A stretch of 64,000 nt of DNA, from contig ONIL01000005.1 in the NCBI GenBank assembly GCA_900317835.1, positions 1-64,000 on the forward strand, written 5' to 3'. The position numbers and the translations under genes are program-made. Each line of letters opens with the position of its first letter. Within the stretch, counting starts at the first letter, position 1. This DNA is from an uncultured Prevotellaceae bacterium (GTDB taxonomy: Bacteria; Bacteroidota; Bacteroidia; Bacteroidales; Muribaculaceae). Below the pieces are notes generated by a model that worked only from the letters and a program-made list of their open reading frames with translations, had not been told where the DNA came from and did not search any database. Of this stretch, positions 1 to 64,000 are shown one piece after another.

Positions 1-1694
1 ACTGATGTGGGATTATAGGTCACGGTAACCGTAGAACCATTCATCACGGCGCTCCTGGTGATACTGGTCTTGTCAATACTGAAGCCACTGCCACTGACGG
101 TCAAGGTCACAGGAGTAGTGCTGGTCAAGTTTTCACCCTTCAAGACGAACGTCTGAGTCACGGGAGTGCCAACCTCGGTATTAAATGACAAGGTATTGGG
201 AGTTGCAGTAATACTCGAAACAACGTTTGCGGTACCTGTCAGGCTTACAGTCTTGTTCTCGGCACCAGTGCTTGCAACAGTGATAGTTGCGGTGTTCGTG
301 CCTGAATTGGTGGGTTTATAGGTTACAGTAACGGTTGCACCAGCTGCAGCCTGAGCTGCGGTGAGCGTGGTAGGTGATACCGTGAAGTAGGTGCTACCGC
401 TCTTGGTGATGGTCACACCGTCAAACAGATCGGTTCCATGCACAGTGAAGGTCTTAGTAACCGTGCCACCCACGGCTGAGCTAAAGCTCAACGAGGAGGG
501 ATCAACAGTCAGCTCAGGAATAACAGAGGGAACATCGGGGGGCTCAACACCAATAATTGCCTGCTGTGACTGGTTGAAGGTACCAGAGCCATCGTTGAAG
601 GCATCCATTGCAAACCAGTTGTTGCCAGAGCCACTCCAACCCCAGTTTACATGATACTTGTTGTCGCTGTCACGGTAACCGTCAACATTGAAGGCGTGAC
701 CGCCCTCGCTCGAAGAAACGGCGCAATACACCAGAGGACGTCCAGCGGCCAACTCAGCCTGAATCAGGCTGTTCCAAGAAGACGCTGAGTAGCTTTGCTT
801 TGTAGCATTGCGGGCGGTTGACTTGTATCCAAAGAGTTTAAACATATCAGCAATACGATAATTCTCGGATACATAGATACCACTACCACCAGCGGCAGCA
901 GTACCGTACATCATACCCTCGGCTTGACCCACGTAGCGCATCAGCGTGGCAACTGCGTTACCTTGAGCGGTGTTGTAACTATTATAAGTATCCTTCATGT
1001 TGGGCCAGTCAAAGGCTGTAGCCGGCAGAGCAGGATAAGTAAAGTTGACAGAGTTATAATAAGAGATATCAAGTGTTGCGGTATAAGAAGGAATTGCAGC
1101 TACTGATTGAGGATACTTCCAGTAATAAAGTACCATCGATGCCGAGGTTGCAGGGCAACCGGTATAGCACTGGTAGGTTGTGTTATTATAGGTAAACTTA
1201 CACTGGTTCCAGTAGGGAGCATCCTGGTCCCACATTGCAGTCAACAGAGGACCATAGGTCACAGCGCTGAGCGAGGGAACAGCATTGGGATCTGAAATGC
1301 GCTCCACTTGCAAACCCGGGTGCTCATGCAGGTACATAATCTGCTCCTTGTAGATATTGAGCATGTCGATCATACCCAGAGGCAGCTTGTTAACGTCGGG
1401 CAGCGGTGCGTCACCGACCATGAGAATTTGCTCAGCACGGTCATCACCAGCAACTACGAGATAGGTGGTAGATGTGTTAAAGATGTAGTACACTGGCTTG
1501 CCTGTCTTAATGTCGCCGATTTCGGCCTTCAACAGAACGGGATTCAAGGCGGCGGGTGCCATCATTCGACCAGCATACAACTGGTTAGCTAAATAATTCT
1601 TTGCGGTTTTTTGCGCCTGATTCAGGTCAACTGGCGCAGCTTGAATAGTCATGACCGCCATAATGGCAGCCAATAGAAAGAATAATTTCTTCAT
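1..1694 (-). CDS. C10 family (streptopain-like) cysteine peptidase with C-terminal Ig-like repeats, 3' end beyond window
   Basis: This is a secreted cysteine endopeptidase of the streptopain/SpeB (C10) family, reading out of the window at base 1, so the C-terminus is missing. The start gives a signal peptide (MKKLFFLLAAIMAVMTIQA), then a Spi-type propeptide region (about 25-160). The catalytic domain carries the nucleophile in TGCPATSAS (Cys180) and the base in EGGHAFNVDGY (His333), followed by the family's HVNWGWSG segment. After about residue 385 come at least two Ig-like modules of about 90 residues, both opening with a P-x-x-LSF motif (PSSLSF and PNTLSF). Modules of this kind often sit before a type IX secretion sorting domain, but that end is not visible. 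The usual GCVATA around the cysteine is GCPATS here. Expected to be exported; the substrate is unknown. Confidence 0.9.
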   Translation of the reverse strand, partial: MKKLFFLLAAIMAVMTIQAAPVDLNQAQKTAKNYLANQLYAGRMMAPAALNPVLLKAEIGDIKTGKPVYYIFNTSTTYLVVAGDDRAEQILMVGDAPLPDVNKLPLGMIDMLNIYKEQIMYLHEHPGLQVERISDPNAVPSLSAVTYGPLLTAMWDQDAPYWNQCKFTYNNTTYQCYTGCPATSASMVLYYWKYPQSVAAIPSYTATLDISYYNSVNFTYPALPATAFDWPNMKDTYNSYNTAQGNAVATLMRYVGQAEGMMYGTAAAGGSGIYVSENYRIADMFKLFGYKSTARNATKQSYSASSWNSLIQAELAAGRPLVYCAVSSSEGGHAFNVDGYRDSDNKYHVNWGWSGSGNNWFAMDAFNDGSGTFNQSQQAIIGVEPPDVPSVIPELTVDPSSLSFSSAVGGTVTKTFTVHGTDLFDGVTITKSGSTYFTVSPTTLTAAQAAAGATVTVTYKPTNSGTNTATITVASTGAENKTVSLTGTANVVSSITATPNTLSFNTEVGTPVTQTFVLKGENLTSTTPVTLTVSGSGFSIDKTSITRSAVMNGSTVTVTYNPTS

Positions 1695-1753
1695 AATAAA
1701 CAATTGTTTTAAAAGAATTTTGGTAATAAAATTGGTTTTCTATAAAATCGTCA

Positions 1754-1784
1754 CAAAAATAGTCCAGAAAATCATAAACAGCAA
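1754..1784 (-). promoter_or_regulatory. promoter of the C10 peptidase gene
   Basis: On the minus strand the -7 box TATTTTTG lies at 1761-1754 and a TTG -33 element at 1784-1782, 20 bases apart. This is the Bacteroidota sigma-factor pattern and leaves a leader of about 50 nt. Confidence 0.6.
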
Positions 1785-1899
1785 TTAAATATGCAAAAAA
1801 AGGGAAAATACTATCAAAAACAGTAGCATCTGCTGCTTTCTATTCCCAACAAACCTGCATAAGAGGGTTTATCATTCAACATGAGCAGCCATGACAGCC

Positions 1900-1928
1900 T
1901 TGCGATTCATGGATTTTTTGTAATTTTG
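1900..1928 (+). promoter_or_regulatory. promoter of the M48 peptidase gene
   Basis: The -7 box TAATTTTG (1921-1928) is preceded by TTG at 1900-1902 with an 18-base spacer, slightly short. Transcription would begin near 1935, just upstream of the chosen ATG at 1963. Confidence 0.6.
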
Positions 1929-1962
1929 TCACATCGAGACAAGAAAAACATTTGGATTGAAT

Positions 1963-3216
1963 ATGGCCCACACATTGTTACTGCTTATTATCGCGTTTGT
2001 CACGCTCGAGTTTATCCTCAGCAGCGTGCTGTCGTGGCTCAACACCCGCTGGATGACCCATCCCGTGCCACCTGAACTGGAAGGCTTGTACGATGAGGAG
2101 AAATACCGTCGCCAGCAGAACTATATGCGCACCAACAAACGGGTGTCGCTTATTGCCCGCTGTGTATCTTTCGCATTGACATTGGTCATCCTGGGCTTCG
2201 GCCTGCTGGGTTGGCTCGATAACCAATGCAAGTCATGGAGTGATGTGCCTATACTCCAAGTGATCTTGTTCCTGGTAGTTTACAACCTGTTCAACACGGT
2301 AATCGCCCTGCCGTTCAGTTACTACTCGACGTTTGTCATCGAGGAGCGCTTTGGATTCAACCGCACGACGCACAAGACCTTCTGGCTCGACACCGTCAAG
2401 TCGTTCATCGTCTCGACGGTGTTGAGTGCTGTGCTGCTGGGTGTCGTTTACTGGCTTTACCAGACCTTCGGGCAACAGTTCTGGATATGGGCCACGCTGG
2501 TAATAGCCGTGTTCATCGTGTTCTTTTCGATGTTCTACAGCAACCTGATAGTACCCCTGTTCAACAAGCAGACGCCACTGCCTGAAGGCGAATTGCGAGA
2601 TGCCATCACTGGAGCCATTAAGGATTTCGGGTCACGTTTCAAAGACATCTACATCATCGACGGCAGCAAGCATTCGACCAAGGCAAATGCCTACTTCACG
2701 GGCTTCGGTCCCAAAAAGCGCATCGTGCTCTATGACACGCTCCAGGACCAGATGACCAATGACGAGATAGTCGCCGTGCTTGCCCACGAGTTCGGGCACT
2801 ACAAGCACCGCGACACGTTCAAGAACATGTTTATCTCGATTGCGATGGTGGCTGTTAACCTGTTCATCTTCTCGCTGCTGGTGAGCAATCCCGACCTGCC
2901 TGCCGCCTTGGGCGGCACCGCCCCGTCGTTCATCCTGGCGCTGGTAGCCTTCTCGATGTTGCTATCGCCTATCGACATACTGTTGTCTCCAATAGGCAAT
3001 GCCATCTCAAGACGAGCCGAATACCGCGCCGACGCTTTTGCCGCCGAGCATGGTCATGGTGAAGCCCTAATCAGTGGTTTGAAAAAACTGGCAGCACACG
3101 CGTTGAGCAACCTCACGCCCCATCCGCTGGTGGTGTGGTACAGCTACAGCCACCCCACCCTCGCCCAACGCATCCGAGCGATCAGATCACCACGCGCTGG
3201 AATGGGGGCGCGGTAA
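1963..3216 (+). CDS. M48 family zinc metallopeptidase (CAAX prenyl protease / STE24-like)
   Basis: This is an integral-membrane zinc endopeptidase of the STE24/CAAX-protease type, expected to cleave membrane or membrane-proximal proteins with its active site in the membrane. The zinc motif HEFGH is at 275-279 (VLAHEFGHYKHRD), and a downstream ligand candidate is Glu353 in RRAEYRAD. There are about six or seven hydrophobic segments, including one near the N-terminus and a pair after the zinc motif. The length of 417 residues is normal for the family. ATG 1963 was chosen over an in-frame TTG at 1957. The 3' end overlaps the convergent tsaD gene by 35 bases. The natural substrate cannot be read from sequence; bacteria have no prenylated CAAX proteins. 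Confidence 0.9.
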   Translation: MAHTLLLLIIAFVTLEFILSSVLSWLNTRWMTHPVPPELEGLYDEEKYRRQQNYMRTNKRVSLIARCVSFALTLVILGFGLLGWLDNQCKSWSDVPILQVILFLVVYNLFNTVIALPFSYYSTFVIEERFGFNRTTHKTFWLDTVKSFIVSTVLSAVLLGVVYWLYQTFGQQFWIWATLVIAVFIVFFSMFYSNLIVPLFNKQTPLPEGELRDAITGAIKDFGSRFKDIYIIDGSKHSTKANAYFTGFGPKKRIVLYDTLQDQMTNDEIVAVLAHEFGHYKHRDTFKNMFISIAMVAVNLFIFSLLVSNPDLPAALGGTAPSFILALVAFSMLLSPIDILLSPIGNAISRRAEYRADAFAAEHGHGEALISGLKKLAAHALSNLTPHPLVVWYSYSHPTLAQRIRAIRSPRAGMGAR

Positions 3217-4198
3217 TGTCGCAGAAGTCTTTTTCGAGGAATTTGAAGTGACCGGCGATGGCGATCATTGCAGCGTTGTCGGTGGTGAACACGCGCTTGG
3301 GGATGAAGGCTTTGAGGCGATGACGGCGGGCATAGTCCTCGACCGCTGCACGCACGCCGCTGTTGGCCGACACTCCGCCGCCGATGGCGATGGTCTTGAT
3401 GCCCGTGTCCTTAATTGCCTTGCCGAATTTGTCCATCAGTATCTCGATAATGGTGCGCTGCAGCGAGGCGGCAAGATCGGCCTTGTTTTCCTCGATGAAA
3501 TTAGGGTTCTCCTTGAGCGCATCGCGCAGGGTGTAGAGGAAGGATGTCTTCAACCCGCTGAAGCTGTAGTTATAGCCCTCGACGTGGGGCTTGGCGAACC
3601 TGAACGCCTTGTTGTTACCCTCGGCGGCCAACTTGTCGATGTAAGGGCCACCAGGATAAGGCAGTCCCATGACCTTGGCACACTTGTCGAAAGCCTCGCC
3701 TGCCGCATCATCGATGGTCTGTCCCAGCACTTCCATATCGGTGGGAGCATTGACCTTGATGATCTGTGAGTTGCCTCCGCTGATGAGCAGGCACAGGTAG
3801 GGGAACTCGGGAACCTCGGTATTCTCATCTTCCTTGACAAAGTGTGATAAGACATGGCCATGCAGGTGATTCACGTCAACCAAAGGGATATCCAGTGCCA
3901 ACGACAAGCCCTTAGCAAAGGATGTACCCACATGGAGCGAACCAGGCAGACCCGGACCGCGTGTGAAGGCGATAGCATCAATGTCCTTGCGCTCGATACC
4001 CGCCTGGCGAATGGCCTCGCTGACGACGGGCACGATGTTTTGCTGATGGGCGCGCGATGCCAACTCAGGCACCACACCACCATAGGCTTCATGCACCCGC
4101 TGGCTGGCAATGACGTTGCTCAACAGTACTGTATCACGCAACACTGCTGCCGACGTGTCGTCGCACGACGACTCTATACCTAATATCGTTACACTCAT
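3182..4198 (-). CDS. tsaD: tRNA N6-adenosine threonylcarbamoyltransferase TsaD
   Basis: TsaD transfers threonylcarbamoyl from threonylcarbamoyl-AMP to A37 of ANN-decoding tRNAs, working in the cytoplasm with TsaB and TsaE. The protein (338 residues) has the ASKHA ATPase fold signatures: GIESSCDDTSAA at the N-terminus, the metal-binding histidines in NHLHGHVLSH, LLISGGNSQI, and IGGGVSANSGVR followed by FTTDNAAMIA near the C-terminus. The length is typical. It is transcribed toward and overlaps the M48 peptidase gene. No TAnnTTTG box is seen directly upstream, where a 9-bp repeat array sits, so expression probably comes from a promoter further upstream. Confidence 0.97.
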   Translation of the reverse strand: MSVTILGIESSCDDTSAAVLRDTVLLSNVIASQRVHEAYGGVVPELASRAHQQNIVPVVSEAIRQAGIERKDIDAIAFTRGPGLPGSLHVGTSFAKGLSLALDIPLVDVNHLHGHVLSHFVKEDENTEVPEFPYLCLLISGGNSQIIKVNAPTDMEVLGQTIDDAAGEAFDKCAKVMGLPYPGGPYIDKLAAEGNNKAFRFAKPHVEGYNYSFSGLKTSFLYTLRDALKENPNFIEENKADLAASLQRTIIEILMDKFGKAIKDTGIKTIAIGGGVSANSGVRAAVEDYARRHRLKAFIPKRVFTTDNAAMIAIAGHFKFLEKDFCDITAPPFQRVVI

Positions 4199-4211
4199 GA
4201 TTTTAAATAAT

Positions 4212-4256
4212 AAGGCTTATAGGTCATATAGGGCTTATAGGGCTTATAGGGCCTAT
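4212..4256. repeat. array of five 9-bp repeats (consensus AGGGCTTAT)
   Basis: Five consecutive units (AAGGCTTAT, AGGTCATAT, AGGGCTTAT twice, AGGGCCTAT) run without gaps between the four-helix-bundle gene and tsaD. The core CTTATAGG is nearly palindromic. A second array with units related by reverse complement lies on the other side of the same gene at 4924-4959. Confidence 0.85.
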
Positions 4257-4264
4257 AAAAACTG

Positions 4265-4822
4265 TCATTTAAGTTTATTACGGTAATTGATGCGAGCACG
4301 AGACATTTCCTCTCGTGAACCACCATGAACAAGAAAATCCTGCTTGCAGTACTCAATCAACTTGCGAAGCAAGGTGTCACACTGATGGATAAGGGTAATG
4401 GCGATATTGGCGATTGCTTCATCTCCCCTTACCTTGATGGCCTCACGATAATAGGCGCTGTCGTTATGCTTCATGCATACATGACGGCATTGAATGCCCT
4501 TCTCGCTGTCAACCGACCATATCGGCAAATCATGCACCCGTAAGTAATCATGGTAATCTTCCAACAATTCTTTTAAACTACCAACGGCCACATTCAATAA
4601 TTTGAGTTCCATTTCGCGTGACATGGTAGAGTCGGTGCAACCTTCTGCGATATTCTGTTTGCCACTTCGTGCAGCTTGCACCATCTGGTCAATCGTGCGA
4701 TCGCCTCGCTGATAAGAATGGTGGGCAAAATAATAAGTAACATCATAGATGCACTCCGCCTTTTGGAATGCAATCAAATCCCGATAGTTTCCCCGCTGAG
4801 GCAAAAAATCCTGATTACCCAT
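4265..4822 (-). CDS. four-helix-bundle suffix-domain protein (S23/Avd-like)
   Basis: This 185-residue protein belongs to the bacterial four-helix-bundle group that includes the S23 intervening-sequence proteins and the Avd accessory protein of diversity-generating retroelements. Family-type segments include GNYRDLIAFQKAECIYD, then DQMVQAARSGKQNIAEG and LKELLEDYHDYLR, with an extra C-terminal part ending near HGGSREEMSRARI that matches the suffix-domain subgroup. The function is unknown. ATG 4822 was chosen because an earlier in-frame TTG at 4870 lies inside a -7 promoter box. The gene has its own promoter, sits between tsaD and a tamB operon, and is flanked on both sides by 9-bp repeat arrays, which suggests insertion as a unit. 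No reverse transcriptase or 23S rRNA is nearby. Confidence 0.85.
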   Translation of the reverse strand: MGNQDFLPQRGNYRDLIAFQKAECIYDVTYYFAHHSYQRGDRTIDQMVQAARSGKQNIAEGCTDSTMSREMELKLLNVAVGSLKELLEDYHDYLRVHDLPIWSVDSEKGIQCRHVCMKHNDSAYYREAIKVRGDEAIANIAITLIHQCDTLLRKLIEYCKQDFLVHGGSREEMSRARINYRNKLK

Positions 4823-4867
4823 AAAACAGTTACTGGTTATTTCACGCAAACTGGCTCGTAGCCGTTG

Positions 4868-4875
4868 CAAAATTA
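4868..4875 (-). promoter_or_regulatory. -7 box of the four-helix-bundle gene
   Basis: The minus strand reads TAATTTTG at 4875-4868, a consensus -7 box. Transcription would begin near 4860, so the coding start must be the ATG at 4822. A clear -33 TTTG at the usual distance is not seen. Confidence 0.5.
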
Positions 4876-4923
4876 ATACAAAATGACGAGACTCCTAGAC
4901 CCCAAAACAAATATTTCTCCATT

Positions 4924-4962
4924 ATAAGCCCTATAAGACTTATAGGACCTATAGGACTTATA
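4924..4962. repeat. array of four 9-bp repeats (ATAAGCCCT-like)
   Basis: Four units (ATAAGCCCT, ATAAGACTT, ATAGGACCT, ATAGGACTT) plus a partial one. The first is the exact reverse complement of AGGGCTTAT, the commonest unit of the array at 4212-4256. The two arrays bracket the four-helix-bundle gene and its promoter. Confidence 0.85.
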
Positions 4963-4969
4963 AAACTCG

Positions 4970-6130
4970 TTAGAAGCGGAAGCCGACGGTGAGGTCAAAG
5001 TTGCTGTAGCTGTTATAGAAGCTGTGCTGGCGGCTCTGATACCAGTGTCCCTCGTGATTGGCCGTCAGGGCATAGAAGAAGTTGCCAGCGGTGCGCACAA
5101 GTGCCATCTTGGCGGTCAGATTGGTGGAAAGCAGCGACTTCTTGCCCTCGATGGAGTTGGGGAAACTGTGGCGGTAGCCGATGCTCGGGGCAAAGGTGAT
5201 ATTATACACCCAGCCATGATGGAAGACCCAACTGTAACCATAACCGCAAAGGAAGCCGAAATCACGATAACGGAAGCGGTAGTCGGTCACCTTGTTGGGC
5301 AGGTATGTCTTCAACTCGTCGCTCAGGGTGCTCATGTCCATAACCACGTCCTGATGGCTCGCATAGATGCCGGCGAGCAGTGAACCGGAACTGCGTTTCT
5401 GGTACTTGGAAAAACAGTAGGCTGCGGCCTGGCTGTAATGGGTGTGGTTGAAGATATAATAAGCGTCAAAGCCGTAACTCTCGCGCTTGAGTCCCGAGAA
5501 GATTTCATCGCCATGCCACTTGCCCAGCCAATGCAAGTGAAGCGTGCTCTGGTCGTGCTTGCGGTAGTAGGCTTCGACAAAGATACGCGACGTGGTGAAC
5601 GAGAACTGCAAGCGGCGGTTGCGTATAAACCTGCCTGCCAGCAGGTCACGGGCGTTAATCATGTAAGTGAAACTGAGACCCATACCGCAAATTTGGAAAC
5701 CGAAGAGCGAGGTGACGTCACTATTCATCTGCACATAAGTGCGCCACTTGCCCAAGTGCCCTGAGTAGAAATCAATCCAGTTGTCGTTCTTGAGCATGAT
5801 TTTCCACTTCTTGCCACTGGTCTTGCCTGGATTGACCACGTAGGTCGTGTCATAGTAGTTGAGCGCATGATTAAGCCAACGATAGGTCTTGGCACCAAAA
5901 TCCAGCACTGGCGGATAGACGATAGAAGTGTCATTGATGCTCCAGCCGTGACGAAAGATGACCTTTTTCCAATGGTCTTTATCGGCAATGGTATCCATGC
6001 TGGCAGCTACACTGTCCAGCCTAGCGATAATACTATCAGATGGTGTGAGCGCATGGATATCATCATCTGCACAACAAACAGCGGCTGAGGCTAACAGCAG
6101 GAGCAACGATATAACCAAACGTCTCATCAT
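4970..6130 (-). CDS. DUF4421-like outer-membrane barrel protein
   Basis: This 386-residue exported protein starts with a signal peptide (MMRRLVISLLLLLASAAVC ending near the CC pair) and has many alternating aromatic and hydrophobic strands. It ends in FDLTVGFRF, a terminal phenylalanine typical of outer-membrane beta-barrels. The segment YYDTTYVV and the overall pattern fit the DUF4421 family of Bacteroidota, which has no assigned function. Its start overlaps the tamB stop in an ATGA, so the two are translationally coupled. Because TamB helps envelope assembly, a role for this barrel at the outer membrane is plausible but not shown. Confidence 0.75.
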   Translation of the reverse strand: MMRRLVISLLLLLASAAVCCADDDIHALTPSDSIIARLDSVAASMDTIADKDHWKKVIFRHGWSINDTSIVYPPVLDFGAKTYRWLNHALNYYDTTYVVNPGKTSGKKWKIMLKNDNWIDFYSGHLGKWRTYVQMNSDVTSLFGFQICGMGLSFTYMINARDLLAGRFIRNRRLQFSFTTSRIFVEAYYRKHDQSTLHLHWLGKWHGDEIFSGLKRESYGFDAYYIFNHTHYSQAAAYCFSKYQKRSSGSLLAGIYASHQDVVMDMSTLSDELKTYLPNKVTDYRFRYRDFGFLCGYGYSWVFHHGWVYNITFAPSIGYRHSFPNSIEGKKSLLSTNLTAKMALVRTAGNFFYALTANHEGHWYQSRQHSFYNSYSNFDLTVGFRF

Positions 6131-9100
6131 TCTGCCTTTGCTGAATCATTGTGATGGGATGACCGGATCGTAACCAGCGGCACGGGCTGCCGCACGCTGC
6201 TGTCGCCAGGTACTGCGGGAGAAGGCTCACGCTTGGGTATGCTGTCATGGCCCACTTGCAACGTTTTACCGCTCTTGCGGCCAGGATTGCCAAAGTCATG
6301 TTTCCACACGATGCCCACACCCTGTGTGGTCAAGGCGTCGCGTGAGTTGTAGTAGCTCTGGTCATTGAAATGATTATAGGCCTTGAGCCTGAAAGTACCC
6401 TTGCTATTGAGCAGATACTCCAGATCGAAGTCACCGATGAAATTGGTATTGCTTGTGCTATAGGTATTGTCACGGTAGCCGAAGTTACCATTCAGCAACA
6501 AGCGGTTGTTGAGCAACTGGCTCGACAGCGCCACATCCACCTCCATGTCGCTGAAGTCGCCCTTGTCGGTGCGGAAATTAGGCGCAATTGACAGATTGTC
6601 GGCAATCTTGCCCAGCATATTGGACAATTGACCCGAAATGGTGGATGATGCCACCGATGACAGCACCTCATTCTGATTGGTCGTTGTGCCCCTGAAGTAA
6701 TTGAGGGTATAGAACCTGTTGAGCGCCAGCAGATAGATAATCTGTTGGTTCATCATCTCATCGGTGCTGATGATGCTCTTGACCTTGTGGTAGGCATCGC
6801 TGGTGAGTGACGGGAATCTCAAGTCAAACGAGATAGCAGGCTGGGCGATGTTGCCCTTGGCATACATGGTGGCGTTAACAGGCACATTGGTACGGTTCAG
6901 GTCGGGGTCATTGCTGAAGGACTCGTCCAGATCCCTGAGGTTGGCATTGAGCGTGTAAACGGCCTCTAGGTCAAGTTCGGCGGCATAGGGATCACCCTGG
7001 AAACTGATGCTGCTGCCATCCTGGATAGTGAAGTCCTTGATAATGAGGTCTTGCAAGGTGAATTTGTAAGTGCCCTTGTCCAGCTTGTAGGTGCCATAGG
7101 TGCGCAACTCATCGTTGTTGTTATAAGTCAGGTGCATATTACCGTGACCGGTGGCCTTGATTTCGTCACCGCCCACGGGGTCCATGACCACGGTGAGCGC
7201 CACATCTGGAGTGATATTACCCTCGAGGTTGATAAAGTAAGCGCTAGGCTCTGTTTGCTCTTCTTGTGGCTGCTGTCCCATCTGGCTGAGGTTGTTGAAT
7301 ATCCATGTGGGGTCTTCCTCATCGACCTTCACAACAGGCGCATTTAGGGCATTGCGGTCACGGAAGGTGATAAAGTTGTAATCATCAGCCTGCTCGTCAT
7401 CGCTCAAGACAAACGTGAAGCGCGAACGTGGCGCTGAATCCATGTTGACGTTCACATTGACAACACCTGGCCCACCATCGACAAAACAGCTGCCGTTTCC
7501 ATAGATTGTGCCGTACCAGCGAGGGTTATCGGCAGGCGTGGTATCATAGCACAGGAAGTCTCGAGCACCCGTGATGGCGAACTTAAACTCAGGCCGGTGG
7601 AACGCGTCATGCTTGAGCCAGCCGCCCAACCGTGCTTCATGCCCCTCACGGTCGTGGATGGGAATGTCGTTGAACTCGATCAGGTCGGGAATAATATGGA
7701 TGTGAGCGTTAGAAGTGGTATAATAGCACTTGATATAGTCGATGAGAAACTGCAAGGAGTCGGCAACGATATCACCCTCGAGGTTGATGGTGTGGAAATT
7801 GCCGAACAGGATAGCCTTGCCTGACATCTCACCCTTGACGTCACTTGTAAACGCCTCCATGTAGGGTTTAAGGAACGCCACGTTGGCATGATTGGTGTCA
7901 AACTCGATATATAACGAGTCATCGGCGATGTAAATGCCACCGTCAAGCGTGCTGTTACGGCCATTGGATTGGGCGATGTTGCCCGAGACCAGGATGCCCT
8001 TGCTCTCATTGTCAAATGTTGCCTTGATATCGGCATCACCCATGACTGCCCCATTGTAGGATATGTCGTCAATGAACAGGCTGGGGGTGTGGATGCTGGG
8101 GGCACCTGAGAACAGATTGCTGGCGTACAGCTTACTGGTAGCCTTTCCGCCGAAGCTCACATGATCGATAGCCAATGTCTCGAACACATAGTCGAGATTC
8201 ACGTCATTGAGTTCGATACACAAGGAGTCGGCTGGGTCATGTGAGGCCTTGCCATTGATGCGGATGTATTGATCAGCATGCGCGCCAGCCAGGTTATTGA
8301 CCGTGATATCGCCGTTGTCGAGCAGGATCTGGCCCTTGCTGACGGTCCAGACGGTGTCGTTGAACACCATCTGCGATGGATTGATGTCAATGTTGGCCTG
8401 GAGTTTACCATTGTCTCCTTTCTCGAGCAGGGCGCTCAGGTTGATGTCACCATGAAACTTGCGGGCGTTCAGCGTGTCTTTCTCATCCATCTTGATACAC
8501 CAATCAAGTTTTCCGTCAACCCTGTTGTTGCGCCCGCTCAAGTCAATCGCCAGATTCACCTTCTTGCCATTCTTGACAGGATAAACCGAACGCGCGTTGA
8601 CCAGAACCTGATTAGAAGCGCTGTCGAGCGTAGCCTCGAGATGTGTACCCGTGATGAATTTGTTGCCTTGCCTCATCCACGGAGCGTCAATGGCCATGTC
8701 AAACGTGTTGTCGTTCTCATTCAGGCCGCCCTTGATGGTGTATCGGTAAAATGGATAAACAGGCAGGTTGAGCATCGCGTTCAACTGGTCATCGGGCGTG
8801 ACGACGAAGTCGAACTGCACATTATTGGGCATTCCGTCATGAGAGAAAGCGGTATATTCCCCAAAATACTCAGGGAACACTCGTGACAACATGTGCTTGA
8901 CCGTTGGCACGATCGTCTTGAAATCATATTGACCACTGATTGAGCCTTTCACGTGGTCGGTGTTGATATCGATGGCCTTGTCCTGACCGTCGTTGTCGGC
9001 ACTGAGTTTAAAACTGTCGATATGCAAACCTTGGCCCTTGCTGTCGGCGAAGGCTACATTCTCGAGTTCAACAAGCCCTTTAGCATTATCCAGGGTATTC

Positions 9101-10773
9101 CCCCAGAAGGCTGCAGTGGCATTCAGGTCAAGCCTGTGGTTAGGATACTTTTTGATCAAACCCAGATGAGACAGGTTCAACCCTTGGGTGTTTACCGTCA
9201 ACTCGTAGGTCGAATTCTCGCCGGCGAGCGTTGCCTTGCCATCGATATTGACGCTGCCGTTAGGATCATTCATGGCGATTGACCCGTTGTAGTCGTTGCC
9301 TACTTTATCCACATCGGCAATGATGTCGTGATAGCGCATGCCCTTGAAGTCAATAAAGGGAATTTGCCCTTGCAGGTGCCCTGACACATCGCTACCATGA
9401 ATCAAAGCATCAACTTGCGCATCCATCGCCACCTCGCCCAGCAAATCACCCTTGTCGAGCAACGTGCCCAGCTTGAGGCTCGGCGTCTTGACATGGCCGT
9501 TAAAACGCATCGATCCGTCTTGTTTGGCCAGGGTGCCATTCAAGTCGGCGGTGCCCAACGAAGTGCCTAAATTGCCATTGAAACTCAAGTGATTGGCCTT
9601 AGCATGCAATTCACCATCGACAGTGACATTACCACAACGCGACAGGATGTTTCTCGCTTGAGGAGACATGCCGGCAACCAGACTCGTGATGTTGGCCACC
9701 TCAGCAGCCTTTGCATCCAGGTCGATATGGTCCAAATCACATGTGAAATAACCGCCTTGATTGGGTAAAGTCAAGCTACCACGGGTAGCCAGTGACAGGC
9801 CTCCTCCAGCCGCATGAACCCGCAGCGTCGGCACCTCAAGACGTGAACCGTCACGAATGACAGTGGCTGCAATCTGCAGCGGGTCATTGAATTTCTTGAG
9901 TTGCGGTGAAAACGCAGCGAAGTCAGAGGGTGTCACGACACTGCCAGGTGTACTTACCAGCAAAGGCATCTGTTTGATCTCATTGCCTAAATTGCGGAGT
10001 GCTGTGTATTCCAGGCGGATATCATCAAGGCGAATGTCGCTATGAGGGAATTGCACCTTGATATCCTTGACATCGAGGACATTATCTGTGATGTGGACAT
10101 CTGCCGACAGGCGTTGAAGCGACAGGCCACTCTGCTCGTCAAACGACAGGCGCTTAATCCTGATGTCAAAATCATTATTTTTGAGTTGCGGCAGTGACAA
10201 ATCGGCAGACAGGTCACTAACCGCCAAGTGATTAACATCAAATTGACCACTCCTGCGAGGTTGATCCATCACGTCATAGGTCAAATTGGATTTGCGCATG
10301 ACCACAGTATTTACCTCGACATCAAACGGTTTTGGTGGCTTGTTATCTTTCGGCTTAAATGCGTCAATGATAAATTGGACATTAGTGGGGCTATCCTTAT
10401 CTGGACGTGTCACATGGCCGTCCAAACCGATGATTTCGCCATAAGTAACCACGATGCGGTTATCTGCCAGCAATTTCTTGAGGCTGATTCCCGCTCCAAG
10501 TTTATCAATGGCCAACAATGAATCCCCTTGCTGGTCCATAATGAGCACGTCATTGAGTTCCAGCTGGTTAAATGGAGTTATTGACACAGACCCGATCTTG
10601 ACCTCGGTATTGAGGTATTCGCTCAATGCTTGTTCTCCCTTGTGGCACAGGCGCTGCTGAACGGGCGGAAGGAGTAACAGCAGATAGGCCAGAGCGATGA
10701 CAGCAACAACCGTCACCAGCACGGTCACCACCACACTGCGCAACAGGTTATATGTCACTTTAGGAAAACTCAT
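6127..10773 (-). CDS. tamB: translocation/assembly module TamB (AsmA-like inter-membrane protein)
   Basis: TamB-type proteins span the periplasm and are implicated in outer-membrane protein assembly and phospholipid transport between membranes. This 1548-residue protein has one N-terminal membrane anchor (about 14-36, VVVTVLVTVVAVIALAYLLL). A very long repetitive beta-strand region rich in short D/N/G-containing strands follows, then the conserved C-terminal DUF490/TamB domain (about 1080-1490), with DLRFPSLTSDAYHKVKSI and MMNQQIIYLLALNRFY. The tail after about 1490 is hydrophilic. It lies downstream of nadE and is coupled to a barrel-protein gene through a 4-base overlap. There is no TamA/BamA homologue in the window. 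Confidence 0.93.
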   Translation of the reverse strand: MSFPKVTYNLLRSVVVTVLVTVVAVIALAYLLLLLPPVQQRLCHKGEQALSEYLNTEVKIGSVSITPFNQLELNDVLIMDQQGDSLLAIDKLGAGISLKKLLADNRIVVTYGEIIGLDGHVTRPDKDSPTNVQFIIDAFKPKDNKPPKPFDVEVNTVVMRKSNLTYDVMDQPRRSGQFDVNHLAVSDLSADLSLPQLKNNDFDIRIKRLSFDEQSGLSLQRLSADVHITDNVLDVKDIKVQFPHSDIRLDDIRLEYTALRNLGNEIKQMPLLVSTPGSVVTPSDFAAFSPQLKKFNDPLQIAATVIRDGSRLEVPTLRVHAAGGGLSLATRGSLTLPNQGGYFTCDLDHIDLDAKAAEVANITSLVAGMSPQARNILSRCGNVTVDGELHAKANHLSFNGNLGTSLGTADLNGTLAKQDGSMRFNGHVKTPSLKLGTLLDKGDLLGEVAMDAQVDALIHGSDVSGHLQGQIPFIDFKGMRYHDIIADVDKVGNDYNGSIAMNDPNGSVNIDGKATLAGENSTYELTVNTQGLNLSHLGLIKKYPNHRLDLNATAAFWGNTLDNAKGLVELENVAFADSKGQGLHIDSFKLSADNDGQDKAIDINTDHVKGSISGQYDFKTIVPTVKHMLSRVFPEYFGEYTAFSHDGMPNNVQFDFVVTPDDQLNAMLNLPVYPFYRYTIKGGLNENDNTFDMAIDAPWMRQGNKFITGTHLEATLDSASNQVLVNARSVYPVKNGKKVNLAIDLSGRNNRVDGKLDWCIKMDEKDTLNARKFHGDINLSALLEKGDNGKLQANIDINPSQMVFNDTVWTVSKGQILLDNGDITVNNLAGAHADQYIRINGKASHDPADSLCIELNDVNLDYVFETLAIDHVSFGGKATSKLYASNLFSGAPSIHTPSLFIDDISYNGAVMGDADIKATFDNESKGILVSGNIAQSNGRNSTLDGGIYIADDSLYIEFDTNHANVAFLKPYMEAFTSDVKGEMSGKAILFGNFHTINLEGDIVADSLQFLIDYIKCYYTTSNAHIHIIPDLIEFNDIPIHDREGHEARLGGWLKHDAFHRPEFKFAITGARDFLCYDTTPADNPRWYGTIYGNGSCFVDGGPGVVNVNVNMDSAPRSRFTFVLSDDEQADDYNFITFRDRNALNAPVVKVDEEDPTWIFNNLSQMGQQPQEEQTEPSAYFINLEGNITPDVALTVVMDPVGGDEIKATGHGNMHLTYNNNDELRTYGTYKLDKGTYKFTLQDLIIKDFTIQDGSSISFQGDPYAAELDLEAVYTLNANLRDLDESFSNDPDLNRTNVPVNATMYAKGNIAQPAISFDLRFPSLTSDAYHKVKSIISTDEMMNQQIIYLLALNRFYTLNYFRGTTTNQNEVLSSVASSTISGQLSNMLGKIADNLSIAPNFRTDKGDFSDMEVDVALSSQLLNNRLLLNGNFGYRDNTYSTSNTNFIGDFDLEYLLNSKGTFRLKAYNHFNDQSYYNSRDALTTQGVGIVWKHDFGNPGRKSGKTLQVGHDSIPKREPSPAVPGDSSVRQPVPLVTIRSSHHNDSAKAE

Positions 10774-10841
10774 TTCTGCCCTTTAAACAGCCACATCTGC
10801 AAATACGATGCCACAACCAGCGACTCTCCGGTTAAAAAAAC

Positions 10842-12830
10842 TTATTCGGGCAATTCATCACACTGGGTTAGCCACAGGCGGGACGATGCGTCACTGGGCA
10901 TGCGCCAGTCTCCGCGAGGCGAAAGGGAGACGCTACCCACCTTGGGACCATCGGGCAGACAAGAACGCTTGAACTGCTGTGCGAAGAATCGCTTGATGAA
11001 TGTGCGCAACCATTTCTTGATGGTGGCCGCATCATATTGTCCATTGAAGGCCTTGCGGGCCAACAGATAGATCTTGGTGGGAGTGAAACCATAGCGCAAC
11101 ATGTTGTACAGGAAGAAATCATGCAACTCATATGGGCCCACAATATCCTCGGTCACCTGCAAGATCTCGCCATCCTTGCCGGCGGGAGTCAATTCGGGAC
11201 TAATGGGTGTGTCAAGCACGTCAATCAGTGTATCATGGATAGCCTGTCCGCCCTCGGTCCCATCATTGAGTGAGCCTGCGAACCAACGCACAAGGTGGCG
11301 TACAAGCGTCTTGGGAATGCTCACGTTCACGTTATACATCGACATGTGGTCACCATTGTAGGTGGCCCATCCCAGGGCCAATTCCGACAAGTCACCCGTT
11401 CCCAACACTAGGCCGTTGACCTTGTTGGAAAAGTCCATCAGAATCTGTGTGCGCTCACGTGCCTGGCTGTTTTCGTAGGTCACGTCATGGTTGGCGGGGT
11501 CATGGTCGATGTCCTTGAAATGTTGCGTCACTGCTGCGGCAATGCTGATTTCATGAAGGGTCACGCCAAGGGAACGAACCATCTCACAGGCATTGGTATA
11601 AGTACGGTCGGTTGTACCGAAACCTGGCATCGTGATGGCATGAATGTCCTTGCGGTCACGCCCCATCCGGTCAAAAGCCCGCACAGCCACAAGCAATGCC
11701 AGCGTCGAGTCCAATCCACCCGAAACGCCAACGACAATTGTCGGGATGCCCGTGAAGTCCAGACGACGCATCAATCCACTGGTCTGGATGGCGATGATTT
11801 CCTCGCATCGCGCGTTCAAGCGGTCGTCCTCTTCAGGCACAAAGGGCTTGCAACGCACTGGGCGCAACAAATCATTCTCCTCATAGTCTATCGGTCCTGC
11901 CACCGCCATGGCGATGCGCTCAAACGGTGTCCCGAACTGCACCATGCTGTCGGCGAAACTGCCGTTCACGCGGCGTTCATTCTCAAGGGCTGCCACGTCA
12001 ATGTCGGCAACCGACATTTGGGCACCTGTAGTGAAACGCTCGCCTTCGGCCAGCATCTTGCCGTTCTCGGCAATGACTGCGTTGCCACCAAACACAAGGT
12101 CGGTTGTTGATTCGCCATAGCCGCAAGAGGCATAGACATAGGCGGCAATACAGTGGGCGCTCTGGTGCTTGATCAGGTCCATCAGGTAGGTGTGCTTGCC
12201 GATAAGTTCATTGCTTGCCGACAAGTTGACAATCACGTTGGCACCGTTGATGGCAGCGATGCTGCTGGGAGGTGCGGGTACCCACAAGTCCTCGCATATT
12301 TCGACAGCGACACGGGCACGGCCTGCTTCAAAGATCATGTGCGTGCCAAATGGAACGTCTTCATCACCCACTGTAATAGTGTCTTTCCCCGATATGGCTG
12401 TGATGTTGCTGGTGGTGAACCAGCGCTTCTCGTAAAACTCCTTGTAGTTGGGGATATAGGTCTTGGGTACTACCCACATTTCGCCACCATTGATGACCAC
12501 GGCACAATTGAACAGGTGTCCGCTGCTCCGCAACGGAGCTCCCACAACTGTCATGACGGGTGTGTCCTTGTAGCGGTCACACAACGTGACCAGCGCACGC
12601 TCGGCTGCATCCAGTAGCAATTCGTTGTCAAACAAGTCGGCACAGGTGTAGCCTGTCACGCACAACTCGGGCATCACAACCACATGTGCTCTCGCCTCGA
12701 CCGCCTTGTCCAGGCTCTCCATGATGTGTTCCAGATTGCCGTCAACATCAGCTACATTGACCCGTGGCACAACAGCCGCCACTCTTACCATACCATAGTC
12801 GGTAACCACCTGATTTTTCTTTGTTGCCAT
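10842..12830 (-). CDS. nadE: glutamine-dependent NAD+ synthetase
   Basis: The enzyme makes NAD+ from deamido-NAD, ATP and glutamine. The N-terminal nitrilase-type glutaminase domain has its triad at Glu55 (VVMPELCVTGY), Lys123 (VPKTYIPNYKEFY) and Cys179 (VAVEICEDLW). The C-terminal ATP-pyrophosphatase synthetase domain has SGGLDST at 370-376. With ATG 12830 the protein is 662 residues, normal for the two-domain bacterial form. Earlier in-frame starts up to 12914 lie in or upstream of the promoter (-7 box at 12871-12864) and were rejected. tamB follows after 68 bases, possibly on the same transcript. Confidence 0.97.
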   Translation of the reverse strand: MATKKNQVVTDYGMVRVAAVVPRVNVADVDGNLEHIMESLDKAVEARAHVVVMPELCVTGYTCADLFDNELLLDAAERALVTLCDRYKDTPVMTVVGAPLRSSGHLFNCAVVINGGEMWVVPKTYIPNYKEFYEKRWFTTSNITAISGKDTITVGDEDVPFGTHMIFEAGRARVAVEICEDLWVPAPPSSIAAINGANVIVNLSASNELIGKHTYLMDLIKHQSAHCIAAYVYASCGYGESTTDLVFGGNAVIAENGKMLAEGERFTTGAQMSVADIDVAALENERRVNGSFADSMVQFGTPFERIAMAVAGPIDYEENDLLRPVRCKPFVPEEDDRLNARCEEIIAIQTSGLMRRLDFTGIPTIVVGVSGGLDSTLALLVAVRAFDRMGRDRKDIHAITMPGFGTTDRTYTNACEMVRSLGVTLHEISIAAAVTQHFKDIDHDPANHDVTYENSQARERTQILMDFSNKVNGLVLGTGDLSELALGWATYNGDHMSMYNVNVSIPKTLVRHLVRWFAGSLNDGTEGGQAIHDTLIDVLDTPISPELTPAGKDGEILQVTEDIVGPYELHDFFLYNMLRYGFTPTKIYLLARKAFNGQYDAATIKKWLRTFIKRFFAQQFKRSCLPDGPKVGSVSLSPRGDWRMPSDASSRLWLTQCDELPE

Positions 12831-12863
12831 ATCCTTTACTATCGTTATCATTAGATTAACCTG

Positions 12864-12897
12864 CAAAATTAAGTATTTTGCTGGAAAAGGACACAAA
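12864..12897 (-). promoter_or_regulatory. promoter of nadE
   Basis: The -7 box TAATTTTG at 12871-12864 (minus strand) is preceded by TTTG at 12897-12894 with 22 bases between. It places the transcription start near 12856 and supports ATG 12830 as the nadE start. Confidence 0.65.
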
Positions 12898-12991
12898 TTA
12901 TCGTTAAATTTCATCGCATCAAGAAAAAAACGATTTTGATGCTACAACGACGGCAAAAACCATCATCTTCGAAAAAACGTCAGCCAGACTG

Positions 12992-13022
12992 TTGCAAAAT
13001 TCAAATCATAACATTACCTTTG
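12992..13022 (+). promoter_or_regulatory. promoter of the first lipoprotein gene
   Basis: TTG at 12992-12994 and TACCTTTG at 13015-13022 are 20 bases apart, a good Bacteroidota promoter. It rules out the longer reading frame beginning at 12936. Confidence 0.75.
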
Positions 13023-13046
13023 TGGCATAAATTATTCACCCAAACG

Positions 13047-13529
13047 ATGACTGCGATGAATGATCATATTTTCAATCCAAAGAAACTGCTGCTGACGTTG
13101 TCACTGCTGCTTTTCCCGCTGATGTCATTGACATCATGTGGCGACGATGAGTCCGACTTGATGGTAGGTTACTATCTGTCAATCCAATCCCAGGTGGGCT
13201 ACATGTCATCGAGTGAAAACGAGGGTCAAGGCACCATGAGCGACAGCAACTACGGTAACGTCCTGTACACCACCATCACCAAGATGAGGCAAGCCCTGCA
13301 CAATGCCTACCCTATTGTTTCCAAAGAGGGCAACGACGTGGCTGTGCTTTCAGCATGTGATAACATCTACAGGGAATACAAGAACATGTACGGCGCGTTA
13401 GAAAAGAACACGATTTGTGTCGTGAAAATATATCGCACGCGCATGGATGGGGATATTGTGGTAAACAGCAAGACGCTCACAGTTTACCACTTCGGGGCAC
13501 TGCCACCCGGAATGGACTCATCAGAATGA
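13047..13529 (+). CDS. putative lipoprotein, paralogue of the gene at 14001
   Basis: This 160-residue protein has a lipoprotein signal peptide with the lipobox LTSC followed by GDDE; an acidic patch after the cysteine is common in surface or outer-membrane lipoproteins of this phylum. The body contains MRQALHNAYP, GNDVAVLSACDNIYREY, MYG and GDIVVNSKTLTVYHF. The same layout appears in the lipoprotein at 14001 (LRTAYPTPDATGNDIAVIQACDELYQRY), so the two are diverged duplicates. I do not recognise the family, and no catalytic motif is seen. ATG 13047 was chosen from the promoter; ATG 13056 is also possible. A small dockerin-like gene follows. Confidence 0.75.
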   Translation: MTAMNDHIFNPKKLLLTLSLLLFPLMSLTSCGDDESDLMVGYYLSIQSQVGYMSSSENEGQGTMSDSNYGNVLYTTITKMRQALHNAYPIVSKEGNDVAVLSACDNIYREYKNMYGALEKNTICVVKIYRTRMDGDIVVNSKTLTVYHFGALPPGMDSSE

Positions 13530-13539
13530 TTTTTTCGCG

Positions 13540-13565
13540 ACCTGTTTCGCAGGTTAAGTTTTTAT
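13540..13565 (+). terminator. weak terminator-like hairpin
   Basis: ACCTG (13540-13544) pairs with CAGGT (13550-13554) across a 5-nt loop, and a T-rich stretch follows (13559-13563). The stem is short, so this is a weak call. The stretch also overlaps the upstream part of the next promoter. Confidence 0.3.
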
Positions 13566-13569
13566 ATGC

Positions 13570-13577
13570 TATCTTTG
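13570..13577 (+). promoter_or_regulatory. -7 box of the dockerin-like gene
   Basis: TATCTTTG matches the consensus and sits 46 bases before the ATG at 13624. A TTTC at 13545-13548 is near the expected -33 position but imperfect. Confidence 0.5.
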
Positions 13578-13623
13578 CAATAACAAATCAATTCAATAAA
13601 AAGACATAGAAAGGGAAACGATT

Positions 13624-13971
13624 ATGAAGAAACTCTTTACTTTACTATTTTGTGTTGTCGCCACCGGCATCGCAGCCAACGCCAACGAACTGCCCCTGGT
13701 TGACAAGTGCATCAACGTAGTGCTGGGCGTCGAGCAGCCGACGACCTTGATGGCCACTAATTTAGATGCCGACCATGACGGCGTCATCTCAATTCACGAC
13801 GTGACCACGCTCATCGACCAGGCGAACATGGAAGATCAGGTCAATCATGCTCCTGCCCGCAATATGGATGTGGAAGCCCTCATCAACGAAGTCCTGACCA
13901 CTACTGATGGTAATCCTAACATTAATGATGTCAACAAGGCTATTGATAACAAATTAAAAAATCAGAAATAG
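13624..13971 (+). CDS. small exported protein with dockerin-type calcium-binding repeat
   Basis: This 115-residue protein has a signal peptide (MKKLFTLLFCVVATGIAANA). It then carries a dockerin/EF-hand-like loop, NLDADHDGVISIHDVTTLID at about 47-66, with Asp, Asp, Asp and Asp in calcium-ligand positions. A second, degenerate copy near 97-109 (DGNPNINDVNKAID) lacks most of the acidic ligands. Dockerin-like modules in Bacteroidota usually sit at the ends of large secreted proteins; here the module is essentially the whole mature protein. It lies between two paralogous lipoproteins in the same orientation, which suggests a shared function, though binding partners are unknown. Confidence 0.75.
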   Translation: MKKLFTLLFCVVATGIAANANELPLVDKCINVVLGVEQPTTLMATNLDADHDGVISIHDVTTLIDQANMEDQVNHAPARNMDVEALINEVLTTTDGNPNINDVNKAIDNKLKNQK

Positions 13972-14000
13972 CTGATAATTAGATTAGTACACAACAACAG

Positions 14001-14438
14001 ATGACAAATCAGTTTAAGGTTTGGCGAGGGTTTGCACTCTTGCTGCTAATGATAGGGACGATAGTGACGTTATCGTCTTGTGGTGATGATGAGCCTAAAT
14101 CAATGGTCATTGACTACTATGTGGAGGTCGAGGAGGAATTCCTTGTTGATGGTGCTGTTGACCATACCGACCGCTATTACAATCCCAAGACATTAATGAC
14201 TGAAGCGCTTCGCACGGCCTATCCCACGCCCGATGCCACGGGCAATGACATCGCCGTTATCCAAGCGTGCGACGAATTGTATCAGCGCTATTGCTCCATG
14301 TACGATGGCAAAGCCGAGCACTTGACCTGCCTTCTCCACCTCATTAAGGTGGTCAAGAAGGGTGACATCGTGCAGCAGAGTGAAATGCTTAGAACCTACA
14401 TGTTTGACATCAATCCCATAGAGGAAGAAGTAGAGTGA
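14001..14438 (+). CDS. putative lipoprotein, paralogue of the gene at 13047
   Basis: This 145-residue protein has a signal peptide and lipobox (TLSSC, then GDDEP). It shares order and spacing of motifs with the lipoprotein at 13047: a YYVEVEEE segment, LRTAYP, GNDIAVIQACDELYQRY, SMYDG and GDIVQQSEMLRTYMF. The C-terminus is acidic (EEEVE). The family is not recognised and no enzyme motif is present. It starts 29 bases after the dockerin-like gene and is probably on the same transcript, which ends at the strong hairpin at 14470-14505. Confidence 0.75.
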   Translation: MTNQFKVWRGFALLLLMIGTIVTLSSCGDDEPKSMVIDYYVEVEEEFLVDGAVDHTDRYYNPKTLMTEALRTAYPTPDATGNDIAVIQACDELYQRYCSMYDGKAEHLTCLLHLIKVVKKGDIVQQSEMLRTYMFDINPIEEEVE

Positions 14439-14469
14439 TGGCTTAATTCATCATTTCATGAACACAAAT

Positions 14470-14512
14470 AATGGTCGTGAGTTCCTGAGGAATGTCACGA
14501 CCATTTTGTTTT
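14470..14512. terminator. bidirectional intrinsic terminator between the lipoprotein and mutY
   Basis: AATGGTCGTGA (14470-14480) pairs perfectly with TCACGACCATT (14495-14505) over a 14-nt loop. It is followed by TTGTTTT on the plus strand and a T-rich run on the minus strand. It lies between convergent genes and can serve both. Confidence 0.8.
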
Positions 14513-14526
14513 ACACTCATCATCAG

Positions 14527-15537
14527 TCATTTGTCGGGAAGCATTGTCATCAACTTTTCGACAAGACGCGGCAGGGCATAATTGAGAATATCATGCTCAT
14601 CAATCCACTGGAACCCAACTGGCAACACAGGGCGCTCAGTCGGCTCGGCAAAATAGAAATCGGCATACAGGACGCGATGAGTCAGCACGTGTTTCACACC
14701 ACTGGCCAGCAAAGTGAGCCGACAGTTCAAGTCGGGTAATGGTTCATTTTCAACCATCAACGGCTCCCACAGCCCCTGCCAGATGTCGCCTGCCGGGCGA
14801 CGTCGCAGGGAGGTCATGCCTCCGCAACGAATATAGATATAGGAAAAATGGCGCTCCTGCACCTTAAGTTTTTTCTCCTTGACAGGCAAGTGAGCAATGC
14901 GACCCGTGCGCAAAGCGACACATGTCTCGGCAACAGGGCAATCGACACAACGTGGGGAACGCGGCGTGCACCATGTCGCTCCAAAGTCCATCATCGCCTG
15001 GTTGAAAGCCGAAGCCTCCTTCACGGGCAGAAGATCTTGAGCCAGAGCTTCAAATGTGCGTTTTCCTCTTGTTGTGTTGATGGGTTCATCGATTCCGTAG
15101 TGGCGGGCGAGCACTCGATAGACATTGCCGTCAACGGCAGCGACAGGCAAGCCGAAGGCCATTGACCCTACCGCAGCGGCCGTATAGTCCCCCACCCCCT
15201 TCAAGGCACGCAGCCCTTCGATGCTTCGAGGAAAACCGCCAAGTTCGACAATCTGTCGCGCAGCGGCATGCATGTTGCGGGCACGGCTGTAGTAACCCAG
15301 CCCTTGCCACAATCGCAGCACCTCATCTTCGCTGGCAATGGCCAGAGCCTCGACAGTTGGGAAGCGGTCCATGAAACGCAACCAGTAATCGCGGCCTTGC
15401 TCGATGCGCGTCTGCTGCAGGATGACTTCGCTCACCCAAATGCCATACGGGTCGCTGATACCGCGCCACGGCAGTTCACGCCCATGTTGCGCAAACCACT
15501 TTAACACCGCTGTTGTAAACACCCCGTAACCTGTCAT
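14527..15537 (-). CDS. mutY: A/G-specific adenine DNA glycosylase MutY
   Basis: MutY removes adenine mispaired with 8-oxoguanine. The protein (336 residues) has the helix-hairpin-helix segment LKGVGDYTAAAVGSMAFG followed by the catalytic-Asp motif VDGNVYRVLARH. The conserved glutamate lies in VSEVILQQTR. A 4Fe-4S loop with the C-x6-C-x2-C-x5-C spacing (CTPRSPRCVDCPVAETC) follows. The C-terminal NUDIX-like 8-oxoG recognition domain (about 225-336) is present. It lies 5 bases downstream of the BspA-like gene and probably shares its promoter, an unusual pairing of DNA repair with a surface protein. Confidence 0.97.
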   Translation of the reverse strand: MTGYGVFTTAVLKWFAQHGRELPWRGISDPYGIWVSEVILQQTRIEQGRDYWLRFMDRFPTVEALAIASEDEVLRLWQGLGYYSRARNMHAAARQIVELGGFPRSIEGLRALKGVGDYTAAAVGSMAFGLPVAAVDGNVYRVLARHYGIDEPINTTRGKRTFEALAQDLLPVKEASAFNQAMMDFGATWCTPRSPRCVDCPVAETCVALRTGRIAHLPVKEKKLKVQERHFSYIYIRCGGMTSLRRRPAGDIWQGLWEPLMVENEPLPDLNCRLTLLASGVKHVLTHRVLYADFYFAEPTERPVLPVGFQWIDEHDILNYALPRLVEKLMTMLPDK

Positions 15538-15542
15538 GTCAT

Positions 15543-17369
15543 TTACTCCAGAGGCAGAATGGTTTTGAAGTTTTTCCAGTTCTTGGCACTGCGATAAGCG
15601 TTGACCGATGTGGCAGGAACATAGAGTTCCACCTTGTTGTCGCTCACGCCATCGAGTTTAGGCGGCACGATAGCGTGGCACTCGATACGGCTAAGACTCT
15701 TGCACTTCTCGGCGACTTTCTTGCCCACCTCGGTAACCGTCTCGGGTAAAACAAGCTTGGTGATGGCGGTCTCGCGTAGGGCATGTTCGCCTATGTGACG
15801 CAAGCCTGCGCCCAAAGCAATTTCCACCAACGACGAGCACTCGCGGAAAGCCTCTTTATCAAGTGTCACACAAGCGTCGGGCAAGTTCACATGGGTCAGC
15901 CCCTTGCAGTTCTTGAAGGCGCGCTCACCGATGGTAGCCACCTTGGCGGGCAACTCCAGCGATGTCAAAGCACAATTCTCAAAGGCTTCTTTGCTGATGG
16001 TAATCAATTGGGAAGGCAACTCAATTTGTGACAATGCCTTGCAATTCTTGAAAGCGTACTCACCAATAGTGGTAACGCTGGATGACAACTCGACAGAAGT
16101 CAACGCCGAGCAACTTTCAAATGCCGATTGAGGCACATTTTCCAAGCGATTGGCAACAATTGATTCCAGCGACTTGCAATCCTGAAACGCCTTTTTGCCA
16201 AGTTTCCTGACATCTGCCAGATCCACACGTTGCAGACGGGGACAGCCATAGAAAGCATAATCGCCTATTGAGGTGACACTTTTAGGGATACCGACTGAAC
16301 GAAGTTGAGGACTCTCATAGAAGGCTGAAGCGGCGATTTTGGTCACTCCAGCAGGAATGCTCACGCTTGAGAGCTGGGAATAGGAGAAAGCGTTCCATGC
16401 GATTTCCTCCACACCCTCAGGAACGTAGAAAGCGCCACTGCGCGCGGCTGGGCAGCGCAACAGTACTGCCCCGGTTTTGTCATAGAGCACACCGTCCTCA
16501 TAGCTGTAATAGCGGCTGCCATTCTCTACCCTGATTTCCTCCAGTTTTTTCAACGTGCCCAGGTCATCGTTGGTGATTCTGGTCGTGGAGGGGATATCGA
16601 GCACGGTGAGCGGCGTGTTTTCAAAGGCTTTGGCGCCAAGCACCTCAAGTCCGTAAGGAAGCTTCACCCGTTTCAGGCCGCAGCCGCGAAAGGCCTTGTC
16701 ACCAATCTCAACGACACTCTGCGGGATAGTGATGCTCTTCAAGTCACCGCAGTCATAGAAGCACTCACTGCCGATGCGTTCCAGACCCTCGGGCAGGGCG
16801 ATATACTCCAGCCTGCTGCAACCGCTGAATGCGTTGTCGCCTATCGCATGCACACCTCTAGGCATAATCACCTCCTCGAGGTGAGAGCAACCGCGCAGGG
16901 CGCCGCTATCGATCCGCTTGAGGCGCTCGGGAAGCAGTATCGATCGCAGGTGGCTGGCATAGGATAAGGCATCGCTCAGCACATCACGATCACCATGGCC
17001 GCCGAGCAAGCCGCCATTGCCTGAGCTCATGATGCGGGCGCGTTCCAACTCCAGGTCGATGTAGTTGTCCACCTTCTTGCCCCGATTGTCTTCGCAGCGC
17101 GAGCGTTCACACAGCTTCTTGATGAACTTGAAATCCTTATAGTCCATGGGACCCTCGATGTGCAACAAGCGCACGCGGTTCTGCATTTCAGGAGTCATTT
17201 TCTGCTCAAGCGTTCCCGCCTCGTGCAGCCTGATCTCCACGACGTCGCCATAGGTGCTGGAACGGCCATAACGGTCCCGCACGGCGCGACTTTGGGACGA
17301 TGCGGGAACGATTGTTACGGTTGCCAGCAACAGGGCTGCTATCACGTTAAAATATTGTCGGATTTTCAT
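15543..17369 (-). CDS. BspA-like leucine-rich repeat (LRR_5) exported protein
   Basis: This 608-residue protein starts with a signal peptide (MKIRQYFNVIAALLLATVTI, cleavage near ASSQ). From about residue 130 on it has roughly nineteen repeats of 22-24 residues of the form L-x-x-I-x-L-P-x-x-V-x-x-IG-x-x-AF-x-x-C. This is the LRR_5 type found in Bacteroidota BspA-like surface proteins and other adhesion proteins. No C-terminal sorting domain is obvious; the chain ends in a short cap (KNWKNFKTILPLE). It probably acts at the cell surface or in the periplasm in binding, but the ligand is unknown. It has its own promoter and precedes mutY by 5 bases. Confidence 0.9.
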   Translation of the reverse strand: MKIRQYFNVIAALLLATVTIVPASSQSRAVRDRYGRSSTYGDVVEIRLHEAGTLEQKMTPEMQNRVRLLHIEGPMDYKDFKFIKKLCERSRCEDNRGKKVDNYIDLELERARIMSSGNGGLLGGHGDRDVLSDALSYASHLRSILLPERLKRIDSGALRGCSHLEEVIMPRGVHAIGDNAFSGCSRLEYIALPEGLERIGSECFYDCGDLKSITIPQSVVEIGDKAFRGCGLKRVKLPYGLEVLGAKAFENTPLTVLDIPSTTRITNDDLGTLKKLEEIRVENGSRYYSYEDGVLYDKTGAVLLRCPAARSGAFYVPEGVEEIAWNAFSYSQLSSVSIPAGVTKIAASAFYESPQLRSVGIPKSVTSIGDYAFYGCPRLQRVDLADVRKLGKKAFQDCKSLESIVANRLENVPQSAFESCSALTSVELSSSVTTIGEYAFKNCKALSQIELPSQLITISKEAFENCALTSLELPAKVATIGERAFKNCKGLTHVNLPDACVTLDKEAFRECSSLVEIALGAGLRHIGEHALRETAITKLVLPETVTEVGKKVAEKCKSLSRIECHAIVPPKLDGVSDNKVELYVPATSVNAYRSAKNWKNFKTILPLE

Positions 17370-17404
17370 ATCATTTTTCTCTTTTTAGTTTCCGGTTTAT
17401 CCCG

Positions 17405-17435
17405 CAAAATTAAGCAATCCCCGCGACTGTAGCAA
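17405..17435 (-). promoter_or_regulatory. promoter of the BspA-like gene (and mutY)
   Basis: The minus strand has TAATTTTG at 17412-17405 and TTG at 17435-17433 with a 20-base spacer. The leader to the ATG at 17369 is about 28 nt. Confidence 0.65.
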
Positions 17436-17762
17436 CAATTCCCGTGTATTTTAATGACAGTCCCATTGCGGCTCTTGCAACAGGGGCTGTTGTGGCTCAC
17501 CTTGTCAAGTCTGAACATCTTCACCAGCCATTAAACAACTTAATACTTTCCTATCATTAACCACAATTAAGCATGATTATACGATTGTTACATATCATTC
17601 AGCCATCAAGTTTTGCTTTATAATCGCAAAGGCAATTAGAATTATCTATAGGATGGTAAATGTGAGTTCGAAAAAACGGGGAAACGGAATAATAAAAATC
17701 AAAAAAGCATTGGTGGAGAGAGAAAAACAGCCGTTTTTAATGGTATTTTGGAAGAAAACCCT
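17436..17762. other. intergenic region between divergent BspA-like and porin genes
   Basis: No gene is supported here. The stretch is AT-rich toward the porin side and contains a small hairpin (CAACAG/CTGTTG around 17478-17492) without a T-run. The useful content is the two promoters at its edges. Confidence 0.6.
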
Positions 17763-17770
17763 TATATTTG
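17763..17770 (+). promoter_or_regulatory. -7 box of the porin gene
   Basis: TATATTTG matches TAnnTTTG and sits 40 bases before the ATG at 17811. It lies downstream of the alternative in-frame start at 17748, which therefore is not used. The -33 element is not clear. Confidence 0.5.
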
Positions 17771-17810
17771 TTGCCGAAAGAAATTCATTAACCTCCAAAC
17801 ATACAGAATT

Positions 17811-18938
17811 ATGATGAAAAAAAGACTACTCTTCTCCTTGATGGCAGCAATGATGCTTTTGCCTGTGCTGGCTCAAGGCGAGAACGGGAAAAAAGCGATT
17901 TTCACTCCGCCCAAGTTCAGCGGCTTCGCCATGGCTTCCTATCAAGCAACGTTCCAGGACGGTGGTAACAGTAACTCATTTGACCTCAGGCTGGTCAGGG
18001 CCTCGATCGAGGGACGCATCCTCGACGATTTCTACTACAAGATCCAGGGGCAGATTAACGGTAACACCACAACGATGGGCAGCAGCCCACGACTGGTAGA
18101 CTACTTCATGGAGTGGCAAAAACTGGAATTCTTCAAGGTAAAGCTAGGCCAGTTCAAGCGCCCGTTCACCTATGAGAACCCTATGAATCCTATTGATCAG
18201 GGTTTCATGGGCTATTCACAACCCGTCAGCAAACTCGCAGGTTTCAGCGACCGCACGGGAATGCACGCCAGCAATGGCCGTGACATCGGTCTGCAATTCC
18301 AAGGCGATTTCCTCAAAAACAGCAGCGGGCGCAACCTGCTGCACTATCAGGTGGGTGTGTTCAACGGCCAGGGCATTAACGTCAAGGACGTTGACGAGCG
18401 CAAGGACATCATCGGCGGCGCGTGGGTGATGCCCATCAAGGGTATGCGCCTCGGCGCCTTTGGATGGGAAGGTTCCTATGCACGCAAGAGCGGGGGCCAA
18501 ACCGTGAGCCTGCGCCAGCACCGCTATGCCTTGAGTGCTGAATACAAGAAAGGTGATCTGCAACTGCGTGCCGAGTACATCCACTCGACTGGCCTCGGCT
18601 TCACTACCACCTATCAGAAAGCCGATGACGCCAAGGACGCCACCATCAAGACCTATACCGACAAGGACGGCAATCAGGTCGCCAACAACAAGTCCGACGG
18701 TGTGTATGCTCTCGCCATTGTCCCCGTTGTCAAGGACAAACTGATGGCTAAAGCCCGCTACGACCTCTACCGTCCCACAGCCACGTCAGTGGCCCAAAAG
18801 ACCAACTACGAGGTGGGCTTGAACTACCGCTTATGCAAGTATCTGGAATTCCAGAGTGAGTATTGCCTGACCAACGACCGCTCGCTGGCCAAGCACAACT
18901 ACAGCACACTGTTCTTCCAAGTCTCCATTAGATACTGA
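17811..18938 (+). CDS. phosphate-selective (OprO/OprP-type) outer-membrane porin
   Basis: This 375-residue protein has a signal peptide (MMKKRLLFSLMAAMMLLPVLAQG) and a 16-strand-porin-like pattern of amphipathic strands. It contains FDLRLVRASIEGRILDDFYY and FFKVKLGQFKRPFTYEN, the latter typical of the OprP/porin_4 family, and terminates in a short aromatic strand (FFQVSIRY). It would let anionic solutes through the outer membrane; selectivity for phosphate cannot be claimed from sequence. A Dcu-type dicarboxylate transporter follows 105 bases downstream in the same direction, so the pair may form an outer- and inner-membrane route for an organic anion. Confidence 0.87.
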   Translation: MMKKRLLFSLMAAMMLLPVLAQGENGKKAIFTPPKFSGFAMASYQATFQDGGNSNSFDLRLVRASIEGRILDDFYYKIQGQINGNTTTMGSSPRLVDYFMEWQKLEFFKVKLGQFKRPFTYENPMNPIDQGFMGYSQPVSKLAGFSDRTGMHASNGRDIGLQFQGDFLKNSSGRNLLHYQVGVFNGQGINVKDVDERKDIIGGAWVMPIKGMRLGAFGWEGSYARKSGGQTVSLRQHRYALSAEYKKGDLQLRAEYIHSTGLGFTTTYQKADDAKDATIKTYTDKDGNQVANNKSDGVYALAIVPVVKDKLMAKARYDLYRPTATSVAQKTNYEVGLNYRLCKYLEFQSEYCLTNDRSLAKHNYSTLFFQVSIRY

Positions 18939-19043
18939 TTTTCAAACTACGAGTTTCACAAGTTCAACTAATTGGCTCTGTGCCGTTAAATTAGCGTAAT
19001 TTGTAGTTTTAATAGAACTAAAACTTAAAAACTTAATAACAAC

Positions 19044-20507
19044 ATGTCACTACTCATGATCCTTCAACTGTGTATCGTGCTGGGCGCATTGTGGCTCGGC
19101 TCGCGATACGGAAGCTTGGCTCTGGGTGCCATCTCGGGCATCGGCCTGGCAATTCTCGTGTTCGGCTTCGGTATGAAACCCGGCTCCCCTCCCACCGACG
19201 TGATTTACATCATCATCGCCGCTGTCACCTGCGCCGGCATCATGCAGGCCTCGGGCGGTATGGACTGGCTGATCCAGTTGGCCGAGAAGATGTTGCGCAA
19301 GCACCCCGACCGCATCACCTTCCTCGCCCCGTTGTGCACTTTCTTCCTGACGGTGCTCGTCGGCACAGGTCACGTGGTTTACACGCTCATGCCCATCATC
19401 TGCGACATCGCGATCAAGAAGGGCATCCGCCCCGAGCGTCCTTGCGGTATCGCCAGTATCGCTTCCCAGATTGGTATCACCTGCTCGCCCATCGCGGCGG
19501 CTGTGGTAGCCTTTATCACCATCTCGGGAACCAATGGCTACAACATTTCCATCCCTCAGGTGCTCATGGTAACCATTCCCGCCTGTCTGCTGGGTATCAT
19601 CGTGGCATCCATCGCCTCTTACAAGCGCGGAAAGGACCTTGACAAGGATCCCGAGTTCCAGAAGAAGATCGCCGACCCCGCTCAGCGCGAGTATATCTAC
19701 GGCAGCAACGCTACGACGCTCGATAAGAAAATTGCCCCCGAGAGCAAGCGCGCGGTTTACATCTTCTTTGGTGCCTTGCTGGTGATTGTGTTCTTCGCTA
19801 TCTTCCAGGAACTGCTTCCCTCCTATAGTACGATCAAGGCCATCGACAGTGATGCGACCGTCGAACTCATCGGTTCGCGTGTGACCATTACCGCCGATCA
19901 GCTGGCCAAGCTTGGTATCGCCGTTGATGGCGTGACCAAAATGCACCTCACCCCGCTGAAGATGAATCTCGTCATCCAGATTGTGATGATCACCGCTGCT
20001 GCGCTGATGATCATCTTCTGCAAGGCGTCGCCCAAGAAGGCTATCGCTGGCCCCGTTTGGCAGAGCGGTATGGTGGCTGTTGTCGCTATCTATGGCATCG
20101 CATGGCTTGCCGACACCTATTTCGCCAACTACCTGGGCGAAATCCAAAACATGCTGGCGGGCTTGGTTGAACGCTATCCATGGTCGATTGCATTCGCTTT
20201 CTTCCTTGTGTCGGTGCTCGTCAACTCACAGGGTGCCGTGGTCGTATCCATGTTGCCACTGGCTTATGGACTCGGCATTGACGGATGGATTCTGTTGGGT
20301 GTGTTGCCCTCGGTATATGGCTACTTCTTCATCCCCAACTACCCGTCGGATATTGCCACGGTGAACTTCGACCGCACGGGCACAACAGTCATCGGCAAAT
20401 ACCTGCTGAACCACTCGTTCATGATGCCTGGTTTGGTCCACACCTTCGTCGCCTGCGTCGCCGGTTACCTCATCGCCTTCCTGTACCACTCGATGGGTTG
20501 GATTTAA
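19044..20507 (+). CDS. anaerobic C4-dicarboxylate transporter (Dcu family)
   Basis: This 487-residue inner-membrane transporter has about 11-12 hydrophobic helices, in the family of DcuA/DcuB that exchange fumarate, succinate, malate or aspartate in anaerobes. Family-type segments are FGFGMKPGSPPTDVI, VGTGHVVYTLMPIICDIAI and ASQIGITCSPIAAAVVAF, with a C-terminal NYPSDIATVNFDRTGTT. A hydrophilic, strand-forming insert at about 260-300 breaks the helices. Succinate export or aspartate uptake fits a fermenting gut bacterium, but DcuA versus DcuB cannot be decided. The transcript ends at a strong hairpin at 20538. Confidence 0.92.
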   Translation: MSLLMILQLCIVLGALWLGSRYGSLALGAISGIGLAILVFGFGMKPGSPPTDVIYIIIAAVTCAGIMQASGGMDWLIQLAEKMLRKHPDRITFLAPLCTFFLTVLVGTGHVVYTLMPIICDIAIKKGIRPERPCGIASIASQIGITCSPIAAAVVAFITISGTNGYNISIPQVLMVTIPACLLGIIVASIASYKRGKDLDKDPEFQKKIADPAQREYIYGSNATTLDKKIAPESKRAVYIFFGALLVIVFFAIFQELLPSYSTIKAIDSDATVELIGSRVTITADQLAKLGIAVDGVTKMHLTPLKMNLVIQIVMITAAALMIIFCKASPKKAIAGPVWQSGMVAVVAIYGIAWLADTYFANYLGEIQNMLAGLVERYPWSIAFAFFLVSVLVNSQGAVVVSMLPLAYGLGIDGWILLGVLPSVYGYFFIPNYPSDIATVNFDRTGTTVIGKYLLNHSFMMPGLVHTFVACVAGYLIAFLYHSMGWI

Positions 20508-20537
20508 TATCGATTATGAACATCCACATATTAAAGA

Positions 20538-20570
20538 CAATGCCCGTGCACTCGCATGGGCATTGCTTTT
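20538..20570 (+). terminator. intrinsic terminator after the Dcu transporter gene
   Basis: CAATGCCCGTGC (20538-20549) pairs with GCATGGGCATTG (20554-20565), 12 pairs with one G-T wobble and a 4-nt loop. CTTTT follows. Confidence 0.85.
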
Positions 20571-20658
20571 AGTATTAATGGACTGGGGCGTGTTAATCTT
20601 TTAACAATATATTTGTTAAATTAACGTGATTTTCACGCGTGGGTGTTAGGTAAAGATG

Positions 20659-20666
20659 TATTTTTG
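20659..20666 (+). promoter_or_regulatory. -7 box of the MoxR/Bat operon
   Basis: TATTTTTG matches the consensus and lies downstream of the earlier in-frame start at 20643, which sets ATG 20718 as the moxR start. No clear -33 is seen, so the promoter may need an activator or another sigma factor. Confidence 0.5.
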
Positions 20667-20717
20667 CAACTCGTAAATGAGATTAAACAGATAACCAAAA
20701 AGAAAAACAATAGTGTT

Positions 20718-21713
20718 ATGGCAGAAACAGTCAATATCAGGGAATTAAATGACCTGATTGCAAGTAAAAGTGACTTTGTGAACTTGATTCGTCAAGGTAT
20801 GGACCAGACCATCGTGGGGCAGAAGCACCTCGTTGACTCGTTGCTTATCGCGTTGCTCGCCAATGGGCACGTGCTGCTCGAGGGTGTGCCGGGCCTGGCC
20901 AAGACCAAAGCTATCAGCACACTGGCATCGCTGATTGATGCCCGCTTCTCGCGCATCCAGTTCACTCCCGACTTGCTGCCCGCCGATGTGGTGGGAACCA
21001 TGATTTACAGCATCAAGAAAGAGCAGTTCGAGGTCAAGAAGGGCCCGGTATTTGCCAACTTTGTCCTCGCCGACGAGATCAACCGCGCTCCCGCCAAGGT
21101 GCAGAGCGCTCTGCTCGAAGCCATGCAGGAACGCCAAGTCACCATCGGCGAGCAATCGTTCAAACTCGATGACCCCTTCCTGGTGCTCGCTACCCAGAAT
21201 CCCATCGAGCAGGAAGGCACTTACCCCCTGCCCGAGGCTCAAGTGGACCGTTTCCTGATGAAGGTCATCATCGGCTATCCCAGCAAGAGCGAGGAGAGCG
21301 AGATCATCAAAATGAACATTGCGCCCGACCCTGTGCAGGTGCGCCCGATGGTAACCCCCGCCGACATTGTGGACACCCGCAAAGTCGTACAACAGATTTA
21401 TATCGACGAGAAGATCCAAAAGTATATTGTTGACATCGTGTTCGCCACTCGTTTCCCTGCCGACTACGGCATGAACGACCTCAAGAGCATGATCTCGTTC
21501 GGTGCGTCACCTCGTGCTTCGATCAACATGGCACTGGCATCAAGGGCATATGCCTTCCTGCGCAACCGCGGCTATGTCATCCCCGAGGACGTGCGCGCCG
21601 TGTGCCACGACGTGATGCGCCACAGGTTGGGTCTGACCTACGAGGCCGAGGCCAACAACATCACTAGCGACGAGATCATCAGCAACATCCTCGACAAGAT
21701 TGCTGTTCCTTGA
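20718..21713 (+). CDS. MoxR-family AAA+ ATPase
   Basis: MoxR ATPases act as chaperones with von Willebrand A partners. This 331-residue protein has Walker A as GVPGLAKT, Walker B and sensor region FVLADEINRAPAKVQSALLE, the MQERQVTIG segment, and the sensor motif ATQNPIEQEGTYPLPEAQ with the arginine finger in QVDRF. The length is normal. It heads a cluster with a DUF58 protein, two VWA proteins (BatA, BatB), TPR proteins (BatC, BatE) and BatD, the classic Bacteroides aerotolerance arrangement. It probably drives assembly or remodelling of an envelope complex from the cytoplasmic side. Confidence 0.95.
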   Translation: MAETVNIRELNDLIASKSDFVNLIRQGMDQTIVGQKHLVDSLLIALLANGHVLLEGVPGLAKTKAISTLASLIDARFSRIQFTPDLLPADVVGTMIYSIKKEQFEVKKGPVFANFVLADEINRAPAKVQSALLEAMQERQVTIGEQSFKLDDPFLVLATQNPIEQEGTYPLPEAQVDRFLMKVIIGYPSKSEESEIIKMNIAPDPVQVRPMVTPADIVDTRKVVQQIYIDEKIQKYIVDIVFATRFPADYGMNDLKSMISFGASPRASINMALASRAYAFLRNRGYVIPEDVRAVCHDVMRHRLGLTYEAEANNITSDEIISNILDKIAVP

Positions 21714-21792
21714 TAGTTAACAGATAACAGTTTTTTCGGCTGATGGTTACATCATGCAATCGAGAATGGATTAACTATTCACTGTTAACTAT
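21713..21792. repeat. 11-bp inverted repeat in the moxR-DUF58 gap
   Basis: ATAGTTAACAG (21713-21723) and CTGTTAACTAT (21782-21792) are perfect reverse complements separated by 58 bases, filling most of the gap between the two genes. The GTTAAC core is itself palindromic. It could form an mRNA stem that tunes expression or stability. Confidence 0.5.
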
Positions 21793-21806
21793 TAACTTGA
21801 GAAGAA

Positions 21807-22682
21807 ATGGATACCAATGAACTGTTGCGCAAGGTCCGCAAGATTGAGATCAAGACCAAGGGCCTGTCGCAGAACATATTTGCCGGCGAATACCACTCGG
21901 CCTTCAAGGGCAGGGGTATGACCTTCAGTGAGGTGCGCGAGTACCAGTATGGCGACGACGTGCGCGACATCGACTGGAACGTCACAGCCCGCTACAATCG
22001 CCCTTATGTCAAGGTCTATGAGGAGGAACGCGAGCTCACCGTGATGCTGCTCGTTGACGTGAGCGGCAGCAAGGACTTTGGTGCCGTGGGTGTTGCCAAG
22101 CGCGAGATGATGGCCGAAATCGGAGCCACTATCGCCTTCTCGGCCATTCAGAACAACGACAAGGTGGGTGTCATCTTCTTCAGCGACAAGGTGGAGAAAT
22201 TCATCCCGCCCAAGAAGGGACGCAAGCACATCCTGCTGGTCATCCGCGAGTTGCTGGACTTCCAGCCCACTGGGACGGGTACTGACATCAACATGGTGCT
22301 GGAGTACATGACCAGCGCCCTGAAAAAGCGCTGCACCACCTTCCTGGTAAGCGACTTCATCGACGAGCATGACTACAGCAAGTCGCTCTCCATCGCCAAC
22401 CACAAGCATGATGTCATCGCCGTGCAGGTCTATGACAAGCGCGAGGCGCAACTGCCCGATGTGGGACTGATGCGGCTGCGTGACGCTGAACGGGGCACAA
22501 TGAAGTGGGTCAACACGAGCAGTAAACGCGTGCGCGACACCTATAGTCGCTGGTGGTACCAGCAACAACAAGCGGTCAACGGCACACTGCAACGCTGCAA
22601 CGTCGATGTGGCGAGCGTAGCGACCGACGAGGACTATGTGACCGCCCTGATGGGACTGTTCAAGTCGCGTGGAGCGTCTTGA
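21807..22682 (+). CDS. DUF58 domain protein with VWA-like fold
   Basis: This 291-residue cytoplasmic protein contains the DUF58 hallmark FSEVREYQYGDDVRDIDWN (about 32-51) and a von Willebrand A-like region. Its metal site reads LLVDVSGSKDF, a D-x-S-x-S motif, followed later by TGTGTDINMVLEYM. DUF58 proteins are almost always encoded next to MoxR and are thought to be its adaptor or substrate. It follows moxR after 93 bases that hold an inverted repeat. The exact biochemical role is not known for the family. Confidence 0.92.
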   Translation: MDTNELLRKVRKIEIKTKGLSQNIFAGEYHSAFKGRGMTFSEVREYQYGDDVRDIDWNVTARYNRPYVKVYEEERELTVMLLVDVSGSKDFGAVGVAKREMMAEIGATIAFSAIQNNDKVGVIFFSDKVEKFIPPKKGRKHILLVIRELLDFQPTGTGTDINMVLEYMTSALKKRCTTFLVSDFIDEHDYSKSLSIANHKHDVIAVQVYDKREAQLPDVGLMRLRDAERGTMKWVNTSSKRVRDTYSRWWYQQQQAVNGTLQRCNVDVASVATDEDYVTALMGLFKSRGAS

Positions 22683-22716
22683 CATTTTAAATTTAGAGTT
22701 TAAAGATAGAAGAATA

Positions 22717-23673
22717 ATGTCACAGAATGTGAGACATATCATCATGACCGCAGTCGTGCTCATGGCAACAGCGTCAGGAGCATGGGGCGGGAACATCACG
22801 TTCAAGGCCAAACTGGATAGTGCCACACTGCTCATGGGCAAGACCACGACGCTGCACCTCGAGATCACACAGGACAAGGACGCACGCGGTTTTTTCCCTG
22901 GCGAGCAAGCCGACACGCTGAGTGCGATGGTTGAGATTGCCGAGCGTCCTGCTGCCGACACCATCGATCTGGACAACAACCGCATCCAAATCAACCGCGA
23001 CCTCATCATCCAGAGTTTTGACTCGGGCATGTGGATCATCAAGCCCATCCCCTATGTGGTGAATGGAGACACCGCTTACAGCAACCAGCTGACACTCAAG
23101 GTGCTACCCGTTGATGTGAGCCAAATGAAGGACATCCATGACATCAAGCCCGTTGAGGCTGTGCCGTTCAACCTGTTTGACTGGCTACCTGACTACTGGT
23201 GGGCATGGTTATTGGCGCTTTTGCTCATCGCAGGTGGCATCTGGGCCTACCGCAAGTATTACAAGAAGGGCATCAACCCGTTGAAACCCAGCAGGAAGCG
23301 ATTACCGCCCTATGAGGAGGCGATGATCAACCTGAAGAACCTCAAAGCTGCCCAGCTATGGCAGCAGGGACGGGAGAAAGACTATTTCACGGGATTAACC
23401 GACATCCTGCGCGTGTATATCGACCGCCGCTTCGACATCAATGCCGTCGAGATGACCTCATCGCAAATCATCGACACGCTCAAACGCAACGAGGAGACCA
23501 AGGCCGTGAATGAGCAGTTGGAGATGATTCTCGAGGTGGCCGACATCGTCAAGTTTGCCAACGCCCGACCGCTGGCCGACGACAATGAGGTCGCTTATCA
23601 GCGTGCCGTGAACTTCGTCGAGGCCACACGCCCCGTCGAGCAACCCGAAAAGAAGGAGGAGGTGAAGAAATGA
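22717..23673 (+). CDS. Bat-operon membrane protein (DUF4381-like)
   Basis: This 318-residue protein has an N-terminal export signal (about 8-26), a periplasmic beta-rich part, a central membrane helix (WWAWLLALLLIAGGIWAY, near 160-177) and a cytoplasmic C-terminal helical domain. The C-terminal domain includes FTGLTDILRVYIDRRF and EMTSSQIIDTL, a pattern shared with DUF4381 and with the C-terminus of BatD. ATG 22717 was chosen because an earlier in-frame ATG (22669) would overlap the DUF58 gene and lacks a signal. It overlaps batA by the ATGA at 23670. It probably acts as a membrane partner of the MoxR/VWA complex. Confidence 0.75.
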   Translation: MSQNVRHIIMTAVVLMATASGAWGGNITFKAKLDSATLLMGKTTTLHLEITQDKDARGFFPGEQADTLSAMVEIAERPAADTIDLDNNRIQINRDLIIQSFDSGMWIIKPIPYVVNGDTAYSNQLTLKVLPVDVSQMKDIHDIKPVEAVPFNLFDWLPDYWWAWLLALLLIAGGIWAYRKYYKKGINPLKPSRKRLPPYEEAMINLKNLKAAQLWQQGREKDYFTGLTDILRVYIDRRFDINAVEMTSSQIIDTLKRNEETKAVNEQLEMILEVADIVKFANARPLADDNEVAYQRAVNFVEATRPVEQPEKKEEVKK

Positions 23674-24665
23674 TGAACCTTGCTCATCCAGGCTGGCTGT
23701 GGCTACTGCCCGTGCTGTTGATACCGCTCATCGCATGGTATATCTACAGCCAGGACAAGAACGAACCCGAGATGAACGTGTCATCAACACGTGCATTTGA
23801 CGGAATGGGTACGAGTTGGAAAGTTTGGGCCAAGCATCTGTCCTTTGCCTTGAAATTGGGTGCGCTGGCATGCCTCATCATTATCCTGTGCCGCCCACAG
23901 ACCAAGGACAGCTGGTCAACTAGCGACGTTGAGGGAACCGACATCGTTCTTGCCCTTGACGTATCCACCAGTATGCTCGCCAAGGATTTCAAGCCCAACC
24001 GTTTCGAGAGCGCCAAGCGGGTGGCCACACAGTTTGTCAGCGGCCGTGACCACGACAACATCGGCCTGGTGCTGTTTGCTGGCGAGAGTTTCACCCAGGT
24101 ACCCATGACTATGGACAACGCGACGCTGGTCAACGCAATCGGACAGACCGAAATGGGCGCCCTTGAGGACGGTACCGCTATCGGCGACGGCATTGCCACC
24201 GCCATCAACCGCATACGTGACGGCAAGGCCAAGAGCAAGAGCATCATCCTGCTCACCGACGGCTCCAACAACACCGGTGTCGTTGCACCCAATACCGCTG
24301 CCGACATTGCCCGCAAATATGGCATCAAGATCTACACCATCGGCGTGGGCAGTAACGGCACTGCCGAGTATCCCGTCGCCATCGATTATGCCGGTAACAT
24401 CCAGTACCAGCGCATGCCCGTAGTTATTGATGAGACGACGTTGAAGAACATTGCCGCGACCACAGGCGGCAAGTACTTCCGTGCCACATCGGGCAACGTG
24501 CTGAGCAGCATTTTCAAGGAGATTGATGAACTGGAAAAGACGCACATGGACGTGCAGCGCTTCACCCACACCGAGGACCACTACGAACCGTGGGCGTTGC
24601 TGCTGTTGGGCCTGTTGTTGCTGAGTCTGCTGATGGATTATACTGTATTGAGGCACATTCCTTAA
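23670..24665 (+). CDS. batA: BatA, VWA-domain aerotolerance protein
   Basis: This 331-residue inner-membrane protein has two N-terminal helices (about 8-26 and 58-75), a von Willebrand A domain with the metal-ion site DVSTS at 97-101, and a C-terminal helix (about 307-325) before IRHIP-like residues. In Bacteroides fragilis the Bat genes are linked to survival under oxygen exposure. The start overlaps the stop of the preceding gene (ATGA), and batB follows 12 bases later, so the genes are translated together. BatA and BatB probably pair through their VWA domains and are served by the MoxR ATPase. Confidence 0.93.
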   Translation: MMNLAHPGWLWLLPVLLIPLIAWYIYSQDKNEPEMNVSSTRAFDGMGTSWKVWAKHLSFALKLGALACLIIILCRPQTKDSWSTSDVEGTDIVLALDVSTSMLAKDFKPNRFESAKRVATQFVSGRDHDNIGLVLFAGESFTQVPMTMDNATLVNAIGQTEMGALEDGTAIGDGIATAINRIRDGKAKSKSIILLTDGSNNTGVVAPNTAADIARKYGIKIYTIGVGSNGTAEYPVAIDYAGNIQYQRMPVVIDETTLKNIAATTGGKYFRATSGNVLSSIFKEIDELEKTHMDVQRFTHTEDHYEPWALLLLGLLLLSLLMDYTVLRHIP

Positions 24666-24677
24666 CTTGAAGAAACT

Positions 24678-25766
24678 ATGATCAATTTTGCTCATCCGCA
24701 ATATTTCTACCTGTTGCTCCTGCTGCCTGCGTTGGTGCTGCTATTCCTGTGGAACCGCCGCGACCGTCGTCACCGTCTGGAGCGCTATGGCAAACGTGCG
24801 ACCATCGAGCCGCTCATGCCCGAGGTGTCGCGCTACAAGCCATGGATCAGGCTCACCCTGGAACTGTTGTTGCTCACGATGGTCATCGTGGTGCTTGCCC
24901 GCCCACGGGCCGGTTCCAGCAAGACGACCACCAACGTGCACGGCATCGAGGTTATGGTTGCCGTCGATGTATCCAACTCGATGAATGCGTCAAGTACCGA
25001 CAACCCGCAGGACGTGAGCCGCCTGCAACGTGCAAAGATGATTCTTCAGAAGCTCATTGACCGCCTTGACAACAACAAGGTAGGACTCATCGTCTTTGCC
25101 GGCAATGCCTATATGCAGATGCCCATGACCAGCGATGCCGCGTCGGCCAAGTTGTTCCTGAACGCCATCAACACCAGCATGGCTCCCACTCAGGGAACCG
25201 CCATTGGCGCAGCCATCAACTTGGCACTCAACTGTTTCTCGCAGAGCAAGAAGTCACAAAAGGCAATCATCATCATCACCGACGGCGAGAACTTTGAAGA
25301 TGATGCCGTCGAAGCAGCCAAGAATGCAGCCAAAATGGGGGTTCACGTTTATGTCATTGGCGTGGGTTCGACCTCAGGAGCTCCCATTCCCATGGATGGC
25401 GGCTACCTGACCGATGACAGCGGCAACCCTGTGACCACCTATCTCAACGAGAAGATGGCCCAGGAGATTGCCGATGCCGGTGACGGCGTCTATATCTCGG
25501 GTACGGCAGCCGATGCTGTCTCAACCCTGCAGGAGACGCTCGACAAACTCGCCAAGAGTGATCTGGCCACTGTGACCTACACCCAGCACGACGAGCAATT
25601 CCCCGTGTTTGCCACCATCGCCCTGCTGCTGTTGATAGGCCTGTTGTTGCTGCTCGAACGCAAGAACCCGTGGCTCAAGAAGTATAATTTCTTCACTAAA
25701 GACAAGAAAGAAAACACCGTTAGCAATGAGACTGACAAGCAACAAGATAAAAAAGACCACCAGTAA
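24678..25766 (+). CDS. batB: BatB, VWA-domain aerotolerance protein
   Basis: This 362-residue protein has the same plan as BatA: N-terminal helices (about 9-24 and 58-75), a VWA domain with the metal site DVSNS at 97-101 and a conserved TQGTAIGAAINLAL segment, and a C-terminal helix (FATIALLLLIGLLLLL, near 313-329) followed by a charged tail (EKKNPW-like, then K/E/D/Q residues). It is a parallel copy of batA diverged within the operon. batC begins just after its stop codon. Confidence 0.93.
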   Translation: MINFAHPQYFYLLLLLPALVLLFLWNRRDRRHRLERYGKRATIEPLMPEVSRYKPWIRLTLELLLLTMVIVVLARPRAGSSKTTTNVHGIEVMVAVDVSNSMNASSTDNPQDVSRLQRAKMILQKLIDRLDNNKVGLIVFAGNAYMQMPMTSDAASAKLFLNAINTSMAPTQGTAIGAAINLALNCFSQSKKSQKAIIIITDGENFEDDAVEAAKNAAKMGVHVYVIGVGSTSGAPIPMDGGYLTDDSGNPVTTYLNEKMAQEIADAGDGVYISGTAADAVSTLQETLDKLAKSDLATVTYTQHDEQFPVFATIALLLLIGLLLLLERKNPWLKKYNFFTKDKKENTVSNETDKQQDKKDHQ

Positions 25767-25767
25767 C

Positions 25768-26601
25768 ATGCTCAAAGTTTTACTGATTGCAGTACTTGCT
25801 TTGGGAGGGGTCAATCCAGCACATGCCGCTGACAAGAAGCCCAAGATGACCAAGCAGGAACGCGTGTGCCTGCGCAACGGCAACAAGCTGTATGAAAAAA
25901 AGCGCTATGCCGAAGCCGAGGTCGAGTACCGCAAGGCCCTGCAGGCCAACCCCGCCAGCGAGAAGGCGCAGTTCAACCTCGCCACTGCACTCATGCGCCA
26001 AGGCAATGCCACAGCGCAGCAGGATGACGAGAAAAACCCGATGAACCAGGCCGAGGGCATCCTGACCAACCTGGCCAAGGGCGCTCAGGACAAGCAACTG
26101 CGCGGCAAGGCCTGCTATGACCTGGGCAACATCTCCTACAGTCGGCAAGACTATGGTAAGGCGATAGAGTTCTACAAGCATGCCCTGCGCTGCGACCCCA
26201 ATGATGAGCAAGCCCGTCACAACCTGCGCCTGGCCCAGCTCAAGAAGCAGCAACAGGATCAAAACAAGGACAAGAACCAGGACAAGAATCAAGATAATAA
26301 GGATAAAAACCAAGATCAGAACAAAGATCAAAATAAAGACCAAAATAAAGACCAAAACCAGGACAAGCAAGATCAAGACAAGGACAAGCAGAAGCAGGAT
26401 CAACAGAATCAAGATAATCAGGACCAGCAGAAGCAAGACCAGCAAAAGCAGCAACAACAGCAGGGCGGCATGAGCCAGCAGAACGCCGAACAGGTGCTCA
26501 AGGCCATGCAGGACCGTGAACGTGCCACACAGCAACGCATCAACGCCCAGCAAGCCCAGCAACAGCGCCACGAGCGCCAACGCACCAACAAGAAGTGGTA
26601 A
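25768..26601 (+). CDS. batC: BatC, TPR protein with low-complexity Q/D/K/N tail
   Basis: This 277-residue exported protein has a signal peptide (MLKVLLIAVLALGGVNPAHA) and TPR-like helices (LYEKKRYAEAEVEYRKAL, then GKACYDLGNISYSRQDYGKA) up to about residue 160. From about 165 to 245 it is almost entirely Q, D, K and N in repeats of the type DQNKDKN. ATG 25768 directly follows the batB stop (TAACATG); an upstream in-frame ATG at 25726 would overlap batB and add 14 residues. The repeat tract makes the opposite strand a long leucine-rich false reading frame. TPRs suggest a scaffold for periplasmic Bat proteins. Confidence 0.85.
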   Translation: MLKVLLIAVLALGGVNPAHAADKKPKMTKQERVCLRNGNKLYEKKRYAEAEVEYRKALQANPASEKAQFNLATALMRQGNATAQQDDEKNPMNQAEGILTNLAKGAQDKQLRGKACYDLGNISYSRQDYGKAIEFYKHALRCDPNDEQARHNLRLAQLKKQQQDQNKDKNQDKNQDNKDKNQDQNKDQNKDQNKDQNQDKQDQDKDKQKQDQQNQDNQDQQKQDQQKQQQQQGGMSQQNAEQVLKAMQDRERATQQRINAQQAQQQRHERQRTNKKW

Positions 26602-26614
26602 AAACAATGAGGCA

Positions 26615-28441
26615 ATGAAACGCATCATCAACATAGCTATATTGCTCCTGACCGTGATGGTTGCCCAGGCGGCGTCTTTTACCGTCGAGGCACCACGACA
26701 GGTCATCGAGGGCAACAAGTTCAACGTCACGTTTGTGCTCAACAACGGCGAGGGCAGCAGTTTCACGCCGCCCGAGGTGACAGGAGCCAAACTGATTTAC
26801 GGCCCCAGCGTGTCGCACAGCTACAGCTCATCTTGGGTTAACGGCAAGTCGAGCAGCAGTTCGAGCGAAGAGTACACAATGATCTACAAGGCCACATCAA
26901 CCGGCAAGTGCCACATCGGGGCAGCATCGATTGTTGTTGGCGGCAAGCGGATGGCGACCAAAGCATTTACCATCGACGTGGTGGCATCGGGAAGCCAACC
27001 CAGCCAGCATTCACAGCAACAGATCACACCTGGAGCGCCCACTCCCTACAGCGACCCGATGACGCAGAGTGCCGACAAGACGGTGAGCGGAAAGGACTTG
27101 TTTGTGCGCATCGAGATGTCAAAACCGCACGTATATGAGCAACAGGCGGTCGTGTGCACCATCAAACTGTACACTAAGTACCAGATCTCACAGTTCATCC
27201 CGACTATACAGCCCTCGTTTGACGGCTTCCTCATCGAGGAAATTCCTGTTCAGCCTAGCCTCAACAAGGTGGAGACACTCAACGGCGAGCGCTACATGAC
27301 GGCCATCCTCAAAAAATGCATCCTCTATCCGCAGCAGAGCGGAAAGTTGACCATTTCATCGGGTAATTATGATGTCAGTGTGGTGCAGTTCGACACCTTC
27401 CGCAGCATCTTCGGCACCATCTCCAAGCCCATCGAGAAAGACCTCAAGGTGACCAGCAACAAGGCTACCATCAACATCCTGCCGTTACCTGAACCCAAAC
27501 CCGCCTCGTTCACGGGTGCTGTGGGCCGTTTTAACGTTACTACCGACCTCAAGCCCGCCACGGGCCTGAAGACCTTCAGCGCTGCGACCTACCGTTACAT
27601 CATCAGCGGCACCGGCAATATCAAGTACATCAAGGCTCCTGAGGTGCAGTTCCCTGACCAGTTTGACGTCTATGATCCCAAAACCGATGTCCAAGTCAAT
27701 GATGGCAGTGGCGACATGAGCGGCAAGGTGGTGATGGACTACACCTTCATCCCGCAGTATGCCGGCGAATTTGATATCCCCGCCAGCGAGTTTTCTTACT
27801 TTGACCCCGAGGCAGGAAAATATGAGACCATCACAATTCCTGCCCGCCACCTGAGCGTGGCCAAGGGTGAGGGCCAACCCAGCAACCACTACCGCATGAA
27901 GAACATGGACATCCGCCCCATCAAGAGCGGTGACCTGAGCCTGAAGAAGGCGCACGGCTACATCGTGGACAACTGGTCCTACTGGTTGTGGTTCCTGTTG
28001 CCGCTGCTGGCACTGGTGGCATTGTTACTGTATTACCGCAAGCAACTCAAAGAACGCGCCGACGTGCGCCGCATGCGCTCCAAGCGGGCCAGCAAGGTGG
28101 CTCAACGTCGCTTGAAGGCCGCTCGCGGCTTTGCTGCCCGTAACGACCGCAGCGGTTTCTACGCCGAGATGCTGAACGCCCTGTGGGGCTACATGAGCGA
28201 TAAGTTGTCGATTCCGGTGAGCGAACTGAGCAAAGATAACATCAATGCCGAGCTCGAGCAGTACGGCATCGACGAGCAGTTGCGCCACGAGGCGATTGAA
28301 CTCATCGACAAGTGCGAGTTTGCCCAATATGCACCCGAATTGGCGTCGGACAACATGAATGCGGTGCTTGACGAGGCCGCAGGCGTTATCGACCGACTGG
28401 AAAGTGTGAAACGCAAAAAATCAACCACTGTGGAGTCATGA
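26615..28441 (+). CDS. batD: BatD, exported beta-rich membrane protein
   Basis: This 608-residue protein has a signal peptide (MKRIINIAILLLTVMVAQA), a long periplasmic beta-rich region (about 20-440) typical of BatD with the opening FTVEAPRQVIEGNKFNVTF, one membrane helix (about 455-475, YWLWFLLPLLALVALLLYY) and a basic cytoplasmic C-terminal domain. ATG 26615 was chosen because 33 codons upstream overlap batC and carry no signal. BatD shares its C-terminal helical pattern with the 318-residue protein at 22717. It overlaps batE by ATGA. Confidence 0.9.
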   Translation: MKRIINIAILLLTVMVAQAASFTVEAPRQVIEGNKFNVTFVLNNGEGSSFTPPEVTGAKLIYGPSVSHSYSSSWVNGKSSSSSSEEYTMIYKATSTGKCHIGAASIVVGGKRMATKAFTIDVVASGSQPSQHSQQQITPGAPTPYSDPMTQSADKTVSGKDLFVRIEMSKPHVYEQQAVVCTIKLYTKYQISQFIPTIQPSFDGFLIEEIPVQPSLNKVETLNGERYMTAILKKCILYPQQSGKLTISSGNYDVSVVQFDTFRSIFGTISKPIEKDLKVTSNKATINILPLPEPKPASFTGAVGRFNVTTDLKPATGLKTFSAATYRYIISGTGNIKYIKAPEVQFPDQFDVYDPKTDVQVNDGSGDMSGKVVMDYTFIPQYAGEFDIPASEFSYFDPEAGKYETITIPARHLSVAKGEGQPSNHYRMKNMDIRPIKSGDLSLKKAHGYIVDNWSYWLWFLLPLLALVALLLYYRKQLKERADVRRMRSKRASKVAQRRLKAARGFAARNDRSGFYAEMLNALWGYMSDKLSIPVSELSKDNINAELEQYGIDEQLRHEAIELIDKCEFAQYAPELASDNMNAVLDEAAGVIDRLESVKRKKSTTVES

Positions 28442-29208
28442 AGCAGATTATCATCACCATCATATTAGCTGTGCTGGCATTGCCCCTAGCTGCCAATAAT
28501 GCCAACATCGACAAGGCCAATCAGGACTACAAGCAGGAATTGTATAACGAGGCTTTGAAACTCTACTTGCAAGAGGCAAAGGATACTGGTGTGTCATCGG
28601 CATTGTATTGCAACATCGGCGACACCTATTACCGCCTCAAGGACAACGTCCATGCCGTGCTTTATTATGAGCGCGCATTGCTGCTTGACCCGTCGAATAG
28701 CGACGCTAGGTTCAATCTTGAGTTTGTGCGCGGCAAGATGCAGCTGCCCGACGACGCAGGCGATTCCTGGTTCAGCAACTGGGTGGACCAGACGGTGAGC
28801 CGCCTGTCGAGCAACACATGGGCCATCATTGCCATCATCACCTTCCTGCTGTTCCTTGCAGGCGTTGCGGCCTATCTGTTCCTTGACAACGTGCTGATGC
28901 GCAAAATTGGCTTCTTTGGCGGTGCCTTACTGATTGTTGCCAGCATCCTGGCCAATCTGGCGGCTTTCCACGTTTATCACAAGGCCACAGGGGGCAACGG
29001 CGCCATCGTGATGCCCGAAAGTGTGACTTTGAGTACCGCACCCCGTGAACCCCGCGACAAGGAGGAAGAAGCCTTCCAACTCCAACAGGGGACACGCGTC
29101 GAGATTGTCGATTCCATTGCCGACAAGACCCATGGCAAGTGGCTGCAGGTTTCAACCGCTGGTGGCCACAAGGCATGGATCAACGCTAAGGAAGTGGAAG
29201 TAATTTAA
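28438..29208 (+). CDS. batE: BatE, TPR and SH3-like protein
   Basis: This 256-residue protein has a signal peptide (about 1-20, ending LPLAANN). TPR helices follow (about 25-95, with ALYCNIGDTYYRLKDNVHA). Two membrane helices (about 123-145 and 150-180) come next, then a C-terminal SH3b-like segment (FQLQQGTRVEIVDSIADK and HGKWLQVSTAGG-KAWI). This layout matches BatE. Its start overlaps the batD stop in ATGA, and the PAP2 gene begins 8 bases after its end. Confidence 0.88.
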   Translation: MKQIIITIILAVLALPLAANNANIDKANQDYKQELYNEALKLYLQEAKDTGVSSALYCNIGDTYYRLKDNVHAVLYYERALLLDPSNSDARFNLEFVRGKMQLPDDAGDSWFSNWVDQTVSRLSSNTWAIIAIITFLLFLAGVAAYLFLDNVLMRKIGFFGGALLIVASILANLAAFHVYHKATGGNGAIVMPESVTLSTAPREPRDKEEEAFQLQQGTRVEIVDSIADKTHGKWLQVSTAGGHKAWINAKEVEVI

Positions 29209-29216
29209 GTTCAGAG

Positions 29217-29882
29217 ATGCTGGAGTACCTGACTAATTTTGACACAACCGCTTTGCTGGCCGTGAACGGGTTCCACAACTTGTTCCAGGACGCGTTGTGG
29301 TGGATGGTGTCGGCCAAGTGGTCATCGCTGTTGATATTATTGGCCCTGCTGTGGGTGCTGCTGCACCAAAATAGGCGCCATGCTATGCTGGTAGTTGTCA
29401 TGCTAGCGTTAGCCTTTGTTGTGGCCGACCAGATTTCATCGGGCATCATCAAGGACATGGTGGAACGGCTACGTCCCACCCATGACCCGTCGCTTGAGTC
29501 GTCGGTCCACGTCGTTAACGGTTATCGTGGTGGCATGTACGGTTTTGTATCCAGCCATGCGGCCAATGCCTTTGCCGCATCAATGCTGATTTCGCTGGTG
29601 TTCCGCCGCAGGTGGGTGGCCATTTCTATATTCACTTGGGCGTTGCTGCAATGCTATAGTCGAGTCTATCTGGGTGTGCACTACCCTGGCGACATTTTGG
29701 GTGGCATTATCGTTGGCCTGCTGTCCGGCTGGCTGGTGTGGCTGCTGATGAGATGGATCGAGCGCCGCTGGCGCATTTCTGGGGGCCATTACACTCGCGC
29801 CGATGAAATCACAATGAGCACATCGGTCGTTGTCACTATCGTCGCCATTGTCACGGCGGCCTTGTGTCAAACGCTGCTGTAG
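29217..29882 (+). CDS. PAP2-family lipid phosphatase
   Basis: This 221-residue membrane protein has six hydrophobic helices and all three PAP2 motifs: K-x6-RP in KDMVERLRPTHD, the SSHAAN variant of PSGH in FVSSHAANAF, and SR-x5-H-x3-D in SRVYLGVHYPGD. Such enzymes remove phosphate from undecaprenyl diphosphate, phosphatidate or lipid A at the membrane; the substrate here is not determined. It is the last gene of the Bat operon by spacing (8 bases). Confidence 0.92.
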   Translation: MLEYLTNFDTTALLAVNGFHNLFQDALWWMVSAKWSSLLILLALLWVLLHQNRRHAMLVVVMLALAFVVADQISSGIIKDMVERLRPTHDPSLESSVHVVNGYRGGMYGFVSSHAANAFAASMLISLVFRRRWVAISIFTWALLQCYSRVYLGVHYPGDILGGIIVGLLSGWLVWLLMRWIERRWRISGGHYTRADEITMSTSVVVTIVAIVTAALCQTLL

Positions 29883-29916
29883 GGGCTTATTATTACGTTA
29901 ATTTTGAATAATTTAT

Positions 29917-29947
29917 TTTGTAATTCGGCCGAAATGCCGTATCTTTG
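29917..29947 (+). promoter_or_regulatory. promoter of the DNA-binding protein and UspA genes
   Basis: TTTG (29917-29920) and TATCTTTG (29940-29947) are 19 bases apart, the best consensus match in the window. The transcript would begin near 29955. Confidence 0.8.
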
Positions 29948-29989
29948 GGGAAAATTAAGGAATTCAACACATTAAATACCTATATCTCT

Positions 29990-30241
29990 ATGTCAAGAAC
30001 TATCACATTCAACGAGCTGCGACGTATCAAGAATCGTCTGCCCGAAGGCTCCATACACATCATCGCCGACAAACTCAACCTGCCGGTTCAGTCGGTGAGA
30101 AATTACTTTGGCGGGTCAAACTATGATATCGGGACCAACATGGGATTCCATCTGGAACCGGGTCCTGATGGCGGACTGGTCGTGCTTGACGACTCTCAGA
30201 TTCTTGACATGGCACTTGAGATACTAGAACAGAAGTCATAA
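29990..30241 (+). CDS. small Bacteroidota DNA-binding protein
   Basis: This 83-residue protein begins RTITFNELRRIKNRLP, followed by IHIIADKLNLPVQSVRNYFGG, a helix-turn-helix-like segment in which NYFGG resembles a DNA-contacting turn. An acidic, glycine-rich end follows (LEPGPDGGLVVLDDSQ). It resembles short proteins annotated as DNA-binding in Bacteroides, but no target is known. ATG 29990 was chosen because the promoter's -7 box lies at 29940-29947, so a longer frame beginning at 29945 would start inside it. The universal stress gene follows 19 bases later, likely on the same transcript. Confidence 0.72.
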   Translation: MSRTITFNELRRIKNRLPEGSIHIIADKLNLPVQSVRNYFGGSNYDIGTNMGFHLEPGPDGGLVVLDDSQILDMALEILEQKS

Positions 30242-30260
30242 ATCCCATCATTTCTCCACT

Positions 30261-31367
30261 ATGGACTGCAACAAGACCAACAACGACCCTAACAGGCTGA
30301 TTACTGTCGCCATCCACACATTTGACCGTGCGGTGGAGCTCAAGAACACCCTTGAAGAAGAAGGCATCGAGGTGAAGCTGCACAACGTCAACCTTGATGA
30401 GAAAGTCCTTGGCTCAGGAGTCAGGGTTCGAATTCGTGAGCGTGACCTGCCTCAAGCGCTGCAAATCATTGAGTCGCCTGAGACCACGACCAGCGACCAA
30501 CGGTGCGTGCTGTTGCCCGTCGATTTCGGCAAGTACTCGCTCAAATCAGTGAAAATCGGCATGGAATACGCCCGTCGCAGCCGTGGCCGCGTGGTGTTGT
30601 TGCACAGTTATATCAACGAGCGCCATACGATGTCGTTGCCCTTTGGTAGCGACCGCTATGAGAGTCCCGAGGATGATTTCAAGACCATCAAGAAAAATGC
30701 TCGTCAGCACATGGACGAGTTCAAGAAGATGATCATGGACAAAATCGCCGCTGGCGAGTTGCCCAAAGTAAAGATAGAGACTAAAGTGACCGAGGGCATT
30801 CCCGAGGAACAAATCCTGCACTATGCCCAGAAGTATGACGTTTCACTCATCGTTATGGGCACCAGCGGCACCAACCGTCGCCGTCAAAATCTGATAGGAA
30901 GCGTGGCCGGCGAGGTGATGGATGCCTGCAAGTTCCCCATTTTCACGGTACCCATCGGCATGCCCGATATCGGCCTAGCCGACATCACGCGGGTGGTGTT
31001 CTTCTCCAACCTCATTCAGCAGGACATGATTTCGTTTGACCGTTTTGCGCGACTGTTTAATATGCGTGGTGTGGAAGTCACCATTATTCCCGTGGTCGAT
31101 AAAAAGGACCGTCGCCTCGTCGATCAGTCTTTGCAACAATTGGTGCAATATTGCCGTGAGCATTATCCTGAATGCACCTTCAAGACCAAGCGCATCGCCG
31201 CCAAGTCGTTTGTCGAGAGCTTCGGGCAGTACGCCCAGGACGAGGGGATCCAGCTCATAGCCGTTCCCAACAAGAAATCGAGCATTTTCTCTCGCCTGTT
31301 CAATCCAAGCATCGCCCATCGCGTCCTTTTCCAGACCGACACGCCAATGCTTGTCGTGCCCGTGTGA
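30261..31367 (+). CDS. universal stress protein with N-terminal DUF2007-like domain
   Basis: This 368-residue cytoplasmic protein has three parts. Residues about 10-75 (VAIHTFDRAVELKNTLEEEG, then ERDLPQALQII) resemble the DUF2007 putative signal-transducing domain. Two UspA-type nucleotide-binding folds follow, the first starting VLLPVDFGKYSLKSVKIGMEY with the G-x2-G-x9-G-S-type loop MGTSGTNRRRQNLIGSVAGEV. The second (about 235-365) is less conserved. UspA proteins help cells survive stress and starvation. The gene follows a small DNA-binding protein gene and ends 7 bases from the convergent membrane-protein gene. Confidence 0.85.
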   Translation: MDCNKTNNDPNRLITVAIHTFDRAVELKNTLEEEGIEVKLHNVNLDEKVLGSGVRVRIRERDLPQALQIIESPETTTSDQRCVLLPVDFGKYSLKSVKIGMEYARRSRGRVVLLHSYINERHTMSLPFGSDRYESPEDDFKTIKKNARQHMDEFKKMIMDKIAAGELPKVKIETKVTEGIPEEQILHYAQKYDVSLIVMGTSGTNRRRQNLIGSVAGEVMDACKFPIFTVPIGMPDIGLADITRVVFFSNLIQQDMISFDRFARLFNMRGVEVTIIPVVDKKDRRLVDQSLQQLVQYCREHYPECTFKTKRIAAKSFVESFGQYAQDEGIQLIAVPNKKSSIFSRLFNPSIAHRVLFQTDTPMLVVPV

Positions 31368-31374
31368 CACTGCC

Positions 31375-31680
31375 CTACTTCATAGGCAGCATGGCGAGCA
31401 GGATAATCCAGCACAGGGCGAGCAGCGCAAACAACGACGACAGCATGTAGAGTTGCCGGCGGATGTAACGGCGCTCAGGACGAACAAAACTACCCCGCAG
31501 AAAAGTATATGCGGCCATAAAAATGAAGCAGTCGTCCACATAGCCCACAATACCCCTACGGTCAAAGTCACCTTGCCACACCAGGTAGGCTATTGCTCCA
31601 ATGATGAGGATGATGCCAATCACGCGGCACACCTTCATGCCTATACTCACCTCAACTTGTCCTTTCTCTTTAAGTTCCAT
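31375..31680 (-). CDS. small membrane protein, DUF1232 (YkvA-like)
   Basis: This 101-residue protein has two or three hydrophobic helices (about 18-36, 50-60 and 79-98). The central segment DFDRRGIVGYVDDCFIFMAAY resembles the DUF1232/YkvA core with its GYVDD motif. Function is unknown. It converges on the uspA-type gene with only 7 bases between stops, and no terminator hairpin is seen there. Confidence 0.65.
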   Translation of the reverse strand: MELKEKGQVEVSIGMKVCRVIGIILIIGAIAYLVWQGDFDRRGIVGYVDDCFIFMAAYTFLRGSFVRPERRYIRRQLYMLSSLFALLALCWIILLAMLPMK

Positions 31681-31700
31681 ATTCTATTGAATATTCTGGT

Positions 31701-31776
31701 TTGATTTGAAATTTGAATTATTCCCCGTGCGTAGCATGGGTAAATCTTGCGACGTTGAATGATGACTCGCCCTCTG
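31701..31776. repeat. dispersed intergenic repeat, copy A
   Basis: About 76 bases match 45689-45765 at roughly four positions in five, counted by eye with two gaps. Shared blocks include GAAATTTGAAT and CCCGTGCG. The copy sits between tex and the DUF1232-like gene. Confidence 0.6.
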
Positions 31777-31802
31777 ACTAGAGTGGACGTACACAACCGG
31801 TT

Positions 31803-33941
31803 TCATTTGGGTTGGTCGATGCCGCGCATCGAGAGGGCGATGCGGCCACGCTCCATGTCGATGCCTGTGACGACGACGCGCACATGCTGGTGAACATGGA
31901 CCTGGCGAGCGGGAGGGAGGCCTCGTTGCGGCATCTGCGACACATGGACAAGGCCATCCTTGTGGATACCCAAATCAACGAAGGCGCCAAACTGTGTCAC
32001 GTTGGTGACGATGCCGTTCAATTCCATGCCTTCGCGCAGGTCCTTGATGTCGTTGACGTTCTCGTCAAATTCCCAAACCTGCACCGTCGAGCGCGGGTCA
32101 CGCCCGGGCTTTTCCAGTTCGCTCATGATGTCGCGCAGTGTGGGCTCACCGACGTCCTGCGACAGGTAGCGAGTCAGGTCAATCTTGTCGCGTTGCGACT
32201 TGTCCTTTATCAGGTCGGTAATGGTGCAACCACAATCACGGGCCATGCGCTCGACCAGTGAATACCGCTCGGGGTGGACTGCGCTGTTGTCCAGCGGATT
32301 ATCACTCTCGGGCACACGCAGGAAGCCTGCTGCCTGCTCAAACGTTTTGGGTCCCAACTTGGGCACCTTCAATAACTGCTGGCGCGAAGTGAAGTGGCCG
32401 TTGGTGGCACGATAGTCCACTATATTCTGGGCCAGGGTGGGTCCTAGGCCAGCGATATAGGTAAGTAACTCCTTGGAAGCCGTATTCACGTTCACGCCCA
32501 CACTATTCACGCAACTCTGCACCGTGAAGTCGAGTGCCTCCTTGAGGCGCGTCTGGTCCACATCGTGCTGGTACTGGCCGACACCAATGGATTTGGGATC
32601 AATTTTCACCAACTCAGCAAGCGGATCAAGCAGGCGACGACCGATCGAAACAGCACCGCGGACGGTCACGTCCTTGTCGGGGAACTCGTCACGGGCAATC
32701 TTGCTGGCACTGTAGATTGATGCGCCATTTTCACTCACGACAAACACGTCGATGTTGCGGCGGTAACGTATCTTCTTCAAGAAGCGTTCGGTCTCACGGC
32801 TCGCCGTGCCGTTGCCAAGGGCAATAGCGTCAATCTTGTAGGCCTCGGTGAGCGTCTGTATCTTCTTCGTTGCACCAGCGATGTCGTTGTGGGGTGCGGT
32901 GGGATAAATCACATCGTGATGCAGCAAATTGCCCTGCTCATCAAGGCAGACGACCTTGCAGCCCGTGCGGAAACCCGGGTCAACAGCCAGCACACGCTTG
33001 TGGCCCAATGGCGGTGCAAACAACAGCTGGCGCACGTTTTGGGCGAAGGTCTCGATGGCCTCGTCATCGGCTTTCTCCTTGGCGGCAGCAGCAAATTCAG
33101 TCTCGATTGACGGCTTGACCAGTCTCTTGAAACTGTCCTCGGCGGCCTCCTCGACCAGTTGTGAAGCCTCGCCATTGCCTTTCACGACAATGCGGGCGAT
33201 ATTGTCGAGCGTGCGGTCATCATTGATCTCAATGCCCACCTTGAGGAAACCTTCCTTTTCACCACGGCGAATGGCCAGCAATTGGTGGCTGGATACGCGC
33301 TTCAACGGCATCGAGTACTCATAATAGTTCTCATAGTTGCGGCCCTCGATCTCCTTGCCCTTGACGAAATGGGACACAAGGCGCGCATCATACTTGAAGC
33401 CACGCCTGACGGCGCCACGCACGGCCTCGTTCTCGCTCACCCACTCGGCAATGATATCCTGGGCTCCTGTAATTGCAGCATCCACATCAGGCACCTTGTC
33501 GCCGTCAACAAATTGACGAGCCCGCTCCTCGATATTGCCGCCACGTTGTGCCATGATAATCTTGGCCAACGGCTCCAGTCCCAGTTGACGGGCAGCCTCG
33601 GCACGGGTTTTGCGCTTGGGCTTGTAGGGCAGGTAGATATCCTCGAGCGTTGTGGCATCCCAGCAGTTGTTGATGCGGTCGGCCAGTTCGGGCGTGAGTT
33701 TGTCCTGCGCCTCGATGGTCTTGAGGATGGTAGCACGACGTTTTTCCAGTTCACGGTAATAGCGCAAGCGCTGGTCAATGGACTGGATGGAGAGTTCATC
33801 GAGATTGCCGGTCGCTTCCTTTCGGTAACGGCTGATGAAGGGGATGGTCGCGCCGTCGTCAAGCAGATTGACGGTTCCTGCCACCTGGTTGACGGGAATA
33901 TTTAGTTCCTGAGAGATGAGGGTCGAGAGTTGAGTTGCCAT
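31803..33941 (-). CDS. tex: Tex family RNA-binding transcriptional accessory protein
   Basis: This 712-residue protein has the Tex layout: an N-terminal helical region with IPFISRYRKEATGNLDE, a YqgF/RNase H-like domain (about 320-420, with LAVDPGFRTGCKVV), helix-hairpin-helix regions (VNVNTASKELLTYIAGLG and VPKLGPKTFEQAAGFL) and a C-terminal S1 RNA-binding domain (about 630-705, GIVTNVTQFGAFVDLGIHKDGLVHVS). Tex proteins bind nucleic acid and influence transcription. It follows a metallophosphoesterase gene by 31 bases and is probably the third gene of that operon. Confidence 0.96.
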   Translation of the reverse strand: MATQLSTLISQELNIPVNQVAGTVNLLDDGATIPFISRYRKEATGNLDELSIQSIDQRLRYYRELEKRRATILKTIEAQDKLTPELADRINNCWDATTLEDIYLPYKPKRKTRAEAARQLGLEPLAKIIMAQRGGNIEERARQFVDGDKVPDVDAAITGAQDIIAEWVSENEAVRGAVRRGFKYDARLVSHFVKGKEIEGRNYENYYEYSMPLKRVSSHQLLAIRRGEKEGFLKVGIEINDDRTLDNIARIVVKGNGEASQLVEEAAEDSFKRLVKPSIETEFAAAAKEKADDEAIETFAQNVRQLLFAPPLGHKRVLAVDPGFRTGCKVVCLDEQGNLLHHDVIYPTAPHNDIAGATKKIQTLTEAYKIDAIALGNGTASRETERFLKKIRYRRNIDVFVVSENGASIYSASKIARDEFPDKDVTVRGAVSIGRRLLDPLAELVKIDPKSIGVGQYQHDVDQTRLKEALDFTVQSCVNSVGVNVNTASKELLTYIAGLGPTLAQNIVDYRATNGHFTSRQQLLKVPKLGPKTFEQAAGFLRVPESDNPLDNSAVHPERYSLVERMARDCGCTITDLIKDKSQRDKIDLTRYLSQDVGEPTLRDIMSELEKPGRDPRSTVQVWEFDENVNDIKDLREGMELNGIVTNVTQFGAFVDLGIHKDGLVHVSQMPQRGLPPARQVHVHQHVRVVVTGIDMERGRIALSMRGIDQPK

Positions 33942-33972
33942 ATTATACTATACTGGATTGACTGGAAAGAGA

Positions 33973-35148
33973 TTATTTCTTTTTCTTGAGGGTGATAACG
34001 GTAATCTCAGGGGTGGCTCCGATGCGCATGGGTGGTCCCACCATACCCGTGCCTATGTTGACATAGAGCCAACGGTCGCCCTCGTTGTAAGCCCCACCCC
34101 ACTCGGGATAACGCAGGCTAGCTGGTGACCAACGCCAGAAGCCCAAGTCAATCATCAGTTGCCAAGCGTGGGTGTGGCCAGCCAGCATGAGGTCTATGTT
34201 GCTGTTGGTAAGGGTATTGGCCCGCCATGCGTAGGGGTTGTGCTGCAATTGGATCTTGAATTTGTTGTCACGCAAGCCATTGTAGGCCTTGACAAGGCTA
34301 CCACGCTTCTCGCCGGGGCGATCACCGAAGTTCTCGGTGCCAATGAGCACAACCTGGTCATCGCCGCGCTTGATGAGGGTGTAGTCGTCGTTGAGCAAAC
34401 GCCATCCCATGCCCGTCTGCAAGTCGCACAAAGCCTTGCGGTCAGCCATTTTCGACATTTCGTCATCCCATTGCACATAGTTGTCATAATCATGGTTGCC
34501 CAGGACCGAGAAAACGCCATCGGGAGCGTGAAGGGTTGACAAAATATCACGGTAGGGCAATGCCTCGTTGGTCTCACGGCTAACGAGGTCGCCTGTGAAG
34601 CAAATCATGTCGGGATGCAAATCGTTAATCGTTTTGATCTGCTTCTCGACAATGGCGGTGCGGCCGTTATAGGTGCCCAGATGGGCATCGCTCCACTGCA
34701 CGATGCGATAGCCGTCGAAGGCATCAGGCAATCGGTCAAACTCCAGTTCCACCTCCTGCACGTCAATCTTGCCAGGCGTGACAATCACCCCCCACCACAT
34801 CACACCAAACACCAGTGCCGCCACGACAAAGGCGCAAACGGACGCCCAGCGACTCTTGATCGCGCGCCCGATGCCATACACTAACAAGCCCAACGCTTTG
34901 GGCACCAAAATGGCAAAGAAGGTGTAGAGCATGTATTGGCTGGCGACAAAAGTGCTGTTGGTGGTTGACGCACTAGATAGGGGCAGCACGCCAATAGCAA
35001 TGACGAGTACAGCCGTCAACGTCGCCAGCAATGCATTGAAACGCATCATCCAGCGATAGCCGTTACGGGACAATCGACGGCAAATGTAAACATCCATGGC
35101 GATGCAGAGCACCGCCATGATGATGAGTCCGACCCAATGAATCTTCAT
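33973..35148 (-). CDS. membrane-anchored metallophosphoesterase
   Basis: This 391-residue protein has four N-terminal membrane helices (about 5-22, 37-58, 70-98, 105-125). A calcineurin-like phosphoesterase domain follows: SDAHLG, TGDLVSRE, GNHDYDN and GHTHAWQ provide the metal ligands. The build resembles YkuE/YaeI-type enzymes that cleave phosphodiester bonds in lipids, but the substrate is unknown. Its start shares one base with the stop of the upstream acyltransferase gene (TAATG), so the two are translationally coupled. Confidence 0.9.
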   Translation of the reverse strand: MKIHWVGLIIMAVLCIAMDVYICRRLSRNGYRWMMRFNALLATLTAVLVIAIGVLPLSSASTTNSTFVASQYMLYTFFAILVPKALGLLVYGIGRAIKSRWASVCAFVVAALVFGVMWWGVIVTPGKIDVQEVELEFDRLPDAFDGYRIVQWSDAHLGTYNGRTAIVEKQIKTINDLHPDMICFTGDLVSRETNEALPYRDILSTLHAPDGVFSVLGNHDYDNYVQWDDEMSKMADRKALCDLQTGMGWRLLNDDYTLIKRGDDQVVLIGTENFGDRPGEKRGSLVKAYNGLRDNKFKIQLQHNPYAWRANTLTNSNIDLMLAGHTHAWQLMIDLGFWRWSPASLRYPEWGGAYNEGDRWLYVNIGTGMVGPPMRIGATPEITVITLKKKK

Positions 35149-36329
35149 TACTTGGTGGCTTCAAGATAGTTACTCAGCGGGTTGCTGTACATCTGCAACA
35201 TCTTGTTGTACATGTAGAAGCGGTCCGCCTCGCTCAACTTCAGGCCCTCGGTCTTGTCTATCTGGCCCGAGAGGTATTGCTCGAATGCCTCACGTTCCTC
35301 CTGGGTATATTTGTCGGCGAAGTGCTTGTCATCGAACAGGATGTCGTGGGCAATATAGTTGGTCTTGTAGATCTTGTAATTCTGATGGATGGCGTGGTCG
35401 ATGATGGCGCACACGCGGTCAACCTCGAGGAATTTGTCAAGGCCCTCGGGGATCTTGTCGAGTTCCTCGTTGATGCATGGCGTGAAGGCATAGTGCACCT
35501 CACCCTTGTGACCGATGATTCCCGTCTTCATGCTGATGAGGTCATCCTCCGGGGCCTTGCGCCAGTTGGGATTCTTGCTCTTGCACAGGAACTCCTTGGC
35601 CTTGAGATAGTCGTTGGGATCATACTCATAGCTGATAGCAATGGGAGCGATATTCAACTCCTTGAGGCTCTCGATGAACGATTTGTCGCGGTTGCCGTAG
35701 GCCAACATCTTGATCAGGCTCTCCTGGGTGCGGTCGTTGCTGTCCTTGCAGCGGCCCTCGCGCTGGGCGATCCACAGCGAGGCATGCTTTTGCTCAACGG
35801 CAAAGTGCATGTAACCGGACAATTGAACGGCGGCCGTCAGCGTTTGGATGCGGCCCAAGTTGCGCTTAACGATAAAACTCTTGTTGAGTCGCACCAGCTT
35901 GGTAATCCAATCATAAATGAGCAGGTTATTACCGATGGCAATCTCGCAGGCATCTCGCCCACCCTTGATGAGCAGGTAGCTCAGTTGGGCCGAGTCGAGC
36001 ACGATGTCACGATGATTGGTGACAAAGGTGTAGGGCACCTCCTTGTTCAGGTTTTCCTTGCCACTGGTAGTGAGCGTGGTGCCAGTCTTGGCCATCAGAC
36101 CCTCCATAAAGGGTTTCATGACCTTGACCTGGAACTCATGCTTGGAATTGATGCCCAGCAGCACATTCTTCAACTGAGAGTATTTGTAATTGGGCAAAGC
36201 CATCGCAACGATGTTCTGGAAACCGGGCTCCTGCACCAGGATGGTCATCGCTGTCTGGAAATCCTTGTCAGGAATCGGGCAGATATCCTGATATTCTACT
36301 GGAATGGGTATGTTCTCGTTCTCTATCAT
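35148..36329 (-). CDS. PlsC-like 1-acyl-glycerophosphate acyltransferase family protein
   Basis: This 393-residue protein has the acyltransferase block FVTNHRDIVLDSAQLSYLL, with His106 and Asp112. The spacing is H-x5-D instead of the usual H-x4-D. A second family-like block is VKRNLG (about 170), and IAQREGRCKDSNDRTQESL recalls the FPEG-type substrate motif. No membrane helix is obvious. It probably acylates a glycerol- or sugar-linked acceptor. It leads a three-gene operon with a lipid-type metallophosphoesterase and tex, and its promoter is at 36403-36396. Confidence 0.8.
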   Translation of the reverse strand: MIENENIPIPVEYQDICPIPDKDFQTAMTILVQEPGFQNIVAMALPNYKYSQLKNVLLGINSKHEFQVKVMKPFMEGLMAKTGTTLTTSGKENLNKEVPYTFVTNHRDIVLDSAQLSYLLIKGGRDACEIAIGNNLLIYDWITKLVRLNKSFIVKRNLGRIQTLTAAVQLSGYMHFAVEQKHASLWIAQREGRCKDSNDRTQESLIKMLAYGNRDKSFIESLKELNIAPIAISYEYDPNDYLKAKEFLCKSKNPNWRKAPEDDLISMKTGIIGHKGEVHYAFTPCINEELDKIPEGLDKFLEVDRVCAIIDHAIHQNYKIYKTNYIAHDILFDDKHFADKYTQEEREAFEQYLSGQIDKTEGLKLSEADRFYMYNKMLQMYSNPLSNYLEATK

Positions 36330-36395
36330 AATGGTTAAGTATTGGGGAGGAGCATGATAAGCCCTCTCAGTTTATGTTCAATTATTCTCAAACCA

Positions 36396-36403
36396 CAAAA
36401 TTA
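36396..36403 (-). promoter_or_regulatory. -7 box of the acyltransferase operon
   Basis: The minus strand reads TAATTTTG at 36403-36396, a consensus -7 box, about 65 bases before the ATG at 36329. The -33 element is not obvious. Confidence 0.5.
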
Positions 36404-36470
36404 GACATTTTTCTTGAAAAATGCGCTTCCTTTTTTCATTTTTAAGGAAATGCATGCTTGTGGAAATCAT

Positions 36471-36854
36471 TCAATAACTCGTGTATTCCCAACGGTCCAT
36501 ATACTTGTTCCATTTATAGTACATGGTCATTTTCCCGTTTTTGTCATATACTTCCCACCGATCCAAGAATTTGTCCCATTTTTTATAACCAATCCGGTTG
36601 TAATTCTTGTCAATGATGTCAATGCGGTTCATGTACCGGTCTTCTTTCTCATACTTCACGATGTTACCACCCTTGTCATAATACACCGTACGATCCATGT
36701 ATTTGTCATACTTGGCATACCCGATTCGCGCCCCGCTGCGGTCAAAGAACTCATCCCTGTCCATGTATTTGTTATATTGCCGATAGGACACCTGCCCCAG
36801 GGCCGTCATCGAGATAACCAGTAACAAGATATATGCAATCAGTCGTTTCATCAT
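36471..36854 (-). CDS. small exported protein of 22-residue tandem repeats
   Basis: This 127-residue protein has a signal peptide (MMKRLIAYILLLVISMTALG). The rest is four full repeats of about 22 residues plus a final partial one. The pattern is x-N/D-K-Y/F-M/L-D/N-R, then a hydrophobic pair, D-K/R-x-G/Y, and YxK at the end: YNKYMDRDEFFDRSG, YDKYMDRTVYYDKGG, EDRYMNRIDIIDKNY, WDKFLDRWEVYDKNG, WNKYMDRWEYTSY. Each repeat is probably a beta-hairpin, similar in idea to MORN- or YD-type surface repeats. The family is not recognised. It lies alone between the acyltransferase operon and the DUF2975 pair. Confidence 0.75.
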   Translation of the reverse strand: MMKRLIAYILLLVISMTALGQVSYRQYNKYMDRDEFFDRSGARIGYAKYDKYMDRTVYYDKGGNIVKYEKEDRYMNRIDIIDKNYNRIGYKKWDKFLDRWEVYDKNGKMTMYYKWNKYMDRWEYTSY

Positions 36855-37008
36855 TGATCTGTTCAATAAGTTAACTTGAAGATTCTCAGCACAAAAATAC
36901 AAATAAAATCAATTTCCCCGTAAAATTTTGGCCCAAAATACCCATTTAGGCCGAAATTAGCAATACTAAGGCATCAAAACAATTAAATTTTCTTAAATAT
37001 CAGAAAAT

Positions 37009-37029
37009 ATTTATCGTTTTTCGATAAAT
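37009..37029 (+). promoter_or_regulatory. palindromic operator candidate overlapping the DUF2975 promoter
   Basis: ATTTATCG (37009-37016) and CGATAAAT (37022-37029) form a perfect 8-bp inverted repeat with a TTTTT centre. It sits exactly where the -33 element should be for the -7 box at 37036. It is a plausible binding site for the HTH protein encoded by the second gene of the operon. Confidence 0.5.
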
Positions 37030-37035
37030 TAATTA

Positions 37036-37043
37036 TATCTTTG
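37036..37043 (+). promoter_or_regulatory. -7 box of the DUF2975/HTH operon
   Basis: TATCTTTG is consensus and lies 44 bases before the ATG at 37087. The upstream element is replaced by a palindrome. Confidence 0.65.
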
Positions 37044-37086
37044 CAGCGTAAACAATTCACAATACCAATCAATAAAAGATAAAGAA

Positions 37087-37569
37087 ATGGAAAAGAAATC
37101 TAACAGAACATTGACAATCGTGTGCATTTTCGCGCTCGTCTTCGCCCTCTTGTGGGTGGTCTTTTATGCTATCCAGACCTATTTCGTCTTGACCACTGGC
37201 AGCGGTAATGGTGTGATCAACTGGGGCTCACCACACATCGGCCGCAAATTGACTGTGTTTGTGATCAACCGTATCACAATTCTCACGTTAGCAGGACTGA
37301 TGGCTGCATTCGTGTTCAACATCCTCAAGTATCTGCGTGGTGGAATGATTTTCAATCATGCCAATGTAGTCTTGCTATGGATCATGGCGATAGTGCTTCC
37401 CATCCACTCCTTTATCAACGACAATATGGGTTTTGCCTGCTCTGATACCGACCAGTTTGAATGGATGCTCACCGACACCCCGTTTGTCTATGCAATTGTA
37501 GCTGTGATTGTCGCCACCCTCTACAAGTTAGCCTATGACGCGGCGATGGAACAAAAATTAACCATATAA
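37087..37569 (+). CDS. DUF2975 membrane protein
   Basis: This 160-residue protein has four hydrophobic segments (about 9-32, 56-77, 91-107, 132-150), including TIVCIFALVFALLWVVFYAI and FVYAIVAVIVATLY, in keeping with the DUF2975 family. Its function is unknown. In many bacteria this family is encoded beside a small YozG-type HTH regulator, as here, where the regulator starts 14 bases later. The pair may respond to a membrane or envelope state. Confidence 0.8.
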   Translation: MEKKSNRTLTIVCIFALVFALLWVVFYAIQTYFVLTTGSGNGVINWGSPHIGRKLTVFVINRITILTLAGLMAAFVFNILKYLRGGMIFNHANVVLLWIMAIVLPIHSFINDNMGFACSDTDQFEWMLTDTPFVYAIVAVIVATLYKLAYDAAMEQKLTI

Positions 37570-37583
37570 AATCCTTGTGCGCT

Positions 37584-37790
37584 ATGATTGTCGTAAATCT
37601 TGATGTAATGATGGCGCGTCGCAAGATGTCGCTGAACGAGTTGAGTGAACATGTGGGCATTACTATAGCTAACCTCTCGATATTGAAAACCGGCAAAGCA
37701 AAGGCAGTCCGCCTGACGACCCTTGATGCTATCTGCCGCGCCCTTGAGTGCCAGCCTGGTGATCTCCTGGAATTCCGTCCTGACGAATAA
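37584..37790 (+). CDS. YozG-like Cro/C1 HTH regulator
   Basis: This 68-residue protein is a single HTH_3-type domain: NLDVMMARRKMSLNELSEHV, then GITIANLSILKTGKAKAVR and TLDAICRALECQPGDLLEF, a complete Cro/C1 signature with no extra domain. ATG 37584 was chosen over a TTG at 37575. It is paired with a DUF2975 gene and is the likely repressor of that pair through the palindrome at 37009-37029. Confidence 0.87.
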   Translation: MIVVNLDVMMARRKMSLNELSEHVGITIANLSILKTGKAKAVRLTTLDAICRALECQPGDLLEFRPDE

Positions 37791-37825
37791 CCGGGCATAC
37801 AAACAGTTGACTAGGGAAATAAAAA

Positions 37826-37930
37826 TTGCAAAAGTCTTTAGAGAAGTTGGAAGAAGAATTATCAAAATGCTTAGAGAAAAAGAAAAAAGAGCATAAAGAT
37901 GAATTAAAAAAGTTAGCAAAAGAACTGTAA
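37826..37930 (+). pseudogene. possible remnant of a coiled-coil gene
   Basis: A 34-codon frame starting with TTG reads LQKSLEKLEEELSKCLEK and then KKKEHKDELKKLAKEL, a clean heptad pattern. After its stop the same frame continues as KRIKDKDDDMND before another stop. A second frame through the same bases is also lysine- and glutamate-rich. There is no ATG, and no ribosome site or promoter is evident. It may be the decayed end of a longer gene; coding is unproven. Confidence 0.25.
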
Positions 37931-38046
37931 AAACGAATCAAGGATAAGGATGACGATATGAATGATTAAGAATCTGTAAACTTAAGAATAACAAAAAGAA
38001 GAGGAATTATTGTATATTCCCCCCCTGTGAGGCATAGGAAATGAAT

Positions 38047-39150
38047 TTATTTCCCAACTAATGCTTGGGCGTAGTCTTGCCACTTGGTGATGAGGGCGGC
38101 CATGTCAGGGGGCAGTTCGCTGTCGAAGTCCATTTGTTGGCCGGTCTCGGGGTGGACAAAGCCGAGGGTCTTGGCGTGCAGGGCCTGGCGGGGGCACAGG
38201 GCGAAGCAGTTGTGGATGAATTGGGCGTAGCTGGATGAACGGTTGCCGCGCAGGATTTGGTCGCCGCCGTAGCGGGCGTCGTTGAACAGCGGGTGACCGA
38301 TGTGCTTCATGTGTACGCGTATCTGATGGGTGCGGCCGGTTTCGAGTTGGCACTGCACGACGGCCACGTGGGCGAGGTTCTCGAGGGTATGCCAGTGGGT
38401 GACGGCGTGTTTGCCCTGGTCGCCGTCGGGGAATACTTTCATCAACACGCGGTCGCGCGGGTCACGCCCGATGTTGCCCGTGACCGTTCCGTCAAGTTCC
38501 TTCATCTCACCCCACACCACGGCGATATACTGTCGCTTAGTCGATTTTTTGAAGAATTGCGCCCCAAGCGAAGTCTTAGCGTTAGGGGTCTTGGCGATGA
38601 CGAGCAGGCCGCTGGTGTCCTTGTCAATGCGGTGCACGAGGCCAAGGCGCGGGTCGGTGACGTCATAGTCGGGGTTGTCCTTGAAGTGCCAAGCAAGGGC
38701 GTTGACCAGTGTGCCGTCAAAGTTGCCGTGCCCGGGATGGACGACCATACCAGCGGGCTTGTTGACGACCATCAGGCTCGCGTCCTCATAGACGATGTCC
38801 AGCGGGATATCCTGGGCGACGATTTCGCACTCGTAGCGTGGACGGTCCATGACCACGCTGATCTCGTCGCCGGGGTGGACGCGGTAGTTGCTCTTGACGG
38901 GACGGCCGTTGACGCGGACACATTGCGCCTCGGCGGCGTTCTGGACACGGTTGCGGCTGGTGCCCTTGATACGCTCCACGAGATACTTGTCGATGCGCAA
39001 CAACACCTGACCCGGCTCTACGACATAGTGGTAGTGCTCCCAGTAGTCTCGCCCGTCCTCGATGAAGTCGGGCTCACTGTAGTCAAACTGTATCTCGTCC
39101 TTGCCGCCTGTTTCCAGTTCGGCATCGAGCAACTCGTCGTCAAGCGCCAT
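38047..39150 (-). CDS. rluD: RluA-family 23S rRNA pseudouridine synthase
   Basis: This 367-residue protein has an N-terminal S4 RNA-binding domain (about 45-105, LLRIDKYLVERIKGTSRNRV) and a pseudouridine synthase domain. The catalytic-Asp motif is GLVHRIDKDTSGLLV, and the downstream block is ETGRTHQIRVHMKHIGHPL. RluD makes pseudouridines in helix 69 of 23S rRNA; the RluD-type assignment rests on the S4 domain and neighbours. In related genomes the PASTA gene usually adjoins rluD, whereas here a 240-residue accessory gene sits between them. The start codon is 6 bases downstream of that gene's stop. Confidence 0.93.
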   Translation of the reverse strand: MALDDELLDAELETGGKDEIQFDYSEPDFIEDGRDYWEHYHYVVEPGQVLLRIDKYLVERIKGTSRNRVQNAAEAQCVRVNGRPVKSNYRVHPGDEISVVMDRPRYECEIVAQDIPLDIVYEDASLMVVNKPAGMVVHPGHGNFDGTLVNALAWHFKDNPDYDVTDPRLGLVHRIDKDTSGLLVIAKTPNAKTSLGAQFFKKSTKRQYIAVVWGEMKELDGTVTGNIGRDPRDRVLMKVFPDGDQGKHAVTHWHTLENLAHVAVVQCQLETGRTHQIRVHMKHIGHPLFNDARYGGDQILRGNRSSSYAQFIHNCFALCPRQALHAKTLGFVHPETGQQMDFDSELPPDMAALITKWQDYAQALVGK

Positions 39151-39156
39151 GGCAGG

Positions 39157-39879
39157 TTATTTTTTCTTTTTGGCTTTAACCGGTTTCTTGATCGATTTCT
39201 TGCTCAGAGTTCTCTTCGTGTTTTTGTCCGTTAATGAATAGATCAGGTCGCTTTCGTTCAAAAGGGTGTAGGTGAAACTGTTAGGTTTACCATTTTTTGT
39301 TTGCAAACCGCAAAGCCTCATAAAGGACCGGAACTCATCAGGGTCAGCAAACACTTGACATCCTGCCGAGTAATCATTCACATAAAGCTGTACTTTATCT
39401 TTGTTTGCTCTGTGTATATTAATGCCAAAAATACCAGCATCAAGCTTTTGGGGTACTAAATCATACGTTTTATCCTTGTTATCATCTCGATAAACAAAGA
39501 CTTTATCCTTTTGCACCAGCGCTGAATATTTATTTCTATGCAACCCTATCTCCCAACAACCTCTATATTGTCCCGGAGCAAGAATAGCCGTACCTTTGCT
39601 ATTCATCATACCTTTAGTCATATAGTATAAACCCGGTTCTGTCGTGATGCGATAGATTTTCTTCGTCCAGTCTTTATTTTTATCACCAGTATCGGTAGCT
39701 TTATAAAGGACCACCAGATAATCATCAAACAGATTAGTTACCTGATTAGCTTGGTCGGATCTAATGCCAATGATATTGAGGTCATAAATACCATTTTCAA
39801 ATACTGCATAACCTTTCTCTTTCAAAATTCCGATAAGATTGGCATTCTTGCATTTAGAGTAAAAACTTGTATTTGCCAT
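39157..39879 (-). CDS. uncharacterised protein with L,D-transpeptidase-like H...SxGC motif
   Basis: This 240-residue protein has no signal peptide and no membrane helix. The segment GIFGINIHRANKDK is followed by NDYSAGCQVFADPDEF, giving His156 and SAGC (Cys174). This is the same His plus S-x-G-C arrangement that forms the active site of YkuD-type L,D-transpeptidases and related cysteine enzymes. A basic tail ends the protein (KKSIKKPVKAKKKK). Base composition is lower in G+C than the neighbouring rluD: three 60-base stretches have 21, 29 and 22 G or C, against about 60 percent by eye in rluD. This points to recent acquisition. It could be a lysin-like or cytoplasmic enzyme; the function is not established. 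Confidence 0.55.
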   Translation of the reverse strand: MANTSFYSKCKNANLIGILKEKGYAVFENGIYDLNIIGIRSDQANQVTNLFDDYLVVLYKATDTGDKNKDWTKKIYRITTEPGLYYMTKGMMNSKGTAILAPGQYRGCWEIGLHRNKYSALVQKDKVFVYRDDNKDKTYDLVPQKLDAGIFGINIHRANKDKVQLYVNDYSAGCQVFADPDEFRSFMRLCGLQTKNGKPNSFTYTLLNESDLIYSLTDKNTKRTLSKKSIKKPVKAKKKK

Positions 39880-39943
39880 AATAATATGTTTTTGGTTACT
39901 TCAATACTTTGTCACTCTTTTTATCTATAAAAGAACATCCGAA

Positions 39944-40726
39944 TCAGTTCTTTTTAGCCTTTTCAGGTTCCTTTTTCTTTTCTTTGTCCTTGTCTTTTTT
40001 CTCCTCAGCTGCTTGTTGCTTGCGTTCCTGCTCGGCACGAGCCTGTGCAGCCTTCATCTCCTCTTCATAATTCTTTTGAGCTTCCTGATAGTTTTCCTCG
40101 TCGATTGAGTCCATCAGGGCGGGATCAATGATCTGTTCGGGGTTGAGGTCCACAATCGAGCCGTCTCCAACGGTAATCTTGATCTGGCTATTGACACTGA
40201 CAGGCTTGCCAGGCTCCACATGATGACCATCAACAGTCACTTGCAGGATCAGGCCGTCCATCTCGCTGGGTACGCTATCCATCGTGACGTGCTTGAAACC
40301 CATAGCACGCAATGTCGCCATACCTTGTCGTCCAGGCAAGTCAACGAGTTTGGGCAATGCGATGATGGGCGCATGCATGGCATTCACATTCAAGTAGATG
40401 ATACGGATTTTTTTGATATAAGACTTGGCCTTGGGATCCTGGTCAATCACCGTTCCTGGCTTGTAGTTTTCATAGAAAGTTGTCGAGTCACTGATCTCCC
40501 AACGCAATCCTGCGTCATCCAGGATCTCGATGGCCTTTTCCAAGGGCAGGTTGCGCACATCAGGCACCTGCACCTGTTGGCCATGGGAGGTAAACACGTC
40601 GATGAACAGCAAGGCGATATAGCCCAATGCCACCAATGCCAACACCATCAAAGTCGAGTTCAACAGGATGGGATGGCGATCACGAAAGCGGTCAAATCCG
40701 CTCTTATTGTTGTTGTTCTTGCTCAC
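39944..40726 (-). CDS. PASTA-domain membrane protein
   Basis: This 260-residue protein has a short cytoplasmic start, one membrane helix (about 20-45, STLMVLALVALGYIALLFID) and PASTA-type repeats (about 50-195): VQVPDVRNLPLEKAIEILDDAG, PGTVIDQDPKAKSYIKK and PGRQGMATLRAMG. A strongly charged E/K-rich tail follows. PASTA domains bind peptidoglycan precursors or muropeptides. No kinase domain is present, so this is the stand-alone form found next to rluD in Bacteroidota. Its promoter is at 40762-40755. Confidence 0.88.
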   Translation of the reverse strand: MSKNNNNKSGFDRFRDRHPILLNSTLMVLALVALGYIALLFIDVFTSHGQQVQVPDVRNLPLEKAIEILDDAGLRWEISDSTTFYENYKPGTVIDQDPKAKSYIKKIRIIYLNVNAMHAPIIALPKLVDLPGRQGMATLRAMGFKHVTMDSVPSEMDGLILQVTVDGHHVEPGKPVSVNSQIKITVGDGSIVDLNPEQIIDPALMDSIDEENYQEAQKNYEEEMKAAQARAEQERKQQAAEEKKDKDKEKKKEPEKAKKN

Positions 40727-40754
40727 GGTTTTTCTAATGAATGGTTACAATTTG

Positions 40755-40785
40755 CAAAGGTAGTGTTTTTCGGTGGCAAAACAAA
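40755..40785 (-). promoter_or_regulatory. promoter of the PASTA gene
   Basis: The minus strand reads TTTG (40785-40782), a 19-base spacer and TACCTTTG (40762-40755), a full consensus promoter. Confidence 0.75.
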
Positions 40786-40999
40786 CTTACACGTCAGTTT
40801 TTTGCTGAGAATTACCTGAGCGAACTCTATTTGATTTATCTCAGGCGACTGACCTGCTGCACCTTATCCAACAAAAAGTCACTGCCGACATACTTCTCAT
40901 ATAGCAATCCACATATGAGTATGTTAACTATTCCTACAAACTGTGGATTGAAATCAACTGTTTTCCTGAATTTATTGATTCTAAACCACAAAATAGCAG
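40786..40999. other. intergenic region between divergent PASTA and CDF genes
   Basis: Apart from the two promoters the 414-base gap between the coding starts holds no supported gene. Reading frames on both strands here are short, lack family features, and one runs into the CDF start, so they were rejected. Confidence 0.6.
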
Positions 41000-41007
41000 T
41001 AACTTTG
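41000..41007 (+). promoter_or_regulatory. -7 box of the cation transporter gene
   Basis: TAACTTTG fits the consensus with a TTG at 40975-40977, 22 bases upstream. It implies a leader of about 125 nt before the ATG at 41141, longer than for most genes here; the leader is AT-rich with a repeated TTGCGAA motif. Confidence 0.5.
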
Positions 41008-41140
41008 CACCATCTTAATAGAGAGTTATGAATTATCCGAATCAAATACAAAACACTATAAATCAATAAATTATTTATTGCGAAGTTTTTCATTGCGAAA
41101 AGTTTTGCAATAACAATAAAACTATAAACAAGGAGAAATA

Positions 41141-42244
41141 ATGGATCGTTCTTCACAGATTATCAGGACCAGTTGGATTGGCATTATCGCCAACGTGTTG
41201 CTGGCTGCATTCAAGGCCGCTGTAGGTGTATTGGCCAGTTCGGTGGCCATCGTCATGGATGCGGTGAACAACCTGAGCGATGCACTCTCAAGTGCCATCA
41301 CCATTGTGGGCACCAAACTATCACAGCGCCCGGCTGACAGAAAACACCCCTTCGGGTTTGGACGCATCGAGTATTTCAGCGCCATCATCATCGCAGTGAT
41401 TGTGCTATCGGCGGGTGTGACGTCGCTTATTGAGTCGGTCAAGAAAATCATCGAGCCCACTACTCCGTCCTACTCCACCGTCACGCTCATCGTCATCATC
41501 GTGGCGATAGTTGTGAAACTGGTGCTTGGACAATACGTGAAGCGACAAGGCGAGAAACTGAAGAGTGACGCGCTCATTGCCTCGGGATCAGATGCCCTGT
41601 TCGATGCCATTATCACGCTGGCAACACTCATCTCGGCAGGTGTGATGCTACTGTGGCATGTTTCGCTCGACGGCATCCTGGGTGCACTCATCTCGCTGGT
41701 CATCATCAAGGCCGGTATCGAGATGCTCGCTTCTCCTATCAACGAACTGCTTGGAGCCAAGATCTCGCCCGAACTGCTCTCGCAGATCAAGAAAGAGGTC
41801 AACAATTTTGAGGATGTGCATGGCGTGTTTGACATCATCGTCCACAACTACGGCCCCGACGTGCAAATTGGCTCCCTGCACATCAATGTCAAGGACACGA
41901 TGGATGCCCACCAGATTCACGGCCTCACACGCCGTATTACCGAGGAGATGTTTGACCGCCACGGCATCATCATGACTGTCGGGGTATATGCCGTCGCCAC
42001 AGGCGATAACAAGCGCGCCGAGTTGCAGCACACCATCATGCAGGCCGCTGCCGCACACGAGCATGTCGAACAGGTCCATGGATTCTACTACTTCGAGGAC
42101 GAGCGTCGCGTTTCCATCGACGTAGTGCCCGACATCACCATCCACGACGATGCTGCCTTCATCAAGGAATTAGTCAACGAGTTACAGCCACTCGTCCCCG
42201 ATGACACGGTGTCTATCGTCATCGACCACAACTACAGCGAGTAA
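41141..42244 (+). CDS. cation diffusion facilitator (CDF) transporter
   Basis: This 367-residue protein has the CDF layout: an N-terminal cytoplasmic start, about six membrane helices over residues 13-200, and a C-terminal cytoplasmic metal-binding domain (about 205-365). Zinc-type motifs are AIVMDAVNNLSDALSSAI (D-x3-D style) in helix 2 and LIASGSDALFDAIITLATLI in helix 5. The helix-5 segment would hold the second half of the transport site. The protein should export Zn, Fe or Mn in exchange for protons. An AGGAG at 41131-41135 precedes the start, unusual in this phylum. Confidence 0.92.
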   Translation: MDRSSQIIRTSWIGIIANVLLAAFKAAVGVLASSVAIVMDAVNNLSDALSSAITIVGTKLSQRPADRKHPFGFGRIEYFSAIIIAVIVLSAGVTSLIESVKKIIEPTTPSYSTVTLIVIIVAIVVKLVLGQYVKRQGEKLKSDALIASGSDALFDAIITLATLISAGVMLLWHVSLDGILGALISLVIIKAGIEMLASPINELLGAKISPELLSQIKKEVNNFEDVHGVFDIIVHNYGPDVQIGSLHINVKDTMDAHQIHGLTRRITEEMFDRHGIIMTVGVYAVATGDNKRAELQHTIMQAAAAHEHVEQVHGFYYFEDERRVSIDVVPDITIHDDAAFIKELVNELQPLVPDDTVSIVIDHNYSE

Positions 42245-42323
42245 ACCGCTACCGCAGTTTACCCGGAGTTAAAACAAAAAAGCGTATCGTTTAAAACAAT
42301 CCTTGACTCGATTGACTTAGCTG

Positions 42324-43076
42324 TCAATCGATATGGTTGGCCTGCATGTACTCGATGACACGTTGCAGGTCGTTAGGAGTGTCCACAGCGATGGTCTCGC
42401 TCTGCACCTCGATGTAGTGCACGTGATAGCCATTCTCGATAAAGCGCAGGATCTCGATGTCCTCAACCGCCTCAACCTTTGCCTTGCCGTACTTCTTGCC
42501 GTAGTCGCAATAGAATTTCAGTGCCTCGGGCTTGAAGCCATAGACGCAAACCTGCTTATAGTACTTCACATTGATGTTTCCCTTGGGGAAGGGAGCAGCC
42601 GAACGGGTCAGGAACACGCCACGCCCGTCGGCGGCAGCGATGACCTTCGGTACCGTGAAGTTAATCAAATCCACAGGGTCATGAATCTCGGTCATCAGGT
42701 TAGTGACCATAATGCCCGTGTCGGGATTCTCCAGATAAGGCACGATGGCAGCCTTGATGGTCTCGGGCTCGATCAACGGCTCATCGCCCTGGATGTTCAC
42801 ATACAGGTCGGCTGGCACTTTCTCGGCCACCTCACCGATGCGGTCGGTTCCAGTGCGGTGCGACGTGGATGTCATGATCACCTTGATGCCACGCTCTTGA
42901 CACGCATTGAAGATGCGATCGTCGTCGGTAGCGACATAAACCTCACTGAATTCTTTCACCTTCATGGCCTGAAGATAAACGCGTTCAATCATGAGCTTTC
43001 CGCAGATTTCGGCCAAGGGCTTGCCCTCAAAGCGCGAGGACTGATATCGGGCTGGTATGACAGCAACTATCTTCAT
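42324..43076 (-). CDS. divergent KdsB-type CMP-sugar (3-deoxy-2-keto acid) synthetase
   Basis: This 250-residue cytidylyltransferase activates a 2-keto sugar acid with CTP. It has the nucleotide-binding start VAVIPARYQSSRFEGKPLA, a VATDDDRI block, SHRTGTDRIGEV and NIQGDEPLIEPETI. The parts that define canonical KdsB are altered, though: RSAAPFPKG replaces the RSxIPYxRG segment, and the AE-LEQLRWLENGY block is changed to AVEDIEILRFIENGY. A second, canonical KdsB is encoded at 55641. Together with the adjacent aldolase and DUF115 genes, this copy may activate a sugar acid other than Kdo. It is the last gene of the three-gene operon, 11 bases after the aldolase. Confidence 0.85.
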   Translation of the reverse strand: MKIVAVIPARYQSSRFEGKPLAEICGKLMIERVYLQAMKVKEFSEVYVATDDDRIFNACQERGIKVIMTSTSHRTGTDRIGEVAEKVPADLYVNIQGDEPLIEPETIKAAIVPYLENPDTGIMVTNLMTEIHDPVDLINFTVPKVIAAADGRGVFLTRSAAPFPKGNINVKYYKQVCVYGFKPEALKFYCDYGKKYGKAKVEAVEDIEILRFIENGYHVHYIEVQSETIAVDTPNDLQRVIEYMQANHID

Positions 43077-43087
43077 GATAATATATC

Positions 43088-44626
43088 TTAGAGGAATTGG
43101 TAAATTGACTCAACGTGCAAACTGCGGTACAAGCTAGGGGTGAGCGAAATCAACCGCATCGAAGTATAGTCCTCGAACTGACTGAACAGCAAGCGGTTCT
43201 CGTTGCTCAGTTCCATCTCCTTGTCGGACAGCACTTGACCGCGATACCCGTCATAACCCACAATGTAGATGCTCGACGGGGACATCTCGATAGCCGTTTG
43301 CAGGGCCACAGTGGTGCAGGAGTCCTCAAAGTCGCCCGTAAAGCTGATCTTAGGCAACTCAAAGGTCCTCTTGCCGGCATAGTGTGGAACGTCGGTACCC
43401 ATCGTGCGGGGATATGGCGGCAACACACACGTTCCGTTAAATTCAGCTACAGGAACCGTCTTCTCCATTCGTTTTGCCTCATTGCCCACAAGCACATAGA
43501 ACTTGTCGTTCTTGACATGCTTGAACAGCGACGCATGACGTGCCGTGGCAAAGACGATAGCCATCTCAGGATGTGTATTCACAAATTCGGTAATCGCCTC
43601 AATATGGTCAGCAACCGTCTCGCCACCGCCGATGATGAGGACCTCCTTGTAGTGGTTCACGTCCAAGGTACCGAAATGGGCATTATCGGCAAGATGATTG
43701 CGCTTGTTGTCAACGGCACGGACGATACTGTTGAAACTGTAGGCCCTGTTCATCGACCAGGCCATGACTTCCTTCTGCGGGATGGAATTGGCTCCTGAAA
43801 TCATGTAGGGCAAGGAAGTGCCCCAGTTGTACTGGCGCCACAGCGGCATGAAGGCCGTGATGACGTCGCCCAGCACGTTGAAGTCCACCTCCAGCCCCTG
43901 GCGGTTGAGGCACGTGAGCAAGAGCTCGGTATTCAGGTTACCCGCGCCGCGTCCCATTCCCAGGATGGTGCCATCGACCGACACGACGCCGCACTTGATG
44001 GCGGTGAGCGTGTTGATCAGGGCCATCTGCAGGTTGTTGTGGCCATGGAATCCCAGGGGGCAATCGGTCACCTCACGAATGGCGGCGATGGTCGCAGCCA
44101 CCTCGTCGGGCATCATGCTGCCGAAAGAGTCCACCATGTTGAAGATGGTGACGACACCCTTGAGCTGGGCCAACCGCGGAATCAGGTTCTCGTACTCGGA
44201 CCACTTTGACATGTACATGAGGTTGAAACCCACCTCAAAGCCATCCTCGCGGATGTGCCTGGCCAGGTTGATGGCGCGGTCCAGGTTCTTGGGGTCCACG
44301 GCAATCCTGATCATGTCGACGATGCCGTGCAGCGGCTCGGTCAAGTTAACGAGGTCCTCGACCCGGGTGCTCTTCTCGTTGAGCATGACAGCCACCTTCT
44401 TGGTACACCTGTCATGGATGCGCTTCAACGACGAAACCGGGCAGTAGCCATATTCGCCCATATAGGTCTTGTCGGGGTTGTTGCGGTAGCCCACCTCGAT
44501 GTAGTCGATGGGCAGGCTGTTCACGGCCTCGATATAGGTGCCGACGATGTTGGGCGAGAAATCCCAGTCGGTATAGTACCCGCCGTCGCGCAGGGTACAG
44601 TCCATTATCTTATATTTGTTTGCCAT
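43088..44626 (-). CDS. HMGL-like pyruvate aldolase fused to a DUF115-like domain
   Basis: This 512-residue protein has an N-terminal DRE-TIM aldolase barrel (about 1-300): MDCTLRDGGYY with Asp9, the metal-binding GFHGHNN (His194, His196) and DGTILGMGRGAGN. This is the layout of 4-hydroxy-2-oxovalerate aldolase and HMG-CoA lyase. Residues about 325-512 form a second domain with VLIIGGGETVADHI and IYIVGYDGYRG, which mirror the FIIGTGPSLT and VYLLGIDHNYS segments of the adjacent DUF115 protein. The architecture suggests synthesis of an unusual 2-keto sugar acid by aldol addition of pyruvate. The substrate is unknown. Confidence 0.8.
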   Translation of the reverse strand: MANKYKIMDCTLRDGGYYTDWDFSPNIVGTYIEAVNSLPIDYIEVGYRNNPDKTYMGEYGYCPVSSLKRIHDRCTKKVAVMLNEKSTRVEDLVNLTEPLHGIVDMIRIAVDPKNLDRAINLARHIREDGFEVGFNLMYMSKWSEYENLIPRLAQLKGVVTIFNMVDSFGSMMPDEVAATIAAIREVTDCPLGFHGHNNLQMALINTLTAIKCGVVSVDGTILGMGRGAGNLNTELLLTCLNRQGLEVDFNVLGDVITAFMPLWRQYNWGTSLPYMISGANSIPQKEVMAWSMNRAYSFNSIVRAVDNKRNHLADNAHFGTLDVNHYKEVLIIGGGETVADHIEAITEFVNTHPEMAIVFATARHASLFKHVKNDKFYVLVGNEAKRMEKTVPVAEFNGTCVLPPYPRTMGTDVPHYAGKRTFELPKISFTGDFEDSCTTVALQTAIEMSPSSIYIVGYDGYRGQVLSDKEMELSNENRLLFSQFEDYTSMRLISLTPSLYRSLHVESIYQFL

Positions 44627-44650
44627 AATTGTGAGGGTTGATTAACATGG

Positions 44651-45406
44651 TTAATGGTTGAGAACGGCGTCCAGGTCAACGCGCTCATAGGCCTCGAGTT
44701 TGCCGCCGCGGGTAGCATTATAGATGGTGAAGCCGGGATGGGCGTCGGCAAACTTCCTCGCGGTCATATAGGCCATGGTGCTCTCGACGATGCGCGGCAG
44801 GTTCATGCCCTTGTTGGTGGCCTTGGAGCCTTCAAAGTAGTCTTTCACGTCATCCTTGATGACGGGCACGCCCTTCTCATTCAAACTGATGGAATAATTG
44901 TGGTCGATGCCCAACAGATAGACCTCGCTGAAGCCCATGTAATGGGCCAACTGCATCGCGCCATAGGTCACCGTGAAGCCCTGGCCCAGGAAACGGTTGA
45001 GACGGGTGCTGAAGTCGGCGTCGCCGGGATAAAAATCCTTGTGGCGCAGGACAAAATAAGAGAAGTCGTCGCGCCGGCCGAATGTGGCCATGGCCTCCAG
45101 GGGCAGGAACACGTGACGGCACTGCACCGTCTTGATTTCCTCCTGGAATTTATCAATCAGCTTGAAGTCCTGATTGACGTAATAGGTCGGGCGCCAAGTG
45201 GTTTTAGGGAATATCTCGAAGATGCGGTTCGAGCCAAAGGTGATTTCTCCCTTCAGCTTCTCCAAATCCTCGACCGTCAAGCTGGGTCCCGTGCCGATGA
45301 TGAAGCACCGCTCCCCCTTGTGCTGGCCCTTGAACCGCTTCAACTCGTTGCAGACTGAACGATTCAGTATATATTGTTTTATAGAGTGCAGGTACGATCT
45401 GTCCAT
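44651..45406 (-). CDS. DUF115 (6-hydroxymethylpterin pyrophosphokinase MptE-like) protein
   Basis: This 251-residue cytoplasmic protein has the DUF115 hallmark CFIIGTGPSLTVEDLEKL (GTGPS at 38-42), FGSNRIFEIFPKT and a C-terminal YGAMQLAHYMGFSEVYLLG with the metal-type GIDHNY. DUF115 domains occur in archaeal MptE and in bacterial Maf proteins, which transfer nonulosonic acids to flagellin. That link makes a glycosyltransfer or nucleotide-sugar role plausible here, not pterin synthesis. It is the first gene of the operon with a good promoter at 45510-45480. Confidence 0.82.
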   Translation of the reverse strand: MDRSYLHSIKQYILNRSVCNELKRFKGQHKGERCFIIGTGPSLTVEDLEKLKGEITFGSNRIFEIFPKTTWRPTYYVNQDFKLIDKFQEEIKTVQCRHVFLPLEAMATFGRRDDFSYFVLRHKDFYPGDADFSTRLNRFLGQGFTVTYGAMQLAHYMGFSEVYLLGIDHNYSISLNEKGVPVIKDDVKDYFEGSKATNKGMNLPRIVESTMAYMTARKFADAHPGFTIYNATRGGKLEAYERVDLDAVLNH

Positions 45407-45479
45407 AAATCCAAGTGTTCAGTGATCTATCATTGCAGCCATCAAGTTCACGGCAATGCCGCTGATTAGTTACAATCTG

Positions 45480-45510
45480 CAAAGATAATGTAAATTGGCG
45501 GCTAAACAAA
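45480..45510 (-). promoter_or_regulatory. promoter of the DUF115-aldolase-KdsB operon
   Basis: On the minus strand TTTG (45510-45507), a 19-base spacer and TATCTTTG (45487-45480) match the consensus exactly. The leader to the ATG at 45406 is about 65 nt. Confidence 0.8.
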
Positions 45511-45815
45511 CAAGCTGACGCGTTTTTTCCCAATATTTGCACAGGATGACATGTTTTCGCCCAAGTTGAGCGACTCCATAAAAATGGACGGGATTTCTTG
45601 ATGAAATCGTGGAGCCATGTTGTGCCATCATTGCCTCGCACGTAGAAGGACCGCTCTAGCGAGCGGGAAATTGAACAAATTAGAATTGTTGATTGGAAAT
45701 TTGAATGATTTCCCGTGCGTTAGCACGGTCAAATCCTGCAACGCTGCATGATGGCACGCTCCTCTTATTGGGGCCTTTTCGGGCGCTTCTCGCTTCAACA
45801 TCTACGACAGGGAAT
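45511..45815. other. intergenic stretch with a structured repeat element
   Basis: No gene is supported. The stretch holds outer arms GTGCCATCATTGC (45622-45634) and GCATGATGGCAC (45746-45757), nearly reverse complements, with an inner hairpin CCGCTC-TAGC-GAGCGG (45651-45666). It also has a 76-base part repeated at 31701-31776. The element resembles a small non-autonomous repeat of about 135 bases. Confidence 0.55.
45689..45765. repeat. dispersed intergenic repeat, copy B
   Basis: This matches copy A at 31701-31776 in roughly four of five positions and forms the right half of the structured element at 45622-45757. Confidence 0.6.
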
Positions 45816-45858
45816 AAAAAAGTCAGGGGCGCGTTTTCAACAACGGGTCCCTGACTTT
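45816..45858 (-). terminator. intrinsic terminator of the secreted-protein pair
   Basis: On the minus strand AAAGTCAGGG (45858-45849) pairs perfectly with CCCTGACTTT (45828-45819) over a 20-nt loop, and more T residues follow (to 45816). It lies 80 bases after the stop of the gene at 45939. Confidence 0.75.
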
Positions 45859-45938
45859 GCATTTAATTACTGTGGTTAATAAAATGCGTATCTATGAAAA
45901 AATTACTAATGTTTCTTTCAAGATGATTTATTAACTGA

Positions 45939-48900
45939 TTAACGGATGATCTTGCTCGTGGTGGTCGAACCATCGCTGTAGCGGGTAATCACGATGTTAA
46001 GACCATCGAACGGCTGGCTTGACTGCATACCCTGAGCGTTCACATAGGTTACGCTTACAGGAACTGCACCAGCGCCGAACATTTCCCTGAGGGCGGTTTC
46101 AATGTCATCAGCCGAACCCTCACCCTGAACGATGTAGTATTCCTCAGCATCGTCGGGATCGTCACCCAGCCTTGATCCAGTGTTATCGCCTTCAGTAACC
46201 ACCTTCTTGTAGTACAAGCGAACCACGAAGGTTACATCATCATAATTCACATATTCATCAGCGGGGCCACCGAACGAGCACTGGAGAACGCCGTCACCGG
46301 GATCCCACTTATCGGTGATCACAGCCTGGGTCGATTCACTGTATTCAGTACCCAGCAGGTGCGGCAGCGGCAGCGGGCCAAGGTCGATGAGTGAACCGGT
46401 CTCGGAATCGGTCGAGAAGGCACGAGCGGCAGGATAGGTACACCATGCACGATACATGAACGGCACGTAGGTGCTCTTATCTTTGTCGTTCGCTATCGTC
46501 ATCGCAGGAACTGTACCATTGATGGTGATCGTGGGAATATATACGCAATACTCCTGATTGGTTCCGGGAACTTTCCATTTACCCCAAGCACTGCCATTGC
46601 TCCTCTCAATCTCGATGTTATAGGGCTCAACGGCACCCAGGGTCTCGCGCTTGATGTCCGAGCCGTAGGAGTTGTTCTTGCCGTCACCGCGGGCTGAGTT
46701 AATACCCAAAGTCCAGATCACAGGCACATAGGAGATCTCGTTGCCTTCCACACCTTGCACATAGTTGGTGTCAAGACGCTCAACGGTCTCGTTACCGACG
46801 CGGTCATACCTGGGAGTTACACCCGAGGTCTCGCTCTCAAACAGGAAGAACTGGCTATAGGAGCCGACCTGTTCCTCAAACTGCTGGAGCTTAGACACGC
46901 GGTGGGTATCGTCAATCACGGGATAGTCTTCACCCACATTGCCACGGTACAGGTTATAGTACAGCACATTACCGTCGGGTGCGACGTCATACGTCATCTT
47001 GGAATTGATCACCTGAGGCTTCAGATGCATGTCAGTATCAGTGATAATCTGATTATAGGTGTAGAAGCCTTGCATGGTCGAGCTCGTCTTATACACAGGG
47101 ATGGGCACGGGAGTACTCTTCTTAGGCTCGCCACCAGGTTGGTCTTCCCTCAAAGTATAGATATAACCATCAGGGTGCCTATTGTTGAGGGTTGATTCCG
47201 TGAACTGGTCAAGCATCATGATGTCTTCACCGTCTTTCAGGAAGCTGAGCAGGGTATTGGGATCGTCATAGGTACCATCCATATCAACCCAACCTGAGCC
47301 GGCAGGAATAGTGATCTGTGCGGTTGTGGGATCGCTCTCGTCCTTACCGCTTTCCTGGGCGGTGGCGCTAACGGTGATGGTGTTGCTCACATAGCCGCAA
47401 GGCACGGTGATGCTTACCTCGCCCTCGCCGCTCACGGGATCGCAGCCGGGCACATTCAGGGTCACGGTTCCGTTACCAGTAGCGGTGATGGTCACATACT
47501 CGCCGTCGCTAGAGGAGGTAATCACGGGAGGTGCGGTCTGTTCCCCGTTCAACTTAGTGATGGTGAAGGTACCGTCGTTGGCGTTGATGGTGATTCTGTA
47601 AGTACCGCCCTCCGGGAAATGGATGGGGTCATCGTCATACAGGTCAATGTTACCTCCAGAACTATTGCCTTGCATCACCCAGTTGCCGTTGCTGCTGGGA
47701 CCGAAGACATCTCGGCTGTTCCACGGATTGTTGTTACCCAACAAGCGGGCAAACAGGATATAGTTGTTGGCGTTTACCGTGATAGTAGCGGTATAGGTGC
47801 CATTGGCGTAGCTCATTGGGTGGGTATTATCGCTGAAGTTCCAACCATTACCAAAGTCACCCACAATGTACAAGTCTGCAACATAGTTCACGGTGGCCGT
47901 GGCGTCAGTAGCACCGGTGGCGCTTGCGGTCACGGTGGTGGTGGCGCTCAGGTCGCGGCCCGTGTAGGTCACGCTCACGTTGCCACCCGTGTTGCCGAGC
48001 GAGGTGGGATTCACAGTCCAGTCGTTATTGGCTGCGCTGACGTTGATGTTGCCATCGATGTCAGTACCGGTGACGGTCAAGGCACCAGCTGCGGCATCGT
48101 TGATCGTCTGAGTAGCGGGAGAAATCTCAATCGTGGGATTCGTAGTGTCGATGGTGAAACTTGTGGGCACAGCTGCCGATTCACCAAGATCATAAACTGC
48201 GCTGACAGCACAATTATAGGTGCCGTCTTCCAGGTTATTGAAGGTGTAGGTGAAGGTGTTGGCATCCACATTACCCACGAGCTCGCCTTCCAAGTAAATA
48301 TTATAGGATACGGGCATCACAGGTGCAGGTGTATAAGTGATGTCATCGATCATCAAGCCGAAAATGTCTACTGAAGTGTGGCGGATGGCAAAATACTTGC
48401 TACCAGCAGGCAGAGTCACAGAAACTTGAGTCCAAGTGGTGCTTGAGCATTGTCTTGTTGACCCCACGATGGAGAAACTTGAGTAGCTATTATTGGTTGA
48501 TGAAGTGAGAACCTCATAGGTCTCATTACCATATTGCGTTGTGATTTCCCTTACCCAGAAAGTGATGGTCTGAGCCTCACCGCTCAACTCGGGCGAGATC
48601 AGCCAGTGGTCTGTAGCATTTCCTGACGTGGGGACAGTCGATAACATATACTGGGCGCCAGTGAGTGCCGCACCATCAGTCCATGCGGGATCTGTCAAGT
48701 TATAAGCCATGGGATAGAAGGATGCAGGACCACTTGAATTAGGCCAAGAGTGTCCACTAAGACCGTAGTTATAACCACCACTGGAATCATAGAGCGACCA
48801 CTCGCCATAAGCACCTGTGTGGGCGCTGGCAGTGATGCCACCAGTTTGGAATGCAGGGAACACACCGAAGTTTTCAAAACTCTCGGTAACATCAGATGCT

Positions 48901-49913
48901 GTGATAGTGGGAGCATTCCAGGTCATGGTTCCGCTATTATCCACAGATGTGGCTGCTACATTCTGGGGTGCAGGCAAAATGTTGATTGCAGTCTGTGCAC
49001 TGGCAGTGTTGTTGGTAGCGTCATCATCATTAAAGACAAGTTGAACACCAAAGTTGACTGTCTGACCACCTTGAGCCTGTGTCGTGGCATATTGAGTGGT
49101 GTATGTAGCAAAAGCACCAGCGGCCAGTGAATTGGTTACAGTCTCAGTGTGAATCACGTTCCCGTTTGCAGTGATGTTTACCGTGTAGTTTTTCTCAGGA
49201 AGGATTTCTGAGTTAAAGACTCTTGCGGTAACAGTGGCGGTCTCACCAGCATATACCGATGTGGGGGCAGCAAGTTCTACTGACAAGTCATGAGGAGGAT
49301 TGTCCATGACTGTAATAGAGAAGTTGTCAACAAACAAATTATACATATCGGGATCCGAAATGGCATGAATACCGATGTAGTAATTGCCTGATTGTTCTAC
49401 TCCGAATGATTTGGTGAGCGTCGCGTGTGAGGAGGAGGTAGCAGAAACTTGAGTAGGTTGAATCAAAACGACACCATTTTCAAGTGCTGTAGCTGTATGT
49501 CCATCGGATAGTAATACTTCAATTCCCTCAGGGTAATTTGCACTACTACACCAAGTCTCGATAGAAAAGGTGTAAGCCTTTCCGACTTCGAGTGTGAGAG
49601 GTGCAGTCACCAGCCAGTCATCAGCAGAATTGGTGGAGTGATACGAATATTGTGCGTAACCACTGGAGTTTCTCGTCCAAGTTTTGGTATCATTATTAGC
49701 ATTGATGACCTCCCACCAATTGAAAAGGGTAGATGAACCGAAGTTATTGGTGTAAGGCGGGGTCACCGGAGTCGTGGAAGCCCTTGACGGACCCTTGGCA
49801 GGTGCAGTTGAAAGCTGTGCAGTCGTGTTATGACGATACGCTTTCTTGGTTTGCGCGTTAAGCGACAGGGTGAGCAGTGCGAGGACTGCAGCAAAAATAT
49901 ATATCTTTTTCAT
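45939..49913 (-). CDS. large secreted multidomain protein with T9SS-type C-terminus
   Basis: This 1324-residue protein has a signal peptide (MKKIYIFAAVLALLTLSLNA) and a string of beta-domains: two choice-of-anchor-J/MAM-like domains (about 50-200 and 340-530), CARDB-like (about 205-310), Ig-like (about 590-690 and 800-890), then a long region (about 900-1250) without a recognised family. The C-terminus (NIVITRYSDGSTTTSKIIR) resembles a short type IX secretion sorting domain. It would therefore be exported and perhaps surface-attached. No enzymatic motif is seen. The gene starts 14 bases after the stop of the secreted protein at 49928 and almost surely shares its transcript. Confidence 0.75.
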   Translation of the reverse strand: MKKIYIFAAVLALLTLSLNAQTKKAYRHNTTAQLSTAPAKGPSRASTTPVTPPYTNNFGSSTLFNWWEVINANNDTKTWTRNSSGYAQYSYHSTNSADDWLVTAPLTLEVGKAYTFSIETWCSSANYPEGIEVLLSDGHTATALENGVVLIQPTQVSATSSSHATLTKSFGVEQSGNYYIGIHAISDPDMYNLFVDNFSITVMDNPPHDLSVELAAPTSVYAGETATVTARVFNSEILPEKNYTVNITANGNVIHTETVTNSLAAGAFATYTTQYATTQAQGGQTVNFGVQLVFNDDDATNNTASAQTAINILPAPQNVAATSVDNSGTMTWNAPTITASDVTESFENFGVFPAFQTGGITASAHTGAYGEWSLYDSSGGYNYGLSGHSWPNSSGPASFYPMAYNLTDPAWTDGAALTGAQYMLSTVPTSGNATDHWLISPELSGEAQTITFWVREITTQYGNETYEVLTSSTNNSYSSFSIVGSTRQCSSTTWTQVSVTLPAGSKYFAIRHTSVDIFGLMIDDITYTPAPVMPVSYNIYLEGELVGNVDANTFTYTFNNLEDGTYNCAVSAVYDLGESAAVPTSFTIDTTNPTIEISPATQTINDAAAGALTVTGTDIDGNINVSAANNDWTVNPTSLGNTGGNVSVTYTGRDLSATTTVTASATGATDATATVNYVADLYIVGDFGNGWNFSDNTHPMSYANGTYTATITVNANNYILFARLLGNNNPWNSRDVFGPSSNGNWVMQGNSSGGNIDLYDDDPIHFPEGGTYRITINANDGTFTITKLNGEQTAPPVITSSSDGEYVTITATGNGTVTLNVPGCDPVSGEGEVSITVPCGYVSNTITVSATAQESGKDESDPTTAQITIPAGSGWVDMDGTYDDPNTLLSFLKDGEDIMMLDQFTESTLNNRHPDGYIYTLREDQPGGEPKKSTPVPIPVYKTSSTMQGFYTYNQIITDTDMHLKPQVINSKMTYDVAPDGNVLYYNLYRGNVGEDYPVIDDTHRVSKLQQFEEQVGSYSQFFLFESETSGVTPRYDRVGNETVERLDTNYVQGVEGNEISYVPVIWTLGINSARGDGKNNSYGSDIKRETLGAVEPYNIEIERSNGSAWGKWKVPGTNQEYCVYIPTITINGTVPAMTIANDKDKSTYVPFMYRAWCTYPAARAFSTDSETGSLIDLGPLPLPHLLGTEYSESTQAVITDKWDPGDGVLQCSFGGPADEYVNYDDVTFVVRLYYKKVVTEGDNTGSRLGDDPDDAEEYYIVQGEGSADDIETALREMFGAGAVPVSVTYVNAQGMQSSQPFDGLNIVITRYSDGSTTTSKIIR

Positions 49914-49927
49914 CGCTTATATCGTGT

Positions 49928-52042
49928 TTAGTTGTTATTAGGATTATAATTAGGATCAACTTCACCATCGGAGCCATAGCCAGGCTCGATTTCCTGGTTG
50001 TTAGCATCCCTGTACTTGATGCGGTAGTAGGCCTTGTTGCCGTCCATTACCAGCTCAAGATCAATAACAGGAGTTTCGTTGCGATACAGGGTCAGCGTGC
50101 GGCCAGTGGTGCCCACATTGCCGGCGCTGATGCCTGCCTGGCCAGGAAGACTCAGCTTGTGTGGAGCCAGCCAGTTGCGATAGTAGTTCACCTCGGTGTT
50201 CTTTGTGTCCTTGGTCACGTAGTCGCTCTCGTAGCGCCACCACTGCAGACCAATGAAGTCGGAGGTGCCCGGAACGGTCACGTTGTCAGGGGCGCTCTGG
50301 GCAAAGAAGATCTCGGGATTGGTAGCATCGCGGGGTGTGGCGACCACAAAGTAGTGGATTTCATAGGCCGTAGCACCGGCTTCATATTCATAACCATTGT
50401 CGGCACTGTACCAAGTGGTCTGATCGGTGCCATTGGGGGTCACGCAGATGGTGTCATTGCCGATGACCTGATACAGATAATAGGTCTGGGGGATGCCCTC
50501 GCTATGGGCAATTGCATCGAGGTTGTCCTCCCAAGTTACCGTCGTCGTGTAGAAGCCCTCTGTGGACGAAGGCGCAATATCGGCAAAGAGGTCAACCATG
50601 TACATGCCCACGGTGGGCTGATGGCCTAATACATAGGTACGCCAGTCACTGCTCGTACCACCGCGGAAGTCAGGAATATAGAGCACCAAGCTGCTCACGC
50701 GGTTCTCGGAGGTTCCCTGCTTTCCAGACATCGAGAAGTAATGCTGGAAAAAGTTGACACTATTACAGTCATGGACAATGTTATAAGTCACACCTGACCT
50801 CATCTTTTCATAGAAGTCGACATAATCCAGGGTGTCGGAGTCAGCGGCCGGGCTGAACTCCTCATACATGCTATAGAAAGGAGCTCTATCATAATGGGGC
50901 AGAGCGTCCAACGAACTCAAGAATGCCATTTTGCCTTTACTGATAAAGTAGAAACGGTTCAAGTCGCCAGTGTAGGCAAACAGCGTACCGGCATCGCTCG
51001 TTTCGGTGTTGACGCGCAGGCCGTCGGTCAAGAGTTGAACCTCCTTGATATAGGTCTGGAAATAATTCTTCAAATCAGCAGCATTCACAGTGGTGTCCTG
51101 TATGCGCTCTAACGGATTATTGTTGAGACCGTCATAGAGCTTAACCAGCAATACGGTGTAGCCATTCTCTTTGGGTGGCGTGATGGTGCCAGGGATTATA
51201 TAGCCGATTGTCGAGTATTCCGTATCAGAATAAGTCAGCTCCTGTTCAACATAATCAAATGTAGGAGTACCAAGAGCCAAAACCTCCCCATTGTAAGCAG
51301 GAGATGAGGGTTCAGCTATAACGATAACCTCGACAGATCCAGTCTCATTCTCGAGAAATTCTCCAGGTAATCTAACACCACCTCCACTGCTTGAAGTCGT
51401 ATACCAATAGGCGTTGTCGCCGCTGCCGCCTGTAGACCATGAGCTAGGGAAAGTGACGTTGTTGGGTGTGAGAGGCTCAAGTAACTGCTGTCCATTTCCA
51501 TCAAGTATGTAAATCTTGACTACATGCACTTGGTTAGAACTTACATAAATGGTTACGCCTTCCTCGTAATTGGTTCCGATAATGTCCCAACCATACTGGA
51601 TGGTCTGGTATGGAATGTCGCAATTCTGGGGAGCAGAGAACTTAGTACCAGGGATATTCTCATCTGTGTACACGCGTTTTACCAAAGCGATCATTCCATC
51701 AACATCGGTAAAAGGCTTGGTAATCAATTGGCTACCACCATTCCAAGTAACGTAAGGATTGGGAAGTTCCTGTTCATACCATGATTTTTTATGAACGGCT
51801 GTAGCGTTCAAATCGAAGTTCTGGGAGCGTTTCGGGGCTTCGGATCTCAGGCTTCCATGGTGCCTGTTGGCCGTAGCCTGAACAAGATCATTGGCATGCT
51901 TGGATGCAATAACCTTTTTAGGCATGGTGCGCATATTCATGTGTCGTGTTTCCACATTCGGCAACAATTGTGCCTGCGCACTACTCGTCCAGCCCACCGC
52001 TAGCAGCAGGCCGAACAACAAAGTTGTTAGTTTCTTTTTCAT
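49928..52042 (-). CDS. large exported protein of unknown function
   Basis: This 704-residue protein has a signal peptide (MKKKLTTLLFGLLLAVGWTS, cleavage near AQA). Most of the chain is beta-rich with several Y/S/G-containing strands. Some segments, such as SGDNAYWYTTSSSGGG, look like linker or surface loops, and the end is Asn- and Tyr-rich (VDPNYNPNNN) with no sorting domain. I do not recognise the family. It is followed at 14 bases by the 1324-residue secreted protein. The pair probably forms a surface system; the function is unknown. Confidence 0.72.
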   Translation of the reverse strand: MKKKLTTLLFGLLLAVGWTSSAQAQLLPNVETRHMNMRTMPKKVIASKHANDLVQATANRHHGSLRSEAPKRSQNFDLNATAVHKKSWYEQELPNPYVTWNGGSQLITKPFTDVDGMIALVKRVYTDENIPGTKFSAPQNCDIPYQTIQYGWDIIGTNYEEGVTIYVSSNQVHVVKIYILDGNGQQLLEPLTPNNVTFPSSWSTGGSGDNAYWYTTSSSGGGVRLPGEFLENETGSVEVIVIAEPSSPAYNGEVLALGTPTFDYVEQELTYSDTEYSTIGYIIPGTITPPKENGYTVLLVKLYDGLNNNPLERIQDTTVNAADLKNYFQTYIKEVQLLTDGLRVNTETSDAGTLFAYTGDLNRFYFISKGKMAFLSSLDALPHYDRAPFYSMYEEFSPAADSDTLDYVDFYEKMRSGVTYNIVHDCNSVNFFQHYFSMSGKQGTSENRVSSLVLYIPDFRGGTSSDWRTYVLGHQPTVGMYMVDLFADIAPSSTEGFYTTTVTWEDNLDAIAHSEGIPQTYYLYQVIGNDTICVTPNGTDQTTWYSADNGYEYEAGATAYEIHYFVVATPRDATNPEIFFAQSAPDNVTVPGTSDFIGLQWWRYESDYVTKDTKNTEVNYYRNWLAPHKLSLPGQAGISAGNVGTTGRTLTLYRNETPVIDLELVMDGNKAYYRIKYRDANNQEIEPGYGSDGEVDPNYNPNNN

Positions 52043-52274
52043 ATCATACAGAATTTTAAATATTTAAAAATTGTAATATTCTATATCAAGTTATTATCCA
52101 CATTTTATCGTCAAATTAGGAGACTGTAAGCTTCAAGGACTAAATCACTTAAAGTTATGTGTTGGAGCAATAACATGTTGGCTTGTCAGAATCTTGGCTT
52201 AGCAACTCTTTGCAATTATTGCATCCATCAGCATCCTAAATTCATGATAGCTTCATTCCATGTGGTTCAACGGG
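52043..52274 (-). promoter_or_regulatory. long leader upstream of the secreted-protein pair
   Basis: Between the promoter (52304-52275) and the ATG at 52042 lie about 225 bases with no supported gene. The stretch is AT-rich with short repeated words and is unusually long for this window, where most leaders are 25-65 nt. It may carry a regulatory RNA element. Confidence 0.35.
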
Positions 52275-52304
52275 CAAAGTTACAACGTTTTTTTGAATCG
52301 GCAA
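52275..52304 (-). promoter_or_regulatory. promoter of the secreted-protein pair
   Basis: The minus strand reads TTG (52304-52302), 19 bases, TAACTTTG (52282-52275), a consensus promoter. Confidence 0.6.
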
Positions 52305-52520
52305 GTATAAAAATAATAAATTTTTACCTTAAAGAGAGGGATTGCCACAATAATTGGCTAAAAATGAGTATCATCAAGATGAAAAAGGGCAAAAAAGCAG
52401 GGACAACAGCAATTTAACCGCCTCATGAGCGGGAAATCAATCCACTTGCTGAATTTCGAGCAAAGTGGTGCGAGCAACCCCTTGTCGATAAGCAGGTTAA
52501 CTAACGCCAGCCTTGACACA
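52305..52520. other. intergenic stretch between GH2 stop and the secreted-pair promoter
   Basis: Nothing coding is supported here. At 52418-52437 CCGCCTCATGAGCGGGAAAT resembles the hairpin at 45651-45671, and near 52524 CACGGCAATGCCGTG is a short palindrome without a T-run. Confidence 0.5.
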
Positions 52521-55640
<3,120 letters not shown>

Positions 55641-56405
55641 TTAATGTGAGTTGCGCAGGTATTCCTCGGCGCGAGCTAGATCCTCTGGTGTGTCGATGCC
55701 GATGGTCGCCGTGGTGGTGATGCCCGCCTTGATGGTGTAGCCGTTCTCGAGCCAGCGCAGCTGCTCCAGCGACTCGGCAAGTTCAAGGGGTGATTGTGGC
55801 AACCGCGTGATGGCTTCGAGCACTGCGGCGCGGTAGGCATACATGCCCACATGGGTATAGTATTGGGTCATGGCTGGCCACTCGGCACGCTCCTTTCCCC
55901 TAACATAGGGAATCACCGAGCGAGAGAAATATCGGGCGCGCATCTGGCTGTCCAACACCACCTTAGGGCTGTTGGGATTCTCTAGCTCGCTGTAGGGGCG
56001 ATTGGAGGCAAACGGGCGCACCAGCGTGGCAATGTCGGTAGTCTTGTCGTTAAAGCAGGCCATGATGGCGCGCAGCTGATCAGGCTGGATAAACGGCTCA
56101 TCGCCCTGGATGTTGATGATGACATCCTCGTGACCACCGTTCTTCAGGTAGGCCTCCTGGCAGCGGTCAGTGCCGCTGCGGTGCTCGGTGCTCGTCATGA
56201 TCGCCTTGCCACCGAAAGCCTCCACTGCCTGCATGATGCGGTCGTCGTCGGTAGCGACGATGACACGGTCCAATACCAGGCTCACCTGACGATAAACCCG
56301 CTCTATCATCGTCATGCCGCCCAGCATGGCCAGCGGCTTGCCGGGAAACCTCGTCGAGGCATACCTCGCCGGGATAATCCCAATAAATGTCAATTCCTGT
56401 TCCAT
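55641..56405 (-). CDS. kdsB: canonical 3-deoxy-manno-octulosonate cytidylyltransferase
   Basis: This 254-residue enzyme activates Kdo with CTP for lipopolysaccharide core synthesis. It has GIIPARYASTRFPGKPLA, VATDDDRIMQAV, EHRSGTDRCQEA, NIQGDEPFIQPDQL and the KdsB-specific SRSVIPYVRGKERAEW. LAESLEQLRWLENGY and GIDTPEDLARAEEYL follow. It is much closer to typical KdsB than the divergent copy at 42324. It lies between the LUD protein gene (26 bases) and the GH2 gene (39 bases). Confidence 0.95.
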   Translation of the reverse strand: MEQELTFIGIIPARYASTRFPGKPLAMLGGMTMIERVYRQVSLVLDRVIVATDDDRIMQAVEAFGGKAIMTSTEHRSGTDRCQEAYLKNGGHEDVIINIQGDEPFIQPDQLRAIMACFNDKTTDIATLVRPFASNRPYSELENPNSPKVVLDSQMRARYFSRSVIPYVRGKERAEWPAMTQYYTHVGMYAYRAAVLEAITRLPQSPLELAESLEQLRWLENGYTIKAGITTTATIGIDTPEDLARAEEYLRNSH

Positions 56406-56431
56406 AATAGCAGAATTAACTGTTAACTCAA

Positions 56432-57070
56432 TCAGTAGCCCCAGTTTTCGCCGATGAGAATGACGGTGTGGCGATGAGCCGGGAAACTGTTTCGGGTGAA
56501 ATGGACGTAGTTACAGATGCACTGCGGGCTATTGCAGTTGTGGCACACGCCGTCAAGTCGGCAAGGCGTGTCGCAGCCCAAACGTGCAGTGTTGATGGGT
56601 GCGGCAGTGTTGCGGGCACGAGCGAGCGCGGCCTCGATGGTGGGAGCTACTTTATTCATACCAATCACGTGGATCACGTTGTGCGGTCCCCAGGTGATGG
56701 CGGCGACGCGGTTGCCGCGGCCGTCTATGTTGACGATGACGCCATCCTGGGTGATGGCGTTGGCACTGGTCAGGAAGTAGTCAACGTTCATAGCGTCGAG
56801 GTAGCACTGACGCTTTTGCTCGGGTGTCTCAGCCTTGTCACGGTCAATGACCTTGTAGTCGCCGCTACCCATCAGTTCTTGCGTCAGACCCATCTCACGG
56901 ATGGTCTGTGAACCGCCCCAAGTGATGCTGCTGCCAGTGGGGATGAGTGACTTGACAAGGGCGATGGCCTCGGCGGCGGTAGCGCAATAATGTGCGTTGA
57001 AGTGGCGGCGCTCCAGGTGCTTGATGATGCGTCCAGCCAAGAGTTCGTTATGAATGTCAGTTGGTGTCAT
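56432..57070 (-). CDS. LUD-domain (LutC-like) protein
   Basis: This 212-residue protein contains the LUD/DUF162 domain with SSITWGGSQTIREMG, DYFLTSANAITQDGVIVNID, GRGNRVAAITWGPHNVIHV and INTARLGCDTPCRLDGVCHNC. The C-terminal Cys-rich run (Cys at CDTPC, CHNC, CIC) is as in LutC-like proteins. These proteins are linked to lactate oxidation, but the gene is without lutA or lutB here, so the role is uncertain. It is the third gene of the esterase-YqaA-LUD-kdsB-GH2 operon. Confidence 0.85.
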   Translation of the reverse strand: MTPTDIHNELLAGRIIKHLERRHFNAHYCATAAEAIALVKSLIPTGSSITWGGSQTIREMGLTQELMGSGDYKVIDRDKAETPEQKRQCYLDAMNVDYFLTSANAITQDGVIVNIDGRGNRVAAITWGPHNVIHVIGMNKVAPTIEAALARARNTAAPINTARLGCDTPCRLDGVCHNCNSPQCICNYVHFTRNSFPAHRHTVILIGENWGY

Positions 57071-57107
57071 ATCGATTAAGTTAAATGTTTTGGGTCACTT
57101 ATGTTAT

Positions 57108-57590
57108 TTATGTTGGCAGGAATTGCAGGACATCAATGAGTTTAAGGGAGCCCCAAATGATGGCGGCATAGCGCAACATCTTGCCGATGGTCATAGTAAT
57201 GAGCACAATCCACGGATTGGAGCGCACATAGCCTAGCGCTACACTGATGGCTGTACCCAACATAGGAATGAAGGCAAAGAAACCCATCCACGCGCCACGA
57301 TTCTTCATGAAGGCCAGCGCACGGTTGAGTTTCTCCTCACTGACATGGGCATATTTTTCGATCCACTCGATTTTTCCTAAATGCCCTAGATAGTAGCAGG
57401 TCATTCCACCACTCACATTGCCCACCAGCGCCACAATCAGACTGGTGACAGGATTCATGTGCAACGCTCCCACGCAGGCGATGACCAAGGCCTCGCTGCT
57501 GAACGGGATGATGCTACCTGCCAGGAACGACCCTAGAAACAGTCCCAAGTAGCCCCATTGGGTAAAGAAATGTATGAGTGTATCGAGCAT
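57108..57590 (-). CDS. YqaA/DedA-like (VTT domain) membrane protein
   Basis: This 160-residue protein has about four hydrophobic segments, among them GYLGLFLGSFLAGSIIPFSS (near 14-33) and GFFAFIPMLGTAISVALGYV (near 103-122), and has the length and character of the VTT/YqaA family, relatives of DedA. These proteins are proposed lipid scramblase-like carriers in envelope lipid handling. It follows the esterase gene after 21 bases. Confidence 0.87.
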   Translation of the reverse strand: MLDTLIHFFTQWGYLGLFLGSFLAGSIIPFSSEALVIACVGALHMNPVTSLIVALVGNVSGGMTCYYLGHLGKIEWIEKYAHVSEEKLNRALAFMKNRGAWMGFFAFIPMLGTAISVALGYVRSNPWIVLITMTIGKMLRYAAIIWGSLKLIDVLQFLPT

Positions 57591-57611
57591 TCCTCAGCCG
57601 AAAAAAATGAT

Positions 57612-58757
57612 CTACTTGAAAAGCAACTGGGTAAAAATGACGAGATAATCGCGCCAGTTGGTCCATTCGTGGCCACGCGTGCTCTCGTAGTAGGTGTAGC
57701 GTAGGCGGTGCTGGTCGAGCATCTTCCTGAACTCGGCATTGTCCTTGTAGAGGAAATCGTCCTTGCCTATACCCATCCAATACAATTTGGGTCGCTGCTT
57801 GAATTGGTTGACGAGTTTTGTTTCGATGTCATCATAGATTTTGCTCTTGCCTTTATCCATGCGGCCGATGGCCGGAGAGAACAGCCCCACATAACCAAAG
57901 TCATCAGGCTGGTTGGCACTGATATAAAGCGAGTGGTAACCACCCATCGACAGGCCGGCAATGGCACGATAGCGCTTGGCATCGCGGGTGCGGTAATGGC
58001 TGTCCACCCATGTCTTGATATCATTAAAACTCTGCTCGAATGTACCATCCATCCAATTCTTGTGGGCAAACGTGGGTTGCACGTTGTTGTCAGGCCCCGA
58101 ACCCGCAGCAGCGGGCTCATCGACATTGCCGTTGGGCATGACAACAATCATGGGTTCAGCCTTTCCGCTGGCAATCAGATTGTCAAGAATTTGGGCGGTG
58201 CGACCCTGCTCAGTCCAAACGGTCTCGTCGCCACCCGTACCATGCAACAGATAGAGCACAGGATAACGCTGACGGCTCTCTTCGTATCCGGCGGGAGTAT
58301 AGACCATCATGCGACGTTTCATACCCAGTGACGGCGAATCATACCAGACGGCGCTCACGTCGCCATGCGGCACATCATGCACAGCCATGGGACAATCCCC
58401 GTAAGGGTCGAGAATGAACTTATTCATCACATTTTTGACATCATGACACACCTGAGCATTGTTGTCATCCAACACCTTGACGCCATCAATACTATAATGG
58501 TACATGTACAGGTCAGGCTTCAAGTCACGCAGGGTTAGACTCCAATTGCCGTCGTTCTGACGCTGCATGAGCGTGTCGAGGCGCGAGTCGATAATCAGAC
58601 GCACAGTATCGGCATCTGGCGCCTTTACCTTGAAGATGACTGAGCCGTCCTTACCAATCAATGGTGATTGCACAGAAGGAGCGAACATACCTTGTTGCGC
58701 ATTGACAAGAGGCATTAGCGCAGCAACGATAATCAATAATAACAGGATTCTCTTCAT
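57612..58757 (-). CDS. exported esterase with N-terminal CBM48-like domain
   Basis: This 381-residue protein has a signal peptide (MKRILLLLIIVAALMPLVNA). An early-set/CBM48-like domain (about 25-115) includes FKVKAPDADTVRLIID and MYHYSIDG. The C-terminal alpha/beta-hydrolase has the nucleophile Ser270 (AGLSMGGYHSLY), an acidic residue region and a His near the C-terminus (YESTRGHEWTNWR). The layout is that of feruloyl or acetyl-xylan-type esterases of family CE1 in gut Bacteroidota. ATG 58757 was chosen because the earlier codon at 58778 falls in the promoter. It leads a five-gene operon. Confidence 0.9.
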   Translation of the reverse strand: MKRILLLLIIVAALMPLVNAQQGMFAPSVQSPLIGKDGSVIFKVKAPDADTVRLIIDSRLDTLMQRQNDGNWSLTLRDLKPDLYMYHYSIDGVKVLDDNNAQVCHDVKNVMNKFILDPYGDCPMAVHDVPHGDVSAVWYDSPSLGMKRRMMVYTPAGYEESRQRYPVLYLLHGTGGDETVWTEQGRTAQILDNLIASGKAEPMIVVMPNGNVDEPAAAGSGPDNNVQPTFAHKNWMDGTFEQSFNDIKTWVDSHYRTRDAKRYRAIAGLSMGGYHSLYISANQPDDFGYVGLFSPAIGRMDKGKSKIYDDIETKLVNQFKQRPKLYWMGIGKDDFLYKDNAEFRKMLDQHRLRYTYYESTRGHEWTNWRDYLVIFTQLLFK

Positions 58758-58775
58758 AGCTGAAACTTTTTTCGG

Positions 58776-58806
58776 CAAAATTAATGAAAAGCCCGCTTAT
58801 CTCAAA
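58776..58806 (-). promoter_or_regulatory. promoter of the esterase operon
   Basis: The minus strand reads TTTG (58806-58803), a 19-base spacer and TAATTTTG (58783-58776). A further -7-like TACCTTTG lies at 58977-58970 with no clear -33, so a second, longer transcript is possible. Confidence 0.7.
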
Positions 58807-59141
58807 ATGTAAAACAAAAAATCCCCGACTCTCGCCGCGGATCATTGAAAAAAATCTAATTAACCTCTAATACCATTAACATAAACCTTAAAACTAAATC
58901 TTAACCTTCTTAACAAAAAAATCCCATGCCTCACGGCAACAATTTTATGTCTTGATGAAAAATCGACCGCAAAGGTAAGGCCAAATATGTTATTAAACAT
59001 AATTTTTGAGCAAGAAAGTTTTTGTTATTAACATTAATTAATATTTTATCGATTTTTTTTGAAATATTTTTAGCCCAGAGTGGCAATTTTGACGTGTAAT
59101 TGATCCTAGAAAGCCCTCATCTGTAACAGAAGCAGCAAAAA
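58807..59141. other. AT-rich intergenic region upstream of the esterase operon
   Basis: No gene is supported. The stretch has tandem-like AT-rich words (CTTAAC and AACCTTAAAAC around 58880-58910) and the second -7-like box TACCTTTG on the minus strand at 58977-58970. Confidence 0.5.
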
Positions 59142-59187
59142 GCTATGGGCCCTCATAGCCGAAAAATCGACTCTAAGGGCCCATAGC
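59142..59187 (-). terminator. strong intrinsic terminator of the GH13 gene
   Basis: GCTATGGGCCCT (59187-59176 on the minus strand) pairs with AGGGCCCATAGC (59153-59142), 12 perfect pairs with a 22-nt loop, and a T-run (TTTTTGC) follows. It sits about 40 bases after the GH13 stop. Confidence 0.85.
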
Positions 59188-59225
59188 ACCAAACATCGTG
59201 CTGACTAGAACACGTCAGTTACTCA

Positions 59226-60587
59226 TCATTTGCCAAGCAACAGGTACTGATAGGGAGAAAGCGAGATATTCTTGCCCAGCTCCACCTGTTCACCCGTCAT
59301 CAGGTTGGTGACAACAGTTCCAGTCCACATGGGCGGCACATTAATCTGGTGAGCGGCGTCCCTGACGTTAACCAATACCAGTACATTGTCGTTATTGAGC
59401 ACGCGGTCCACACATAAGATACTGTTATCGTCATCGTCAAAGGGCTCTACCCTACCGCTGGATCGCAGTGCAGGATGCTCATTATAAACTGAGATGAGCT
59501 TCTTGTACTCGTCGCGCAGGGCGGGGTTGGCTTTCCAGTCCACGGGTACATACTTGAAGAAATTGATAGGTTCAGGATAACCCACTTCCTGAGAGCCATA
59601 TACCAGCATTCCGCCATGCAACATCGTGGTTGCCACGAATGCAGCCATTGAAGCCCTTACACCTCCATATAACTTGACAGGCGAAGCCTTGAAAGACTCA
59701 TCATGGTTGGTAGTGAAGCGCAATTTGAATTTGCCGCGCTCCAGGTCTTTATACTCTTCTACGTCAACATCGATGAGTTTTTTTACCTTTACACCGTCCT
59801 TCATCACATCAGCAATTGCCCTCATGAAATCCCATGCATAGTTCAAGTCAAATCCAGCAGTGAAATTATCGGGATTAGCGCCTTCGGCAAGCATGACAAG
59901 TTTGCGGGGTTTGGCAGCGGCACGCAGATTGCTGATGCACTCGGTCCAGAAATCAACGGGTACCTGGTCGGCCACATCGCAACGGAAACCATCAACGCCG
60001 ACACTGTCAACCCAAAAGCGCATCGCATCAATCATTGCGGCTCTCATGTCCTTATTATCATAATTGAGGTCAGCCACGTCGGTCCAGTCGGTGCCAGGAG
60101 GATAGATGATATTTCCTGTCGAATCCTTGGTGTACCATTCGGGATGCTGCTTGACCCACACATTATCCCATGCAGTGTGGTTGGCCACCCAGTCCAGGAT
60201 GAGGCCCATTCCACGCTCATGGCATGCGTTCACAAGAGCACGCAGATCATCGACAGTTCCAAACTCAGGCGCAACGGCCTTGTAGTCGCGCACCGAATAG
60301 GGGGAGTTCTTGGTCTTTTCTAAGCCAATAGGATAAATGGGCATGATCCACAGCATGTTCACGCCCAGGTCCTGAATGGTGTCAAGATGTTCCATGACAG
60401 CCTGCAAGGAGTTGGAAGGAGCAAACACGCGGGGATTCACCTGATAGAGCACCACATCGGCTACGTCAGGCACCATGTAACTGTCCGAAACAGGAATAGC
60501 ATTGTGGCTACTACCTGGTTTGCATCCGGTGAGAACGACCACCAGTGCAAACGACAAAATTAAGAGCAGTTTTTTCATTTCTTTCAT
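59226..60587 (-). CDS. GH13 alpha-amylase-family lipoprotein
   Basis: This 453-residue protein has a lipoprotein signal (LVVVLTGC, then KPGSSH) and a GH13 barrel. The nucleophile is Asp204 (VDGFRCDVADQV), the acid/base Glu235 (VMLAEGANPD) and the third carboxylate Asp296 (FTTNHDESFK). The amylase motif LILDWVANHTAWDN precedes them. It would cleave alpha-glucosidic bonds of starch-like glucans outside the cytoplasm. ATG 60578 is a second possible start. The gene follows a coiled-coil protein gene by 26 bases, and no SusC/SusD genes are present. Confidence 0.93.
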   Translation of the reverse strand: MKEMKKLLLILSFALVVVLTGCKPGSSHNAIPVSDSYMVPDVADVVLYQVNPRVFAPSNSLQAVMEHLDTIQDLGVNMLWIMPIYPIGLEKTKNSPYSVRDYKAVAPEFGTVDDLRALVNACHERGMGLILDWVANHTAWDNVWVKQHPEWYTKDSTGNIIYPPGTDWTDVADLNYDNKDMRAAMIDAMRFWVDSVGVDGFRCDVADQVPVDFWTECISNLRAAAKPRKLVMLAEGANPDNFTAGFDLNYAWDFMRAIADVMKDGVKVKKLIDVDVEEYKDLERGKFKLRFTTNHDESFKASPVKLYGGVRASMAAFVATTMLHGGMLVYGSQEVGYPEPINFFKYVPVDWKANPALRDEYKKLISVYNEHPALRSSGRVEPFDDDDNSILCVDRVLNNDNVLVLVNVRDAAHQINVPPMWTGTVVTNLMTGEQVELGKNISLSPYQYLLLGK

Positions 60588-60613
60588 ATTTTGGTTAATA
60601 GTTCATATATTAT

Positions 60614-61861
60614 CTATTTATTCATCGACTGTTTGAAGAGTTCAAACTGTTCGTTGGAAATCTCATTAATGGTGAGAAGGATGTTTCCTTCATCATTCTT
60701 TACGATAGTGAACACCAGCACATGTTCATCAACCGTATAACCGGTCTCTATGGCCTGAGTCTCACTATTCAATCGCCAGGGAACCGCCATGCGGGCATTG
60801 CTGCCCTTTAGTGCATTCTTAATTGCCAATTTGGCCATCTCGGTATCCTTAACAGCTGTGGAGAACATCGTGCACGAGGCATCACCGGCAGCGGTCTGAG
60901 TGAAATCGTATTTCTCACTCAGCCATAAGGCGACATCATCATAGTGGTACTTGCTGGCAGCAGCCCTTGCCGCAGCCTCCTGGTCTCGGCGGCTCTGCTC
61001 ACGGTTCAAACGTTCCTGCTCACGACGTTGCCGCTGTTCTTCCTTCTTGAGGAGTTTTTCTTCGGCTTTCTGTTTCTTTTCCTCGGCTTTACGTTGCTTT
61101 TCAGCCTCTTTATTGGCTTTTTCCTGGGCACGACGTTCCTCTTGAGCACGACGTTTGGCCAAACGTTCCTCCTGTTTCAATGCCTTCTCTTGGTCACGAG
61201 CAGCTTGGCGCCGCTGTTTCTCGCTTATCACGGGAGCGGTGGCAACGGGTTCCTCATTTTCCTCATTAAGGATGAGATTATCGGCCTCTTTTGCAACTTC
61301 GGCCTCGTCCTGAGTGACGGCACGGCGATCACGGGTGCTGCGGCGCGTGGTCTTGTCCTTCTTGACGGGTTTTTCTTGGGACTTGGCATCGGCTTTATCT
61401 TTCTTACCCAGTGATTTATAGTAATTGGCCGTCTCGGTAATGCTCACATAGTAGGTGCCGTCGTCCAGTGCCTTGCGCTTGACATTGAAATGGAATTTGT
61501 TCTTCTCAAAGCGGAACTCCTTCCAGTAGGTGGTTGTGGTCATCTGCCATGAGCCTACTGGTTTAATATCGTCATAGCTCGCCATGAGCCTGTCGATCAT
61601 GTCACGCACCTTCTTGTTGTTCAAGCCCTCAGGAGTATTAAGGAAATAGGTCACTTCGCCCTTGCTGAGCTGTTGCTCCATCTCGGAGGCGCTGGGCGTA
61701 TAATAGTACTCGAAATAGTTGCGTCCTACAAAAACGTCACTGATGACCTCGCCCAGGTACCATTCACATTCTTCCTGCTCTTGCTGGACAGGTTGTGATA
61801 ATACCGCCATCGCAAGGCACGCCATCAGGCCAAATAATATATATCTAAAACGATTTATCAT
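60614..61861 (-). CDS. exported protein with a highly charged coiled-coil linker
   Basis: This 415-residue protein has a signal peptide (about 1-23, ending AVLSQ). An N-terminal domain (about 25-150) includes EVTYFLNTPEGLNNKKVRDM. A long K/E/R/Q/A-rich coiled-coil linker follows (about 155-300, with blocks like EERRAQEKANKEAEKQRKAE). A C-terminal domain (about 300-415) includes YHYDDVALWLSEKYDF. The family is not recognised. The two end domains may be related to each other or to DUF4468-type modules, but that could not be tested. It is cotranscribed with the amylase gene. Confidence 0.65.
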   Translation of the reverse strand: MINRFRYILFGLMACLAMAVLSQPVQQEQEECEWYLGEVISDVFVGRNYFEYYYTPSASEMEQQLSKGEVTYFLNTPEGLNNKKVRDMIDRLMASYDDIKPVGSWQMTTTTYWKEFRFEKNKFHFNVKRKALDDGTYYVSITETANYYKSLGKKDKADAKSQEKPVKKDKTTRRSTRDRRAVTQDEAEVAKEADNLILNEENEEPVATAPVISEKQRRQAARDQEKALKQEERLAKRRAQEERRAQEKANKEAEKQRKAEEKKQKAEEKLLKKEEQRQRREQERLNREQSRRDQEAAARAAASKYHYDDVALWLSEKYDFTQTAAGDASCTMFSTAVKDTEMAKLAIKNALKGSNARMAVPWRLNSETQAIETGYTVDEHVLVFTIVKNDEGNILLTINEISNEQFELFKQSMNK

Positions 61862-61900
61862 GTCTCTCTCGTTTCAACGCTTTCTTTCAGTATTAATCGG

Positions 61901-61931
61901 CAAAGTTAATGATTCTTGCTTATAAAAGCAA
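61901..61931 (-). promoter_or_regulatory. promoter of the coiled-coil and GH13 genes
   Basis: On the minus strand TTG (61931-61929), 20 bases and TAACTTTG (61908-61901) form a consensus promoter. The start at 61861 lies about 30 bases past the expected transcription start. Confidence 0.7.
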
Positions 61932-62160
61932 GTTACGGGCCATTTTTGTGCATTTTACATGTTAACAAACATTAAAATAATGGTGGTTTCACGTCACATA
62001 TCGTAATTACTGACAGCAATTAAAATTCCAGGCCAGGTGCAAGTTTATTCTCGAGTGGACGATGGGGATGAGCAGGACAGAGTGGAAATAGTCAATGTCT
62101 CAAAAATGATTTCTTGCCTGACAGGACAATCAACACTGCCTAATAAAAAGATCTGATTCT
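61932..62160. other. intergenic stretch between the coiled-coil and GH125 genes
   Basis: No gene is supported here. The only recognised elements are the two promoters at its edges. Confidence 0.6.
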
Positions 62161-62191
62161 TTTGTTCCTGGCTATATTTTCATTAAATTTG
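62161..62191 (+). promoter_or_regulatory. promoter of the GH125 gene
   Basis: TTTG (62161-62164), a 19-base spacer and TAAATTTG (62184-62191) match the consensus. The leader to the ATG at 62224 is about 25 nt. Confidence 0.8.
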
Positions 62192-62223
62192 CACCCGTTA
62201 ACCACAATCATCGTCAACTGAAT

Positions 62224-63684
62224 ATGAAGACAAGACAACTGATATTGACCATTGTGGCCCTGGTGGCAGTCCTGCCTGCTGCGGCAGATGTGCATCCTCG
62301 TTACATCGAAGTGGTGAGTGATGCAACTACGACCTACGTCACCAAGAGGCCGCCCGCCGAGGAGCGCCTGTTTACAAGCGCCATCATCGAGAAGCGCATC
62401 AAGGAAGTACTGAAGAAAATCAAGGGGAACCCGCGACTGGCATGGATGTTTGAGAACTGTTTTCCCAACACACTCGACAGTACGGTCCACTATCGCCTGG
62501 CCGAAGACGGTGAAGACGACACATTTGTCTATACGGGCGACATCCACGCGATGTGGCTGCGTGACAGTGGTGCCCAGGTTTGGCCCTACGTCAAATATGC
62601 GCGCCAAGACGAGAAGCTGCGCCACATGCTGCGTGGAGTGATCCTGCGCCAACTCAAGTGCATTATCCTGGACCCGTATGCCAACGCATTCAACGACGGG
62701 CCCACGGGCAGCCAGTGGGAAAGCGACCTCACCGATATGAAGCCCGAACTTCACGAGCGCAAATATGAAATTGACTCGTTGTGCTACCCTATCCGCCTGG
62801 CCTATGAGTATTGGCAAGTGACGGGCGACGACAGCATCTTCGGTGACCTGTGGATAGAGGCGATGCAGGCCGTATTGCGCACTTTCAAGGAGCAACAGCG
62901 CAAGAACGGCGACAAGGGCCCATATAAGTTCATGCGCCGCGACATCGACGCCAAGTCATCGCTCACCTGGTACGGCTGGGGACCACCCGTCAACCCTGTG
63001 GGCCTGATTGTGTCGTGTTTCCGTCCCAGCGACGACGCCACGGTGCTGCCGTTCCTGGTGCCCAGCAACTTCATGGCTGTTTCCTCGCTGCGCAAGGCAG
63101 CCGATGTGCTCAACAAGGTCAATCACAACACAGCTCTTGCTGCCCAATGCCTAGACTTGGCACATGAGGTTGAGGATGCCCTGCACAAGTATGCTATCGT
63201 CGAACATCCCAAGTATGGCCAAATCTATGCCTATGAGGTGGATGGCTGGGGCGGCCGCGTGCTCGCCGACGATGCCAATGTGCCGAGTCTGCTGGCGATG
63301 GGATACCTTGGCGATGTGCCCATGGACGACCCCATCTATCGCAACACACGCCGCTTTGTGTGGAGCGAGGACAATCCCTGTTTCTTCAAGGGCAAAGCCA
63401 GCGAAGGCATCGGCGGTGCCCACACAGCCTATAACCTGATATGGCCCATGAGCATCATGATGAAAGCCTTCACGGCCGATAATGATGAGGAAATTGCCTG
63501 GTGCATGCGCCAATTGCTCACTACCGATGCCGGCACTGGATTCATGCACGAGTCATTCAACAAGGATAACCCCGAGAAGTACACCCGTGCCTGGTTCGCA
63601 TGGCAGAACACCCTGTTTGGTGAACTGGTCATCCACCTGGTTGAGAATGGCAAAACTGACCTGCTCGTCCATTGTCTAGACTGA
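62224..63684 (+). CDS. GH125 exo-alpha-1,6-mannosidase
   Basis: This 486-residue protein has a signal peptide (MKTRQLILTIVALVAVLPAA) and the GH125 sequence pattern: YTGDIHAMWLRDSGAQVWPY, AFNDGPTGSQW and HERKYEIDSLCYPIRL. WYGWGPPVN and SEGIGGAHTAYNLIWPM follow. GH125 enzymes remove alpha-1,6-linked mannose by inversion of configuration, acting on host N-glycans or yeast mannan. The TGDI-H-M-LRD region carries the metal-free acidic residues typical of the family. The gene has its own promoter and ends at a strong hairpin. Confidence 0.93.
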   Translation: MKTRQLILTIVALVAVLPAAADVHPRYIEVVSDATTTYVTKRPPAEERLFTSAIIEKRIKEVLKKIKGNPRLAWMFENCFPNTLDSTVHYRLAEDGEDDTFVYTGDIHAMWLRDSGAQVWPYVKYARQDEKLRHMLRGVILRQLKCIILDPYANAFNDGPTGSQWESDLTDMKPELHERKYEIDSLCYPIRLAYEYWQVTGDDSIFGDLWIEAMQAVLRTFKEQQRKNGDKGPYKFMRRDIDAKSSLTWYGWGPPVNPVGLIVSCFRPSDDATVLPFLVPSNFMAVSSLRKAADVLNKVNHNTALAAQCLDLAHEVEDALHKYAIVEHPKYGQIYAYEVDGWGGRVLADDANVPSLLAMGYLGDVPMDDPIYRNTRRFVWSEDNPCFFKGKASEGIGGAHTAYNLIWPMSIMMKAFTADNDEEIAWCMRQLLTTDAGTGFMHESFNKDNPEKYTRAWFAWQNTLFGELVIHLVENGKTDLLVHCLD

Positions 63685-63701
63685 CCAGCCCTTACATTTC
63701 A

Positions 63702-63750
63702 ATCACACTAAACGCTGAGTTTTTATCGTCAACCCAGCGTTTAGTGTGAT
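63702..63750 (+). terminator. strong terminator after the GH125 gene
   Basis: ATCACACTAAACGCTG (63702-63717) pairs perfectly with CAGCGTTTAGTGTGAT (63735-63750) over a 17-nt loop. A following run with several T residues (ATCTGTTTAT) is only moderately T-rich. Confidence 0.8.
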
Positions 63751-63838
63751 ATCTGTTTATCCGAAAAACCATGATGAATCACAAAAATTCATAAAAAACA
63801 TTTACAATCCCTATCAAATATTAAAACAGTAGGCTTTG

Positions 63839-63870
63839 TTGCATCGAACATTCGAAATGAGTTACCTTTG
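63839..63870 (+). promoter_or_regulatory. promoter of the last, partial gene
   Basis: TTG (63839-63841) and TACCTTTG (63863-63870) with a 21-base spacer form a consensus promoter. The ATG at 63907 follows about 36 bases later. Confidence 0.7.
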
Positions 63871-63906
63871 CGGCCAAAAATTTTAAAGAACATCCAACAT
63901 TATAAC

Positions 63907-64000
63907 ATGAAAGAATATAGGAACCTAACAAATCAGCAAATCGAATCTCTAAAGAAAAACGACTGTTGGGCACAAGACTGGAATAACATTCAAGTAACCG
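63907..64000 (+). CDS. start of a DUF4954-like gene, cut by the window end
   Basis: Thirty-one residues are visible: MKEYRNLTNQQIESLKKNDC and then WAQDWNNIQVT. The YRxLT opening, the QIESL segment and a DW near residue 24 resemble the start of the DUF4954 family of Bacteroidota, which usually carries a left-handed beta-helix further on. With so little sequence the family is only tentative. The promoter just upstream supports it as a real gene start. Confidence 0.5.
   Translation, partial: MKEYRNLTNQQIESLKKNDCWAQDWNNIQVT

Follow-up and report, generated by a model that had tools for sequence, protein, structure and literature searches.

What could be made by an operon that brings together an aldolase, a KdsB-type cytidylyltransferase and DUF115 proteins? 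The question is raised by positions 42324-45406 of the stretch of DNA analyzed here (the window: 64,000 nt from an uncultured Prevotellaceae bacterium, GTDB Muribaculaceae; assembly GCA_900317835.1, contig ONIL01000005.1, positions 1-64,000). The minus strand carries a single operon of three genes (Table 1; ORF coordinates checked in the window), separated by gaps of 24 bases (gene 1/gene 2) and 11 bases (gene 2/gene 3) and preceded by the pattern TTTG-N19-TATCTTTG, which we take to be the Bacteroidetes promoter consensus. This pattern occurs six times in the window, compared with 0.55 expected from shuffles; a generic scan of the window for sigma-70 promoters and terminators gave nothing useful. 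An earlier note had described one promoter followed by genes for a DUF115 protein, an aldolase-DUF115 fusion and a KdsB-type enzyme with these same gaps, and the three ORFs lie at the coordinates given there. Our preferred reading, to which we assign a probability of roughly 0.7, is that the three gene products assemble an acidic 3-deoxy-2-ulosonic sugar other than Kdo, couple it to CMP and transfer it.

Table 1. Features of the three-gene operon, in window coordinates
Feature	Coordinates	Strand	Basis
Bacteroidetes-type promoter TTTG-N19-TATCTTTG, 73 bases before first ATG	45480-45510	-	Pattern count versus shuffles
Gene 1 (P0003, 251 aa), stand-alone DUF115 (PF01973) protein; proposed CMP-sugar-acid transferase	44651-45406	-	PF01973 score, fold matches
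Gene 2 (P0002, 512 aa), aldolase-DUF115-fold fusion	43088-44626	-	ORF and domains
Fusion N-domain, HMGL-like pyruvate-aldolase, about residues 1-312	43691-44626	-	Pfam, PDB 3dxi match
Fusion C-domain, DUF115/Maf fold, residues 310-512 as modeled	43091-43699	-	Profile comparison, model fold search
Gene 3 (P0001, 250 aa), divergent KdsB-family cytidylyltransferase	42324-43076	-	KdsB models, pocket residues

The product of gene 1 scored above the Pfam gathering cut-off for PF01973/DUF115 (MptE-like; 50.8 versus 34.6 bits). Its model (pLDDT 73, with residues 122-143 and most of 170-204 below 50) matched the PDB folds of Maf (5mu5), HPPK (8sd5) and the sialyltransferase CstII (1ro8), all with E < 0.001. 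A Maf enzyme is reported to move Neu5Ac and Kdo from CMP donors (PMC11339370). Gene 1 shares both fold and family with the Maf/MptE-like DUF115 proteins (5mu5, 8sd5), and the C-domain of the fusion shares the fold; however, the proteins described here are either a single domain of 251 residues or fused to an aldolase. Gene 1 also scored far below the model for PseD, a flagellin glycosyltransferase with three domains (10.3 versus 670 bits, for a protein of 251 residues), and we saw no sign of a tie between these DUF115 proteins and flagellin.

The N-domain of the fusion passed the Pfam cut-off for HMGL-like proteins (92.9 versus 29 bits), gene 2 being the only HMGL-like match in the window's genome. 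The Asp and two His residues of the HMGL-like/DRE-TIM metallolyase metal site, presumably the metal ligands, are present (D14, H194 and H196) and, together with R13, are invariant across 35 fusions. PDB entry 3dxi, a "putative aldolase" that we assume to be Bacteroides vulgatus BVU_2661, matched residues 5-317 with an E value of 6e-128, although that structure covers the aldolase part only; judged by title, none of the papers listed under the names of 3dxi was related. LeuA and homocitrate synthase were ruled out as identities for the aldolase, its scores lying far below those cut-offs. The PDB matches of the N-domain also included 4-hydroxy-2-oxovalerate aldolases. With DmpG/BphI the fusion shares an HMGL-like barrel and the metal-site residues, but it differs in its C-terminal domain and fell far under the 4-hydroxy-2-oxovalerate aldolase equivalog cut-off (TIGR03217; 109.1 versus 286 bits). 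The catalytic base of DmpG is a His; this His is absent from all 35 fusions, which have Tyr17-Tyr18 at its position.

Most pyruvate aldolases are catabolic, and the nearest characterized families use simple 4-hydroxy-2-oxo acids. Both points favor the idea that the aldolase is degradative or yields a hydroxy-keto acid that is not a sugar, and that any linkage to a cytidylyltransferase reflects the general clustering of surface-glycan genes. The gene neighborhoods make this improbable. In all 35 distinct fusion loci a cytidylyltransferase gene lay downstream on the same strand (immediately so in 28), including that of the window, where the scan revealed no polysaccharide genes, whereas there was none beside single-domain aldolase relatives (0/15 loci, taken from 23 non-fusion matches; in two of the 15, L084 and L091, the contig stops just downstream). 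The predicted co-occurrence of the genes in other genomes was thus borne out for aldolase and cytidylyltransferase, and all three genes were found together in 10 of the 35 loci, that of the window included; a DUF115 gene of the window's type lies beside only these ten fusions. Neighbors were scanned as genes against chosen reference proteins at an E value of 1e-5 (1e-4 in one scan), a setting that may overlook enzymes of greater divergence; only in the window, L042, L050, L131 and L140 was a match to PF02348 as such confirmed. The 35 loci include L140 and L141, which fit the cytidylyltransferase pattern and were both found after it had been noticed, and L051 and L052, which are 99.8% identical (34 loci with one removed). 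Neither L082 (same DNA as L047) nor L142 (same as L041) was counted, and L053 and L120, of a different aldolase subfamily, lie outside the set. The window's KdsB and the L038 aldolase are overlapped by longer antisense ORFs, and both were set by hand.

Of the activating enzymes in these loci, 14 are KdsB-like, whereas the other 21 resemble PseF/NeuA or are of a similar kind. The two types have replaced each other at least three times on a tree of 33 fusions, as would be expected of an enzyme that serves the aldolase product. A HAD phosphatase was present in 16 of the 35 loci, an HpcH/HpaI aldolase in six and a 2-keto-3-deoxygluconate-kinase-like gene in two; the window's operon contains no phosphatase gene. 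Some fusion loci lie near CMP-sugar-transferase families (GT52, GT29, polysialyltransferase PF07388 and PF01973/DUF115). The fusions are patchily distributed in Bacteroidota, a full-length fusion occurring in 3 of 36 genomes of the same genus. The operon had been placed outside the usual polysaccharide locus, which holds for the window (no glycosyltransferase among the 11 flanking genes scanned) but not for the relatives L042, L050 and L141, which adjoin glycosyltransferase genes.

The C-terminal half of the fusion had been read as a second copy of the DUF115 pattern. In scans with single sequences PF01973 remained below its gathering cut-off on this domain (13.0 bits for the whole protein and 16.6 bits for the domain, versus 34.6), with a weak match in 19 of 25 members (best E = 1e-4), and when the profile of the domain was run against PDB sequences the matches were at chance level (best E = 0.26). 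Profile-profile comparison with the neighboring DUF115 family (hhalign) gave a score of 45.8 (probability 87%, E about 4e-6). The highest score among 100 column shuffles was 23.7, and none of 11 further gene clusters, nor the reversed profile or the aldolase domain, exceeded 16.9; the shuffles and the other clusters rule out a chance similarity. When the domain was modeled alone (pLDDT 92.5), its top PDB match in Foldseek was Maf 5mu5 (E = 3e-5), the sole match below 0.001, followed by archaeal HPPK 8sd5 (E = 0.0019). Score and fold both uphold the DUF115-like reading.

That Maf is the top fold match argues for a transferase, and G333-G335, E383, R407, D459 and other residues of the domain are invariant in the 35 fusions, which suggests catalysis. 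However, the domain carries GGG where gene 1 has GTGPS, and Asn60 of gene 1 has no counterpart, so that it may not be a transferase. It might instead bind nucleotide or act as a scaffold, handing the aldolase product to the cytidylyltransferase and leaving only separate transferases to act on the acceptor. This would suit a domain that is retained in 35/35 fusions, even near other CMP-sugar-transferase families, and whose second-best match is a pyrophosphokinase. We put it a little short of even odds; it would alter only the transfer step of the preferred pathway and is compatible with the remainder.

Gene 3 fell below the TIGR00466 KdsB equivalog cut-off (151.5 versus 155.2) and passed two wider models at the level of the KdsB subfamily, NF009905 and NF003952. 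Other fusion-linked KdsBs gave TIGR00466 scores below the cut-off (L037, 149.4; L040, 144.2; L080, 131.1) or just above it (L034, 155.8). The genome's other KdsB, at 55641-56405, passed the same model (213.4), and this second, canonical copy rules out gene 3 as the housekeeping KdsB. Q98, R157, H185, E214 and Q215 have been listed as Kdo-pocket residues (PMC12058783); these fit the 1vh3 chain, and no position could be assigned to a sixth residue, K74. Gene 3 keeps Q98, R157 and E214 of this pocket but has Gln for H185 and Ile for Q215 (sugar-pocket changes Q175, C177 and I209 in its own numbering). All 14 fusion-linked KdsBs have Gln at H. influenzae H185, with Ile (13) or Leu (1) at the Q215 position, whereas His and Gln are both kept in 13/13 unlinked KdsBs, 1gq9 included. 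In the KdsB tree a single branch (100/99) splits 12 linked from 13 unlinked enzymes, H185→Q with Q215→I occurring in 12/12 of the former and 0/13 of the latter; of the two linked KdsBs outside the tree, L140 has Gln and Leu and L141 Gln and Ile. Judging from these changed residues, the substrate of the linked enzymes is probably not Kdo.

The best PDB match of gene 3 was nevertheless 1gq9, which we take to be KpsU, and the genome holds a separate Kdo set, i.e., one KdsA over cut-off, the canonical KdsB and one WaaA-type match. The operon could therefore be a second, surface-glycan CMP-Kdo system like that of E. coli capsule KpsU, with the KdsB paralogue forming CMP-Kdo, the DUF115 proteins transferring Kdo, and the aldolase supplying Kdo or an unrelated keto acid. 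In line with this, the authors of one study predict a Kdo transferase from an ORF of the E. coli K15 capsule, the model of which resembles Maf (PMC7387560). We consider such a system unlikely, because the two altered pocket residues separate the linked KdsBs from 1gq9 itself, the position of KdsB is filled in 21/35 loci by an enzyme of the PseF/NeuA-like or a similar type, and the aldolase would be redundant with KdsA.

The Kdo pathway consists of KdsA-KdsC-KdsB, with KpsU in capsules. It shares with the present loci a condensation, a HAD phosphatase (in the 16 loci above), KdsB-family CTP transfer and a CMP-sugar transferase, but here an HMGL-family pyruvate aldolase replaces PEP-dependent KdsA, the KdsB pocket is changed and a DUF115 domain is fused. 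Nonulosonic acid pathways consist of NeuB/PseI/LegI, NeuA/PseF and Maf/DUF115. Shared with these are the PseF/NeuA-like cytidylyltransferase of 21/35 related loci (in the loci scanned with it, the PseF model gave matches short of its cut-off) and, in some loci, Maf/DUF115, GT29, GT52 or polysialyltransferase-type genes; the window differs in its KdsB-type enzyme and in having no match to NeuB (PF03102) in its genome, which is 96% complete. On this ground we rejected a NeuB route to any of the classical products (sialic, legionaminic or pseudaminic acid). The earlier proposal, a pathway for an unusual CMP-sugar acid and its transfer, stands as regards fold and linkage, but a classical nonulosonic acid is unlikely because the genome shows no NeuB match.

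In the preferred pathway, pyruvate and an aldose would be converted to a 3-deoxy-2-ulosonic acid, then to its CMP derivative, and transferred. Judging from its family, the metal-dependent HMGL-type aldolase would condense pyruvate with an aldose or aldose phosphate to a 3-deoxy-2-keto sugar acid, taking the role of the PEP-dependent KdsA or NeuB of known pathways; the HAD phosphatase of related loci could strip a phosphate. The KdsB paralogue, with its changed sugar pocket, would form the CMP derivative. The stand-alone DUF115 protein, by virtue of its fold, would then use the CMP derivative to attach the sugar acid to a glycan or protein of the cell surface, and the fused DUF115-fold domain is perhaps also a transferase. 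Several findings count against this pathway: the aldolase lacks the DmpG-type His, the motifs of the C-domain depart from those of gene 1, the window's operon has no phosphatase gene, the window's type of DUF115 gene and the fusions themselves are patchily distributed, and the distant fusion L053 has no cytidylyltransferase match nearby. More tentatively, and with the balance slightly against it, this may be a third general route of Bacteroidota to CMP-ulosonic acids, in which the synthesis of a new acid relies on a metal-dependent pyruvate aldolase instead of a PEP-dependent synthase, the same polypeptide carries the final transferase, and activation falls to a dedicated KdsB subfamily (recognizable by Q-x-C and EDIEILR-like motifs) in some lineages and to PseF/NeuA-like enzymes in others.

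How bacteria interact with hosts, phages and one another is shaped by acidic sugars (sialic acid, pseudaminic acid and Kdo among them), and to our knowledge the known biosynthetic routes to such sugars start from PEP-dependent synthases. From its sequence, the operon looks like an apparently undescribed route by which an acidic surface sugar would be assembled, activated and attached, with a pyruvate aldolase at its start in place of the enzymes known for sialic acid or Kdo; among the literature matches listed for these genes in combination or for the sugars (titles and beginnings of abstracts), none describes this system. If correct, an aldolase-started route would suggest surface sugars of a class not yet seen chemically, the fusion together with the Q-x-C/EDIEILR KdsB would be a genetic marker for Bacteroidota producers, and the fusion might offer an aldolase-transferase enzyme for synthesis.

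Some neighborhoods held further genes. The distant aldolase fusion of Megasphaera (L053), whose neighborhood had no match to the KdsB or NeuA references, lies beside DegT-family and TPP enzymes. At some distance from the single-domain aldolase of L086 there is a weak match to HAD, and we also observed a DeoC-type gene in L141 and an FrhB-type gene in L037.

The three genes of the window share one promoter, TTTG-N19-TATCTTTG, which we take to be of the Bacteroidetes-type consensus, and the closely spaced unit proposed in the earlier note was borne out. On the opposite side, the convergent neighbor is a cation-efflux gene, as identified by Pfam. Gene 1 encodes a DUF115 protein (251 amino acids) scoring over the Pfam cut-off, whose model (pLDDT 73, and poor in two regions) matched only three PDB entries with E < 0.001, i.e., Maf (5mu5), HPPK (8sd5) and the sialyltransferase CstII (1ro8). 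Gene 2 (512 amino acids) encodes the aldolase-DUF115 fusion, in which an HMGL-like aldolase domain aligns with PDB 3dxi over almost its whole length. The second half of the fusion is below the Pfam DUF115 cut-off; against the DUF115 profile it scored 45.8, versus 23.7 for the best of 100 shuffles and 16.9 or less for 11 other gene clusters, and a fold search (model pLDDT 92.5) returned Maf first and HPPK second. By profile comparison and modeled fold this half is DUF115-like, the resemblance that had been noted from the sequence. Gene 3 encodes a KdsB-like protein just below the TIGR00466 cut-off.

Coordinates of features in the window and in related loci (L-numbers)
Feature	Position	Strand	Remark
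Three-gene unit	45406-42324	minus	gaps of 24 and 11 bases
Promoter	45480-45510		pattern match
Housekeeping-type KdsB	55641-56405		separate gene from gene 3
Open frame, 252 aa	42333-43091	plus	antisense to, and slightly longer than, the KdsB gene
Large gene, cleaved-adhesin domain	45939-49913
Large gene	49928-52042
PfkB gene, KDG-kinase-like	L079:10580-11608		overlaps end of cytidylyltransferase gene
PfkB gene, KDG-kinase-like	L080:10570-11598		overlaps end of cytidylyltransferase gene
Second DUF115 + PseF/NeuA-like pair	L045:9424-11770	opposite	close to aldolase fusion
Aldolase with DUF115-like C-terminal half	L053:4752-11506		clustered with DegT-type and TPP-type enzymes
PseF/NeuA-like, KdsB-like, Megasphaera-type aldolase fusion and HAD-type genes	L120:7314-11099		in a row

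When GTDB genomes were scanned for the pattern, the nearest named relatives of the genome containing the window (3.07 Mb, 96% complete) were uncultured Prevotellaceae, Muribaculaceae and other Bacteroidales. That scan yielded 19 fusion loci besides the distant L053. A full-length fusion was present in 6/393 genomes of an order sample (the window's own included), 9/395 of a phylum sample and 4/345 of a class sample, the three samples overlapping, and in 3 of 36 genomes of the same genus. We counted 35 distinct loci (the window, L034-L052, L078-L081, L129-L137, L140 and L141), or 34 if the near-identical L051 and L052 are merged.

The predicted recurrence of the fusion with a cytidylyltransferase was found in every one of the 35, always downstream on the same strand. 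The cytidylyltransferase is the immediate next gene in 28 loci and lies no more than about 1.9 kb away in the other seven, the intervening gene being an HpcH/HpaI aldolase (L050-L052, L130, L131, L133) or, in L129, two other genes. L140 and L141, which turned up once the pattern had been recognized, both fit. Co-occurrence of all three genes held only in part, since a window-type DUF115 gene is absent from 25 loci and lies upstream in just 10 (the window, L034-L041 and L140), all of KdsB type. Among 15 of 23 control loci with a single-domain aldolase (L083-L097), none had any partner within the scanned distance, with contig ends beside the aldolase gene in two. These aldolases (about 317 amino acids, from several Bacteroidales families) are 33-35% identical to the fusion's N-domain, and often have an ORF of about 100 codons just upstream.

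Fourteen loci (the window, L034-L041, L080, L129, L136, L140, L141) have a KdsB-like cytidylyltransferase; in the remaining 21 the enzyme is of PseF/NeuA-like or similar type, that of L131 being a more divergent PF02348 protein. On a tree of 33 fusions (L140 and L141 left out), at least three changes between the KdsB and PseF/NeuA types are needed. Such an exchange of one subfamily for another next to a constant partner suggests that the product of this partner is their substrate.

We take the PDB entries 1vh3 and 3duv to be KdsB of H. influenzae. An excerpt from a docking study (PMC12058783) gives six active-site residues for KdsB modeled on 3DUV; five (Q98, R157, H185, E214, Q215) fit the 1vh3 chain, and no place on it was found for the sixth, K74. 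Q98, R157 and E214 are conserved in 12 aligned KdsBs linked to the fusion. H185 is replaced by Gln and a neighboring Gly by Cys in all 14 linked KdsBs, and Q215 by Ile in 13 and by Leu in L140. All 13 unlinked KdsBs (11 from Bacteroidota, plus 1gq9 and 1vh3) retain the His, Gly and Gln. The branch between the two groups has a support of 100/99, in a tree with several long branches. Together, the pocket changes and this split would most simply mean that the linked KdsBs form a single subfamily dedicated to a single sugar acid other than Kdo.

The genes probably encode a pathway, for which families, folds, linkage and the altered pocket are shown and every reaction is inferred. The aldolase would join pyruvate to an aldose or aldose phosphate; any phosphate would then be removed; KdsB would form the CMP derivative of the resulting acid; and DUF115 enzymes would transfer the acid from it. 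Several observations count against parts of this scheme. Parts of the gene 1 donor motif are missing from the fused C-domain, which may therefore not be a transferase; the fusion aldolase lacks the His at what we take to be the position of the catalytic His of DmpG; and the window's own three-gene unit contains no phosphatase gene. The absence of a window-type DUF115 gene from 25 of the 35 loci and the Megasphaera fusion L053, described below, also count against it. Published work supports the use of CMP-Neu5Ac and CMP-Kdo as donors by a Maf enzyme (PMC11339370), and a capsule ORF, with a model matching Maf, is a predicted Kdo transferase (PMC7387560). Each enzyme family is already known; judged by title and opening abstract lines, neither their combination nor the dedicated KdsB subfamily seems to be described in the openly licensed PMC texts among the matches listed.

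Other partners recur downstream of the fusion: a HAD-type gene in 16/35 loci, an HpcH/HpaI aldolase in six and, in two, a PfkB gene resembling kinases of 2-keto-3-deoxygluconate (KDG), below the KDG kinase cut-offs. In L079 and L080 this PfkB gene overlaps the end of the cytidylyltransferase gene, which hints at a 2-keto-3-deoxy hexonate as a possible identity of the sugar acid. Likely transferases in other clusters are GT52 in L042 and L043 (the latter by similarity), GT29 in L050, a polysialyltransferase (PF07388) in L141, or other PF01973 proteins in L051, in L134 (just below cut-off), in L048 and L078 (weak) and on the other strand in L045; L052 has a DUF115 of the L051 type. All of these are families known for, or resembling, CMP-sugar-using enzymes. 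The gene beside the second pair in L045 presumably resembles a KpsF/GutQ isomerase. In L037-L039, of which L037 and L038 were scanned with Pfam, a pyruvyl transferase gene and one of FrhB type separate DUF115 from the aldolase, and L038 has a flippase-like gene as well.

A Pfam scan of 11 flanking genes (38050-60587) found cation efflux, a cleaved-adhesin-domain protein, pseudouridine synthase, PASTA, beta-galactosidase, LUD, VTT, esterase and amylase, two genes without a match, and no glycosyltransferase, which places the window's unit outside any polysaccharide locus. The location outside such loci assumed in the earlier note applies to the window, but not to several other clusters, such as those with GT52 or GT29 genes. 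The DUF115 operon of L035 and L036 is directly preceded by a canonical KdsB and a 1032 amino acid gene of the window's beta-galactosidase type; in the window two large genes intervene, perhaps encoding surface proteins that were acquired there.

L053 and L120 represent a different, Megasphaera-type aldolase subfamily, outside the 35 loci. Genes near the L053 fusion, from Megasphaera, had no match to the cytidylyltransferase references used; the fusion adjoins a DegT-family enzyme and a TPP enzyme and, presumably, RfbF/RfbG-like genes, and the cluster is possibly a branched CDP-sugar pathway built on the same aldolase architecture. In L120, a KdsB-like gene lies directly upstream of the fusion and a HAD gene after it, and the KdsB pocket has Phe and Glu at the two sites, unlike both the Kdo and the window types.
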